A stretch of DNA of 64,000 nucleotides from Antedon mediterranea (Eukaryota > Echinodermata > Crinoidea > Comatulida > Antedonidae). The notes beneath the pieces are model-generated. The model saw only the letters and a list, made by a program, of their open reading frames with translations, searched no databases and was not told where the DNA came from. The stretch is taken from assembly GCF_964355755.1 (NCBI RefSeq), contig NC_092679.1, positions 11,150,932-11,214,931 on the forward strand. Direction: 5' to 3'. Numbering within the stretch: the stretch's first letter is position 1; every line of letters starts with the position of its first letter. Positions 1-64,000 of this stretch are shown one piece after another. Both the position numbers and the translations under genes were made by a program.

Positions 1-178
1 GATAATCATGATTTTTGATGATATAAAGAATACTGTATTGCGAAACACTCTGATTGCAACAAACATGAGTAGATGAATTAAAATAAAGTGTAGTTTATGG
101 AAATAGTGGTTTACCATGCTTATTATTGTTGTAAAAGTTGTTATTTATTTATTTCAATAATCAAACAATAATTTGCAG

Positions 179-343
179 AGTTCAAACACCTGACAAGGAA
201 AGAGAAACAGACATTGAGCATATGGTAACCGACTGGCTAAATCCCCAACCAACACGATGCAGTGCTTCATTCAAAGGCAACAGTCAGCCAGAAACCAACT
301 TCTTTACCGAAGAGAAAACAATATTGGAAACTGGAAAAACTGA
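179..343 (+). CDS. Candidate internal exon, unknown gene
   Basis: An open stretch of exactly 165 nt sits between a plausible acceptor (TTTGCAG ending at 178) and a donor (GTAAGT at 344). It encodes a polar peptide containing EHMVTDWLNPQ and TEEKTILETGKTE. I do not recognise the family. The good splice sites at both ends and the absence of stops are the only support. No neighbouring exon is visible before the window edge or before the transposon at 0.6 kb, so it could also be chance. Confidence 0.3.
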
Positions 344-594
344 GTAAGTTTAAACAATTTGCGTGTTACTGTAATAATTGTAATTTGTGTTTGTATAATT
401 ACTTTATTACATTCCCTATATAAATTAACATGATATTTATAAATAATGTAATTTATAAAAATATATGTTGATTTATCTGTTGGTGTCAAAATGGACGGAA
501 GCACACATTTGTGTTTTAAGACTACTTTTAATGATGTACAATTACCACCAGCTCGAGTTTGATTCCGATAACATTTTAACATTTCAATTTATAT
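344..594. other. AT-rich non-coding sequence
   Basis: Intron-like AT-rich sequence follows the donor at 344. I see no coding signal or recognisable repeat in it. Confidence 0.4.
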
Positions 595-620
595 AGCGCC
601 TTTACAAGGATCAAAGCGCT
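595..620. repeat. Short GC-rich hairpin next to gypsy fragment
   Basis: AGCGCCTTT at 595 pairs with AAAGCGCT ending at 620, giving a compact stem in AT-rich surroundings. The segment abuts the 5' truncation of the gypsy fragment and may be the end of a small hairpin repeat. The pairing is seen directly; the identity is inferred. Confidence 0.3.
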
Positions 621-621
621 T

Positions 622-951
622 TCCCGATAGTCGGGACCTTACAGTATTTATTACACATGATGGGGTTTTTCGTTTTCGTACAGTTTATTTTGGCTTATCT
701 TGGCCCCATCTTGTTTTCAAAAGATGATGTCAACCATCTTGGCTGGTATACCTAACGTACAATGCTTTATAGATGATATTATTATTTCCAGACGCGACAA
801 AGTAGACCATGACAGGGCGTTAATGGCGGTACTTACCCGCTTAAAAGATAGGGGCATGACCTTAAATGATAAATGTGAGTTTGATGTTAAATCATTGAAA
901 GTACTTGGTCATGTAATAGATGACAAAGGGATACATCCAAGTAATGAGTTA
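622..951 (+). pseudogene. pol: Ty3/gypsy reverse transcriptase fragment
   Basis: The translation shows the RT palm: DSRDLTVFITHDG, then FRFRTV and FGLS, then APSCFQKMM and the catalytic FIDDI box near 760. It ends with LGHVIDDKGIHPS. The Asp-Asp pair is intact. A one-base shift near 700 separates FGLS from APS. The frame stops at the Penelope insertion at 951 and resumes in the same biological order at 2904. RT would copy the element RNA into cDNA; here it is only a relic. Confidence 0.85.
934..951. repeat. Target-site duplication of the Penelope-like insertion, left copy
   Basis: The 18-bp sequence CATCCAAGTAATGAGTTA occurs here and again at 2886-2903, exactly flanking the inserted element. 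The gypsy reading order continues across the two copies, which shows this is a duplication made at insertion. Confidence 0.85.
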
Positions 952-1080
952 TTTGGAAATGTTTTTTTCAAAACCAATAATTAGTAAACTAACCTTGACA
1001 GTTTCGCTGTCCTGTTCGGACAGCTTCTTCAGAAATAATGACGATCTATCATCAAACAGATTGACCTCTACTAGAGGGCC
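952..1080. repeat. PLE terminal inverted segment, left arm
   Basis: This arm includes the self-complementary run around CTGTCCTGTTCGGACAG and ends in AGAGGGCC. Its reverse complement is nearly identical to 2722-2862. Inverted or partial terminal repeats are known for Penelope-like elements. Confidence 0.85.
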
Positions 1081-1147
1081 TATTCTGTTTGATGACAGGG
1101 TCATACATGTGACTGAGTTGGTGGGCGCCCTCATCTCTATTGATGAT

Positions 1148-1558
1148 TTAGTTTCCTCGTCGGCGGATCCAGATGGCTTCCCTGATGCGTCGGTTGTTTA
1201 CATCTGGTTCCTTGTCGATGATTTTAGGTTGTGTCCAGTCTATGATGTGGTTTAACTGGACGGCATGATCTGCTATAGCTGATTTGCTCAGTTCCTTTTC
1301 TGATTCTCGATGTGATTGACGAGTGAAGTTCCTTCTCTGTTGGGGGACCTTTTCTGTTTCTTTTCTATGTTCTTTTAATCTTGTGCCAAAACAACGACTC
1401 GTTTCTCCAATGTAAGTGTGATCACAATTAGCACATGGAATTTCGTAGACGCAATTAGCCACTTTTAATTTGTTAACTTGGTCTTTTGGGTGGACAAGCA
1501 GTTGGCGTAATGAAGTGTGGGGTTTCATAGCTGTGTTGATGCCAAACTCCTTAAACAC
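1148..1558 (-). pseudogene. PLE GIY-YIG endonuclease domain
   Basis: The minus-strand frame carries CANCDHTYIGETSRCFGTRLK, in which the tyrosine, IGET and downstream arginines match the GIY-YIG nuclease core of Penelope-like proteins, preceded by the usual Cys pair (CxxC). Its role is to nick target DNA for primed reverse transcription. The frame is offset from the RT frame (overlap 1525-1558), so a frameshift separates two domains that should form one polypeptide. The C-terminus is rich in arginine (NRRIREAIWIRRRG). Confidence 0.85.
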
Positions 1559-2720
1559 TTACTAACACGCCACGAAAGTCCTGCTACATAAGGGACGACA
1601 AAAAATCCCTTACTTTCCATGTTTTCTTTCTTCTTGGATGTTACTTTTTTATTTTCTTTCATTTTTTTCCTTACTTGGTTGAATGACCACTTAGGGTAAC
1701 CACATCTAGAAAGGGCTGATGTTATATTAACCTCTTCTGTATTACGATCTGCATCCATTGTGACAATAGAATTCATATGGTCAAATAGTGTTCTAATTAT
1801 TCCCAGTTTTTGATGTACAGAATGGTGGGAATCAAAATGTAGGTACTGGTCCGTATGTGTCGGTTTTCTATACACTAGAAGTTTGACAGATCCATCTGGT
1901 TTTCTAATGATGAGAGAATCGAGGAAAGAAATCTTGTTTTCATATTCTTTCTCGTAGGTGAACTTTATGGGTCCAGCTGGGTCAGATGAATTGAGATGTT
2001 GTGTGAGATTTTCAACTTGGTCTTGTTTAACAATTTCAAGAACGTCATCCACGTAGCGTTTCCATAAACGAGGTTTACATTCTAAGGGTGCTGCCGCGAT
2101 AGCTTTCTGTTCTAGAAATTCTAAATACATGTTCGCTACAATGGGAGAGGCTGGGCTCCCCATGGCTGCCCCAAATCTTTGTTGGTAAATGATCCCTCGT
2201 ATTTAAAATAGATGGTAGTTAGAACGAACTTTAATAATTCCATGATGTCATCTATGTCCAATAGTGTTCTGTTTTTAAGATCATTATCCTCTTATAGTCG
2301 AGATGTTATGACAGTCAGGGAATCTTCTATTTGGATGTTGGTAAACAGAGAAACAACATCATGGGAGTTGAAAATTTCATCCTCCTCTATCATGACTTCA
2401 GTAAGTTCTTTAGCTAGATGTTTAGAGTTGTTGATGTGATGTTGTGTGCTTCCTACTAAGGGAAAGAGAATATCAGCAACGGTTTTAGCGGTTTCATATG
2501 CTATGGATCCTGTATAGTCCACAATAGGTCTAACTTTTTTACCATCTTTGTGTATCTTAGGTGTAGCGTAAATACGAGGGATGTTTTCTATCGTAGGAAA
2601 TAGCAAGTGATACTGTCTTTTATTGATCTTATTCTGCTTTTTTAACCTAGTAAGATTTGATACTAACTCACTTTTATATCGGCGGGTAGGATCCTTTTTT
2701 ATTTTATTTATTTTTTTTTT
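1525..2720 (-). pseudogene. PLE reverse transcriptase domain
   Basis: Reading from 2720 downward: IYATPKIHKDG and VRPIVDYTGS, the PLE RT fingers; then DVVSLFTNIQI, with the first catalytic Asp; then MGSPASPIVANMYLE; then the YVDD catalytic box in WKRYVDDVLEI; then ISFLDSLIIR. A stop lies near 2296 and a frameshift near 2185, just before MGSP. The part upstream of the PKIHK motif is replaced by the inverted terminal segment. The motif order matches Penelope RT, which resembles telomerase more than LTR-element RT. Confidence 0.87.
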
Positions 2721-2721
2721 A

Positions 2722-2862
2722 GGCCCTCTAGAGGTCAATCTGTTTGATGATAGATCGTCATTATTTCTGAAGAAGCTGTCCGAACAGGACAGCGAAACTG
2801 TCAAGGTTAGTTTAATAATTATTGGTTTGAAAAAAAGAACATTTCCAAATAACTTATTACTA
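2722..2862. repeat. PLE terminal inverted segment, right arm
   Basis: This is the reverse complement of the left arm with few differences. About 23 bp of further sequence separates it from the right target duplication (2886-2903). Homology between the arms extends a few bases into the left target duplication (GTAATGAGTTATTTGG against GTAATAAGTTATTTGG). Confidence 0.85.
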
Positions 2863-2903
2863 CAAACCAGATGAACATTTTCAATCATCCAAGTAATGAG
2901 TTA

Positions 2904-3420
2904 GTGAATGGCATCGCCAAAGCAGCAACCCCTACAACCTACCAACAGCTTAAGTCATTTTTAGACCGGCAGGATTTTATGCCAAATTTGTTCCTTATTT
3001 CACATCTAAAGTGAACGCTATGAGGCAGATCCTAGTAACTGAACCATTCAATTGGACTGAGGAGGAAAATTCTGCTTTTGATAATATTAAATTGGATATT
3101 ATTAACAGTTCAGGCCTTGCATTATTTGATCCGAGTTTTTGTCACAACGGATGCCAGTGGATATGGCCTCGGTGCGGTACTTACACAAATAACATGTGAT
3201 GGTACACAAGTAACAGTGGCATGTGCATCTAGAAAATTAACGGGTCCTAAACGCAATTATTCGGTGGGGGAACGCAAAGCACTTGCCTGTGTGTGGGCGG
3301 TCGAAAAATGGCATACTTACCTGTGGGGGAGACACTTTACTCTTCGCACAGACCACCAGGAATTAGTAACTCTACCAATACAAACATCCGATTCAGCTAT
3401 AAATGAGGATGATGACGATG
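2904..3420 (+). pseudogene. pol: Ty3/gypsy RT connection and RNase H fragment
   Basis: This continues the RT frame after the Penelope insertion. It contains the RT-RNase H tether (EENSAFDNIKLDI), then a frameshift near 3150, then the RNase H core with TTDASGYGLGAVLTQ, ASRKL, YSVGERKALACVWAVEKWHTYLWG and LRTDHQEL. The RNase H domain normally removes RNA from the RNA-DNA hybrid. The sequence then jumps near 3430 to the integrase C-terminus, so the core DDE integrase was deleted. Confidence 0.82.
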
Positions 3421-3450
3421 AGGTTTGTCAAATTGTTTGTCGAATTCTGA

Positions 3451-4035
3451 ATGAAACTATCCAAACTGCGCGATATGAAAATAATGAGACTAATTGCACT
3501 CACAGAGTTTTTAGGCACATATCGGGCAACGCGTCATGCCACTACAGGCGAAACTCCTTCGGTTTTATTGCATAGACGACATTTGAGAACTACGCTAGAT
3601 ATTGTAGGTGTTACTAACAACCTCCCTCAATTAAAACCTGAGGAAGTAGACAATAAGGTTAAAGAAAGAAAAGCACAATCCAAGGAGAGCTATGACATGG
3701 GTAAACGTGTTAAAAACAGATATTTTAACCCTGGAGATGTGGTTAGAATTAAGAAACGTTGGAGGGTACATATGGGGAAGAGTAAATTCACTGAACCAGT
3801 TACAATCAGACAGAAACTTGGTCAATATGCCTATATCATGACTAATGGGCAAAAATGGAATGTTAAGTATTTGGCTCTTTTTAAAGGGGAGATAGATGAT
3901 AGTGATTTAATTGAGCTTCCCATTTCAGATAATATTCCTTCAAACAACATAGCACATAACTTAACAGAACCTCGTAGAGGCAGAAGGAATCGAAATCCAC
4001 CTAGTTGGACTAGAGATTATATCATGGATGTTTAA
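3451..4035 (+). pseudogene. pol: Ty3/gypsy integrase C-terminal region
   Basis: The frame begins within the end of the integrase core (YRATRHATTGETPSVLLHRR, normally followed by the GPY/F-like region). It carries the basic linker KVKERKAQSKESYD, then GDVVRIKK and a C-terminal tail RRGRRNRNPPSW ending at 4035. The zinc-binding and catalytic DDE parts are absent. A purine tract (4091-4106) follows and marks the start of the 3' LTR. Confidence 0.78.
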
Positions 4036-4106
4036 AAGTTGATTATGATGTTTAATTTTAGATGTTTTATTGTTGCATACTGTTGATCTTAAAAGAGAGG
4101 GGGAAA

Positions 4107-4140
4107 TGTGGTATCCGATAGTTTGCCGATGAGGGCGGTA
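4107..4140 (+). repeat. Start of putative gypsy 3' LTR
   Basis: TGTGG starts directly after the purine-rich tract AAAAGAGAGGGGGAAA, the expected position of an LTR. The LTR seems to resume at about 6628-6633 and end at CACA (6751), pairing TGTG...CACA. Without the insertion it would be only about 155 bp. No second LTR is available for comparison, so the boundary is inferred. Confidence 0.5.
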
Positions 4141-6627
4141 CAGGGCTCGCAGAATCCTAAAATATTTGGTTGCCCTTCGGGCAAGTAGGTTTTAGATTTT
4201 GATTGCCCTCATCATTTTTTTACTTGCCCACTATTTTAACTTAATTTTAACGTTTTATACCGCGACTGCACTGCGAAAAAACGTCGGTGAAAAACGCCTA
4301 TGCTTAATACACTGTGGTGTTTTTTTCGATGGATTTTAAAGTAGTGAAAACAATTTTTCAAATTTTTTCAATTACACAGTGATGTAGGCCAATCTTTTAA
4401 GAACATTTTACAGTAATTTATTTTCTCATACGATCCTCCGTACAAGAGTTGCGATTGTTTAATTAACATGGTGTCCTGAAATCCCTTGAAAACGCTATGT
4501 TATTTCTGTTGGTTACGCTTCGTTGCACGGCATTGTTTGTCATCGATCGAAGATGTGTTCCGTTTCGTGAATGAAAAAGGCGTATTCACGTGGGTTTACT
4601 TTGGGAGCAAAAACGTTTTGCTTCTATTGTGCAATGAAATTCCGAAATCAAGCTATTTTGCGATATTTAAAATGTAGTAGCCTAGACATGGCACTAATTA
4701 TCTTACAATTATTTAATAGATATATCTAAAATATTGCCTATAGAAATGTAGGCCTCCTAGGCCTAAAAGTAGATTTCAGAAACTTTGGTTTTCTTAGGCT
4801 CTTTCAATTTACTCCGAAATGATTTAATGTTATTTTTATTAGGCCTGAGTGCTTTAATTTAGTAGTTTTTTTTGACAGTATATAAAAGGATGACGATGAC
4901 AAAAGTGTATTTCGACCGTGCCAACCCGATGTTGCCGTCATGAAGGCCCTAAAAAGATTTTTCCCACGTGAAATTGAAATGAATGCATGAAACGTACGCG
5001 AAACGTAAATAAACATTGAGAGAGGCCAATTCCTCCATGGAAATAAAATTAATTAATATATTACTCCATCCATGGCGAGAGAAAGTAAAAATACTTCTTC
5101 CAAGAAACCCTTCACAAGTTCTCCGCTTTTTGGGTTTAGCCGCTCTTATGCGGGAAATTGTAAGCCTCCTCTATCTGTTGTGCAAGGAGCTAGTAGTTGT
5201 CTCAGGCAGCGAGCCATTGAAATGTACGATTCCTACAACACGTAAATTGCTAGCCTAGAGAGCAGTGCGAGTCGCAACCGCTCTGAGAGTGCGAGGAGGA
5301 ATTACCTACTGAGGCGAACTGCATGCGTGAGTGATTTGAACAACTCACGTGACATCAACATCCAATCAGAAAACAGTATTCTGGCTAGCTGGCAGTTTCG
5401 TTGAGCGAAAAAAAATATCGCCGTCCGTCTCTCTCTACGTGACGTGAAACAATACGCATGCGTATAGCAAAAAAACTCACAGCAGCTGCAGCCGTACGTA
5501 GTAGGAGCACATGGGTACGGTGTGTGGTGGAGAGTGCGGGCTTGTGGAAGTTTACTTGTTGTTTCAGTAGAAGCTCGCACAGGTTGGATAAAAACAACCA
5601 TCTGCTCGCACAAGTTTGTGATTGAAAACAACACAAGGGAACTGTGCCGAATTGTGGTGAAAACCACGTGCTCCGCCAAGTTGGAGTTTTTGAAAGTTCA
5701 ACTCTCGGCGATACCCGAAGAAGTGTATTATTTTCAATGTTGATAATAAAAAATATACTGTAACTATTTAAGTATTCAATGTATTTATTAAATAAATTAT
5801 TAGGCCTATTAAATTTATATTCTGTAATATTTATAAAAAAAATGGTAGGCCTACTTGCCTGTGTTAAAAACATCGGCCGGTGCCTATTTGGCACAGACAA
5901 TTAAAATTACGTATCTATTATAATTTAATAATATACTGTATTTTCAATACAACTGTACATTTGAACAATAATTACAGTAATTCAGCAAATTATTTATTAC
6001 ACACAAAACACATAACATAAATGTAATTAAACATAGGCCTAATCTACTATCAGGCTGTAGGCCACATAATTAATACTAAGTAGTAGATTCAGATTTTATT
6101 ACCACCGTAAAATGATGTCGATAATTGAGAAAAACAAAAACATACTAGCCCCTATTTTATTTGGTTTATAGTATAACTAGGGAGTTGTTAATTAGAAACT
6201 CCCTGGTATAATAACTTCAAATAAGTTAAAAGCCGAGAGTTCAACGCTTCCTATTTCGCGATCAATGGATGCCGCAAGAGACCGCGTGCTATATGACAGA
6301 CCTAGAAACTCTATACGCAAACGACTTGATACGCCCGACTGCATAGAAACACATGTTTTGGCTCCTGGAGATAACGTTCCATACCACCGAATTCCGATCC
6401 ATACATTTACTTAACAAACACTACACTGGTCTCGACGTCAAGAGAATTCGTTCGTGCGCGACTATTATTTTCATTGTTACAGTTTTTCACAACCCCTGTA
6501 AAACATCGTGGACATTTTCGGTGATTTTAAGAGGTTGCCCGTCGGGACATGACATGTTAAATTTTAGTTGCCCGACGTATTTATTTGGTTGCCGCGGGAC
6601 GTCGGGCAAGCGATTCTGCGAGCCCTG
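4141..6627. mobile_element. CAGGG-ended DNA transposon (hAT-like, non-autonomous), inside gypsy LTR
   Basis: CAGGGCTCGCAGAATC at 4141 is the exact inverse of GATTCTGCGAGCCCTG at 6612-6627. CAGGG/CCCTG termini suggest hAT. Subterminal GTTGCCC/GGGCAA motifs occur at both ends (around 4170 and 6535-6610). The flanks share CGGTA (4136-4140 and 6628-6632), a possible 5-bp target duplication; hAT normally gives 8 bp, so the superfamily is uncertain. I see no convincing transposase inside the 2.5 kb, only AT-rich sequence and short chance frames. Confidence 0.68.
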
Positions 6628-6751
6628 CGGTAGAGTAGACCGCATGGGTAGAAGAGTAGAGAAAGGAATAGAGAATAAAGGCTGTTATTGAAACGTTAAA
6701 TACTGGTTATTTTCTAGCCTCATTTCATTGTTGTCTCTACCATACTTCACA
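6628..6751 (+). repeat. Remainder of putative gypsy 3' LTR
   Basis: This contains AATAAAGGC (possible poly(A) signal near 6674) and ends in TTCACA at 6751, complementing the TGTG start at 4107. Transposase-related sequence begins immediately after it. Confidence 0.45.
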
Positions 6752-8095
6752 AAAGAGCAAGAACTTCTGGAGGCAGCTCAAAAACAAAATACGAAGAGAA
6801 ACTGAGGAATGATAACTTTGAAGTGGTTCTTAGATCTTGGGATAGGAAAAAGGAGCATGATGCGAGTTGGAAAAGGAAAAAAAAAATGGAGAGGAAACCA
6901 ACAACAACAGAACATTTCGATAGACTGGTGGCTTTATATAAAAGGTAAGTGCGATTTCCGATTTAAAATTCCATAAAATATGTAACACAGTTGGAATACC
7001 AACTCTTAATGGCATCAGAAAAAAGCAGCATGAGCTTAATGACCTATTTGGTGTAGTTGTTGACCATAATCTTTATGCAGTGCAACAATCTTTCGAATGT
7101 AAAATTAAGAAAGCACTAAATATTTTTGAATCACACAATCACGGACTAGTTCTTGAAGATGGTGATACAGTATTCTGAAGATAACAGGCGATTGAACTAC
7201 ATTCGGCAAAAATCCATAAAATAATTACTCCAGCCCGGAATATATTGTTATTATTGCAAAAGGTCCTGAAAAATATGATCTCCTTAAAAATGTTTTTGCA
7301 GATATTTTTGCAGTTATAAATGCACACATGCATTTACAATAAATTGATGGCAAGAACATACATTTAAAATATATATTAGGAGCAGATTTAAAGTTTTTGA
7401 ACGAGATAATGGGCATCAGAGCTGCATACAGTGAGTAGTCATGTATTTGGTGTAAAGCTTTTTTTTTATGAATTTTGTGACATGTCCTTAGAGTGGTTAA
7501 TGACAGATCCAACAAAAGGTGCTAGAACACTTGCTGAAATTGCTCAGTGTGCGCAGGCTGGGCCAAGACAAAAAAATACAGGCAAACATTAATATAAAAT
7601 ACCAGTTGGACTGGCAGTGGCATCAACATGTTGACACTATTGAAATGCTATGGGAATCTTTCAGGCCTCTTCATACAAAAATTAAAAGTTACATGACTAC
7701 AGGTGCCATCACTAGATTTAGCTCAGATGCAAAGGTATGGGTGAACAGCTACAAGAGGGTTTACCTTTTATATAGGTATGCATATGCATATCCTTGCCTA
7801 TCATGTGCCAGAAATTATGAGACTGCATGGTAACATAAATCCTTTTTAAAACCTTTCTCTCACAGCAAAAATTTGAAAAGATGAATGAATTATTGACCAA
7901 CTTTAATTTAATGGTTCCAATCACAAAAGCCTAGAAGGTTTGAAACAAGTGATGCTGAAATTTAACAGGGTTAAACAGTTATTCCCAACTTGCATCCGTG
8001 GTGTTGCGGAATACACCTGACGTCTGTGTGGAAGAACTGGGCACAACAAAACTACCTGCCCAACACTGCGTGATGTTCTAAACCAAGGAAAAGTT
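6752..8095 (+). pseudogene. Cut-and-paste transposase relic (RAG/Chapaev/Transib-like RNase H core)
   Basis: Several fragments in order share one strand. 6752-6941 is a stop-free exon (SWDRKKEHDASWKRKKKMERK) ending in a GTAAGT donor. 7000-7176 carries RKKQHELNDLFGVVVDH. Near 7260 is GPEKYDLL; near 7370-7460 is LGADLKFLNEIMG followed by a CIWC zinc pair; near 7524 is ARTLAEIAQ; near 7790-7830 is ILAYHVPEIMRLHGNI. A partial zinc knuckle CGRTGHNKTTC lies near 8025-8060. A conserved basic/aromatic block, an inserted CxxC and a late HVPE motif follow the same order as in RAG1 and CMC-type transposases. In-frame stops and frameshifts make it non-functional. Superfamily placement is inference. Confidence 0.5.
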
Positions 8096-10873
8096 TAAAA
8101 TCCAATCAAATAATATTCCAAATCTTCTATTAATATTATCTAAAAAATAGTCTGGTTAGAGGCATTCATTGGTTCATAAGGTGAAAGGAGAAATTATGTG
8201 CCTCCAGAGCCTCAGAAAAAAAAAAAAAAAAAAGATGCTTACACACCGTTTAATAGGCCAGAGCAACTGTTTGTTTCCATCACATTTAATAAAAAATGTT
8301 ACATAATGTAAATAAATCCTTCCTAAATACTGTATGGATCTTTTTCGACGATCTAATATTAATAAACTTTGATCGAAAAATACTTGAAACAAAATAAACA
8401 TTTGGTAATGCGGTACTCCGAAAATGCCTCGTATACTGTGTTTTGGTGGTCTGTTAACCTCAGATATATACCCTGCAGCCAAGTGAATAACTCAATGTAA
8501 TTTAGTATACAAATGATTGCAGTAATCGCTGTGTCTATTTAAACAAAAATCAAGAAAATGGCAAATACGCCACATGCTTTTTTTCAGCCGTTTACATACA
8601 ACAAGACATTTCATGTTTATTTTATGCCTATGGAAATAATAAAAGAACACCGTGTTTCTTGTTTATTTTTATCGTTTATACTGCATACCATTATTATATA
8701 AAAAAACCTTCATACGCGAGAAAAAAGTTCATGATTATTACACTCCACTCTGTACAGGGGTGTAAATATACCACGCTAAGGCTTGCACACACGGACATGG
8801 TGTATTTTTGTAGATTGATGACGTCAGCATTCACAAGGAGCGACCTAAGACAACGTGACGCTGGTGGTGGTAGTAGGAGTGCATGTTTTTGAAAATAACT
8901 CAGTTTTTATTTTCCAAAGATTTTAAATCGCGTTTTCTTTTTAAACTCTTGAACTCATAAATAGTAATTAAACTTTTCGCTCTTTCACTACGTAGGCCTA
9001 TTTACACAACTATAATGCTAACCCTAGCAGCTCTAGCCTACTCTTTTTAATTAAAAGAGTCCGGTGCGTCGAATTCACGTCTAGCGCCAGTTGCGCGTTG
9101 GTTGCATCTTTTTTTTTTTTTGAGAATAGCCACCCTATTAAAAAAAAAACATAATTCACACAAAATGTGCACACCACATGCGTAAAAACTTTTACATTTT
9201 TTAAATAGAAAGTTGATTTGCTAACTTTCAATTTGAATTGTTATATGGTTTTCCATGTATGTTAAATACGTGAAATTCATAAAATCGCGCATAACTTACT
9301 ATATTCTAAAGTCATATAACGAAGTTTCTTGCACATCTACAGATAGAGTTTAATCATCTGACAAAGTTATACAACTTATGTTAACAAGAATTAGTACCTT
9401 ACACTTCTCAATTTTAGTTATTTGTTGTTTTACCAGACTAGGCTAGCAGCTAGCTACAGATACTGACAGTAATTACTAATGTCATGATTTCATATTATTA
9501 ACGTTGACAACCCTTGCTAAGAGTGGATGATTCCGAAACAGTTGGATGAGCACTGCTGCTAGGCGTTGAAGGCGATTGCCCACTGAAAAAGTTCTGATGC
9601 ACTATGAATTAATTTTTCTGTTGTCCAAAACAAATCGTATTGCACAGCCAATTTAGTACAAATTGATGTCGAACATGACTGCGGCCTACACACGCTTTCA
9701 AGCTTTTTCGCTTTCGGGAATTCCCTTTTGGGAATTCCCTTTTATCGTGTGTAAAAAAACTGAGAGTGATGGTCACAGAGAAGAGACGTACGCAAAAATG
9801 ATCAAGTAATTAAGCAGGAAGTTGTTAATTAGAACTCCCTATTATATGTAATAATATATGTAAGCAGGCCTAGAATCATAATTTGTTTCGATCTTGTTTC
9901 TAGACTTTTGCCTGCTGCAATACTAGGAATAGGTAAAAAATCATCATATGGGCTAGACCTATGCATAGTCTAGTTTAAAAGGGCACTTCAGGAAAAGGGG
10001 GGTTTGTTGGAACCCTACGAACTACGGGCTTGAAGGAGAACACGCGAGGTTAGAAAGTCAAACGATTTTTTTTTAAAGGAATAAAAAACAGTCACGGACT
10101 ACAGTATATATTTCGTATTATATTACGCAATAAATTATATTAACTTAAAAATCTGTCCTAGCAGATTACCCAGGGTCTGGGAGCACCACCCAGCTTACAT
10201 ACTGTTACTCATACACTACGCCTTATATTATTATTGTTACAACGATCAAGGATACGTGTCTGTAAATAAAGAGTTGAGAATGAATTGCCTATAATTTTCA
10301 CCTGAAAAATAAACACATTTTGGTCCCTGGTTGTAACATGATATTGAGGTGTGTATCGTACTCATACAGCGAGGTGGGAAATGAACGATTCGTACAAAGA
10401 ACACCGCTAGACAAGTGCATAGGCCTACCTATGTGTATATAGGCCTACATAAACTATGGAACGCCGTGGTTACCTACATCGTACAGTATGTGTGGCTATA
10501 TAGTATACTGAGTGTAAATAGTACACTAACCTTATGGTAACTGTGTACTGTAGTTTACATTATAGCAACCGATTTTTTTTTTTAGGCCACCCACCGATGC
10601 GTACTCAACTGTATCAATACCTATTTATATTGATATATTTAATTTCCTCAACAAATTGATGTAAATAAATATTGAGCTATAATAAGCATTGAATTTTTTT
10701 CGGGGCTTCCCCTAGACGTACGTTCGTATTAATATTGAAAGCAACACAATGAAAACAAAATACTGAGTGAATGAAATCAGCAACAAAAAAAATGTTATCA
10801 TCCTTTAGTTACGTGTGTTTATTGGAGGGAAAAAGTATGATCATTTTGCTCATTGGTAGCATGCTATGAGAGT
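8096..10873. other. AT-rich sequence without recognised genes
   Basis: No coding frame here resembles a protein. It holds an A17 run (near 8217), a copy of an AT-rich repeat family (about 9170-9400, with GACAAAGTTAT and TAAATACGTGAAATTCATAAAA, related to copies near 52.1 and 57.4 kb), two adjacent GGGAATTCCC palindromes (9716-9739) and scattered AGGCCTA motifs. A GTTGTTAATTAG hairpin near 9817 resembles one near 6185. Confidence 0.5.
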
Positions 10874-11273
10874 CACAGCTGTTTCAACCAATGTAAAATA
10901 AATAGAAAAGGTCAATATTGGCAGACGGCTATATGTGCCTGAGTGTAAAACCGCGCGAATGGTTGAATCTCGTTCAACTTTGGCGACGTTTGCAACTTTT
11001 ATTTAGTCCACTTTAAATTAATTTAATCAATTTAATCGATTCAATCGGTGTTCCGATGCCTAAATAGTTGCGCTCCAAAATGTTTGTCAATTTGTACAGT
11101 TTTTGTTTTATTGGTAATTTTCATAATTATTTGGAAAATCTAGGTAAATGTTTGATTAAATATATTTGCATGAGACATTGAATTGTTAGGAGGTGATGGT
11201 GAAAATCTGAAGAAAATTAAATATGATATAGTATTAAAGGTTGAAATATTAATATTTCTTTTCTTTTTTGTAG

Positions 11274-11566
11274 GCAACAGAGTTTCACAAAAGGGCTTTA
11301 TGTTCCAGTTGCTTTTGTTGTGGAACAAAATTTAAAGAAAAGGATAAAAATACAATTTAGAAAATTTGAAAAGCCATCACAAATTGACACTAAATCAAAT
11401 AAATGTAAACCAATTACCTATATACATTTGTACAACCTGCCATTTGCGAATTTGTAATGGGTATACCACCACGCCATCACTTAAATTTACAGAGCATGGA
11501 CCAAATTGCTTGGCCTGATACTTACTTTAACAACAGCTACGACCTGGGCCAAAACTTAAACATAAA
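11274..11566 (+). pseudogene. N-terminal zinc-binding region of RAG1-N-like transposon protein
   Basis: After the acceptor at 11273 the frame reads EFHKRALCSSCFCCG, matched in the 29.5-kb copy by QFHEKALRSTCFCCG. A later shifted frame gives a Cys pair (ICTTC in the other copy). A Cys-pair domain introduced by an FHEKAL-type motif ahead of a RING finger parallels the RAG1 N-terminal region. A stop near 11340 and frameshifts break it. Confidence 0.45.
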
Positions 11567-12079
11567 TTGCAAGAAACTAGAAACACAAATGGTAGATTCA
11601 CAAGTGAAAGAACACACTGTGGTTTAAATGTACAGTTCTTTGTTTCAGAAGACCGAAAAAAAGTATTTAAATGCAACATTTGTATGCAGCCCCTATCCTT
11701 TGACAGCATTCAAACGTCTTGCCAACATTGCTTTTGCAAGTTTTGCATACACAACATTTTCAAATCAGTTGGTAAAAAGTCTATTCAATGTTTGGGCTTC
11801 AATTATAATCTACCGCTGAATGACTTAAAGGAGACCCCCGATTATAGAAGAATCACTAATTTGCTAATACACATTTGCAAAGAGCAATTAATTTTACCGG
11901 AAACTCAACGCCATGTATGCAAATCACATAAAGAACAGTCATTTCTAAAGATTGGGAATGCAGTAACAGAAATTGAACAACTGACAACTGAAAGTGAAGT
12001 TTGCCCGAGGTGTAGGAATATGTTTAGCGCCATCTATAATAATATTAAGCAGGCGCGCTATCTTGAGTTACTGTATTGA
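11567..12079 (+). CDS. RING-finger protein resembling the RAG1 N-terminal domain (transposon-borne)
   Basis: A 170-residue open frame. Residues about 36-65 form a RING-type cross-brace: CNICMQPLSF, then CQHCFCKFCI (C-x-H-x2-C-x2-C pattern), followed by a spaced Cys in SIQCLG. The downstream helical stretch (TPDYRRITNLLIHICKEQL) and a second Cys/His set (HVCKSH; CPRC) follow. RAG1 has this arrangement, with a RING giving E3 ubiquitin ligase activity. Upstream TSERTH is shared with the copy at 29.3 kb, where the RING is lost. It is probably one exon of a larger transposase. A plain RING protein remains possible. Confidence 0.55.
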   Translation: MQETRNTNGRFTSERTHCGLNVQFFVSEDRKKVFKCNICMQPLSFDSIQTSCQHCFCKFCIHNIFKSVGKKSIQCLGFNYNLPLNDLKETPDYRRITNLLIHICKEQLILPETQRHVCKSHKEQSFLKIGNAVTEIEQLTTESEVCPRCRNMFSAIYNNIKQARYLELLY

Positions 12080-12193
12080 TATAGCTAGTATGCTTGTACT
12101 TCATGATCATTAAAATACCTCTCGGAGACACTAAAGAGTAGTCGTTGGTCGTCTGTTATTTCCGTATGCATTATAAGACCCTATGACACAACA

Positions 12194-12211
12194 TGGTGAC
12201 AGCGGCGGCTT
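12194..12211 (+). promoter_or_regulatory. Putative primer-binding site of gypsy copy 2
   Basis: TGGTGACAGCGGCGG directly follows an LTR-like CA end. TGG starts are typical of tRNA primer sites. The tRNA was not identified. Confidence 0.4.
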
Positions 12212-12335
12212 ACGGAATTTGAACGTTTGGACACCGTAGAACCTAGCCTAGTGTAAGTTTCAAATTAGCTGACAGTGCGTACACAGTACAAAACCCGGTA
12301 GGATGAATGGTCTGTCAATATTAGAGTAAACGAGG

Positions 12336-12500
12336 CAACTGTGATCTTTAAGATTGACACAGGAGCGATGATTAGTGTCGTAGGACACAATCAGGCGTAT
12401 CCAAAGTGTACGATATTTATGATACTATTGGTGATGACGCGGATTTGTTTGAACAGGTAAAAGCGAAGCTTTCAACACATTTCCGACCACTACAAGATAG
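12336..12500 (+). pseudogene. Gypsy aspartic protease start and gag-like scrap
   Basis: VIFKIDTGAMISVV near 12341 is a retropepsin active-site box (DTGA). A shifted frame from about 12403 gives YDTIGDDADLFEQVKAKL followed by HFRP, which resembles a gag capsid segment. The closeness and odd order suggest a rearrangement or deletion. Confidence 0.55.
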
Positions 12501-12519
12501 TTCTTTAACTACTGTACCT

Positions 12520-12866
12520 TATGTATCACCGGTTATATTATGGTCCAATGTATACACCAAATTTTGTACACGAAGTATACGACCTGTACAGGGCGTATGC
12601 CCAACGTACAAAGCGTATAGTCCATGTAAACCAAGAATACTCAAGGTACAAAGTATCATTTGGTCCAATATACACCAAATTTTGTACACAAAATATACGA
12701 CCTATACAGGGCGTATGCCCAATGTACAAAGGGTATATAGGCCGTGTACATCAAGTATGCCCTATGTTTCAACGGTTATATATGGTCCAATGTATACATG
12801 AAATTTTGTACACAAAGTATATGACCTGTACAGGGCGTATGCCCAACGTACATAGCGTACATCCAG
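12520..12866. repeat. Three-copy ~120-bp minisatellite inside gypsy copy 2
   Basis: Copies start near 12541, 12660 and 12783, each with TTTTGTACAC, CAGGGCGTATGCCCA and GGTCCAAT. Several frames on both strands are free of stops across the array. Confidence 0.85.
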
Positions 12867-12867
12867 T

Positions 12868-13548
12868 CAGATGAGTCAAGAAAGGCCCTGGAAATCGAAG
12901 TTTCAATATTAGTGGCAAAAGGACAAGTAGGAGAGCCAGTCATCATAGGGTTTAATGTCATTGAAGAGATGTTGAAAGCTGATTGTGACCGAGCTAGTCC
13001 CAAGTCGATCCAGCATCTACTGTGTTCATCACTCCAATCTATCACTAAAGTCAAACAACCTCAAACACTCATCTAGATCTAGTAACAGCGACTGCTGATG
13101 AAAGAGTGGGTACGGTTAAGACAGGGAAAACATACATCCCTGATTTTGCAAGAAAGGCCAGACCGATTTTTTACTTACTGAAGGAACCAGGCTGTCACAA
13201 ACAAGCGAAGCCAAAACGAAGGAATCAAAAGAAACATCAAAAGAATCAGACATCCCAAAATCCAGTTGACTGGAAAGAAAACCACCAGCAAGCGTTACTT
13301 CATCTACTGGACTTGCTTGTCTCGCCAAAAACAAGTGATGAGGGTTGTCAGTTATGGCTCACGCTAGCTTATTCTCCAAGTTTCACAATATATACAGACA
13401 ATAACCCTTTGACATTATTCTCTCAACAGCCAGACTGAATGCAACAGGTTACTGTTGGGTCGCTGAGTTAGCCGATTTTCACTTCACTATTAAATACAGA
13501 CCAGGGAGAGTCAACATAGATGCTAACGCCCTTTCGAGACTACCCTAA
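12868..13548 (+). pseudogene. pol: Gypsy protease end, RT connection and RNase H
   Basis: 12868-13045 gives EVSILVAKGQ and IIGFNVIEEML, the C-terminal part of a retropepsin. 13106-13330 gives the RT tail YIPDFARKARPIFYLLKEPG and VDWKENHQQALLHLLDLL. 13370-13548 gives the RNase H end FTIYTDNNPLT and, in a shifted frame, HFTIKYRPGRVNIDANALSRLP. The RT catalytic core is deleted, with a one-base shift in the RNase H. Confidence 0.75.
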
Positions 13549-13672
13549 GAATATGCAGCACAGTGCCAGCCAATTTTCAAACCATCCACTCTTCAAGCAG
13601 AAATACTAGGCATCTTAAGTCAAGATAACCAACTCTCCTGGGATGAAGCTATTGCAGTTGATGTGACAACAG

Positions 13673-14029
13673 TAAGTAAATTGTCAGGAAGTAGAATGGA
13701 GATGAGTTTACTTATTTATAAATTATGTAGGAACGAACGATGAAGCATGAATCTATAGAAACAGTATTTTAAATTAAGGGATAAATCACCCTGTATGTTG
13801 CCGTGAATGATTATAAAATGTGACAACATAGGTATTAAACGATAAATTATGTCTGGATAGGAATGTTCGGGTTATTTACCAGTAGGGTAACACATACTGT
13901 GAGCGATTACTTTATGTGTTCGTTATAATTATGGGCACTCTAGGACAAGTTATAATGTATACGGTACTGAGGCCTAATGTATTTACTGTTCATTGATTCG
14001 ACTCGCATACAAGCAGTTGGGTAGAAAAA
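13673..14029. other. AT-rich sequence, no gene seen
   Basis: This follows the end of gypsy copy 2. No coding or repeat signature is visible. A GTAAGT just at the junction may be coincidental. Confidence 0.4.
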
Positions 14030-14200
14030 TGTAAGTGTCGTCCACTGAAACTTCTCAGAAAAGACATTAAAGTAAAGCAATCTAGATTTCAGAAGTGGAA
14101 ACACCCACGGAATCTACAAAAAGGCATACAGTTTGTCGAGTTAAGTCAGACGGGGAACTGGATAACTCAAAAACCGTCAAACGACAAGTTCAGCTTTGAG
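14030..14200 (+). CDS. Candidate exon, unknown protein (part 1)
   Basis: A stop-free frame ends in phase 0 at a GTATGT donor (14201). It encodes KCKCRPLKLLRKDIKVKQ, FQKWKHPRNLQKG and NWITQKPSNDKFSFE. It is basic and rich in Lys and Cys at the start. The acceptor is uncertain (possibly TAG near 14026). It joins in phase to the exon at 14509. I do not recognise the family. Confidence 0.4.
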
Positions 14201-14508
14201 GTATGTATTAAAAAATTACATCAAAAATAATCGTTATTAAAATAAAATATTACTATTTTACTCTATTTATTCCAATAAACCACTGCTTTGAATGAACTTG
14301 GGTATTCAAAGGAGCGTGTATAAGGTTTGTTTGTTTGCATTACATTCAAGTGACAGGTATTAAATAATTATTCTTCTAGTATAAAAACGATTTTACTAAA
14401 TTAATTACGATGTGCAACGAAAAGGCAAGGCATTTAAAAATGTAGCTCACCTCCAGCCTTTAAGAAGCGTCCATTTCAGTTTTATAAACAGTCTACGTAT
14501 ATTTTTAG

Positions 14509-14633
14509 GTTGTTACCAATGACGATCTGGTTATTCTGTACGAGCACTTCTGTAAGAAGCTGAATTCAGAAAAAGAAAGAGCAACGCCGAAACACATATT
14601 CAAGCAAAACCAAAATAGAAACATGAAAATGTG
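14509..14633 (+). CDS. Candidate exon, unknown protein (part 2)
   Basis: An acceptor TTTTTAG ends at 14508 and a GTGAGT donor starts at 14634. The frame is in phase 0 with the preceding exon: VVTNDDLVILYEHFCKKLN then KERATPKHIFKQNQNRNMKM. In-phase joining of two stop-free exons supports a real gene, but no domain is recognised. The acidic repeat frame at 14657 lies just beyond the donor. Confidence 0.42.
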
Positions 14634-14656
14634 GTGAGTCGAGGGTGAAGATGTAG

Positions 14657-15031
14657 ATGTGTGAAGACAGTGAAGATAAGGTGGTGAGCGTGGAAGACGA
14701 TGTAGATGTGATAGAGAACGTGGGAGATGAGGTAGAGAGCATAGAAGACGGTGAAGATAAGGTGGTGAGCGTGGAAGATGATGTAGATGTGATAGAGAAC
14801 GTGGGAGATGAAGTAGAGAGCATAAAAGACGGTGAAGATAAGGTGGTGAGCGTGGAAGACGATGTAGATGTGATAGAGAACGTGGGAGATGAGGTAGAGA
14901 GCATAAAAGACGTTGAAGATAAGGTGGTGAGCGTGGAAGACGATGTAGATGTGATAGAGAACGTGGGAGATGAGGTAGAGAGCATAGAAGACCAGGGGCG
15001 GACCAAATTTTGGCGTTCTAGCTCATTGTAA
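14657..15031 (+). CDS. Acidic 27-residue coding repeat (81 bp x 4)
   Basis: A 124-residue frame starts ATG at 14657. It holds four tandem 81-bp units beginning at 14672, 14753, 14834 and 14915, each coding close variants of EDKVVSVEDDVDVIENVGDE plus VESIKDG. The product is strongly acidic with heptad-like Val/Ile spacing. The complementary strand is also open (146 residues, Ser/Thr rich). The region could be a repeat expanded within an exon of the neighbouring gene or a non-coding minisatellite. Units are nearly identical, so expansion is recent. Confidence 0.45.
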   Translation: MCEDSEDKVVSVEDDVDVIENVGDEVESIEDGEDKVVSVEDDVDVIENVGDEVESIKDGEDKVVSVEDDVDVIENVGDEVESIKDVEDKVVSVEDDVDVIENVGDEVESIEDQGRTKFWRSSSL

Positions 15032-15494
15032 GTCGTTTAAAACGATTTAAAACATCTCATAATGCCATTTACCAAACACTCTAAAGCTCGCAAATTACGA
15101 CATGTGGAACATGCAGCTGATACTTACCCAGGGTACCAAAGCAAGCTAACAACTTGCCTGTACTTTACATCTAAATTTTTACAACGCGACAATGTTTTTC
15201 AGCTTTTTATAAGCATAAACTTGTCCTAGCCTAGGCCGGTATTATTTTCTTACACGCCTGCATGTGTGTGTGTGTGGCCGGCCTGGTTTAAACGATCGTT
15301 TAAAAATTAGCGGTCCGGCTCGATCATCATTAACATTATATTTAGTGATTTTAAAAAAACAAAACACCTGCAACTCTTTTGTCATCGCGATTTGTTTACG
15401 AGAAATGATGATAATTTCCATTGCACATAGGCCTACCGTGATTATTCAGTATACCCTATCCACACGCTATAAAGACATCACAAACATTGAGGAT
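15032..15494. other. Non-coding sequence, possible transposon end
   Basis: CAGGGGCGGACC at 14993 looks like a hAT-type terminus, but I could not find its partner. A short GT run occurs near 15261. No gene is seen. Confidence 0.35.
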
Positions 15495-16600
15495 TAGGAG
15501 CCTTCCTGGCTGACGATGGTATCATTCGGGTTAGTGGTCGAATAGAACTGCAGACAACCCTCACCACTGACCAACGACATCAAAATTTGTTGCCATGCGA
15601 TAGTCACATAACCAACCTCGTTATATGACATTACCATCTTCAAACAGGACATGGGGGTATTAAATGCACGCTGACTGATATAAGACAGAAGTTTTGGTTG
15701 GTAAAGGGTCGGAGGAGCGTGAGACAGGAACTGTCACAGTGTATCATGTGTAAGAGGATGAAAGCTCAGCCAACTGATCAAATTATGGGTCTACTACCGA
15801 AGTCAAGAATGCAGATTGGCTACTTTGGACCACTCGTCATTAAGCGTGGACGCACAGAACATAAACGCTACGGTTGCGTGTTTACTTGCATGACGACACG
15901 AGCTGTCCATAAAGAAGTCGCCCATTCCATGACGACGGATTCATTTATAAATGTATTGCAGAGGTTTATCGCTCGACGAGGAGTACCTCAAGAGATGGTC
16001 TCCGATAATGGCACGAAATCCGCGGGGCCAAGCAAGAGCTCAGACGGGCCATGACCGAATGGAACCGTCAACATATCGACAAGGAAATCAGCTGGTCATT
16101 CAACCCACCGAAGGCGTCTCACATGGGCGGAGTCTGGGAAAGACAAATTCACACTCTAAGAACCATCATGTATAGTCTTGATGATCGAGAACACCATTAA
16201 CAGCAGGCCTATTACGAAACTGTCCGACAACCCAAGTGATGATCAACCATTGACTCCTAACCATTTACTCCTGCTGAGGAGTGGACCATCCTTACCTCCT
16301 AGACACCTCTACAGGAGACGGTGGCGACAAGTCCAGTATCTCGCTGATATATTTTGGAGAAGGTGGGTGAAAGAATACCTTCCATTGTTACAACATCGGC
16401 AAAAATGGGGTATAGAGAAAAGAGATCTTAAAATTGGTGATCTCGTCCTTATTACCAATAACTGTTACCACTGGGGTGGGTGGTGGATGTGAATGTAGGT
16501 AGTGACGGACATGCAAGATCTGTACTTATTAGAACTAAGGGTAGTGTCTATGAGAGACCTATAAGAAAGTTGTGTATGCTCGAAAGAGCAGATTAAGACC
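15495..16600 (+). pseudogene. pol: BEL/Pao retrotransposon integrase region
   Basis: The sequence opens with the zinc-binding region (FLADDGIIRVSGRI, then HYHLQTGHGG and CIMCKRM). It continues with the integrase core: RTEHKRYGCVFTCMTTRAVH, then FIARRGVPQEMVSDNGT with the second catalytic Asp. A shifted frame gives FNPPKGVSHMGGVWERQI with the catalytic Glu. The tail reads INSRPITKLS, LTPNHLLLLR and KRDLKIGDLVLI, typical of BEL/Pao. Frameshifts near 16020 and 16170 and a stop near 15630 break it. The 5' half is absent. Confidence 0.85.
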
Positions 16601-16701
16601 TTATAGTCGTGTTTACTATGTATGTGTATTTAATTGTTATAAAATTTCATTTACCTTTTTTATTAAGTGATTGTTAAACCCGTTTTGATTAAAGGGGGGA
16701 G

Positions 16702-18292
16702 TGTAAAGTATTGAAATATAATAGAACGCCCTTTATTATTTTGTGGATGTTGCTCCTAAAGTCTAATATATAGGGTTGTGACCAAATTCCAGGAGAGATG
16801 AATTTTGGGTTTGAACAGCGACACCTCCCAATTTGACACTTTTCTATTTTTTGTTGTGACAAATTGTTTATTTGGAACTTGTTTGCAACTTTGACAACTT
16901 GGTTAATTGTATGAAATATTTGTGTGTAATTTGGCACATGTGATTTTGACATGTAAGTTGATTCCGATTTTTTCTTTATAGAATATTTTATGTTTATAGT
17001 GTTGAATAATCAATTAAGACGTTAATTGGGCTTGTGAGAGTCTGTATCATTATCGATATACAGTAGTTGATTCAATCTAATACCCCTTTCACACCAAAAC
17101 TCTGGAGTGATATCCGGAGACACCCCAGAGTTTATGACCATTCAAAACGTTGAGAAACTTCGGAGGTACCCAAGGTACGCCAACCTAGCAACACCGAGGT
17201 TTATAAAATAAAATTGTAAATTTCACCCTCTATTTTGTTTGTTTACATAGCGACGATCATTAGAATCATTTTAATTAATAATATTTTTAATTTAATAATT
17301 ACTTTCAAGTCTCAGAAGTAATAATGTTTTATTGATACTACTTTTTTTAAACCCGCTATATATTTTGTACAAATATTTAAAGTATTTTGACCTTTTGACC
17401 TAAAACTCCGAAGTGTCCCCGCAGTTCGCTCTCCAGAGAATGTTCAGCTGTTCAACCCCGCAGTTTTAAACTCCTGAATTGCTTGATTAGACCTTTCACA
17501 CAAAAACAGCGGGGCGTCAACTCGTCTCCGGAGTTTTGCTTTTGGTGTGAAAGGGGTAATATATATTATCGTTCATACCGTAGGTAGGCTATAAACTATA
17601 ACTATGCATTATATATCGTATATATTTTTCTTTCCTTTTCTCCAGTTGCGAAAAAGATTTAATATGTTTAATTAGGATGTTTTTCATGATACATTACAGC
17701 AGTTGTATGCTATTTAGAATAACCTACTGTAGTTTGGAAATATATACATCATTTGTATTTACGGTATAACGATTATAAAGTGTAATGCCTGAGTGGTGCC
17801 TCATTTTGATTCATTGGAGGGCAATTTAAGTTTTGGTTGCCAATAGCAACTGGATAGTTGAGAGAGGATGGGTTATAAATTATAAACAAGGATGGATTTA
17901 ATTATATTGCAGCTGTTTTGAAATGAGAGTAGTTCAAGTGCATCTGTTTACTGTGCGTCAAGGTCAAGTAGGTTTATATTTTGAACCTCATGGCTCATTT
18001 TAACTTATATGGTAATTATGTTTACATTATTACTTGTTGCTTTAATGGTAAAGTTGTTGTGATCGCTATTCTATTGATATGTTTATATTAATTTTAATTG
18101 GTACACTTATACACCTTTTAATTTAACTCATTATAATATCGCTGTAATTTCTTGAATAACGTTGCATTCTGTAACACATTATAGAAAGTAATGTAGTTTC
18201 CTTTATTTTCTTTTAGTCACAAGAACAGAACGGAAGATCGGTCTATTGTAAATAAATTGTAGATATCGTATTTAAAAGCATTTGCTCCAAAC
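16702..18292 (+). repeat. Putative BEL/Pao 3' LTR
   Basis: TGTAAAG follows a purine run (AAAGGGGGGAG, 16691-16701) downstream of integrase. AATAAATTG near 18253 could be the poly(A) signal and AAACA near 18292 the end. The stretch contains a MITE (17083-17556), so the original LTR would be about 1.1 kb. The right boundary is a guess without a second LTR. Confidence 0.4.
17083..17556. mobile_element. 474-bp MITE with TA target duplication
   Basis: CCCCTTTCACACCAAAA at the left end matches the inverse of TTTTGGTGTGAAAGGGG at the right end exactly. TA flanks both ends (17081-17082, 17557-17558). The interior is non-coding and includes further partial inversions around CTCCGGAG. TA duplication suggests Tc1/mariner mobilisation; TAA for PIF/Harbinger is an alternative. 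Confidence 0.82.
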
Positions 18293-19104
18293 AGTTCCGG
18301 ATTTGAAGGAGGCAGGCATTAGTAAAACTATGGTGCACCATTTGATGATGCCGCCAAAATCTAAAACTAGGAACAGTGTAATTTATAAAGGGCTTGTAAA
18401 AGCTAGAGTCCTGCCAAAATCAAACAACGCAACTAAGAGCAAGCATCCGGACCATCATTTTTGTCGATCGCAATGTTCTATGTTATCCGAGGCGTGTGCC
18501 TTTTTTGATGATGAATGTTTGCGGTTATCGTGCGATGAAAAAACAAGGTAAATGTTGGCACCCTTGCTGTGAGTAGATTTCAAGGTATTACCCAGTGTAA
18601 GATCAACCAGACTACCTTGATCGTGACTTCCCTTTCGAAAAAAAGCAAAATAATTCCGTCAGCGTACATGGTCTTAAATACAAATAAATCATTAGAACGG
18701 GCGAGTCCAAGAAGTGCCAAACCCAGGATCGCGCAGGAAAATGAAAGGCGATGCAGATCTGCATCTCCCCCAAAACGGAAAATGTTGCCAAATGGTCGAT
18801 TTTTTACTGACCGTATTGGCAGAACCCGAGTTTGATATGGCAAAACAATAGCAAGATTCGCTCGTTCAACAGCACAGACACACGCCAACGACTTGTCCAC
18901 AATTTATAACATTAAAGAAATACGACAAGGTAAATCTGTGGTATACATTTTGACGGACAGTGGTTCGGATTGGTCAGTAAAAAAAATAAGAACTCTAATT
19001 TCGCAGGGAAGGAGAGACTATGACTTTGACTACTACGCTGTGGCTAATCTGGCAGCAGGTCATTCGGCCGAAAACCCCATTGAACACTTGTGGTCCAAGA
19101 AAAT
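18282..19104 (+). pseudogene. Transposase-like relic of an uncharacterised invertebrate family
   Basis: Frames in succession give EACAFFDDECLRLSCDEKTR, then VNVGTLAVSRFQ, then KIIPSAYMVLN, then VVYILTDSGSDWSV and NPIEHLW. An acidic CDEKT/TDSGSD/NPIE series spaced this way resembles a DDE-type core (D, D, E) in repetitive ORFs of marine invertebrates, but I cannot name the superfamily. Frameshifts occur at about 18551 and 18840. The LINE at 19105 truncates it. Confidence 0.4.
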
Positions 19105-20645
19105 ATTAAGGAACAAAGTAAAATCAGAAATTGAAAAAGCCAAGGCTGATTATTATGCAAACTGAGTTCAGAGACATAAAAAGGCTAACCCAGCACAGTG
19201 GTACAAGCAGATTCGAATCATGACCAATCAAGGGAAAGCTAACTCTACTATTTAACATTCCAGATGACTTAATACTTAAATATTAGTAATTCTAAGGATG
19301 TTGCTAACTTTCTTAATAATAATTTTTTTAATATTACCAATGAAGTCTTGTAAGGGAGGAACTTCCGGCCTTTTGTCCGGATCCTAACCCAGACCCAGTT
19401 GTCCAAAATTATGAAGTTTATAATGCACTTAAAAATATTAAGACCAAGAAAGCTTCTGGCCCTGATGGTTTGCCTGCTAAATTAATTAAGGAATTTGCAT
19501 ATGAAATTAGCAAACCATTGGCTGCAGTCATAAATCAGTCCTTTGGTAATGGTGTTGTCCCATCCCAATGGAAAAGGGCCATGGTTATCCCTATTCCTAA
19601 AACTAATCCTGCGACTTGGGATAAACTTAGACCAATTTCCCTCACTGACCACTTTGCAAAATTGCAGAAAGTTTCATGTCTAAGTTGTTGTTAAATGACA
19701 TGGATCCCAACCTTGACCACAACCAGTATGGTAATCGTAAAGGGATACTAATCATTATCTTGTTAAGCTTATGGATGTTCTCCATAGAAATGCTGATAAG
19801 AAACAAAGTGAAAGTACTGTAGTGGTTACTGATTTTAAAAAAGCTTTTGACTATGTTGAACACAATGTTTTAATCTGTAAGTTGATTAAATTTCAAGTCT
19901 GTCCATCTGTAATTACATGGATTATGAGTTTTCTAAGTGATAGAACACAATGTGTTAGATATCTAGACACCATTAGTGAATGGGAATACATTCATGGAGG
20001 TGTCCCTCAAGATACCAGCTTAGGACCCCTCTGCTTCCTTGCCATGGTTAATGATGTTTTTTACGATAAGATGATTGACGTATTTGTCGAACCCTATCTT
20101 AGCAAACAACCTACTGTAGCTTTATGCAAAATCACTTAAATGAACTATCGCAATGGGCGACAGTTAATAATATGAAACTTAATCCTAGCAAATGTTTAGT
20201 TATGAATGTTAATTTCTCTAGAGAAAATGTTAATCATGTTGTCAACATTGATGGACAGCCGTTGCACATTGTGAATAATACTACAATCTTAGGCGTTAAC
20301 ATTAGTTCTGATCTTAAATGGAGCTCTCATATCACTGAAGTGCTTAGCAAAGCTAATGGTAGATTATATATGTTGAAAGTACTTAAGCGATTCAAAATGC
20401 CAATTGTTGACTATTTACACTGGGTATGTCAGATCCTTAACTGAATATGCTGCTCCTGTGTGGCATTCTGGTCTTACCCAACTTGAATAAAATATGTTAG
20501 AGCGAATCCAAAAGCGAGCTTGTAAAATTATTCTAGGGCCTCTGTTTTCACACTATAATCTAGCTCTTGATCAGTGTAACTTAATACAGTTAAATGTACG
20601 TCATAATGAAATTTGTAGCAAATTTTTTGCCTCGTTAGTACAGTA
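19105..20645 (+). mobile_element. 5'-truncated LINE, reverse transcriptase region
   Basis: The linker upstream of RT (RNKVKSEIEKAKADYYAN) is followed by KKASGPDGLPAKLIKEF, FGNGVVPSQWKRAMVIPIPK, LRPISLTDHFAK, VVVTDFKKAFDYVEHNVL (first catalytic Asp), HGGVPQDTSLGP, the palm end LSQWATVNNMKLNPSKC, and LGVNISSDLKW. The FADD-type box is damaged near 20090, with frameshifts near 19670, 20110 and 20420. No endonuclease remains. Truncation at the 5' end is normal for LINEs. The clade is not assigned. Confidence 0.82.
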
Positions 20646-21320
20646 ACAATTTTAAATTTGACTTCGGCAGTTTTAGTAAAATAATGTGCAGTAGTCGATC
20701 CATTATGGATAAGTAACGATATTTAATTTGGTCCTGAGTATGTTGCATTTTATCAGATATCACTGTATAATGTTAGTACAGTAACAATTTTAAAATTGAC
20801 TTGGGCAGTTATACTAAAATAATGTGCAATAATCGATACAGTAGTCGATCCATTATGGATAAGTAACGATATTTAATTTGGTCCTGAGTATGTTGCATTT
20901 TATCAGATATCACTGTCTAATGTTAGTACAGTAACAATTTTAAATTTGACTTGGGCAGTTATAGTAAAATAATGTGCAGTAATCAATACAGTAGTCGATC
21001 CATTATGGATAAGTAACGATATTTAATTCGATTCAGTTTGTTGCGTTTTATCAGATATCACTTTCTTATGTTAGTTAGTAAATAATGTGCAATAACCAAT
21101 ACAATAGTCGATCCATTGTGGATAAGTAACGATATTTAATTTGGTTCAGTATTATTAATATTAATTAATGTTGCCTTTTATCAGATATCACTGTCTAATA
21201 TTAGTACAGTAACAATTGAAAATTTGACTTTGTTTCAGTTAAAGTAAAACAATGTGCAGTAATCGATACAGTAGTCGATCCATTATGGACAAGTAACGAT
21301 GTTTAAAATGTTGGCAGATT
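20634..21320. repeat. Tandem array of ~140-150-bp units at LINE 3' end
   Basis: GTTAGTACAGTAACAATTTTAAA recurs near 20636, 20775 and 20923, with degenerate units near 21070 and 21200. Each has CAGTAGTCGATCCATTATGGA(T/C)AAGTAACGAT and TTTTATCAGATATCACT. The first unit overlaps the stop of the LINE frame, so the array is probably its 3' untranslated region. Confidence 0.82.
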
Positions 21321-21929
21321 AAGTTATTTGTTGGTTTTTATCAGTCTAATTCACATGAAAACGGTTACTTTTTTTAAAATTTAAATTGAATTAAAAATAC
21401 AGTAATAGTGTGCAATCGATAGTCTAATCTATACCTTACCAATTCTCTAAGTGATTATGTTGATTCGAACTATTATTTACTTTACTATTATGTTATGTTA
21501 TGTAAAAAATGTTGCAAATTTAGATTTCGTTGCCTTTTTTCATATAGACATGTCACTAAGTGTCTAAGTGTGTAATTAAAACAACATTTAAATCGAGTTA
21601 TAATAATAATGCACAATAATCGGTACCGGTGTCGATCATTATGAGTGTATTTATTAATTAGTTTATCTGTAAAATATTCTTAAATTATATTATTTTGTGT
21701 TGTGAAATAATGATTTTGATATAATATTGATTGTTCAAAATGATACCCTAAAATACAAATCTGCTGTTGGTTATTTTAAGTGTTTTTGTTGGTGTTATTT
21801 ATTATTCCAAAATAAAGATATATTTCAATTATAAAATAAAAGTCACTCGTTATCGTGAATGTGTTTGTATTATCGACATTGTTGATCACGAATGGAGCCT
21901 CGGGTATTTGAGCTGCTCAAAAATGATTA
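21321..21929. other. Very AT-rich sequence
   Basis: Decaying copies of the preceding repeat unit (CAATCGATAGTC near 21412, GCACAATAATCGGTACCGG near 21610) are visible. No gene is seen. Confidence 0.4.
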
Positions 21930-22580
21930 CACACTTCATGGATAAACCCATTTTGGGCGAGTTCCTAAGAGTTTGATGTTTGATGATTTGGTACAGGAAA
22001 CAACTGCTCTCTTTATTTATTGTTTTAGCATTCTACTGTGTATTTATTGTCAGTCCGAGTCCGTATCACGTATTTCTAACTCAGCAGTCTCAGCTGAACG
22101 CCATTAGACGACATACGCGCCGAGTATATAGCCGAATAGGAGGAAACTGCGGACCTTTAGGGCTGCTGTCTGAGCTTATGTACAGGATAAAGTTGCTGTC
22201 ATTGGTGTTTTTGTCATCCCCAATATATACTGCTGCCATTAAAAAAAGATTCAACCTTGTATCGCTTCACATGAATAAACCCATTTGGGCGTGGCCCTAA
22301 AATGTTGCTGTTTGGATAAAGTTGCTGTCATTGGTGATGTAATCATTAGTAGCCCACTGCGAATGATATCCAAAAAAGTTTATCCTTGTATCGCTTCACA
22401 TAAATAAATGCATTTTTACCCCCCTATGTTATGATCCCCACAGGCCCTATGTACAGGCTGTGACCCGGCAGCAATGTCGAATATTGCATCTCGCCCTAAT
22501 ATGCACCTAACTACATCATCAGACCTTTTGTATCTTTTCACATGAATAAATCTTCCGGGCGCCCGGTCTAATATGTGACA
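21930..22580 (-). repeat. 3' LTR of gypsy copy 3 with internal short repeats
   Basis: On the minus strand the purine tract AAGAAAAGAGGAGA precedes TGTCACATATTAG starting at 22580, where an LTR should begin. The region carries four copies of a TTCA(C)ATGAATAAA-type motif (near 21932, 22266, 22394, 22534) and a duplicated AAGTTGCTGTCATTGGTG (22191, 22319). The far end is not defined. Confidence 0.5.
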
Positions 22581-22728
22581 TCTCCTCTTTTCTTAAACAT
22601 TAACAACAACAATCGTAATCAAAATATCAAACTCTTAATGAAACAATTAAACTATGATGATGAACATTTGTGTATAATAAAACATGAATATCTGGCAGAG
22701 AAATTATGAACAATGAGTCATTTAAACA

Positions 22729-23867
22729 TTATTTGTCCATTATGAAATCATCAAAACGTTTGGGCACACGTCTATTTCGCTTTGGTCTGGTGATGACTAC
22801 CTCTTCCTTTTGAGGATCAGGTGTCCTCGGCGGAGTTTCGATAGGAGTTTCATCCACTTCCCCTTCAACATTAATATCTTCTTCATGTAATTGATTTAAT
22901 TGTCGGCGATTGCGTCTATACACTTGTCCGTTTTGCGTAGCGACCATATATATCTCGGGGTAACATGTTCAGATAACACTTTCGCGGGGACCCATTCTCG
23001 GCCTTTGTTGAGACGGACTATCTCGTTTCCTTTCAGTGATTGTAGCGTTCGCGTTCCACGATTGTAATATTCCGCCTGTTTGTCTTGTCTAACGATCAAC
23101 GAATTATGTGCGTCTGGAATCAGTGTAGGCTTAAGTTGCTCGCGTACGATAGGAATTCGTGTTCTAAGCCTTCTGTTCATCAGCAACTGTGCTGGAGATT
23201 TGCCGATACCTCCCAACGGCGCATCTCGATAAGCGAGTAAAGCTAAATGAAAGTCTCCGTGAAAGTCATCAGCGGCTTTCCTCAACAATTGCTTGACTGT
23301 CTGTATGCACCGTTCAGCTTGACCATTGCTTTGTGCATAGGTGGGACTCGATGTGATTAGTTCTATCCCCCATGATTTAGCGAACTCTTTCATTTCAAAA
23401 CTTGCGAAAGGCATGTTGTCGCTTACAAATGTCGCTGGAATGCCATGTCTCGCGAAAATCGTTTTTAGCCTGCCGATTACTTCTTTGGCAGTTTTGTTGC
23501 GTAGCGTGACGACTTCGGGATATTTTGAATAATAAAATAATATTACTAAGTGGTCATTTCCTCCAAAGTTGAAAATGTCTGCCCCAACTCTATAAAAGGG
23601 TATTTCAGGTATTTCGTGAGTTATCATTGGTTCGCGTTGATTTTTCCGTTTGTACTTTGCACATGTCGTACATCTTGATACCATGTCATGAATAGCATTG
23701 GTGATACCGGGCCAGTACAACAACTCTGTGGCTCTGGCCTTGGATTTCTCTATTCCTAAATGACCATCGTGAATGCGGTTAAGCATGAATTCTCGTTTGC
23801 TTTCTGGTACTATCAATTTCTTCCCAATAAACATTAGTCCCTCATGTTCATAAATTTCGTCACGCAT
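22729..23867 (-). pseudogene. pol: Ty3/gypsy integrase (copy 3)
   Basis: Reading downward from 23867: the HHCC zinc motif (HDGHLGIEKSK then CTTCAKYK), the core with GADIF (first Asp), FVSDNMPFASFEM (second Asp; canonical SDNG lost, here SDNM) and SNGQAERCIQTVK (Glu). The C-terminal region reads IVRLNKGREWVPAKVL. A frameshift near 22900-22950 leads into the basic tail ending NRRVPKRFDDFIMDK. About 320 residues remain uninterrupted, so this copy decayed recently. It normally inserts element cDNA into the genome. Confidence 0.9.
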
Positions 23868-23947
23868 CGGCCAAAATTGTCTTATCTTTACGCTGACTGA
23901 CTGACGTCGCTCAGGCCAGCCAATATGGCACTGTTTCGATAGTTCCT

Positions 23948-24388
23948 TTAGTGTCTCGTCCTCGTTAGTCGCTTGTTGTATTCCGTTATTCTAGCTTTAC
24001 TCATACTCAACAGCTCATGTACGGCATGTATACGATATTGTAGAATTTCAGGATCATTCGTGACAGTTTCCATCGGAACCGCTCTGCTCAGTGCGTCCGC
24101 GATATACATTTCACGACCTGGAACATATGTGACATTTATATCATATTTTAATAGTCGTAGCATCATCTGCTGTAGTCTGGGACTCGCCTTGTGAATTGGT
24201 TTCTTTGTAATTGACTCAAGAGGTTTGTGATCAGACTGGATCGTAACTGAACGTCCGTAGAAGACATAGTTGTTAAACCTTTCAAGTGAAAAACAAATAG
24301 TTAGCATTTCTTTTTCTATCTGAGAATAGTTCATTTCGGCTGACGTTAGTGATCGCGAACTATAGCGTAACGGGTGACCATCTTGCAT
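23948..24388 (-). pseudogene. pol: Ty3/gypsy RNase H (copy 3)
   Basis: The frame carries YSSRSLTSAEMNYSQIEKEM, FSLERFNNYVFYGR, IQSDHKPLESI and YVPGREMYIADALSRA, the standard gypsy RNase H series. The first catalytic region (DAS) falls in the frameshifted gap to the RT frame at about 24390-24420. Confidence 0.88.
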
Positions 24389-24399
24389 TAAAACACTTC

Positions 24400-25223
24400 C
24401 TAGTCCAAAAGATAATGCGTCACATTGGATTCTTTATTCGGATCAAAGTACTTAAGTACTGGCTCTGAGCTTAACAAACTCTGCAAATGTTTTAGCGATT
24501 GGTCGTGGCGTTCTTCCCAAGACCATGCTACTTCTTTCTTTAATAACTCTCTCATAGGAGCGCTGATGGTAGACATATTTGGAATAAATGGCGACAGATA
24601 GTTGATCATTCCCATTAAACGTCTCAGGTCAGACTTACAAGAAGGTGTAGGCATATCATAAATTGCTTTTACTTTAGAACTATCAGGCTTAACACCATCT
24701 CTACTAATTATGTGACCTAAGTATGTCAACTCATGTTCTTTAAGCTTAATCTTATTTCTATTAAATTTTACATTTTCATCTTTAGCACGCTCCATGACTT
24801 TGGCTATCACACTATCATGATGCTTTTCATCGTCATCGGTAGCGATTATCATGTCATCAGAAATTACAAATACATTGTCAATACCCCCAAATATTTGTTC
24901 GTTTCTCTTTTGAACAACCTCACTGGCACTACATAGACCAAAGGGTAATCTGTTAAATGAATACCTCCCAAATGGTGTGTTGAAGGTGCACAACTCAGTG
25001 CTGTGTTCCGTTATTAAATGGTATTTGCCAGTATGCATCTTTCATATCTATGTGCGTGAACAATTTACGCCCTGACAATTTACTTATTACATGCTCTGTT
25101 GTAGGAATCATGTGATGCTCTCTTTTAATTTCCTTGTTCAAATCTTTAGGGTTGAGGCATAGCCTCAGAGAACCGTCCTTTTCTACAACTACTAAACTAC
25201 TCACCCAGTCAGTGGGCTGATTA
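24400..25223 (-). pseudogene. pol: Ty3/gypsy reverse transcriptase (copy 3), 3' portion
   Basis: From 25223 downward: WVSSLVVVEKDGSLRLCLNP, LFTHIDMKDAYWQIP (catalytic Asp), FGRYSFNRLPFGLCSASEV, VISDDMIIATDDDEKH (catalytic Asp pair) and LGHIISRDGVKPDSSKVK. A frameshift lies near 25000-25040. The frame is cut at 25223 by the 5.2-kb transposon and continues upstream at 30442. Confidence 0.9.
25220..25223. repeat. 4-bp target duplication ATTA (partner 30442-30445)
   Basis: ATTA borders both transposon ends. The interrupted gypsy sequence has a single ATTA-equivalent in the continuous reading frame. Confidence 0.72.
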
Positions 25224-25799
25224 CACAGCTGTTTCAAACATACGAATTAAGTCATGCGCCCTCAACGTTACAAGTCGTATCGCTGGAGTAACAATACATA
25301 AACAATTACTTACAAATCCACGTGTGCAGAGTGGAGTCAAACGTCATTTAAAGACATGTTTTAAACAGCCAATGAGAATGAGATAAAAAAATAAAGGGTC
25401 GCTAAAAATATGAATATTCATTAAAGAGTCCCTGGATGAAACAAGCACGTTGTCGTTTTGTTTTTTACAAGGAATGTAACGCTGAAAATTAATGGAAGGG
25501 TGGACCATAAAATACAAGCATATACCAATTTACGCACGTGAGTGACATTTCCAAATTTGGTACATGTTTGTTTGTCCGTATCTTTAAAAAATGTAATTTT
25601 CACTCTAATTCTTTGGTACTGCATGATAATTTAGTTATCTGTGAATGTTATAACATAGTAATGGTCGAGAGGTGATGGTTGAATTTTTGAGCTATGGCCG
25701 TTTCAAATTGTGTCATTTTTAGGCTTAGGCTTGTGTCTACTCTAGTTGCAACACTGCCTTTCATGTGACAGCTGACCCAAATGAGTTTGGAAATGTTAC

Positions 25800-28400
25800 A
25801 TTATATTAATTATTTAGGCCTGGCTGTGTAGGGTAGGCATATACCAATATTATAGGCCCTATTTTTATTTTAATACTAGGCCTAGGCCCTAGCTAGACCT
25901 GTGCTCTCTAGCAGCCTACTACAGAGAAGCAGCTTTCCGGCTTAGTTAGCCTGGCCTTGAGTAGGCTAGCCTACTACTAGCCTAATAGGTATTAGTAGGC
26001 TACCTAATTAAAATTAGGCCCAGGATCTACGCCTAGGCCTAGGCCTATATATTTTTAATATTATTTAATCAGTATAATTAATTTTAGTTTTAATAAATTT
26101 ACAGTATTCATTACAAAAACTGTAAATTTAATATTATGAGGATTATATATACCATGTATGCAATGACATAGGGAATATTATAGGCCTACCCTGTATGTAA
26201 TAATTACAATATAAATAATGACAAGCATCATATTAACATTCGGTTTTGCTCATCACTGCATATTCAAATTAGTATGCAATCATATTAAATTTAATAAGTT
26301 AAGTTAATTTTATAAAATTGTTATAATAATTATTAATGTTATACTATTGTAGGTAGCCTACATATATAGAGCAGTAACCTGAAGTGGCTAAGCAGATTTG
26401 GACCATACCTACCATCTATATATAGGTAAGATTATTTTGCTGTTCAAGAAGTAGCAAATATTAAATTGTGTTTACCATGCTATTATTTTTCAATATTAAC
26501 AATCAATCACTACCTCTGGCTGGGTAGGCTAGGCCTATATTATAGGCCCTATTTTTATGTTAATATACTAGCTAGACCTGTGCTCTCTATCACTAGCAGC
26601 AGCCTACAGAGAAGCAGCTTTCCAGCTTATTTAGCCTAGCCTAGAGCAATTAGGCTAGGTATAAGTAGACTACCTAATTAGGTCTAGGCTCTACGCCTAT
26701 ATATTATTATTTAATTATTATTAATTTTAATTTAATATATTTACAGTATTTATTTAAATAATGTTTCTTATGAGAATACCTGGTTATATATACCCTATGC
26801 AATGACATAAGGCATATATGCCTTCCCTGTATGTAATAATTACAATTATTATAAATAATGAATTTTAACATTCGTTTTTGCTCATCACTGCATATTCAAA
26901 TTAGTATGTATGCAACCATATTAAATTTAATAAGCTAATTTTAAGTAATTCTTATAATAATAATGTTTTACTATTTTGTAGGTACATAGCGGCAACCCGA
27001 AGTGGCAAAAACATTTTAAACAGATTTGGACCAATATAGCAGCCTACCATCTATATACAGTAGGTAAGTTTATTTTACTGCTCAAGAACTAGTAAATTTT
27101 AAATTGTGTTTACCATGCTATTAATTTTAAATATTAACAATCAATCACTACCAGTGGCTGGGTAGGCTAGGCCTATATTATAGGCCCTATTTTTATTTTA
27201 ATATACTAGCTAGACCTGTGCTCTCTAACACTAGCAGCCTACATAGAAGCAGCTTTCCAGCTTATTTAGCCTAGCCTAGAGCAATAGGCTAGGTATAAGT
27301 AGACTACCTAATTAGGTCTAGGCTCTACGCCTATATATTATTATTTAATTATTATTAATTTTAGTTTTAATATATTTACAGTATTTTATTTAAATAATGT
27401 TTATTATGAGAATACCTGGTTATATATACCCTATGCAATGACATAAGGCATATATGCCTACCCTGTATGTAATAATTACAATTATTATAAATAATGAATT
27501 TTAACATTCGTTTTTGCTCATCACTGCATATTCAAATTAGTATGTATGCAACCATATTAAATTTAATAAGCTAATTTTAATTAATTCTTATAGTAATGTT
27601 TTACTATTTTTTAGGTACATAGCGGCAACCCGAAGTGGAAAAATCATTTTAAACAGATTTGGACCAATACCTATACCTACCATCTATATTATAGGTAAGT
27701 TTATTTTACTGTTCAAGAACTAGTAAATTTTAAATTGTGTTTACCATGCTATTAATTTTCAATATTAACAACCAATCACTACCACTGGCTGGGCTAGGCT
27801 AGGCTAGGCCCTATTTTTATTTTAATATACTAGCTAGACCTGTGCTCTCTTGCACTAGCAGCCTAAGAGAAGCAGCTTTCCAGCTTATTTAGCCTAGCCT
27901 AGAGCAATAGGCTAGGTATTAGTAGGCTACCTAATTAGGCCTAGAGGCTATTATTAATTTTTATTTTTAATATATTTACAGTATTTATTACAAATAATGT
28001 TTATTATGAGGATACCTGGTTATATATACCCTATGCAATGACATAAGGCATATATGCCTACCCTGTATGTAATAATTACAATTATTATAAATAATGAATT
28101 TTAACATTTGTTTTTGCTCATCACTGCATATTCAAATTAGTGTGTATGCAACCATAGTAAATATAATAAGTTAATTTTAATTAATTCTTATTATAATGTT
28201 ATACTATTACTATTAATATTTTTTAGGTACATAATAATATAGTATAGCGGCAACCCAAAATGGCTAAAACATTTTAAACAGATTTGGACCAATACCTATA
28301 CCTACCATCTATATAGGTAAGTTTATTTTACTGTTCAAGAACTAGTAAATTTTAAATTGTGTTTACCATGCTATGAATTTGTAACTTTAACAATCAATCA
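25800..28400. repeat. Four-unit tandem array, ~625-670 bp per unit
   Basis: GTGCTCTCT marks successive units at 25911, 26580, 27218 and 27842. Every unit repeats CAGCTTTCC(A/G)GCTTA, a TAGGCCTA-rich part, CTCATCACTGCATATTCAAA and TTGTGTTTACCATGCTAT. Each also has an AG|GTACATAGCGGCAACCC...GGTAAGT stretch of about 90 bp that looks like a mini-exon. A partial fifth unit ends near 28400. Confidence 0.85.
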
Positions 28401-28664
28401 CTAACACATGTACAGTACAGCAGTAGTACTATCAATCAATAGTAATTAGTTAGTAATTGAAATATAGACATACTATAGTATTACTTTTACATGTTCATTA
28501 TCATTAGGCATTGTTAATAGGAAATCAATACAATGCAATATTCCTTTAACATTTAAAAATGTACAATATTTTATGATCATTAATGTTAATGAATCATTCT
28601 TTGTTGGCTTTCTTGCATTTGTTGGGTTTTATTATTTCATTTTGTATCATTGGAGATGTGAAAG

Positions 28665-28865
28665 TCAGATGAGTCTAAGTTTGACTCTAATCCACACTGC
28701 TGTTTTGTGACGGTTGAGTTTGGCATGTATTAGCTCCCCGCCTTGTTCAGAGACCACCTTCCATTCTCTCATGAATGCAATAGCATGGTGCTCAAGCATA
28801 TGTAGCTTAGGCTGTATTACACCTGGTGCAATATGCCTGTATTCTGCTAAAAATACTTGTATCAT
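28665..28865 (-). pseudogene. Transposase C-terminal fragment
   Basis: A 66-residue frame contains QPKLHMLEHHAIAFMREW and SEQGGELIHAKLNRHK. The KxHxLExH...GEQGxExxH pattern is familiar from C-terminal parts of uncharacterised invertebrate transposases. It lies inside the Chapaev-like element in the same orientation and is probably what remains of its 3' coding part. A nested fragment from another family is the alternative. Confidence 0.45.
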
Positions 28866-29149
28866 ATTTTTTATGTAATTAAAAAAATACTTAATTTACA
28901 CATTAATACATTTTATAATTTCAGAAATTTTGTGATGAAAAAGTCAATCTGTGGTGACTGTAGAATGGACCCGAGACCTGACTATCTTAGACATTTAAAT
29001 AATAGAAAGTTCTGACAATTTTGTTGAATAGAAATGTACAATGTATGATGTAATCTTAATTGAAAATTGGCAGTTTTTAAACTATGTATATAAATTAGGA
29101 TGAGAAAACAGTTATTTGATTATGAGGTATGTTCATTTAAATAAATTTG

Positions 29150-29560
29150 TTAGTATAAACTTTCAAAAAGAGTGAAGATATAAGGAAGAAAAGCAGATTA
29201 TGGAGCAGCTGTACCAAATAAAAAAACTGTTCCCTTAAACGCCAGTGTGTTCTTTCACTTGTGAATGTAGTTTTTGCCCAGGTCATAGTTGTTGTAAGTT
29301 GTTGGTGTAGCATGCCAAGCAATTTGTTCCATGCCCTGTTAATGTAAATGTTAGCGTGGTAGTATACAGTATCCATTGCAAATTCGTGAATGGCAGGTTG
29401 TACAAATGTATATAGGTTGTGATTTTACATTTGTTAGATTTAGTGCAAATTTGTGACGGCTTTTCATATTTTAAAAATTGTATTTTTTATCTTTTTCTTT
29501 AAATTTTGTTCCACAACAAAAGCAAGTAGAACGTAAAGCCTTTTCGTGAAACTGTGTTGC
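29150..29560 (-). pseudogene. N-terminal zinc-binding exon of Chapaev-like protein, RING deleted
   Basis: The minus-strand acceptor TTTTTGTAG ends at about 29561 and is followed by QFHEKALRSTCFCCGTKFKE and a later CTTC pair, then TFTSERTHWRLREQFF. This aligns with the copy at 11274-11640 but loses similarity exactly where the RING finger should begin. Stops and shifts make it non-coding. Confidence 0.5.
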
Positions 29561-30441
29561 CTACAAAAATGAAAAGAAATGTTAATTTTACCAACCTTTA
29601 ATTTTATATTATATTTATCATACAGTAGTTTGAGTATTTTTGTATAGGCTTTAAATTTAAGGGCCTAGCCTAGGCCTGGTAGTTAGTAGTTTTACTAAAT
29701 TTTTACATTTATGATGAATTATATTCAGTTGAAATAAATACAATGATAATAATTAAGCTTATTATTTAATCTATTGTAAATTAAAATGATGTATAGCATG
29801 ATTACACTACTTATACGTACCAACTAGGCCTAGCTACAACCTAGGCCTAGTTGCGTACAGCCTAGCGAGCGGTTATCAGACGCGTTCATCGACCTCTCGC
29901 CAAATACGCTGTTTCGCATTTAACAAAACAGTCGAGTTTTTCAATGAAAATTTCTTGAGATTTTCACCGTCACCTCCTAACAATTCAATGTCTCATGTAA
30001 GCATATATAATCAAACTTTTACCTAGATTTTTCAAGTATTTATGAAAATTACGAATAAAAACAAAAAGTGTACAATTTGACAAGCATTTTTTCAAACTTT
30101 CCATTGTTTACATTTGCTAGGCCGATCGATGTTAATTTTTAAAACTTCCGGGTGTAAATAATTTCGTAAACTTGGTGTTATGCTTAATTACTTATTATTT
30201 CCAAAAAATCGGTAATTAAAAAACTTATTTTCTAACAAATAGTATAAAAATGGTTTTATAATATTTATGACGAAATTGATTAAAATAATTTAAAGTGTAG
30301 TTATAAAAGTTGCAAATGTCGCGAAAGTTGAACGAGATTCAACCACTCGCGCGGCGTCACGCTCAGGCACATATCGCCGTCTGACAATATTGAGGGCGCT
30401 TGACTTTTTCTATTTATTTTACATTGGTTGAAACAGCTGTG

Positions 30442-30873
30442 ATTAGTGCGCGAGATTACGCCTTGGCGTTCCATCTCGTCTAATTTGTTTCTTAATTTAT
30501 CATGTAAACTTATTGGTACTCTCCGGGGTGGATGCACCACCGGTACGGCGCCCTCTTTAATCTTAATGTTGTATGGTTCGCCAATGCAACCCAGGCCCTC
30601 AAAATTCTTTGAATATTTACTCATTAAATCATCCATTTTGATTGAATCTACATTGCGGTTAATGATGCCTATTGCTGTGCTCGAACTTAGTCCAAGAATA
30701 GGTGGACTATCTACCTCAGTAATGAAAAACTCATGAGCACTTGTTTGCATGCCATCGTTCCGTGAAATCTTCAAACTCACCACACCACAGTGTGGGATTA
30801 CAGTGTTACTGTAACTATACAACTTGGCTTTACTCTCATTGACTTTCGTCTTAATATCTAATTTCTTAAATAA
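30442..30873 (-). pseudogene. pol: Ty3/gypsy protease end and RT start (copy 3)
   Basis: The minus-strand frame reads from the end of the protease (LFKKLDIKTKV, then SKAKLYSYSN and HCGVVSLK; ILGLSSSTAIG) into the RT N-terminus (VVHPPRRVPISLHDKLRNKL, MERQGVISRTNH). The transposon interrupts right after this point. At 30861-30873 a 13-bp segment matches the end of the inverted gag piece (32000-32012). Confidence 0.85.
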
Positions 30874-30922
30874 TTGCAATATAATATATACGTTTAACAA
30901 CGTCACATGGTGTCAGAAGTGG
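30874..30922 (+). promoter_or_regulatory. LTR remnant and primer-binding site on the opposite strand
   Basis: A 34-bp segment ending in GTCACA (30907) is followed by TGGTGTCAGAAGTGG (30908-30922), a typical gypsy primer-binding arrangement. It faces right and leads into gag, while the pol sequence to its left faces the other way. Confidence 0.6.
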
Positions 30923-30950
30923 TATATTTTATTGTGTAAAATAATTTGCC

Positions 30951-32012
30951 ATGGAATCATTCAGGTTTAAAACCCCTGAAAGTTTTTATTTTGATGGGCC
31001 AAGCATTTCCACGCAGTGGAAACGATGGAAGCAGCGCTTCGATTTATTCATGACAGCCACCGATTCAAACGGCAAGGGCGATAAAACGAAAATAGCGATC
31101 CTGCTCACGGTGCTCGAAAAACGAGGGCTTGAAATTTTTAACAATTTTACATATGTTGAGGGTGAGTCAAAAGATAATTATGACAATGTATTATTACCAA
31201 GTTTGAGAACTACTGTAAAAAGAGAGATCCAGTCATGGCCATGCGAGCCAAATTTTGGTCGTATCAACGACCAGAAGGGCAAGGTTTAGATGAATACATG
31301 AACGATTTGAGAACAATGGCCGACCACTGCAAATTTTAGGACGTAAACGCAATTTTAAGAGACAAATTATTTTTCGGGATCTCAGACGCAACACTTAAGG
31401 TTATGGGAGATGATGGTAACGCATCTTTAGAGACTGTAGTCAAACGTATGCGTAATTATGAGAGTTCTAAGCGAGAATTAACACCGATAATGTCTGATAA
31501 AGCTAATGTAAATGAAGTAAAGAATGCCACACACGCAAGAGGCCGCAAGAAGCACAAACAACAGTACAGCGACAAGGCGCGTACACGTAACCATAGCGAA
31601 CGCGAAGTTCACACGAATTGTACGTGTAAACATCCACCAAGGCAATGTCCAGCCTGGAACGAACGTTGTAGAAAATGTAATCGCTTGGGACACTTCAGTA
31701 GATCGACATTGTGTCCAGGCAGACAGAATGGTGTTGGTAGTAGTGGTAAGCATAATTATAATTTTAATCCATCTAAGTTTAATAAGAAAATTGACAGTAT
31801 CAATGCTAATGAATGTACATCTGATAGTAAATACCTTGTAGAAGAAGATGATATGTCTTTAACATTTGGTAGTTTTTATATTGATAGTGTTGGGAGAAAC
31901 ACTAATGACGTGTGGTTGTATAAGATAAACGTTAACAACACACATTTAATCAATGTCAAGGTAGATACAGGAGCGAATGTAAACTGCATTCCTAAGAGCT
32001 TATTTAAGAAAT
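30951..32012 (+). pseudogene. gag: Ty3/gypsy gag and protease start, inverted relative to pol
   Basis: ATG at 30951 opens MESFRFKTPESFYFDG, with WKRWKQRFDLFM and the capsid-like series to about 31400 (frame stop near 31287). From 31403 the frame has a nucleocapsid zinc knuckle CRKCNRLGHFSRSTLC and basic residues. It ends with the retropepsin box KVDTGANVNCIP near 31970. The reading stops at SLFKK, exactly where the minus-strand piece at 30873 begins. Gag packages element RNA; here the element is rearranged. Confidence 0.82.
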
Positions 32013-32190
32013 AAAATGACAGACGACTATATGAGATCAATGAGAGAGAGTGTAACTTTATTCCAAAGCATGCTGGGAACTCCTGACTGTGACGTCATAC
32101 ACACACATATTGGATATAGATAGATATAGATAGATAGATATAGATAGCTAGGCTTATCAGTATCATATTTAATCAAACGTAGGCTACTTA
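32013..32190. repeat. LTR-like scrap and GATA-type microsatellite
   Basis: TGACAGACGACTATATGAG near 32017 followed (inverted) by an AATAAAG equivalent suggests the end of some LTR in minus orientation. ATAGATAGATAG repeats occupy about 32115-32150. Confidence 0.4.
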
Positions 32191-33200
32191 ATGATAGGCC
32201 TAATATCTACAGGCATACTATATTACAGTGCAGCTACTCCAGAGAGTACTATAGGCCAGCCTATTTCAAATTTATACAGTTTCAGAATAATGCAGAATGC
32301 ATTCCTGTACATCTCAGAAGCCATGGCTGCAGTGGAAATTGCATCTAAAGAAGCCGAATTACATATACTAAAGGCGAGGAGCAAGGCACAGGCTTTACAA
32401 ACACAGCGGAAACACTCACCGCCGTTCTAAATGAAGATTTAAATGAATTGTTAACCACATCTCCCAACGAAACGTCTGAAGATCATGTAAAGAAATAAAT
32501 TCCTGGCAGAAACCACAATGAGTGTCATCAACCTTACAAAAAGCAGTCCAGAACGCGTTACAAGGACTGTTACGGTACCGTTCTGTGACAGTGTTGTTGC
32601 TACTACTAGCAGTGCTAGTATTATTAATCGGACAGAAATACAGAATGCAACCAGACCAAAAGTGTGTACTCAACAAACTTATGCGGTAAACAGTATGATG
32701 AATCAGTACACACCCATACAAACCATCTCATCACACGGGGTGGCGAACACTAAACCTACGTTTACCATGGTTACTGAAGTAATGAGTACAAGACCCTGGA
32801 TGTCCAGGTTCACTAGCGATGCGCAAAATAGAATACCGTATATGCCAGTGCCTATGAATGATGTTCAAACTATTATACAACATCAAATGCATGCCGTTAC
32901 GACAAGTAATGTACAGAATACTGGACTTTGTACTGACATACCGGTACTAAATCCTACTGCATTATCATTCAATCCATCTCCTGGAGCATGTGTTTTGTCA
33001 TGCCTCAGAGAAGCTTTATGGTGACGTTGCCTACTTACGCTCAACGGATAGTGACGGTAGTGTTCACATGAGTTTCATGCAGAGTAGCACCAAAACGCCT
33101 AACTTCCATACCACGCCTGGAATTACTTAGGGCTCTTCTTGGTGCACAACTAGCTCAGACTATCACGGATGCACTCCCCTGGATATCGTCATAGTGTAAA
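32191..33200 (+). pseudogene. BEL/Pao fragment: gag-like frame fused to RNase H
   Basis: 32191-32430 encodes a helical segment (AAVEIASKEAELHILKARSK) like BEL/Pao gag. 32518-33024 is a 168-residue frame rich in Thr, Ser and Asn that I cannot assign on its own. From about 32995 a shifted frame reads HASEKLYGDVAYLRSTDSDG and near 33120 RLELLRALLGAQLAQTI, the BEL/Pao RNase H region. The joint at about 32995 therefore looks like an internal deletion that removed protease and RT. Confidence 0.6.
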
Positions 33201-33384
33201 TGGGCCTTAACGACCATAAATTTCATTGCTTATATTAATAATGTTTTTGCCTTTGTTAGATGAGTCAATGAGAAGTAATTGTATTAAGGAAATTCTTAAA
33301 GGAGACGAGACAATTGTTGACCATGTTATTGATTATAATTAAATGTTGTATAAATGTGCGCTATACAAGTACTAATATATATAT

Positions 33385-33735
33385 TATTACTGCCTCTCTG
33401 CTGAAAAGTCTGCCGACATTTCCGCTTGGGCTGCTCCGTAAATCTCTTTTACCAGTTTCTTCCAGTCTGATCTTTCATTGGCTAGTTCTTTAAGTTGTTT
33501 GATGTCTTTCTTGGTTTTCAATTGTTCGGGATACTTGATGTTTGTGTTCTGCTTATAAAGGGTGAGTAGGTCGTTGCTGAGAGTTATTGGTAGGGTGGTT
33601 CTTGGTCTTCCTCAAAATTTTATATTGGTAGTGTTGCTGAAATAATAGCTTATTGCTGTGTTGGCTGGTGTACCTGGGTCTTGTCTAAGTATGTGACCCA
33701 ATAGTCTCCATCTTGCGTCAACTATTTCTAACAAA
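33385..33735 (-). pseudogene. LINE C-terminal fragment
   Basis: The minus strand reads DARWRLLGHILRQDPGTPA, GRPRTTLPITLSNDL and DWKKLVKEIYGAAQAEMSAD, the tail that follows RT in several non-LTR retrotransposons. One stop lies near 33613. No RT is attached. Confidence 0.65.
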
Positions 33736-34690
33736 AATGGTTTTGTTCCTGTCCTTCTGTATAAATTTATGTACTACTAGTAATAATAATAATGTCTGTA
33801 AATCAAAAAAGGTAAAAAAAAAAAAGAATTGAGACTAAAAGTGAGACTAGGCTAGAGGCCAAGGCCATAAGTCGTATGTAGGGACTATTTTGAATAAAAC
33901 TCAACTGCTGTAATTTATTATCATGTATTCATATAAATCGAATTATTCCAAAACGGATAACCAAACAGGATACGAAAGATACATAGTTATTAAATCCTGC
34001 TTGATTACTTAATTATTGATGCAATTATCTACACAATATTCATATGTAATTGTTTACTGTATGTGTATAATCGCTCCGCGGCTTTAGCCAGCTATGTCCC
34101 AAGAGGACATACTCATTAAGAAGCTTTATCATCGCGCTAGCTATAGTTCTAAGGCTGACAGTTTTAAGAATTTGTAAACTCAACTCATAATTTATAGGTC
34201 CCAGCTGCTGGACCCAAAAAACTTATGGGAAACGGGAGTCTATGAGGGCTCATGGTTGAACGATTTTGTATGAAGGTAAACAAACTATTTTACTATTTTA
34301 AAGTTTATTTTTCATTTGAAAAAAATTAAGACTAATATATGGCGTTATCATTTCAGTGAAGAGCAATATTGATACCAAACATTATTATACGTCATGAAGT
34401 TGACATTGTCAAATGATTTCTGCCCTCTATATAAATTATTCTGATAGTGCCTATATAAATTATTGTTATAGATTATAAAATTATGTAACATGACTTTGTT
34501 ATGCGGCAATTCTTACGTTTTTATAAACTCACACATATTGCTATAAATGTCACTTTTATTGTTTATTTTATTATTACAGACCTTGAAACCACAGCCTGCT
34601 TCACTCTCCATCCCTCCCTGTTCTTTACTTCCCTGGCCCCTGTTCTTTACTTCCCAGCCCAGTAATCTGTAATCATGGTGTAGTAGCTTA
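33736..34690. other. AT-rich sequence without recognised content
   Basis: Poly(A)-like run near 33812. GCCCTCTATATAAATTATT repeats loosely near 34422 and 34450. No coding frame is supported. A short 34-codon frame at 33241-33345 (LLDESMRSNCIKEILKG) is open but unsupported. Confidence 0.35.
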
Positions 34691-34741
34691 CATGTAGTAC
34701 ATAAGAAAAACTCAGAAAAAGACTTAAGAATTACAATAGAC

Positions 34742-35480
34742 CCAAAAGATTTAAACAAAGCATTACTAAGGGAATATCATCCAATGACTACAATAGAAGA
34801 TGTATTAACTAGAACAAATGGATCCAAATTCTTTACTACTTGATGCAAACATGGGTTATTTTCAGTTAAAATTAGATGAAGATAGTACATTACTTACAGC
34901 ATTTAATATACCCTTCGGTAGATATAAGTATCTTAGATTGCCTATGGGTATTTCGACAGCCCCAGAATTGTACCAACGAGCAATAAATGAAATGTTTGGA
35001 GACATCGAAGGAGTAGAGACTATAATGGACGATATTTTGATACATGGATCAACAATAGAAATACATAACCAACGGTTAGAAACAGTCTTGAACCGATGCA
35101 GAGAAAAAAACAAAGCTGTGTACTACAGAAGTTGAATACATTGGACATGTACTGTACTTACTGACAAAGGAGTAAGAATATCGCAAGAAAAAGTGAAAGC
35201 GGTCACACAAATGCAAAAATTCAAACACTATTTGGAATGGTAACTTATACATGTAAATTCATTCCAAACCTGTCATCAATTACAGAACCACTGAGACAGT
35301 TGATAAAGAGACGTAGCAATGAACCAAATTTTGTATTTAGGAAGAAAAACATCAACAAGCATTTGAGAAATTAAAAGAACTAATGAACTGCAGCCTATCA
35401 GACCCTATGATTATATCATGTGATGCTTCACAGTCCGGATTAGGAGCTGTATTAATGCAATATGGAAGTCCAGTAATGGA
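34742..35480 (+). pseudogene. pol: Gypsy copy 4 reverse transcriptase and RNase H start
   Basis: The fragment begins DPKDLNKALLREYHPM, then LLDANMGYFQLKLDEDS (catalytic Asp), FGRYKYLRLPMGISTAPELYQ and TIMDDILIHGSTIEIH (catalytic pair). After frameshifts near 35110 and 35240 come YIGHVLTDKGVRI, EEKHQQAFEKLKEL and CDASQSGLGAVLMQ. Confidence 0.85.
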
Positions 35481-35528
35481 TCTAAGGCACTAACGACAAC
35501 AGAATATGCTCAAATTGAAAAAGAACTG

Positions 35529-36050
35529 TTGGCGATAGTATTTGCATTTAGAAAATTTCATACTTATGTATATGGGAGAAGTGATATTATTGTTAAGACA
35601 GATCACATGCCGTTAGTGAGAATATTTGAGAAACCATTGCGTCAGATTCCATTAAGATTACAGAAGATGGTGTTAAGATTACAACAATATTCATTTAAAC
35701 TGATTGGAAACTCAGGAAAGGACATACCTGTAGCGGATGCACTTAGTAGAGCATTTGTATCAGATACTTATCCAGGATTAGTAGATGATCAACAAGGATT
35801 TTTAGTATGTGCGAAGGAAATCAAAAGCGTTTCATCATTTAGTGACGCAAAAATCAACAAAATTAAGGAAGCAACAGCAAATGATTCAGCATTAAGAAAA
35901 GTAATAGAAACAATACAAAAAGGATGGCCACAAACTAAATGGAGAACAGAAGCAGAAGTAAGACCATACTTTGAATTTCAAGAAGAATTATCAGTTGTAG
36001 AAGGTATAGTGTTTAAAGGAGATAGAGTAGTAGTACCAAAGAGTAAGTAA
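35529..36050 (+). pseudogene. pol: Gypsy copy 4 RNase H end and integrase N-terminal linker
   Basis: A 173-residue frame with AFRKFHTYVYGRSDIIVKTD, MPLVRIFEKPL and DIPVADALSRAF closes RNase H. It continues to the region ahead of integrase (EELSVVEGIVFKGDRVVVPK) and stops at 36050. Confidence 0.85.
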
Positions 36051-36059
36051 AAAGAAATG

Positions 36060-37097
36060 CTAGAAATTATACATCAGTCATTTAGGAATAGTAAAATGCA
36101 AACAATTAGCAAGGGATATACTTTTCTGGATAGGGATGAATAAACAAATTGAAGATAAAGTTTCACGATGTGACATTTGTCAGGAAAACAGAAATTATCA
36201 ACCAAAAGAGCCAATGAAACCAAGTGAAATACCACAACAATTCCATGGACAGTAGTAGCAACAGAGTTGTTTGAATATTCAGGAACATCATTTATCATTG
36301 TAGTAGATTACTATTCAGAGTTTATTGAAATTGAATGATTAGACCCAGAAATAAGAAAATTGAGCAAAATATTTTCAGTGCATGGAATTCCTGAAAAAGT
36401 AATACCTCAGTTCAATTCTGATGAATTTGTTAAGTTTTCTGAGAAATGGAATTTTCAACATTGTACATCAAGCCCTTTGTATCCACAAAGTAATAAGATG
36501 TCTGAGCGAGCAGTACAAACAGTGAAGCGAATCATGAAGAAATGCATTGACAATAATAATAATAATGAGAACATATATCTGGCATTACTAAACTTAAGAA
36601 ACACACCAAGAGACAAAGACATTGGATCACCAGCACAAAGATTATTTGGAAGACGAACAAGAATACCAACAGCAAAAGCACTACTCGAACCAGAAACCAA
36701 AAAAATATCTACAGTTCAAGCACGACTAAACATTCACAGAGAAACAGCGAAACGATATTATGATCATGGATCAGCAGATTTAAGACCACTTACAGAAGGA
36801 GATACAGTACGAATAAGAACACAGGAAAAAACATGGAAAAAAGCAGAAGTTTTACCGCAGAACAAACAACCACACCAACCACGGCCTTATACAGTTAAAA
36901 CACAATCAGGAAGAATATACAGACGAAATAGACGAGATAGACAAGATTTACTCAAAACAAGAGAAGATAACAATCAACCACAATTACATAATTCTAATTC
37001 ACAAAAATACAACACATCATACCGAAATAATGATAGCAACTTTGAAACACCAATCATTCAACCTCATGAATATGTGACTAAAAGAGGCCGATATTGA
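36060..37097 (+). pseudogene. pol: Gypsy copy 4 integrase
   Basis: 36060-36350 is broken by stops but retains CDICQENRNYQPKEP and an IVVDYYSEFIEIE core (first Asp). The frame from 36360 has FSVHGIPEKVIPQFNSDEF (second Asp region, altered), SNKMSERAVQTVKRIMKKC (Glu) and LRNTPRDKDIGSPAQRLFGR. The C-terminal part is DTVRIRTQEKTWKKAEVL and a Gln/Asn-rich tail. A run of AAT codons near 36555 gives five Asn in a row. Confidence 0.85.
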
Positions 37098-37201
37098 AAT
37101 TGATTGGATTAATTAACATAATCAATGAAAATGTATAGTTTATAGTTATTGTTTATTAGTGAACCAGAAGGAAGGTTTTGCTATTTTGAAAAAAAGGAAG
37201 A

Positions 37202-37318
37202 TGTTATGTATTGTATTGTATTTGAGTTATGCTGCCCTCTATGTTAATAAAACACACACAAAATGGCCCCTGTGTAGTTGCGTGTCTGACGTCTCATGTG
37301 TTGAGATAAAGTAGAACA
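37202..37318 (+). repeat. Short 3' LTR of gypsy copy 4
   Basis: TGTTATG at 37202 follows the purine tract and AACA closes at 37318. A GCTGCCCTCTATG segment and AATAAAAC poly(A)-like signal are inside. At 117 bp it is unusually short, and there is no 5' LTR for confirmation. Confidence 0.55.
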
Positions 37319-38274
37319 GATGATTGCACAGCAACAGCCGGCGCACATACCTATGCCACATACATCAGGCTACCAACAGGCACATAACTACCAACCACAA
37401 GAAACACACTACCCTCCTAATTATGAAAATCTTTAAAATCTTTGTAGCTGCTACTGCATGTGTATTAAACATTATGTTTAGTTGTTATACAGTTTTTATT
37501 TATCTCTAAAGTACAGACCTATAAAGTATCTTTAAAATTTAGATTAGTTTTTTAAAAAACCTATAAAACTATATACCGTAATGCAATAATGTGCTAAGTT
37601 AATCATTCTGCCATTTAAAAAAAAAAAATAGGATTAGTTTTTATACAGTTATTTATAATACAGTTTACCTTAGTTTTTATATAATTCACCTTGTTTATAC
37701 AGTTTATCTATATAAATACAAATCTATGTATGAAATAGTGTGCTATGGTTAATGTGTTGATCACATTAACACTATATATTTCACCGACTGCAACATGCGA
37801 GTGCAATACTGTACTATTACAGTATTAAAAACTTTTTATAACAAAATTACCCTTTTTTAAATGTTAATATGATATACAAAAATATAAAAAGTACAGTGAT
37901 ATCTTTCATTAGACATAAATGTTTATTTGGAAATACTAGCAGCAAAGTATTTGGTATATTTACTGTAGATATTTTATATAAAATAGTGCATGTTAAAGTA
38001 TGTTTAAAATGTGTTTTGTAGTATTTAGAAATAAAAGATTAAAACTAGTTCAGAAATAGAGCAGGCGCTCGGATTTGACATTTTGATTATTGATGCGACG
38101 ACAGGCGATCGACACTCGACAGCAAATTTTACAAAAACTAGAAAGTTGTGGATATTTGACATCACATCAATCATGTCGTTGATTGGCCAGAATCCACAAT
38201 TAATGCGCGGTATTTTCACAAAATTGAATCTGTTTTAATCCTGATTTGCAACATCAACTTTTTGTTCTTTGTAG
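37319..38274. other. Mostly AT-rich non-coding sequence
   Basis: 37321-37434 is a short open frame with repeated Gln/His/Pro/Tyr, possibly the target of gypsy copy 4. The rest shows repeated ACAGTTTA(C/T)-type motifs around 37640-37710 and no supported gene. Confidence 0.35.
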
Positions 38275-38470
38275 GTGTTCGTGCGAATGGGAATGACATG
38301 TGAATTTGCCTACTACTCGGGTGGGATAGGGCCATTTGACTTTGTGCTGTTTCTGTGGGGAAGATGGAGCTCACCGCCCACAAGAACTTTTAATGCAATA
38401 CAAAGTGGTCTTACCAGTTTGTGAGGGGTGCAGTCAGCATAACAATAATCCAAAATCAGAAAAGACATGA
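38275..38470 (+). CDS. Candidate terminal exon with Cys-rich tail
   Basis: An acceptor-like TTGTTCTTTGTAG ends at 38274. One frame gives CCFCGEDGAHRPQELL and VLPVCEGCSQHNNNPKSEK then a stop at about 38470. The CxxC...CxxC pattern resembles small zinc ribbons at the ends of invertebrate transposon-derived proteins. A stop lies upstream in the same frame near 38330, so the start is unclear. Confidence 0.3.
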
Positions 38471-38709
38471 AAGGTTGACTGCCACCAATAAGTAAAATTA
38501 TATTATATCATTCTAAAACGAATATCTGTAAAGTAGGCAATTTTCAAATGTCTCACAGTGACAACTTGTACCATATAAAGTTGGATAAATATGTCCAGAA
38601 GTAATAATTTGATCATAAAAACCATATTTTCTTTGTAATGCTATACTGTAGATTACTGATTACTGTTTGTGTATCTGCTTGGAATTTGCTGATATATATA
38701 TATATACAT

Positions 38710-39081
38710 TCAAAAAACCACAAATACCAGTCTAAAAATTACAAGTACACTACTAGTTTTTATTTTTGCAGTAGTCATTTTTAAATATGTTATGAGGTCA
38801 TGTGACTTCCAGGAAAGTTTAAATCTTTTCTGCTGTGTCCCTATTACAAAAATATAGAAATTGTCATATTGTACTTCTACAGGATATTGATGAATAAAGG
38901 TAGTATTTATCCCAACAGATAACAAAAAAGTTGTGTTGTATGTTTCTTGAGTTAAAACTTTGCTTATCGCAACTTGAGGGTAGGAAGCAGTAAATCTTGA
39001 TATGGCCTTCCATTCACATTCGTCTTGTGCCAGATGTATGCAGTTCGAATGGCTGTCCAATTCTTGATGTTGGTGACACAT
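38710..39081 (-). CDS. Hypothetical 123-residue protein or exon
   Basis: An uninterrupted minus-strand frame with protein-like composition: MCHQHQELDSHSNCIHLAQD, then AISRFTASYPQVAISKVLTQ and VQYDNFYIFVIGTQQKRFKL. Cys and His cluster at the N-terminus. I do not recognise it. Its length is longer than most chance frames in this AT-rich DNA, but no splice context was established. Confidence 0.28.
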   Translation of the reverse strand: MCHQHQELDSHSNCIHLAQDECEWKAISRFTASYPQVAISKVLTQETYNTTFLLSVGINTTFIHQYPVEVQYDNFYIFVIGTQQKRFKLSWKSHDLITYLKMTTAKIKTSSVLVIFRLVFVVF

Positions 39082-39309
39082 TTTGTTCTTTGTATTCCCC
39101 TCTGTCTTTTCCCTTCTACTTTGCCTTTTGAAAGAGCTTGTTCTTAAAAGGGAGGTCCACCCAAAAATGTTCTATTCATAAAAAAAAAACATTTTTCCAC
39201 CCGCCCCTCCCTTGCAGTTTTAAACAAAGAAGGGCAAACAAACAATTTAATTTTTAGGCCTTATCTCAACAACCGAAAACAATTTGTTTCATCAAATGGC
39301 TCTACCTCT

Positions 39310-40101
39310 GAAAATTACCTATCACTTGTGGTGTGCCTCAAGGCTCGGTCCTTGGCCCTATTCTGTTCTTAATTTATATCAATGATCTTTCAAATTCTTC
39401 TAATTTTTTTGATTTTCGTTTGTTTGCAGATGACACTAATTTATTTCATTCATTTGCTCACAATCTTCTTGATCTGACTGTTATTAACACTCAATTCCAG
39501 CAAGTCATAGATTGGTGCAACGCAAATAAATTGACAAGTAATCTTGATAAAAATAATTATATGATTTTCTAGTCTAAAAATAAATAATAAAAATTACACA
39601 ACGGGGCTCATTGACTGTTAATAATGAAATAATTAAAGAAAGTACTTGTATTCATTTTGTAGGTATTAAATTTGATAAGTTTCTTTCATGGAAGTATCAC
39701 ATTTATGATATTAAAGCAAAAATTAAGAAAAAGGCTGGTTTGTTATTTAGGTTGAGACATTTTGTTCCTAGAAAAACTCTAATCATGCTTAATAATTCAT
39801 TTATTTATCCAATCATAACTTATGGCATTGAAGTTTGGGCTAGTACATTTGAATCTTACTTAAATCCTGTTTTAATCCTACAAAAAATGATAGTTAGATG
39901 TATTACATTTTCAAGTTTTAGGGCACACTCTTCTCCTTTGTTTTATGAACTTAAAATTTTAGATGTTTATAAACTACATAGATTACATGTTCTTATTTCA
40001 GATATATTTTATAAGCGAACTCCTCATATGCTAACTAATTATTTTTCATCTATTGGACACTCTCATAGTACAAGATTTAATAATCTATATAAATTTACTT
40101 A
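39310..40101 (+). pseudogene. LINE reverse transcriptase, C-terminal half (part 1)
   Basis: The frame starts within RT: CGVPQGSVLGPILFLIYIND, FRLFADDTNLFHS (catalytic FADD intact) and WCNANKLTSNLDKNNYMIF, then a stop at 39572. From 39611 come VGIKFDKFLSWKYHI, KKAGLLFRLRHFVPRKTL and PIITYGIEVWAS. The reading is cut near 40101 and its tail appears at 42530, so about 2.4 kb was inserted. Confidence 0.85.
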
Positions 40102-42515
40102 AGAGCAAAATTCGGTAAATCGCGCGTTATTTCTAGAATGTTTACTTGATGGTATATAAAGTTGGTTAGAATCACGGTACTGATTTTAACCACCTGATGT
40201 AACCGTCTTTAATAATTAAATTGAGTTAGATAATTAGTTATTGACAGTTAAAACGAATTTAGGTTCAACGATTTTCCCCAAACAGGGGTGTTTTCTGATT
40301 GTGGTATACAATGTCTAATGGATGTCCTCTTGAAAAATAACTGTACACAATAATACGGAGATGCTTCGCATTTTTCTATCTCCTCCTACGATAATTGTTT
40401 TTAATAGTTGAAAACCGATTGAAAAGCTCGAGTACAGTATCATAATGTTGAAGACAGGCCGATTTTCTTTAAAAATACTATTTTGATAGATTTAATATAC
40501 GTTTTTACAAATGTATTGATTTGCGATGAATGGAACATTCCAATCTCTCAGACTCCAAGTTTTTAGGTAAATTTATGAGCCCTTAGTTTAACACAAGTAG
40601 GTAAATTTATGGGCCCTTGGAGAATAAACTTAAAACTGAGATATAGTATTGCAATACTTTAACAATATTGTAAATACTGTACGTATTAACCATTTTTGAA
40701 ATTTTTGAATTGAAATTGTCTTACTGTGAATGTGGTTACTGTTAGATAAACACATAAATACAAAGAACATTTATTACTGTGACTGTGGGTAGGCTCTACT
40801 GCTGGATATATAAACACATAATAATTTATACGAATAAAAACGTTGTTACTGACAGTTGCTTCTCAACGTTTGTATTAATTAATAGTTATAAAAAATATAA
40901 ATGTCGTAGTGGTGTATCGTTAGCGTTAAAGGATAACGCAGAAGATATGACAGTTCATCACTCCTGTCACACATACTCGGTAATTAACACAACTAAACCT
41001 TTGCCAAATACTCCTATAATCCGCCATATTTATTGATTATTAAATAAAAGTGATAGCCTCTCTCTCCGCCGCTCTCCCCAAAATAATTTAGCAATTGCTA
41101 GAGTACCTAAGGCCTTCCTGAATAAAAGTTCCGTTTTTCATTTTAAAGATGAAGGGAAAATTATCGGATGCAATGGAGATGTGCCTTCGCGATTTTAGGA
41201 TCGTAATGCGAGAGTTAAAGGATAAGCTGTACACCAAGCTGAAGACAATAACGGAAGACGAACTGTTCGTGGCAGTGACCAAGTTGCTGGACACCAAGTC
41301 CTACCGGTTCAATAGCACAGAAGAACTTGCACCATCCATAGCTATTGTCTACAACAGATTTCACGATGTTTAGACACCAATGAAGTAGATTTAGCGCTTG
41401 CCCAGTCAGAGTTCAAGTTAGTTCACAACCATGTGCTAACGTTCTTTAAATGCAATCAACCAGTAAACGTTTGGCCACAGCTTTTCGCGTTAAAAAATAT
41501 ACTGGGAATAAGGCACATCTTGAAGATTGCCGAGCTGTGTATCTCACTTCCGATTGGCAATGCAGTGACCGAACGCACGTTTTCGTTCTTGTGGCGGTAC
41601 AAGCGCGCTATCGACCTTTTTTTGACTACTAACACAGATGGTGTAATCAGAAAGAGAAAGAGAAGTCCTGATGGCTACCGTACATCACAAAAGAAAAGGA
41701 GAACCAACGTCGCCGTTTATGACGAGACATTGTCATCCGAGTCGTCTTCCGAATCAAATACCAGTATTACATCAGACTAGTCATCGGACAAATAGCTGAA
41801 GATCGTCGGAGATTAGCTCCCTGCTACCTATTCTTGTCAATTATTAGCGGACTATGGGCCTAATATTTTACATTTAATATTATACTCTTTACTTGTCAAT
41901 TTTTGATTAAATCAGGGATCTCCCTGACTACACTTGCTTACGTTTTTATTTATGATCATTTTATTATTTATTTATAATATGTACAAAAACATTCGTTTTA
42001 TTTAAATAACCAAATAGGAATTAGTTTAGAGTTTTAGAGATGATCCCTCAATCAGTACCTGTGTAAAGTGTAAGACGATCCCCAATTCATTCGAATCGCC
42101 ACCACCACGCCGGCGAGCAATTCAATTGTTATCATGGTTACATTTTTAATAGGTAGGCCTAGGCTAGTATTAAGTATATTTTAGTTATCCTCAACATAGC
42201 ATTAACATTTATAACATCTTTCAATATTTAAACAATGATTTGTTGTATCACTACACTTTATTCTAGGCAAGGCTTCCTTCTTAGTCTTAGTCAGGCATAA
42301 AAACATCTTGAAACCTCTAGCACCACCATGCAATCATGCCTATTACTTAAAATAAACACTTTACGCGATTTATTGCCGACGTACTTTCTTGCTAATTTTG
42401 AGGGCTGCACTGTATTTATAGTCCTGCGGTACGTACATTTGAAATCGCCAGTTTTTTTACGTACATTTGAAATCGCCAGTTTTTTTATGCTAAAATTAAG
42501 GTTTATTAGCTCGCA
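40102..42515. mobile_element. Insertion in LINE, contains hAT transposase remnant
   Basis: Both sides belong to one LINE, so everything between is inserted or accumulated later. It holds a hAT C-terminal frame (41433-41780). A directly repeated AGGTAAATTTATG(A/G)GCCCTT lies near 40565 and 40602, and ACGTACATTTGAAATCGCCAG is duplicated near 42430 and 42459. I could not find clear terminal inverted repeats or a target duplication, so boundaries are approximate. Confidence 0.5.
41149..41780 (+). pseudogene. hAT-family transposase C-terminal remnant
   Basis: 41149-41373 has a helical segment (DFRIVMRELKDKLYTKLKTI). 41433-41780 carries ILKIAELCISLPIGNAVTER and FSFLWRYKRAID, the hAT dimerisation motif (ILxLAExCLxxPxSNAxxER). 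A basic tail (RKRKRSPDG, KKRRTN) and Ser-rich end follow. The catalytic part is missing, and a frame break lies between the two pieces. Confidence 0.65.
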
Positions 42516-42900
42516 TACCATCTAGTGAATATAATTTAGCGTTACCTCAAGCTCGTATTTCTTTAGGAAAGTTTAGGATTAGTTTTGAAGGAGCATATTT
42601 ATGGAATAATATTTCAGTTGAAATTCGTAGTATTATTTATGGGAAATCGTTTATAAATCAAGTTAAAAAATGTTTAATTGATGAATATATAGAATAATGT
42701 ACGTTTTATGTTTTTCTTTTTAATTCCACCTGTATTTTTGTAATTTATATTTGTAAAGGGGGTTAAACTCGATTACAGAAATCTATTTTTTTAACCTCCT
42801 ATTGCCATGCTGTAATTTGTTTAATTTTTTTTTTTAATATATATTTTTATATATATATTATTTTCTTTTTTTGGCAATAAAAGTTGAATAAAAAAAATAA
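42516..42900 (+). pseudogene. LINE C-terminus and 3' end (part 2)
   Basis: From about 42530 the frame reads LALPQARISLGKFRISFEGA and YLWNNISVEIRSI, ending at 42695. This is the C-terminal motif of the LINE interrupted at 40101. An untranslated tail follows and ends in GGCAATAAAAGTTGAATAAAAAAAATAAA near 42899. Confidence 0.72.
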
Positions 42901-42964
42901 ATAGTGATCGTTTTCAACAGTTCCAGACTTCCTACAACAATTACCTTACAGCTAATTCTCACAA

Positions 42965-44290
42965 GCAGACATTTTTATTTAGGAGTTTATACTGCGACAT
43001 AATAGGAACTCGAGAAGGAAATTGGGAGCTACATCTCGTGTAAGTGTAAGGAGCATGCTTCCATGGATCGTTGCCTATGATCACATCAATTATAGTAGAT
43101 ATTTGCCAGTTTATTGGATGGAAATGATTAATCTTGTGAACACCCATCCATCAATACATCGGAAATGTATGGAAGGAGAGTTTACCGTTCAAAGAAGTAA
43201 CAAGGCTTTCGCCCAAATAACGTGTGATCAAACAATAGACTCCAAAACGAAAGGCGGTATGACTGGTTTCACAACCAACAAAGGCACAGTAAACAGATGG
43301 ATATGGTCACACCATACACGGGGTGCTATCACGCGAGAATGCAAAGCTATGGCAGGCAAAAGTGTACAAAGCCAAACTTGAACAGATCTTTTGCCTAGTC
43401 GAATGAAGCATGACCGCTCAGATGTTGTTAAAATCATAGAGACCACAAATGCAATTATCAATCCATTTGGTTATGAGGAAGAAGAGTTTATACACATTAC
43501 CTCTGGTGTTGTTTCTACTTTTGAAGTGAAAAATGATCTGAACACTGCACATGAAAGGGGAGAGGCAGAACTAATCAAGTTATGTGAACAACATATTAAA
43601 ACAGAAGAAGTAGGTTTTTTCGAGAGCATGCAAAAGCTAAAACTTAAAACTTTCATTAACATGGGTAAAAAGGTAAAATCAAAAGTCCGGGGAAAGGAAG
43701 TTGTATTAAAATCTGACAGAAATTTAATGACCAGACTAGTAGTTATCGAAAAGTATCGGAAGATAGACCTGCAAGAATTGTTAAGTTATTCTCTTGGACC
43801 ATTATCACTTCCATTGGCTTCTGCTTATGGAAGTCTTGTAAAAACCAACAAAGCAAATCTACTTCATGCACTGGAGAGTCAATCAGAAGAACCAGTTGTT
43901 GAAATTCCAAAAGGAGGCATATTCATTGTAGACGGTATGGCAACAATACAGCAACTTAGTATCAACAAAATGCAAGGCCAAAGGACATTTCTCAATTTAG
44001 CTGATGTGCTTTTACAGCGCTTGGTCAACAGAGCTAATTCTAACAACTCAAAGGAGATTCACTTTGTTACAGACACGTACAGAGATAAATCAATAAAGAA
44101 TGCAGAACGTGAAAATAGAGCTGCCAGTAGATCTCAGGTGATGCGCATATATGGCCAATCACTTCCACAGCAATGGAAGAAATTTCTTTCAAATGATAGT
44201 AATAAGGAATCTGTTATAGAATTTTTATATATAATACGTATGGAGTATATATCACAGATTTCCTCATCTTTATCGTTTCAAATTAATTAA
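42965..44290 (+). pseudogene. Pseudogene of a large uncharacterised marine-invertebrate family
   Basis: The first frame (43022-43381) has YDHINYSRYLPVYWMEM, CDQTIDSKTKGGMTGFTTNK and VNRWIWSHHTRGAITREC. After a break the second (43391-44290) has AHERGEAELIKLCEQ, KLKTFINMGKKVKSKVRGKE, LLSYSLGPLSLPLASAYGSL and SLPQQWKKFLSNDSNKESV. I recall this NYSRWLPVY/SKTKGGI/QWKKF arrangement from highly repeated uncharacterised genes in corals and echinoderms. There is no established function. A frameshift occurs near 43040 and another at 43385. Similarity ends at about 44235. Confidence 0.6.
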
Positions 44291-46385
44291 TTAAATTTCA
44301 GTATATCACCGGGCGGTTTAGAATTAATGTTCTTTGCCTGTTGTGTTTATATATATATATATAAATATACAAGTTTCAGCATAGTAAATACGGTGGACAA
44401 ACATTCAAGTGGATGGTCGAAAATGTACTGGAATATGCAGTATGTTTTGTAATTAAAATGGCTAATGAAATTCCAAGTACAATTAGTTCACTTAGTATCA
44501 ACAAATTCAACTTTAAGAGGTACTTGGAGTCTTTCCCAGAAGGCAAAGAAGCCATAGCAATGAAAGAAATATAACGCCTCAGGAAATGCCCAACTAGACA
44601 GACATCGTACATACCTGTTGTACTTTCGTATCACTTGGCCTGCGACAACCGGGTCCTGCAGCTTCTAAAGTACCGCGGTCTCGGAAACAGTCCATCACAG
44701 CTTCGCCAACAAGTCTTAGAGCAACACACAAGGCGGTGGAATGAGAGAGTGGCTCTCTACTTAGAAAATTGCAAGAAGTTCTGTGGTTCTCGTGATGATT
44801 ACATCATTGCTGCTTCTAAATTTGATGAGGTGTCTAAAATGATTCCTGTTCCCACTGTCCAATGGTTTCTCATCATCTACTGCAACGAAGTAATGGGAAG
44901 AATCGACGTACTCAAGGCTTCTATCACATCGACGTTCGGAAGAGTGTTGAAGATTGACTCGACCAAAAGGGTAAATAAATAATTAATAAACAATACTATT
45001 TCTGCAATTTACTTTAATATCTTTTAATTATTTGAATTTTTTTTTTGCAGATTGTGGGCACGCTTTCTTCCTAATAATTCTTATATATTTTTTTTTTGCA
45101 GATTGTGAGGAAGCTAGCCGGTCGTGCATGTGGAACAGGTGAGCGTGCTAGCGACTTACATTTCCAAGCTTACCTGATGGAAGGACTTGTTTGATGGAAT
45201 TCAAACCGTGCACTAGTTGCTACCCAGTCTGGAGCACCCATCTCCAGTACATATAGTGGACTGCATCAGCATGCTCTCAACATACTGGCAGAGCAAGCGA
45301 TTGGCAAAAAAGTGTACAAAAGTTTTATCATTCTAAAAAGTACACTGGAGAACTCATCGGAGTGAAGTATCTGTACAACCAGTCGAACAAAGTGCTCGAA
45401 ACTCAATTTCCTGTTAAAACAGATACAATTAATGATGAAGTTTTTGATGAAGAAATTTAAACTTTTGATGTTGATGAAGGGTATGATGACAAGACTCAAC
45501 CTGACTATAAACCACCTAAGCGTTGTTTTAAACCTCGAAATGCTAAAGAAACCTCACCACCGCAGCTGGAGTCCTTGCCTTCATGTGACGGTAATGATGA
45601 TGATGGTGAAGGAAAAGCAGCCCTTATTGATAGAGTGAGTTAATTAAATTTGTATTATTTGCTTTTCACAAATTTTGTTTCTGTTTTGAAATAAAATGCA
45701 TGAGTCTAATTATTTATTTTGTTTTCATATTTTACAATTTAGGAAATGGAGGATTCCACTGGACCGGACAACATTCCAGGCTACGCCAAAGTTGAAGCCC
45801 AGGCAGACTATCTTATGCAGTTTAAGAAAGACAGTGGAAAAACTATGTGAAGCGTATCCATCTACCGTATCTATCGAAGTTAAACATTTCCAGCGCTGGC
45901 TGCTCATTACCAAAGGCTACAAGAACATTCGTCGGAAAGTGCTATCGAATGGACACCTGATGTTGTTTGCTAAGCTTCAGTTGAAGATAAATCGTACGAC
46001 ACTCGTCCAGTGGTGAGTTTTAACTTGTTATTGATGTTTTTTTACACTACAGTAAATACATTCAAGTTTTTAAATACTGTGTTAGATTTATTTCCAACAG
46101 GTACAACAGAACATCAAAGAAGCAAGAGGGGCAAGTGCTGGAATCTGGCATCTCAGCAACATTATCCAAACTTGTCTCTGATAAAACCCTACTTGAACCT
46201 TTAACCAAGCCATCGGTGCTAAGCGTTCCTACAAGCGCTCCATCTTTCAAATTTGTCCTACCTAAAAACACTTCCGGCCTAGGAAACAGACCGTCGATCC
46301 CAGTTCAAGGCGAGATAGCAAAGCCACCACCATCAGTCCCTGAGGCTAGCAGTACTCCCATTCCTAGAACCAGACGTTCCAATCC

Positions 46386-47600
46386 TCCCGATTTATCCGG
46401 GAGTCTCCCGAATTTTAACATCACCTCCCGGTCTCCCGAATTTTAAATATATCTCCCGATTTCACACATTTCTATAAAATTCAGTATTATTGCATTAAAT
46501 TAAAATCTATCTTCCCACGAAAGTTAATATTGCAAATTAATTTAATCTCACACGTCGTACGTACCACCCCGTATGATACAACGAACATGTAATGTATGTA
46601 AAGATTGTATAGCATAGTACAGCCATGGATGGTACAGCGTACTGTAAGGCGACGTCCTTTGTGTTTACCGACAGTACGCGATTCTTACCTTTAGCGATGA
46701 AGCTACAGTATCGCTTTATCAGTAGAGTAGGCGCACGTGTACTGAAACTTTTTCCTGGTTACAAGTTTGACCTAATTCCCATGCCCAGGGAAGGCATCGT
46801 TAGTGTAGTAGTAGTAGTAGTAGTAGTAGTAGTACTATGCGACGTCCTTTGTGTTTACCGACAGTACGCGATGAATCTACAGTATCAGTAGTAGTAGGCG
46901 CACGTGTACTGAAATTGCTAGTTACAAAGTTCTTTGACCCAATTGCAATGCCCAGGCATCGATCGTACCATCGTACAGTACTGTATGTATTCTCACTGCG
47001 CATGTATCGGAAAAGTACTTGTAGTATTGTATTTTGCGTACATACTTTCGCGAATTGCAATCACTCGTGACATTTTCTGGTTTTACAGTATGTCGGAAAA
47101 ACGTAGTAGCGTAGTTTTAGAGACTAAAGAAAGTTGTAAAAAGAAAAAATATAAAACTAGATTTTCTAATGAATGGGAAAAATACGTTTCCGTTTGTTAG
47201 TGCGAGTAATCAACACGTTACCGAGAGTGAATACAAGTTTTGTTGCACTATTTGTAACGTGAATTTGTCATGCTCACAGGGAGGAATCAACGATGTTGCT
47301 GTACGCTACACTCCAAGTTGTTTGTTTTAATTTGTATTTTTGTTAATGAATTATTACAACTAAGTACAGATTTGATTTGTACTATGAATGGTTTTTTATT
47401 TAAGTGTATACAACAATATAAATTTAGTAAATAAAGTTTGATTTATAATCACCAAACAAGTTCTTTTCTTTTTGTTTGTATTACTCTGATTTGCAAAGAG
47501 CTGTCTTAAGATTCGTGTTGGTAGTACAGTATAGTTTTATTATTGAACGTTGGTGGCGACAGACATCACAGTGTTAACGTTGGTGGCGGTATACTCTCCC
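46386..47600. mobile_element. hAT-like insertion with BED-type zinc finger start
   Basis: CTCCCGATTT occurs at both sides (46385 and 47596) together with CCGGGAGTCTCCCG repeats. Inside, ATG at 47089 opens MSEKRSSVVLETKESCKKKK and a shifted frame gives YKFCCTICNVNLSCSQGGIND, a BED-like C2 motif seen at the start of hAT transposases. The rest of the transposase is absent. A partial tandem duplication of about 190 bp (CGACGTCCTTTGTGTTTACC at 46651 and 46840) precedes it. Exact ends are not resolved. Confidence 0.5.
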
Positions 47601-47738
47601 GATTTTTAATTCATTTAGGTTGGAACGTCTGTAGAACTACCCTTTTGTACAGAAAACGAGTGGGAAGGGAAACAGATCAAAATGTACAAACCAAGAACGT
47701 CTGCAATTGTGTGCTCAAAGTGTAAGCAACCAAGGTTA

Positions 47739-49331
47739 AAGGGGGATTCTGGGTTTAAAATTGCTTTTAAATATCGTTTATTTATTAAATAAAAAATATT
47801 ATAACAATATAGACATGTCAGAATGAAGAAGTAATAACGAGAAATTAAAAAAATTAAATTTCATATACATTTTAGGGTAAATTCATGGAAAGTCTGTTTT
47901 TCAGCAGCTTAGGGAAGCTCATTAATATTCATGAGATATTCACAAAATCACGTCATCAGTGGATTCCAAACTCGCGACGTCAAGCTTGTACGTTGTGTTC
48001 TCTCTCCTTTGTCAAACGACGACCACCCGATCATTGTGAAATACATTTTTTGTAGATTTGCTAAGAAGCTAGGCCTAAAGTGTAATAATAACAGTAGTAG
48101 CATATATTTATTTGACATTTAATGAAATACAAAATTTAGTACAGATTACGGAGTCATAAATTATACTATTTTTATACCTCGAATTAATAGTACAGATCGT
48201 ATATCGGCTTCACGTACTAGGCTAGGCCTAGACTAAATCATTTTATTCATGCCGGGGTGAGAGCCATTTCTGACTAGGGATTCCATGCCACGATGGCCAT
48301 CATTCATGGGCCTAGCTAGCCTATTACTAAACGATTGGCCCATAAATAACAAAACTCAGTGGATTCCAAACCCATCCTATCAACCAAACTCCTAAACAAT
48401 CTAAACCTAAAACGTTCTACAAAAATCGGCTGTAAATATTGGGGCAAAACAAGGTCCGATCGCCGTCCGCACGTATGGTCTAATAAGTAGGCCTAGTTTA
48501 CTCTCCAAAAAATCGTATACTGCATCAAGCAAGTAGACCGGTAGTAGGAAGGAGACCTAGCCTAGCCTAGCCGATCCGGCCCAGTTAAAAATTGAGCTAG
48601 CTAGTGTAGTAGACCCTATGCGAATTGATACTACCAGGCCTTTTACTATAGGCTACACTTGTTAATATTAGCAATACTGTACTTATGTTTACAAATATTC
48701 CAACTCTCTCATTCGAGCTATATTATCTATACCATTCCGGTAGGTTGAGAGTCGACCTTCAATCAAATACTGTACATCGTTGTTCATGTTGTGATATAGA
48801 CGGGGTATACTCGACCCGACCAGTTTGGTATTGTATACTGTATCTGCTTATCACGTGACGATGCCAGGCATGGGCAGAGAGAGCACGTGTATCGTCGTCT
48901 CGCTCTCCTCGCTCAGCAGGAATGTATACGTTACGCTTCATTGATTTTGAAGGCTTTCCCTAAGTCAGTGCGAAAATCGGCAAACGTAAAGTGCAAACTT
49001 ATCTAATTTTTCACTGTTTTGATGGATTTTCATAGAAAATTGATTTTATAAATGGGAAGACCGACTAAAATTACATCAGATAAGTATAATTTTACAAAAG
49101 TAATTGATATGGTTATTGATAACGAGTCGTCGGAAGATTGACCATTTCACGAATTTCGTATTCTGTAACCACAGTGTGATTTTGCCGTAGCTGCACTTGT
49201 AATCTGGCCTCATTTCACAGCCTTAGTTCTGCTTCACTGGGCGCTTATATAAATTGAAACTTTTACCGTTCAAGAGACAAACAAATATATTTTACATTTT
49301 TTACTATTCATTTTAAACCCGGAACCCCCCT
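47739..49331. mobile_element. TTAA-type DNA transposon (piggyBac or Kolobok-like), non-autonomous
   Basis: AGGGGGATTCTGGGTTTAAA at the left end is nearly the inverse of the right end (AGGGGGGTTCCGGGTTTAAA when reversed; 2 mismatches in 22). TTAA flanks both sides (47735-47738, 49332-49335). Removing the element with one TTAA restores an open frame in the host pseudogene exon. The 1.59-kb interior holds no convincing transposase. Confidence 0.88.
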
Positions 49332-49499
49332 TTAACTAAGAACCACACTCGGTACTATGGAAATTGGTATTGTGCTGCAACAGCTGATGTGACTTTTGAA
49401 GAATGGAAATCGGCTATGGTTGCCAACGGTCACCTTCGTCAAGAGCGGGGAAAAAAAACAGCAACAAGAATGATTCCAAATGATTTTTGTAGCCATTGA

Positions 49500-50423
49500 T
49501 AGAGTGTTTATACTGTTTCATATATATATCTTCTATTTTTTTTTGTTCTGTGATTTTATATTTACTTTTTACAAAATATTTTGTATTTTATGCAATTTGG
49601 CCATTGGGCCACCATATCTAATATATTCTGAATGTGCAATAAAGTTAATAATAATTTTTAAAAAAAAAAGGTTTTTAATGCTGCCAAATCCAAAGAGCAA
49701 TGATTAATGTTGTAAATTATTTTGTAATTTTTATAAATTACATTCAGTTTTAATTATTACATTATAATTTACATTATATCATTCATTGCACTTTGTATTT
49801 GAAGGTCCCAAGCCTGTACAAAAAAATCAGAGGGGAAACTTTTGCAGTTAAGTGTACGGTACATTAAATGGTGAATTCTATATTCTTGTCAAGAGTATTT
49901 CCTTAGTAGTGTAAATTCTCAAATATTTTATATTTATTTCAAGAGCAATTCCACTACAATTCATTTTAATTCCTTCCACCAATTCTAATAATATATACAA
50001 TATTGATTGACAATTGTTCACACGCTAAAAACACAACAAAAAAACGTCTCGTCATATTAAAAAAACTAACAATTAATACAACATACATATATTGTAGTCG
50101 TTTTAAACGGTAAATTTTTTTTAAACAAATTCATGACGTACTATAGTACAAGGATTTTGTTTCGAAAATTGGATAAAAAAATGTTGACTTTCTCAAATTT
50201 TAACAAAAAATTAATCTATTATTTAATATTTGTATTCATTTAATACATCGATCATGTGATAAACCCCTAAAATTGACAGTTTTTAGTATGCCGGTATTCA
50301 AAACAACCTCCTAGATTCTTGGGCCCCATTGGCCAATTGTCCAGTTTCCTCATTATCTAATGACCCAGTCCAATTCAGTTTTAATGACCCACATGGCTCT
50401 GTCCATTTCTTGTCCATTTCTTT
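49500..50423. other. AT-rich non-coding sequence
   Basis: 3' flank of the preceding pseudogene, with AATAAAG near 49638 as a possible poly(A) signal. No gene is seen to 50.4 kb. Confidence 0.4.
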
Positions 50424-51049
50424 TTGCGTTCTTTACTTTTCCGAATGAGAAGATTGAGCTGTACCCTATTGGCAGAGGCCGTAGCAAAACAGATGAAGAA
50501 ACCGACCGACACGTCTCCTGCAACTGATTTACCAGAGGGAGATGGATCATCGGCGAATGAAGAAGAGATTACCCCTTTAATCAGTGACCTTCTCGAAGGT
50601 GAGCTGTCAACAGGGTGTCAATTGACAATGATGAACACTATTACCTTGGGGGTCGGACATTCTGCTTCCCACCAAAACAAAAATTTGGAACGATCGATAT
50701 ATCGAAATAAGGTCTCTGTTCGCTAACCAACGCGCATGTGTCGGTGACTACAGCAGGAAACCAATTGCGAGTCGAGAGCAACCAAAAACGGAAACAGCTC
50801 ACGGTTTTAGAATGGCAACAGGAGTTCCACATCTATGCAGCCATTTTCTTCCCAAAGGAAGTTTTAAAATATGCGAACAGCATTTTGGAGTTGTCAATTA
50901 CCGCCCAGAACAATACATGGCGAGCATACGATAAACAATTCCAAAGAGCCCGTCTACGACGCTCGTTGAAGTGGGAGGTACTGCACCCTGAACTGATGCT
51001 AAAGCTAGTGACAATGTCAATTGGTCCCGATGACCACTTCAAGGATTAA
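50424..51049 (+). pseudogene. DIRS-like or related gag (ORF1) remnant
   Basis: 50424-50726 encodes an acidic Ser/Pro-rich segment (PLISDLLEGELS). A shifted frame from 50730 gives QLTVLEWQQEFHIYAAIFFP, VLKYANSILELS and WRAYDKQFQRARLRRSLKW. The pattern W..AFxxYxxI...LLKYxxxI...WxxYDxQFR is one I associate with gag-like ORFs of DIRS-type elements and tyrosine-recombinase retrotransposons. No RT or recombinase follows. Confidence 0.5.
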
Positions 51050-52110
51050 CGTTAATCACGGTGCACCGCGTTACACAGATACAATTTTGACACAGCCCCT
51101 AACAATGTGTACAATAACCCTAATCACTGTACTATATTATCTTGGTAAAAGTTCTTTGAGATATTTGGGATACACAAGATGCCATTACCCTTTATAAGCC
51201 TGTACCATCTTAGCATGGAGGTATAAAAAAGGAGATTCAACTAGCTAATAGAGATTAAAATGCTGTGTGCTATATGAAATATGACTGACTTCCTCGGACG
51301 CTGATTGGCTCGCTCAAATGAGTTAAAAAATCCGCCTTCCGCTCTGCCACGCAGGACTTCGCCTTTCATCGTTGTCAGTGCAGCCGGTCGTTTATACGCT
51401 TGTTACAAGGCCCCTTAGCATTTAAGTCGCCCCGAACATGTATTTTAAACACTATTTTAGTTGTTTTAGCTTCTAGAGAGAGGGCTTGTGGGGTCAGAGG
51501 TTAACTTATCCGAAACCATATTGAATTGAAACCATTAAAAAATCAAGTAATATTTACCAAAATAACCAGAAGTTTTTATGGTTTTTATATTATATATCGA
51601 TAACACGATAAGCTCGGAAAATGATTTTTTTTTGTAATAATTATTTAATAATTTCAATTTCAAACCGTGAAAATCCCGACCGTGTACACGCGTGTATATT
51701 TTCTCTACATGCATTGCAACATCGGGCTTTTTCTCGACGAGTCGCTTGTTGGTTCATCAAGTGTGACGTAATCAACAGGTTAGGAAGATAATGCTAGGGC
51801 TAGGTCTAGGCCCTAGAGTATCCTTCTTGTTTGATATTATAATTCGTGAACCTATTCAACATTGTTATTAATATAATTTATAGGCTAAATTATATTATAA
51901 TTAATAAAATGGTGAACACGTTTTAGTACGACAGAGTAGGATAGGCTTAGTAAGGCTACTAGGCCCGGGCCTACTAGCTAGGCCTACTAGAGTCTAGGCC
52001 TAGACTACCACTAGCTAGTTAATTAGTTATCCGCTTGGTAGATAACTCCTTGTTATTGTATTGGATCAATATTTTTTTTCTGTATTGTTCTTCTTTCTTT
52101 CTTGCTTTTT
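51050..52110. other. Non-coding sequence with TAGGCCTA motifs
   Basis: No coding frame. CTAGGCCT motifs cluster at 51806-51820 and 51960-52005. A T-rich stretch precedes the tandem duplication at 52.1 kb. Confidence 0.4.
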
Positions 52111-52736
52111 TGTGCATCTCGTTTCTCTAAAATGTGTAAACATAACATTTCATAACTTTGACAACATGTGGCCATTTACGTAAAGTTGTGCGCCTTTTAT
52201 TTTGAATGACGTCAGAGTTGCGCAACGTGACGTACGTGCGATTTTATGATTTTAAATGATTGATCATAGATTAAAAACCAAGCTTTATTTTTTTTTTTTA
52301 ACTTGGTGAAAATCTAAGTCATATCAAGGTCAAACTTTCTATGGATTAAAAATGGCATGTTTCACGAGCATTGAAAATTTCAAAATGCGCAAAATTAATT
52401 TCTAATCAACTTTCGACGCTTTTTGTGCATCTCGTTTCTCTAAAATGTGTAAACATAACATTTCATAACTTTGACAACATGTGGCCATTTACGTAAAGTT
52501 GTGCGCCTTTTATTTTGAATGACGTCAGAGTTGCGCAACGTGACGTACGTGCGATTTTATGATTTTAAATGATTGATCATAGATTAAAAACCAAGCTTTA
52601 TTTTTTTTTTTTAACTTGGTGAAAATCTAAGTCATATCAAGGTCAAACTTTCTATGGATTAAAAATGGCATGTTTCACGAGCATTGAAAATTTCAAAATG
52701 CGCAAAATTAATTTCTAATCAACTTTCGACGCTGAT
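52111..52736. repeat. 313-bp tandem duplication of an AT-rich repeat
   Basis: TGTGCATCTCGTTTCTCTAA starts at 52111 and again at 52424. The two units appear identical by eye across GACGTCAGAGTTGCGCAACG, the T10 run and the end AATCAACTTTCGACGCT. The unit belongs to a family with inverted, diverged copies near 57.2-57.55 kb and 9.2 kb. Confidence 0.9.
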
Positions 52737-52928
52737 CATGACATTTTGAGCATGTCAAAAATTCCTGCGCGCGTGAAAGTTTTTCACACGGAGTATGAAA
52801 AACATATTTTTTTCTCTTGAATTATATTTTTAAGCCTTTCCTAGTAATTTTGAAAACAATTTAGGCCTTTTCCAGTTTAAATAACGCCATACGAACATGT
52901 TGAATTAGACAATTCGCGCGCGTTTTTT

Positions 52929-55640
52929 ATGAAAAAGGTTAAAAAAGAATTTCCTGAAATTCTGACAGAAGATAATTCAGAATGTTTATTGACATGGATA
53001 TGGAAATCAGCAATTTGCTGTGGAAACACTGAGTTCATGCAACTTTGTCGCAAGCAATCACCATCAAACCTAGCAGTGTTTAATAGTATTTCTGGATCAA
53101 CAGTTGCAATGGAAGAGGACACAAATGGTGAAAGAACAATAAGGCACATGAACTGCTGTATATTTGTTGAGGGAAATCGCTGTGAAGTATGCACAATGTA
53201 TAGAACAACTTTAATGTCTAAAAGGTCAAGAATTAATGATCAAAAAGCAGTAGACATTAGTTCTCATGCACGAACTGGTCAGTTAAACAATGATCAGTTA
53301 AGGAAAAAGTTGATGTTGGTGTCAAATGACTAAGTTTTTCCTGACCTTAAAGAAAAAGTAAGGAAGTCATTTGAAGATGATTCTAGTCCACTGCAAGAAA
53401 CAATGTCTGAAGCTCTACAGAAACTGTGTCAGAACAATTTAAGGAAGGTTCTACACAAAGACTACTATGGGATGAACAAGTGGCTGCCAATAAATCATCT
53501 GCAACAGGTCGTCGTTGGTACCCAGCAATAATTCGTTTTTGCTTAGCGTTGCACATGAAGTCTACTGCAGCTTACCGTATTATTAGGAACTCTGGCTACT
53601 GGACCCTAAGGAACTACACACATTTTACTGATGCAAAGTCTGGTTTTAATCCTGATGTTATCCTGCGGATAAAGCATGATGTACATTTTAATGCATTACC
53701 TGATTTTAGTAAAATTGTTTCATTAAGTTTTGATGAAATGAAAATAAACGCAGGTCTTGTGTATTCTAGCAAATCGGGTAATCTTGTTGGATTCTCCAGT
53801 ATGGGATCAATGAACGAAGCCATGGACAATTTTGCAAGGGAGTTGGACTCTGACAAAAATAAACAACAAAAGGAAGCATCACACATGTTGTCTCTGATGG
53901 TTCGGGGCATGTTTATGCCTTTACATGACACATTCGCACATTTCCCCACTCACGGCTGCAAGAGTTATAATTTATATTGGATCATATGGAAAGCTGTGAC
54001 ATGGCTAGAGTATGCAGGATTCAGAGTTTGTGGTGCAAGTCCAAATCAAAAATTTTAAGGACAGCATGGAACATCTGTTTCTTCAGAAGTTGTCTTTTCA
54101 ACCAATAGTCCATATACGAAAAGGAATATCTATTTCATTTGCGACATTCCACACTTGTTAAAGACTAAAAGAAATAATCTCGAAAACTCTGGATTTAACT
54201 CAAAATCAAGAAACTTGCATGTGAGTTATACATTTTAATTTTTTTTTTTCATACCAGTTTTTACTAGTGTAAACACAATTTTCCCCCCACTTTATGCTAC
54301 AGTGGGAAGCTCTTCATTTATTTTTCTCTTTTTTTTTGCAGTTTAATCATAAAGATCTAAAGTGGAATCAGTTGCTCACCTTGGTAGAAGAAGATATTGG
54401 ATGTGGTAGTGGCCTAAGAAAACTCCACAAAATACGCCACAAGCATTTATACCTTACGCCAAGCTTACGGATGAAAGTTAAACTAGCTGTCCAGGTAATT
54501 TTAGTTTGTTTTTTTAGTTTTTAGCCATCTGAGATGCACTGCAATTTTAAATTGACTTCTTTCTTGTTGTCTAGGCAAATACATTTTTAAAAGTTGTTAT
54601 CATAGTTGAGAATCTGTTAGAATATAGAAGTGTGGATGAATCAAGATTAAAGGTACAGATTTGTTTTTCAAATTGTTATTAAAGAATTTCAGATAAATTA
54701 TCCTAATACACCTATTGAAAAAGGATCGTCAACACATAGTCAACCAAACATGAAGATCTGTTTACCCATGGAGTTATATTTTTATACCACCATGATTTAA
54801 CTGAAAAGTTCAGCCAAGATTTACACTTACCCCAGTGAATTTGGGGTATACACCTAAGTGTATCCTTGCCATTTGATTGGTTGATAAGGTATCATGTGAC
54901 ATGCATTTTTTCAATCCATCCTTGCATTCAGGTGGCATATTGAATATTTTATTCATGGAATGGGCTAGTCCATCTTTCAATGGTTACTCATGAATTCATT
55001 TTTTACTGTCTTTTAGTGGCTTGTAGATGGTTTCCTCGGCTTTCTTAATACATGGGAGAATCAGTGTTTGGAAACACCAAATACAACAGCAGCAGAAAAG
55101 AACAGGATGTGCCTGAGTCGTGAAACACTAAGAATAACAGGTTATTTTTTTTCTTTTCATTTATGTCTAGCCATAGATTGTTTGATAGGTTGCAAAAGCA
55201 CAATCTAATAAGTTCTTTATTTTTCAGTATATTAAAAAGTAAATGTTAACCAAGGATAAATCCAATGGGCTTGCGACCCCTGTCTTCTAGCCTGACACAT
55301 CAAATCCTGTAAAGTAAATGTCAATCTTAATTCCTAATAATTGTATTGTTAAAAACTATATTAAAGCAAATATTAATACAATAAATGCTTATTTGAAACT
55401 TACAAAGGAATTGCTTGCTACTGATGGTGTGGACTAAACCAAGATCCTATCGAGGAATACTTTAGCAAACAGAGAGGATGTGGAGGAAGAAATGAAAACC
55501 CAACAGTTCATCAATTCCAACATAACGCATTGACACTACAAGTTGCAGGAGCCAGAAGTGTAACTGGTTCAATCCACTCAAACACCAGGATAGTAGTACA
55601 GTTAACCCCATCGTCTTTTCCATCGTTTGTCACTCTATTC
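52929..55640 (+). pseudogene. P-superfamily (THAP9-like) transposase relic with introns
   Basis: Exon 1 (52929-54220): a Cys-pair region (CEVCTMYRTTLMSKRSR), then after a stop the RNase H-like part RFCLALHMKSTAAYRIIRNS, YWTLRNYTHFTDAKSGFNP, VSLSFDEMKINAGLVY (catalytic Asp) and GNLVGFSSMGSMNEAM, then ICDIPHLLKTKRN (second Asp). Exon 2 (54342-54494): LTLVEEDIGCGSGLRKL. Exon 3 (54575-54652). Exon 4 (55017-55140): ENQCLETPNTTAAEKNRMCL. Exon 5 (about 55395 on): NQDPIEEYFSKQRGCGGRNE then NPTVHQF (catalytic Glu region). Order and motifs match P-type transposases. Stops at 53331 and about 54056 and a frameshift near 55430 disable it. No terminal repeats were found. Confidence 0.75.
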
Positions 55641-56220
55641 AGGGAACACTATATAAGGGAGATAGCCTATTTGCTCTTCGTTCATTTCACGGGAATGTGG
55701 ACAGTTTGCCATTAAATAAATACACTTTACGTTCAATCTGCAGGGACACCCTTATTAAAGGACACTTGTTTGGGTTTCTGCGGAAAACATGCCAATGTAT
55801 CCCCTAAAGCTCTGTCTACACTATCAAACTTTATGTGACAACAAAATGTGATGTGACCATAATATATGGACATGATAATACCATACCATTACTATATTTG
55901 GGGATATCACTACCATAATTTTAGTACATCACACTTTTTTTCAAACTAGTTTTTGATAATACTGTATAATATAGTTTTAAGATAATGGTTTTGGATTTAT
56001 AAATTTTTTGCAACCATGGCCGTAGTCATGGTTTGAAATTACAAGAGATACGCGTGGCATGCGACAGTACAAGTGCAACTTAGCTTAGTTATTTACCTGG
56101 GAAAATTTGGACATTACTAACCTACTAACTCACCAATGGTAGCAATAATTGGTACATAAAGCCAACTTAGCGGGTAAATAACTAAGTCTGAACAGGCCCT
56201 TATATAACTATTTGAAAGTG
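55641..56220. repeat. MITE-like fragments with inverted motifs
   Basis: AAGCTCTGTCTACACTATCA (near 55806) looks like a MITE terminus, but no partner is seen. TAGTTATTTACC (56085) and GGTAAATAACTA (56173) form a 12-bp inverted pair about 100 bp apart, a candidate second MITE. Confidence 0.4.
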
Positions 56221-59200
56221 CTTTTAACCACAAAAAAATGAGGGAAAAATCAAGCTGTATTGTCTGCACCCACGTCATTATTAATTATTGGCAAGTCAAT
56301 GCTATGATTATGCTGGTAAACACAACAGTAATAATATACAGAGATCAAGTAAGCAATCACTTAATCCTCCGATACAAAAGCGTTTGTTCAATAAATTTAT
56401 CTCTTATCTCTCCTCCTTATGAAATTTTAAACACTGTTTTGCAATCGTAATATCATTTACAATGTTTAATATTACAAATGTCACTTTTCTATTATTTCCA
56501 ATTACCATAATCCTACAGTCAAATGTAAACGAAATGTATAATTAATTGTCACAATATCTGCTCACAACTTGATTTCTGATTGAATAATTTGTGTGTGCTT
56601 GAAATTATTAACCGTTGTATTAGGTTCTTAACAACTAGTTTTTATTATCATGAGGTCCTAAAGCAAACAAAATTGTACATTTATGCACGATGACGTCATA
56701 AAAATTAAAATATTTTTAACTCATGCTAAAGATAGTTGATTGACCTAGACAATATCAAAATCAGGGTGAAAATGGAAAACGGATAAGTGGAGATGCGCTC
56801 TATTAAATGTGATGAGCTATGACGAAAGATACAAAAATCCTAAATTTCATATTCGCGTGGCCATACGATGACGTCACAATGTCCGGTTAGCCATATTAAT
56901 GCATGATCTGATATCTAAAACACATCAACTTCCAGAATATGTAATAAAAATAATTTTTACCGTTTAGTTTAGAAACTACGATTGTTTAAAAAAAGGCAAA
57001 ATTTTGACAAATTTTTGAAGTTTTTCATCAAAAAAGCGCTCAAATTATCATATTCTATGTCCTCATATGACGTAATTTGAAGTCGAAATTGTTTAAAAGT
57101 TGGTAAAATTACTAGAAAACGCTGGAAAAACATAAATCACTCGAAAAAATGACGTTTTTAACCCTACGTGTGGACCGCGCGCGTAAAAATTTGCGCACGT
57201 GTGGGAATTTTTGACATGCTCAAAATGACATGAAACGCGTAGAAAGTTGATTAGAAATTGATTTTTCCCATACTTCGTGTTAAACATGCCATTTTTAGTG
57301 CACAAAAAGTTAGCGCACGATATAAATTAGACTTTTGCTAAGTTTCAATTTAAATTGTTATATGCTTTTCGATCTATGTTAAATACGCAAAATTCATAAA
57401 ACGCGCGTAAGTCATGTTGCGCAACTCTGACGTCATTCAAAAATAGGAAAGCACAACTTCACATGATTGCCCATATGTTGACAAAGTTATAAAATCATAA
57501 TGTTAACTTTACACGTTTTAGAGATACGCTTTGCACAAAAATGACAGAAAGAAAGAAGAACTAGAATTTAATTCGTCACTTTGACGAATTATAGGTGATC
57601 ATTTTTATCATTTTACTGAAATTAATTTTTTTTTTATCGGAAAATGTTGATGTATGCCATCCTATTATACGCTTATAGTGCTGAGTTGTGCCTATTATAT
57701 GCCATATAATATGTACAGTATATATGTATATCTATATACAGTGTAGCATAGGTGAAATTACGGGACACACATCATGTTCTAATTTTTTGGTATGATGGAA
57801 TTATCAAAATAAACTCGAAGATGACAATTTCGAAAGATAATGAATTGAGCAAATAAATATAAGAATTGGAAGAGAATTTGGCACGTAGAAGCGCTGTGCG
57901 CGCTCTTTGAAATTTGTATAACTGTGACGAAAAAGATGAAAAAACTACTTTTTAACTTCAACTGGCCATATGTTAACTTCACAACATCCGATAGGCTTGA
58001 TTTTTATATGAATTCATATCTACATTTCATCAGCTTTCATAATAAATTATAATCATCAAGGTAACCTTCAATTCCGAAGAGCTGTATGATTTTCAAATTT
58101 ATGGCGAAGGTGAAATTACACGACCTACGTTATTCAAGTTTTTACGCGTGATGATGTCATCAAAATAAAAATAGTGGCAAGTCATGAGAAAGTTAATTAA
58201 TTGAGCAATCACATACTAACATTTTAGCGAAAATCGGGTACAAAATAACAGAGATGCGTTCTATTGAATGTGATAAAATATGACGAAAAAGAAAAAAAGC
58301 TTAATTTTAAATTCAAGTGGCCATTTGATGATGTGACAACATTTTGTACGTACAATGTGTACATGTATTCATATCTACAACTCAATGGCTTCCAGAATAA
58401 GTTAAGAAAATTGGGGGTCATCGTGCATTCTGAAGAATTATTTTCATTTTAAAAATGCCTTATTTTTCACCATTTTCAACACTTTGTTGCAATTAATTTG
58501 CTCATTTTGAACCTGCTCGTATAGCGTTATTTTATATCGGAACTGACTCAAATTTGGTGAATGTACTAAAGATGGTGAGTAGAATGCGATTTGTAAAAAT
58601 AAATCGTATTTTTAAAAAAATATTTTTTTGCGCAGTAATTTTTTGAAACACGCAAATGGCTTGAAATGACACTCTATATCGGCCTACCAAACAGCAATAC
58701 TGCTGGAATCTCCAGCAAAATGCAATTTCCACGAACACAATGTGTAGTGGCCTTTCGTACCTTCTTAAGATGTACACAAGCAATCCAAACAGTCAGAAAT
58801 TTATTCTGAGCATGTTGAGAAATATATCCACAAAAAAAAATATGCTGACAGCCGGTGGTAAATTGTGCAGTTAATATTCAAAATCGGTTAAGCCATTAAA
58901 ATATCCTGAAATATCCATATCAAGGGTTTTGCAACTGAACTCTAGGCAAGGGCACAGTTTGTCTACACACTCAGATAGGCAGTTTTTTGGAGGCCCTGTG
59001 TGAAAGACCACAGAAAGACAACATGAAATTCGCATACATAACCAGACATTTAACATTTATAGTTATTGTGACCATTTAGATTACAGAAAATATAGTCATA
59101 ATTGATAATACTGAGTTTCAATTTTTTTCTAAGATGAAACTTAGGTGACATTTAGTTCTGATTTAGGAAATGCTACTTACATTAAACATGAAACTGCACA

Positions 59201-59310
59201 CATTTAGATCGCTAGAGTGCAAACAAATATATATATTTACCATTTGTTTAGCATATTATTATTTCATTTTGGCCCTCATATTGTACTAGTGTTTTTACTT
59301 TTGATTATAG
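56221..59310. other. AT-rich repeat field upstream of exon array
   Basis: GATGACGTCA(T/C) or GATGATGTCA motifs recur near 56690, 56868, 58150 and 58330, and the inverted relative of the 52.1-kb repeat lies near 57200-57560 (AAATACGCAAAATTCATAAA; GACGTCATTC). I find no convincing upstream exon of the gene that starts at 59311, though short ones may be missed. Confidence 0.45.
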
Positions 59311-62300
59311 GACAATTTGAAGTGTGCATCCCTATTGCACATGATACTATCACTAAATCTAGAAAATCTAAGCATCAACAGCAATTTTGTAAGAACTATT
59401 GAAAAAGTGAGTAAAATAATTTGCATTAACTTCAATTAGCTATTTGTTCATTGTTTCATAAAAACAAAGTAGCAATGCTTTCTATGAGTAGACACATTTT
59501 ATGTTATTTTTTCTGTTTCAAAAGGATGAAATTATACTACTTTGAAGGTAATTTAATTACTGCCATAGCTGTTTATCTTTATTAGCAAATCCTTATTAGT
59601 GGAACAATTTAAAATAAATAAGTAGGCCTAAATGTTTACTTTTATCTCAACTTTTATTCACAGATTACAAAATACAAGCAATGCGGAAAAGTACGCAAGG
59701 GTGCTAAAATGCTTATTGAAAAATTGCTGACTGTTATAGATAGAGAACAAGAGGAAATGGAAGAAAATGAGAGAGCCTTGGGTAAGTCTATAACATTAAC
59801 AACAAAACTCAACTGTACAGGTTGTGTTAAAATACTTCTATAATGGAACATTCTTACATTGGAAAGTGATAGTACTGTAAATGTAACTTTTTCTCTGAGG
59901 TTTTTGTCTCCCATTTATTCATTCGATTGCGGCACTTATTTATTTGTGTTCAGGCAGTCTATAATTTCAGTATTTGGCAAATAATAATGTTTGAAATTAA
60001 TTAGTTGTTATAATTAATTTATTAACATTTTATTGTTGTTGTTCATTAACAGATGAAGATAGAGAACAAGAGGAAATGGAAGAAAATGAGAGAGCCTGGG
60101 GTAAGTCTTCTATAACATTAAGAACAAAACTCAACTGTACAGGTTTTGTGAAAATACTTGTATAATGGAACATTCTTACATTGGAAAGTGATAGTACTGT
60201 AAATGTAACTTTTTCTCTAAGGTTTTTGTCTCCCATTTATTCATTCGATTGCAGCACTTATTTATTTGGGTTCAGGCAGTCAATAATTTCAGTATTTGGC
60301 ATGTTTGAAATTAATTAGTTATTATAATTAATTTATTAACATTTTATTGTTGTTGTTCATCAACAGATGAAGATAGAGAACAAGAGGAAATGGAAGAAAA
60401 TGAGAGCGCCTGGGGTAAGTCTATAACATTAACAACAAAACTCAACTGTACAGGTTGTGTTAAAATACTTCTATAAAAGGAACATTCTTACATTGGAAAG
60501 TGATAGTACTGTAAATGTAACTTTTTCTCTGAGGTTTTTGTCTGGCACTTATTCATTCGATTGCGGCACTTATTTATTTGGGTTCAGGCAGTCTATAATT
60601 TCAGTATTTGGCAAATAATAATGTTTGAAATTAATTAGTTGTTTTAAATAATTTATTAACATTTTATTGTTGTTGTTCATCAACAGATGAAGATAGAGAA
60701 CAAGAGGAAATGGAAGAAAATGAGAGCGCCTGGGGTAAGTCTATAACATTACCAACAAAACTCAACTGTACAGGTTGTGTTAAAATACTTCTATAATGGA
60801 ACATTCTTACATTGGAAAGCGATAGTACTGTAGATGTAACTTTTTCTCTGAGGTTTTTGTCTCCCATTTATTCATTCGATTGCGGCACTTATTTATTTGT
60901 GTTCAGGCAGTCTATAATTTCAGTATTTGGCAAATAATAATGTTTGAAATTAATTAGTTGTTATAATTAATTTATTAACATTTTATTGTTGTTCTTGATC
61001 AACAGATGAAGATAGAGAACAAGAGGAAGTGGAAGAAAATGAGAGCGCCTGGGGTAAGTCTATAACATTAACAACAAAACTCAACTGTACAGGTTGTGTT
61101 AAAATACTTCTATAATGGAACATTCTTACATTGGAAAGTGATAGTACTGTAAATGTAACTTTTTCTCTAAGGTTTTTGTCTCCCATTTATTCATTCGATT
61201 GCGGCACTTATTTATTTGTGTTCAGGCAGTCTATAATTTCAGTATTTGGCAAATAATAATGTTTGAAATTAATTAGTTGTTATAATTAATTTATTAACAT
61301 TTTATTGTTGTTGTTCATCAACAGATAAAGATAGAGAACAAGAGGAAGTGGAAGAAAATGAGAGAGCCTGGGGTAAGTCTATAACATTAACAACAAAACT
61401 CAACTGTACAGGTTGTGTTAAAATACTTCTATAAAAGGAACATTCTTACATTGGAAAGTGATAGTACTGTAAATGTAACTTTTTCTCTGAGGTTTTTGTC
61501 TGGCACTTATTCATTCGATTGCGGCACTTATTTATTTGGGTTCAGGCAGTCTATAATTTCAGTATTTGGCAAATAATAATGTTTGAAATTAATTAGTTGT
61601 TTTAAATAATTTATTAACATTTTATTGTTGTTGTTCATCAACAGATGAAGATAGAGAACAAGAGGAAATGGAAGAAAATGAGAGCGCCTGGGGTAAGTCT
61701 ATAACATTAACAACAAAACTCAACTGTACAGGTTGTGTTAAAATACTTCTATAATGGAGCATTCTTACATTGGAAAGTGATAGTACTGTAGATGTAACTT
61801 TTTCTCTGAGGTTTTTGTCTCCCACTTATTCATTCGATTGTGGCACTTATTTATTTGTGTTCAGGCAGTCTATAATTTCAGTATTTGGCAAATAATAATG
61901 CTTGGAATTAATTAGTTGTTATAATTAATTTATTAAAATTTTATTGTTGTTGTTTATCAACAGATAAAGATAGAGAACAAGAGGAAGTGGAAGAAAATGA
62001 GAGAGCCTTGGGTAAGTCTATAACATTAACAACAAAACTCAACTGTACAGGTTGTGTTAAAATACTTCTATAATGGAACATTCTTACATTGGAAAGTGAT
62101 AGTACTGTAGATGTAACTTTTTCTCTGAGGTTTTTGTCTCCCATTTATTCATTCGATTGCGGCACTTATTTATTTTCGTTCAGGCAGTCTATAATTTCAG
62201 TATTTGGCAAATAATAATGTTTGAAATTAATTAGATGTTATAATTAATTTATTAACATTTTATTGTTGTTGTTCATCAACAGATAAAGATAGAGAACAAG

Positions 62301-62825
62301 AGGAAGTGGAAGAAAATGAGAGACCCTTGGGTAAGTCTATAACATTAACAACAAAACTCAACTGTACAGGTTTTGTTAAAATACTTCTATAATAGAACAT
62401 TCTTACATTGGAAAGTGATAGTACTGTAAATGTAACTTTTTCTCTGAGGTTTTTGTCTCCCACTTATTCATTCGATTGCGGCACTTATTTATTTGTGTTC
62501 AGGCAGTCTATAATTTCAGTATTTGGCAAATAATAATGCTTGAAATTAATTAGTTGTTATAATTAATTTATTAAAATTTTATTGTTGTTGTTTATCAACA
62601 GATAAAGATAGAGAACAAGAGGAAGTGGAAGAAAATGAGAGAGCCTTGGGTAAGTCTATAACATTAACAACAAAACTCAACTGTACAGGTTGTGTTAAAA
62701 TACTTCTATAAATGAACGTTTCATCTTATATTGGAAAGTAATTTGTATATTATAGCACAATGGGAAAACATCGAAGCACGGCTGATTGTAAAATTTTTTG
62801 TCTGGCTAGGCCTAGATGAAGCATA
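59311..62825 (+). CDS. LEDGF/HRP2-type integrase-binding-domain-like gene with amplified acidic exon
   Basis: Exon a, 59311-59406 (phase 0): DNLKCASLLHMILSLNLENL then FVRTIEK. Exon b, 59664-59781: ITKYKQCGKVRKGAKMLIEK then LLTVIDREQEEMEENERAL. Nine 48-nt exons follow (60053-60100, 60367-60414, 60687-60734, 61006-61053, 61325-61372, 61645-61692, 61964-62011, 62283-62330, 62602-62649), each coding a variant of DEDREQEEMEENESAW. A possible last exon (about 62754-62825) ends with LGLDEA and a stop. Every joint is GT/AG and phase 1 after exon b. Exons a and b resemble the five-helix domain of LEDGF/HRP2 that binds partner proteins: note V-x-T-I-x-K-I and basic-aromatic-K. No PWWP exon lies in the window. 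Related TFIIS-N folds (IWS1, MED26) are alternatives. Confidence 0.6.
59725..62720. repeat. ~319-bp tandem array, each unit one 48-nt exon plus intron
   Basis: Spacing between exon starts is 314, 320, 319, 319, 320, 319, 319 and 319 bp. Introns are as conserved as exons (CATTCTTACATTGGAAAG, TTATTCATTCGATTG, TTCAGTATTTGGCA). Variants shared by the units starting at 60367 and 61325 (ATAAAAGGAAC; TCTGGCACTT) and by their next neighbours (GTAGATGTAAC) show a three-unit block was duplicated as a whole. Confidence 0.93.
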
Positions 62826-62829
62826 ATGA

Positions 62830-63401
62830 TTGTCAATATGTTCAACATAATAACTATTCATATTAGATTTATTTTCATTGAATGTCAGCTTTAAACAGTT
62901 CTATAAAGGAACTTTGTGTATTTGCATTTTATTTTTACTGTGGGTGGTTTACTATACTACTAGAGAATCGGGTTGTACAATTACCGAGCTTAATGAGGCA
63001 GAAAAAAGTAACAAACCAAGCTTAGCTTTCGAGTCAGTAAATCATAGACTTTAATAAATACTTACAGTACATTTTGTTGATTTAATTACCAAGGAGTAAA
63101 TTCAAGAAACATCAACGTATTCAAATTGTAAAAAAAGACCTGTCTTATAAATCATGAATGTATTAAACTACCATAGGTTTTTATTAAACGCCTTATCGTA
63201 AAATTCTATACTAAGACCATTTGTTCTCACCGCTTTCTTGCATGTAGGTTTGAGATAGGAAATTACAGTGGCACAACGTGCACACAAAATGGAAATACAC
63301 AATTTCATTTTCTATTGAATCCACCACTTATGACCACAACTAATTTAATTTACCCAAAAATAAAGTGTATTTGTCATTCCTGTGTCTTGTTATACTTTTA
63401 A
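62830..63401. other. Intergenic or intronic sequence
   Basis: AT-rich, no supported exon. It lies between the exon array and the zinc-finger frame and may be an intron. Confidence 0.4.
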
Positions 63402-64000
63402 ATATATTTTTCAAATACGAAAAAGTCATATAAAAAGCCATATCGCTATTGCATTTTCTGCAAAGCCTCCTTTTCAAAACTAAGAAATCATATTGAAAAT
63501 AAACATAAAATCATTGGGCGAGTAAAGGACGCAATGAACCTACCAAAAAAAGAGCGTGATGCTACATTTGAAATATTCAGAATTGAAGGTATAATGGAGT
63601 TTAATAAGAAGGCAATAAAGGAAAATCCCAAAAATCCATCTGTGCAACGAGAAAGAAAAAGAACATGCCCAGGCAAGATTGTTGTCTGCAATGTTTGCGG
63701 AATGTTCATAGATATGAAATATCAAAGACGACATGAACAAAATCACAACATGAAATCAGATGCGGCAATTACAGTGATCACAACACCAATTAGCACACTG
63801 ACGTATGTGGATGAGTTGGACACACGGTTCGTATCTGAAGTTTTATCACGTTTTAGATGTGGTACAATACGAGATAGCTGTCTAAATGACAAGCTTCTAA
63901 TTAAAGTAGGCCATGCAATGTGGCAAAGGGTTAAGAGTCGAGCGGACAAGGCGGTGGAGGTGCGGAGGCAAGTCATGACTAACATGCGAAGGTTGGCTGC
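63402..64000 (+). CDS. Zinc-finger exon of unknown gene, runs off the window
   Basis: A frame with no stop covers the last 599 nt and continues past the edge. It codes YCIFCKASFSKLRNHIENKH (C-x2-C-x9-H-x4-H), the linker LPKKERDATFEIFRIEGIME, then CNVCGMFIDMKYQRRHEQNH (C-x2-C-x11-H-x3-H) and later TRFVSEVLSRFRCGTIRDSC. Two C2H2-like fingers around a KxERxxxxxxxRxxG segment resemble the N-terminal part of a widespread uncharacterised invertebrate and fish family, sometimes linked to tyrosine-recombinase-like proteins. The acceptor is uncertain (AG at 63424-63425 is one choice). Its phase does not match the last acidic exon directly. Confidence 0.55.
   Translation, partial: MYFSNTKKSYKKPYRYCIFCKASFSKLRNHIENKHKIIGRVKDAMNLPKKERDATFEIFRIEGIMEFNKKAIKENPKNPSVQRERKRTCPGKIVVCNVCGMFIDMKYQRRHEQNHNMKSDAAITVITTPISTLTYVDELDTRFVSEVLSRFRCGTIRDSCLNDKLLIKVGHAMWQRVKSRADKAVEVRRQVMTNMRRLA

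Follow-up and report, generated by a model that had tools for sequence, protein, structure and literature searches.

Tandem arrays of symmetric exons are already known, exon 2 of SmPoMuc being an example, and the array that we report here is another case. It lies directly downstream of exons resembling the integrase-binding domain (IBD) of LEDGF and HRP2. In the parts of the literature drawn on here, tandem duplication of exons is amply documented as a general phenomenon (PMC9013439, PMC9741552), and in exon 2 of SmPoMuc from Schistosoma mansoni a 27-bp in-frame exon forms tandem repeats together with its flanking introns (PMC2576457). These repeats measure about 1 kb each, occur in 1 to about 20 copies and are >93% identical; ectopic recombination was inferred (PMC2576457). 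The schistosome micro-exon genes (MEGs) have very small symmetric exons that permit alternative splicing, some of these genes show a dN/dS above 1, and VAL-6 is a possible composite with micro-exons (PMC4350168). The disordered C-terminal part of human LEDGF/p75 contains a negatively charged helix that staples onto the IBD or folds back over it (PMC10854676). Finally, animal genes derived from Cryptons are known: WOC/ZMYM, KCTD1 and QRICH1 (PMC3212892).

The window analysed here is a 64-kb stretch of the Antedon mediterranea genome (C10:11150932-11214931; 354 Mb in 18 contigs), and other loci are named by contig (C2, C4 and so on). As in SmPoMuc, a short in-frame exon and its introns are tandemly repeated in the genome, which would lengthen a protein repeat. 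Unlike SmPoMuc, a mucin multigene family with known transcripts, this locus has 48-nt acidic exons in 319-bp units beside an IBD-like neighbour and is known here from sequence alone. It shares very small symmetric exons with the MEGs and VAL-6, but MEG products are secreted, whereas the domain next to the array would, judged solely by resemblance, be nuclear, and the array consists of recent, nearly identical exon copies. The order of an IBD-like domain and then an acidic C-terminal part recalls LEDGF/p75 and HRP2 (PSIP1, HDGFL2); in contrast to these, no PWWP match is listed on the contig, the domain scores under the Pfam cut-off and the acidic part is a recent exon array rather than a single helix. 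The neighbouring open reading frame (ORF) resembles Cryptons in having a weak tyrosine-recombinase (phage-integrase) match in its second part, but this match (PF00589) reaches 15.2 bits against a cut-off of 27.1 bits and any kinship to Cryptons is putative. A partial literature survey with few subscription papers yielded no such array in an IBD gene, which does not establish its absence from print.

Structure of the exon array

A 319-bp tandem repeat of 9.3 copies with 95% matches is detected by TRF (Table 1), its last unit fading into diverged sequence. Nine free exons of exactly 48 nt are present, one per unit of about 319 bp, with a start-to-start spacing of 314-320 bp. The preliminary description had counted ten such exons. 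The array and its ten acidic segments are real, but only nine are free exons and the tenth forms the 3' end of exon c. The donor starts with GTAAG in 10/10 acidic segments and the acceptor ends with AACAG in 9/9 free exons, so that the core splice signals are intact in all copies. Moreover, all nine free exons are in phase 1-1 and contain no stop, and each is repeated head to tail with its flanking intron. Since phase at both ends, splice sites and frame are kept in every copy, copies can be gained or skipped without a frameshift, which bears out the earlier proposal on this point.

When exons b and c (59311-59406, 59664-59781) are joined to the nine cassettes, the predicted phase contains 0 stops, against 8 and 32 in the other two. 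Each free exon would add 16 residues, of which 8-9 are acidic and 1-3 basic, and not 16 acidic residues as had been stated. From the fused segment onward the predicted tail counts 158 residues (84 acidic, 20 basic). The coiled coil that had been suggested for it is not favoured by the 16-residue period.

That the unit is itself a dispersed repeat or transposon is disfavoured: a genome search with the 319-bp unit, which scored only the best candidates and skipped very common words, gave ten matches on C10, four pieces on C2 and no others. Two other tandem repeats were observed in the window. A 313-bp unit at 52107-52733 is present in two perfect (100%) tandem copies and is either very recent or an assembly duplicate. 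At 14663-14992 an 81-bp coding minisatellite (4.1 copies) gives a 124-codon open frame of acidic repeats (EDKVVSVEDDVDVIENVGDEVESI), for which no Pfam match was found at E 0.01.

Table 1. Coordinates of the exons, the array and the adjoining recombinase-like frame. Positions refer to the window; L001 is the stretch continuing downstream of it.
Feature	Position	Strand	Remarks
Tentative exon a, LFYIGTDSNLVNVLKM	58525..58574	+	Phase 0 donor ATG/GTGAGT; would give first part of IBD-like domain
Exon b, 96 nt, phase 0-0, IBD-like domain, DNLKCASLLHMILSLNLENLSINSNFVRTIEK	59311..59406	+	Borders match IBD gene at C2:16.131 Mb
Exon c, 118 nt, phase 0-1, IBD-like end fused to first acidic segment	59664..59781	+	Acidic segment from about 59736
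Tandem array, nine introns of 266-272 bp between exons	59738..62711	+	TRF; fading, weaker similarity as far as 62742
Cassette 1, DEDREQEEMEENERAW	60053..60100	+	
Cassette 2, DEDREQEEMEENESAW	60367..60414	+	
Cassette 3, DEDREQEEMEENESAW	60687..60734	+	
Cassette 4, DEDREQEEVEENESAW	61006..61053	+	
Cassette 5, DKDREQEEVEENERAW	61325..61372	+	
Cassette 6, DEDREQEEMEENESAW	61645..61692	+	
Cassette 7, DKDREQEEVEENERAL	61964..62011	+	
Cassette 8, DKDREQEEVEENERPL	62283..62330	+	
Cassette 9, DKDREQEEVEENERAL	62602..62649	+	
Start of tyrosine-recombinase-like ORF, zinc-finger-like motifs	63402..64000, into L001 to about 1017	+	Frame change inside

The IBD-like exons and the recombinase-like frame

The domain upstream of the array appears to be IBD-like. 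Its sole Pfam match at E 10 or less is LEDGF (PF11467; 15.8 bits, E 0.011), which stays below the cut-off of 26.3. This score was obtained for the string with exon a and the acidic end, and drops to 13.5 bits without both; the acceptor of exon a is weak (9/15 pyrimidines). Exon c has an open frame, the acceptor TTATTCACAG and the donor GTAAGTC. The best PF11467 locus of the genome is C2:16131059. Its domain shares 19 identical columns (33%) with the IBD-like domain on C10, and both borders of exon b lie at the same intron positions as in the corresponding C2 exon, in phase 0. Compared with PDB chains, the IBD-like sequence alone matches LEDGF with 13 bits (E about 1), outranked by LRRC8 channel chains and one other protein, which look like chance matches. 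A strong PDB match of a two-row profile (E 8e-9) was discarded, being due to the second row, the other IBD gene. The 11 PWWP matches listed genome-wide at E 1 or less include none on C10, although weak matches split by introns can escape such a search. Since the score falls short of the Pfam cut-off and the contig has no listed PWWP match, we speak of an IBD-like domain and keep the gene out of the LEDGF/HRP2 family. No start, terminal exon or stop of the array-bearing gene was found.

At the local stop frequency of 0.083, the 71 codons of exons b and c with the acidic end would be open by chance with P 0.002, and the 57 codons of the IBD-like domain alone with P about 0.007 (arithmetic from the same frequency). 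Since the exons were picked for being open, this gives no more than a rough indication of long-standing selection on the domain. A protein search of the genome for further IBD-like exons lists only the array locus, and the DNA search adds one piece, a decayed copy of the 5' part of exon c at C4:23830444, which contains a stop.

Several other features were observed around these genes. In the other IBD gene a 218-bp stretch is duplicated in tandem with 98% matches (L008, C2:16126000-16135999, at 5785-6221); the duplication takes in the start of the IBD exon and has one truncated copy. Upstream of the IBD-like exons, a transposase-like ORF with a TNP-like RNase H domain (PF21787, 54.2 bits) lies at 53411-54055. 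A retroelement integrase ORF is found on the minus strand at 22896-23987 (Integrase_H2C2 53.9 bits; rve 30.5 bits, below its cut-off).

Downstream of the array, the zinc-finger-like motifs of the recombinase-like ORF were read from the sequence, their Pfam zinc-finger scores being under the cut-offs. The two parts of the ORF are in different frames, so this copy is broken. An open relative of 554 codons, 37% identical and with no Pfam match at E 0.01, lies at C8:6088853. Behind the C10 ORF, phase-1 mini-exons occur at positions 1306, 1522 and 2645 of L001; the tail mini-exons, all in phase 1, read GDDPENLEMNNFT (A), DETFEEAEENEENSDIT (A2) and DDQDHDYT (C). They come from a scan behind the array that returned nine rows on C10, of which three were taken as tail exons (one with two alternative starts). 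The same scan on C8 gave five rows, none resembling the C10 tail exons. No IBD-like domain was recovered beside the recombinase relatives, the best tblastn hit in the examined stretches of C8, C5, C3 and C2 having E 2.3.

Separately, two recombinase-like copies, on C8 (L009 7201-9415) and C5 (L011), are 91-99% identical in DNA over this stretch; small acidic exons precede the C8 copy. The C5 copy aligns as pieces that lie in different frames, and its upstream sequence is partly repeated; the pair looks like the outcome of a recent move or duplication. A dispersed repeat family (1558 first-look candidates, of which 40 were scored) occupies L001:1663-2462, between two of the phase-1 mini-exons.

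Growth and origin of the array

No two of the nine full units are the same: the 36 pairs are separated by 3 to 18 substitutions, on average 11.6. Divergence is greatest in the first free-cassette unit (mean 14.6 differences), which has its own 3-nt and 8-nt indels, and lowest in the fourth unit and the fused one (8.8 each). Signs of enlargement by unequal exchange are seen in a perfect tract: the 344 bp of 60408-60751 recur without a difference at 61366-61709, 958 bp or three units further on. Across the array, lag 3 is also the closest spacing, with a mean of 8.7 differences against 11.6 for all pairs (P = 0.0056 with shuffled unit order, 0.11 once the choice among lags 1-6 is allowed for). 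It is mainly the perfect tract that documents a recent displacement by three units. Concerning the three-unit block duplication put forward in the preliminary description, copying across three units holds for about one unit, the length of the perfect tract, whereas duplication of the whole block is plausible only.

To trace the origin of the cassette, we aligned it with 60-bp flanks to the mini-exons and expressed the scores as z values against 300 shuffles. By this comparison the cassette is related to two other mini-exons, tail exon A2 (z 10.6, 0/300 shuffles) and mini-exon B of two decayed copies on C2 (z 14.8 and 14.6, 0/300 each). No kinship was detected with tail exons A and C or a fourth candidate, D (z -0.1, 0.2 and -0.6). 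Other pairs scored lower (A2-B 5.1 and 3.8; A-B 3.3 and 3.2). Against the cassette, a control block taken from the other IBD gene scored z 4.9 (1/300 shuffles), and values up to about 5 are therefore not trusted in such AT-rich DNA; the values for A2 and B against the cassette are well above this level. Exon identities do not exceed those of the flanks, with 27/44 in the exon and 36/45 and 29/42 in the flanks for the first C2 copy, 23/37 and 36/45 and 27/42 for the second, and 31/45 and 31/43 and 33/42 for A2.

The C2 copies have decayed: one has an in-phase stop in exon A, and exon B of the other is 37 nt long. On C2, a recombinase remnant is directly preceded by two pieces of the repeat intron, which suggests that two or more units were probably already present when the C10 and C2 copies separated.

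Selection and competing explanations

Purifying selection on the cassettes was sought by comparing exon and intron variation within the array, and was not found. Variable columns in the unit alignment amount to 5/48 in the exon and 29/275 in the intron (Fisher P = 1), and mean pairwise divergence is 4.7% for exons against 3.5% for introns. The five exon changes (E/K, M/V, R/S, A/P and W/L, read from the exons) are all non-synonymous. With exons as variable as introns and five out of five changes altering the protein, no constraint is visible. Under neutrality, five non-synonymous changes out of five have P 0.23, so positive selection is not indicated by them either. The exons are unlikely to be under a three-fold constraint (five or more variable columns, P 0.029), but a two-fold constraint is not disfavoured (P 0.11). 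Neutral exons at such divergence would often keep their frame, with a probability of 0.78 for no stop in five changes and of 0.59 for no indel (based on three intron indels counted in the unit alignment); the kept frame is therefore weak evidence. The power of these tests is limited by recent homogenisation and the few sites. Overall, preservation of the exons by selection is unsupported, as they diverge as fast as the introns, and yet the frame is preserved.

The explanation that we favour, though with no better than even confidence, is a young exon array that grew by unequal exchange and would give the IBD-like domain an acidic tail of variable length immediately behind it. Unequal exchange would have multiplied a symmetric phase-1 mini-exon, together with its intron and 3' splice site, until nine free copies lay a short way behind two IBD-like exons, one further copy being fused to the second of these. 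This mini-exon is related to the small acidic phase-1 exons found behind the neighbouring tyrosine-recombinase-like sequence and its decayed copies. The cassettes would be spliced into one mRNA, and the order of events given here is likewise a proposal. In the predicted product the IBD-like domain would run directly into the 158-residue tail, whose length would be set by genomic copy number and exon skipping. The tail would be a mostly disordered or weakly helical polyanion; most likely it would act by tuning the IBD-like surface or by binding basic partners.

A neutral relic is the strongest rival, because constraint is missing and the surroundings are decayed, and we regard it as a serious if lesser possibility. 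The locus would then combine duplicated gene pieces with a broken recombinase gene in a decaying chimera that makes no functional protein; its exons would be open only because the copies are young, and the array would grow and shrink like any tandem repeat. The equal variation of exon and intron and the five amino-acid changes agree with this, as do the broken frame of the adjoining ORF and the decay of related copies on C2 (the stop and the 37-nt exon B) and C4 (the stop in exon c). Even so, the IBD-like part is open and still one third identical to its C2 counterpart, which suggests constraint over much of its history, and the core splice signals have remained intact in every copy.

It is unlikely, in our judgement, that the cassettes are chiefly acidic mini-exons of the neighbouring tyrosine-recombinase-like family and the IBD-like exons an accidental upstream fusion. 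Transcripts may in that case pass from the array to the phase-1 tail exons, skipping the broken recombinase exon. Whereas the kinship of the cassette to A2 and B, the shared phase 1 of the tail exons and the intron pieces beside the C2 remnant would fit such a family, exon c fuses an acidic segment in frame to the IBD-like domain and tail exons A, C and D are unrelated to the cassette. In addition, the recombinase exon has, by eye, no good phase-1 acceptor before its zinc-finger-like motif, and upstream of the relative on C8 the acidic exons seem to be in phase 0. The phases speak against direct splicing from the array to the recombinase ORF.

That the assembler inflated or collapsed the copy number is very improbable: tandem repeats of such size are hard for short reads, but 36/36 unit pairs differ and the first free-cassette unit has its own indels, whereas assembler duplication would tend toward identical units.

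Returning to the favoured reading of a length-variable acidic tail, a more far-reaching version of it seems doubtful to us. The acidic segment of each cassette might fold back on the IBD-like domain, as the single helix of LEDGF does, so that the array would work as an electrostatic rheostat in which copy number and skipping set partner access stepwise. Unequal exchange would then drive its evolution, and the substitutions would represent diversification rather than neglect.

Summarizing, the array offers a clean and young case of a protein tail built from whole exons, with copies that are still only a few bases apart. It also calls for caution: when an exon array is young, intact frames and splice sites do not in themselves count as evidence of selection. 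The array adjoins a domain that, in a relative, depends on an acidic tail for its behaviour. If it is transcribed, the locus would provide a direct test of whether exon copy number tunes a chromatin adaptor.
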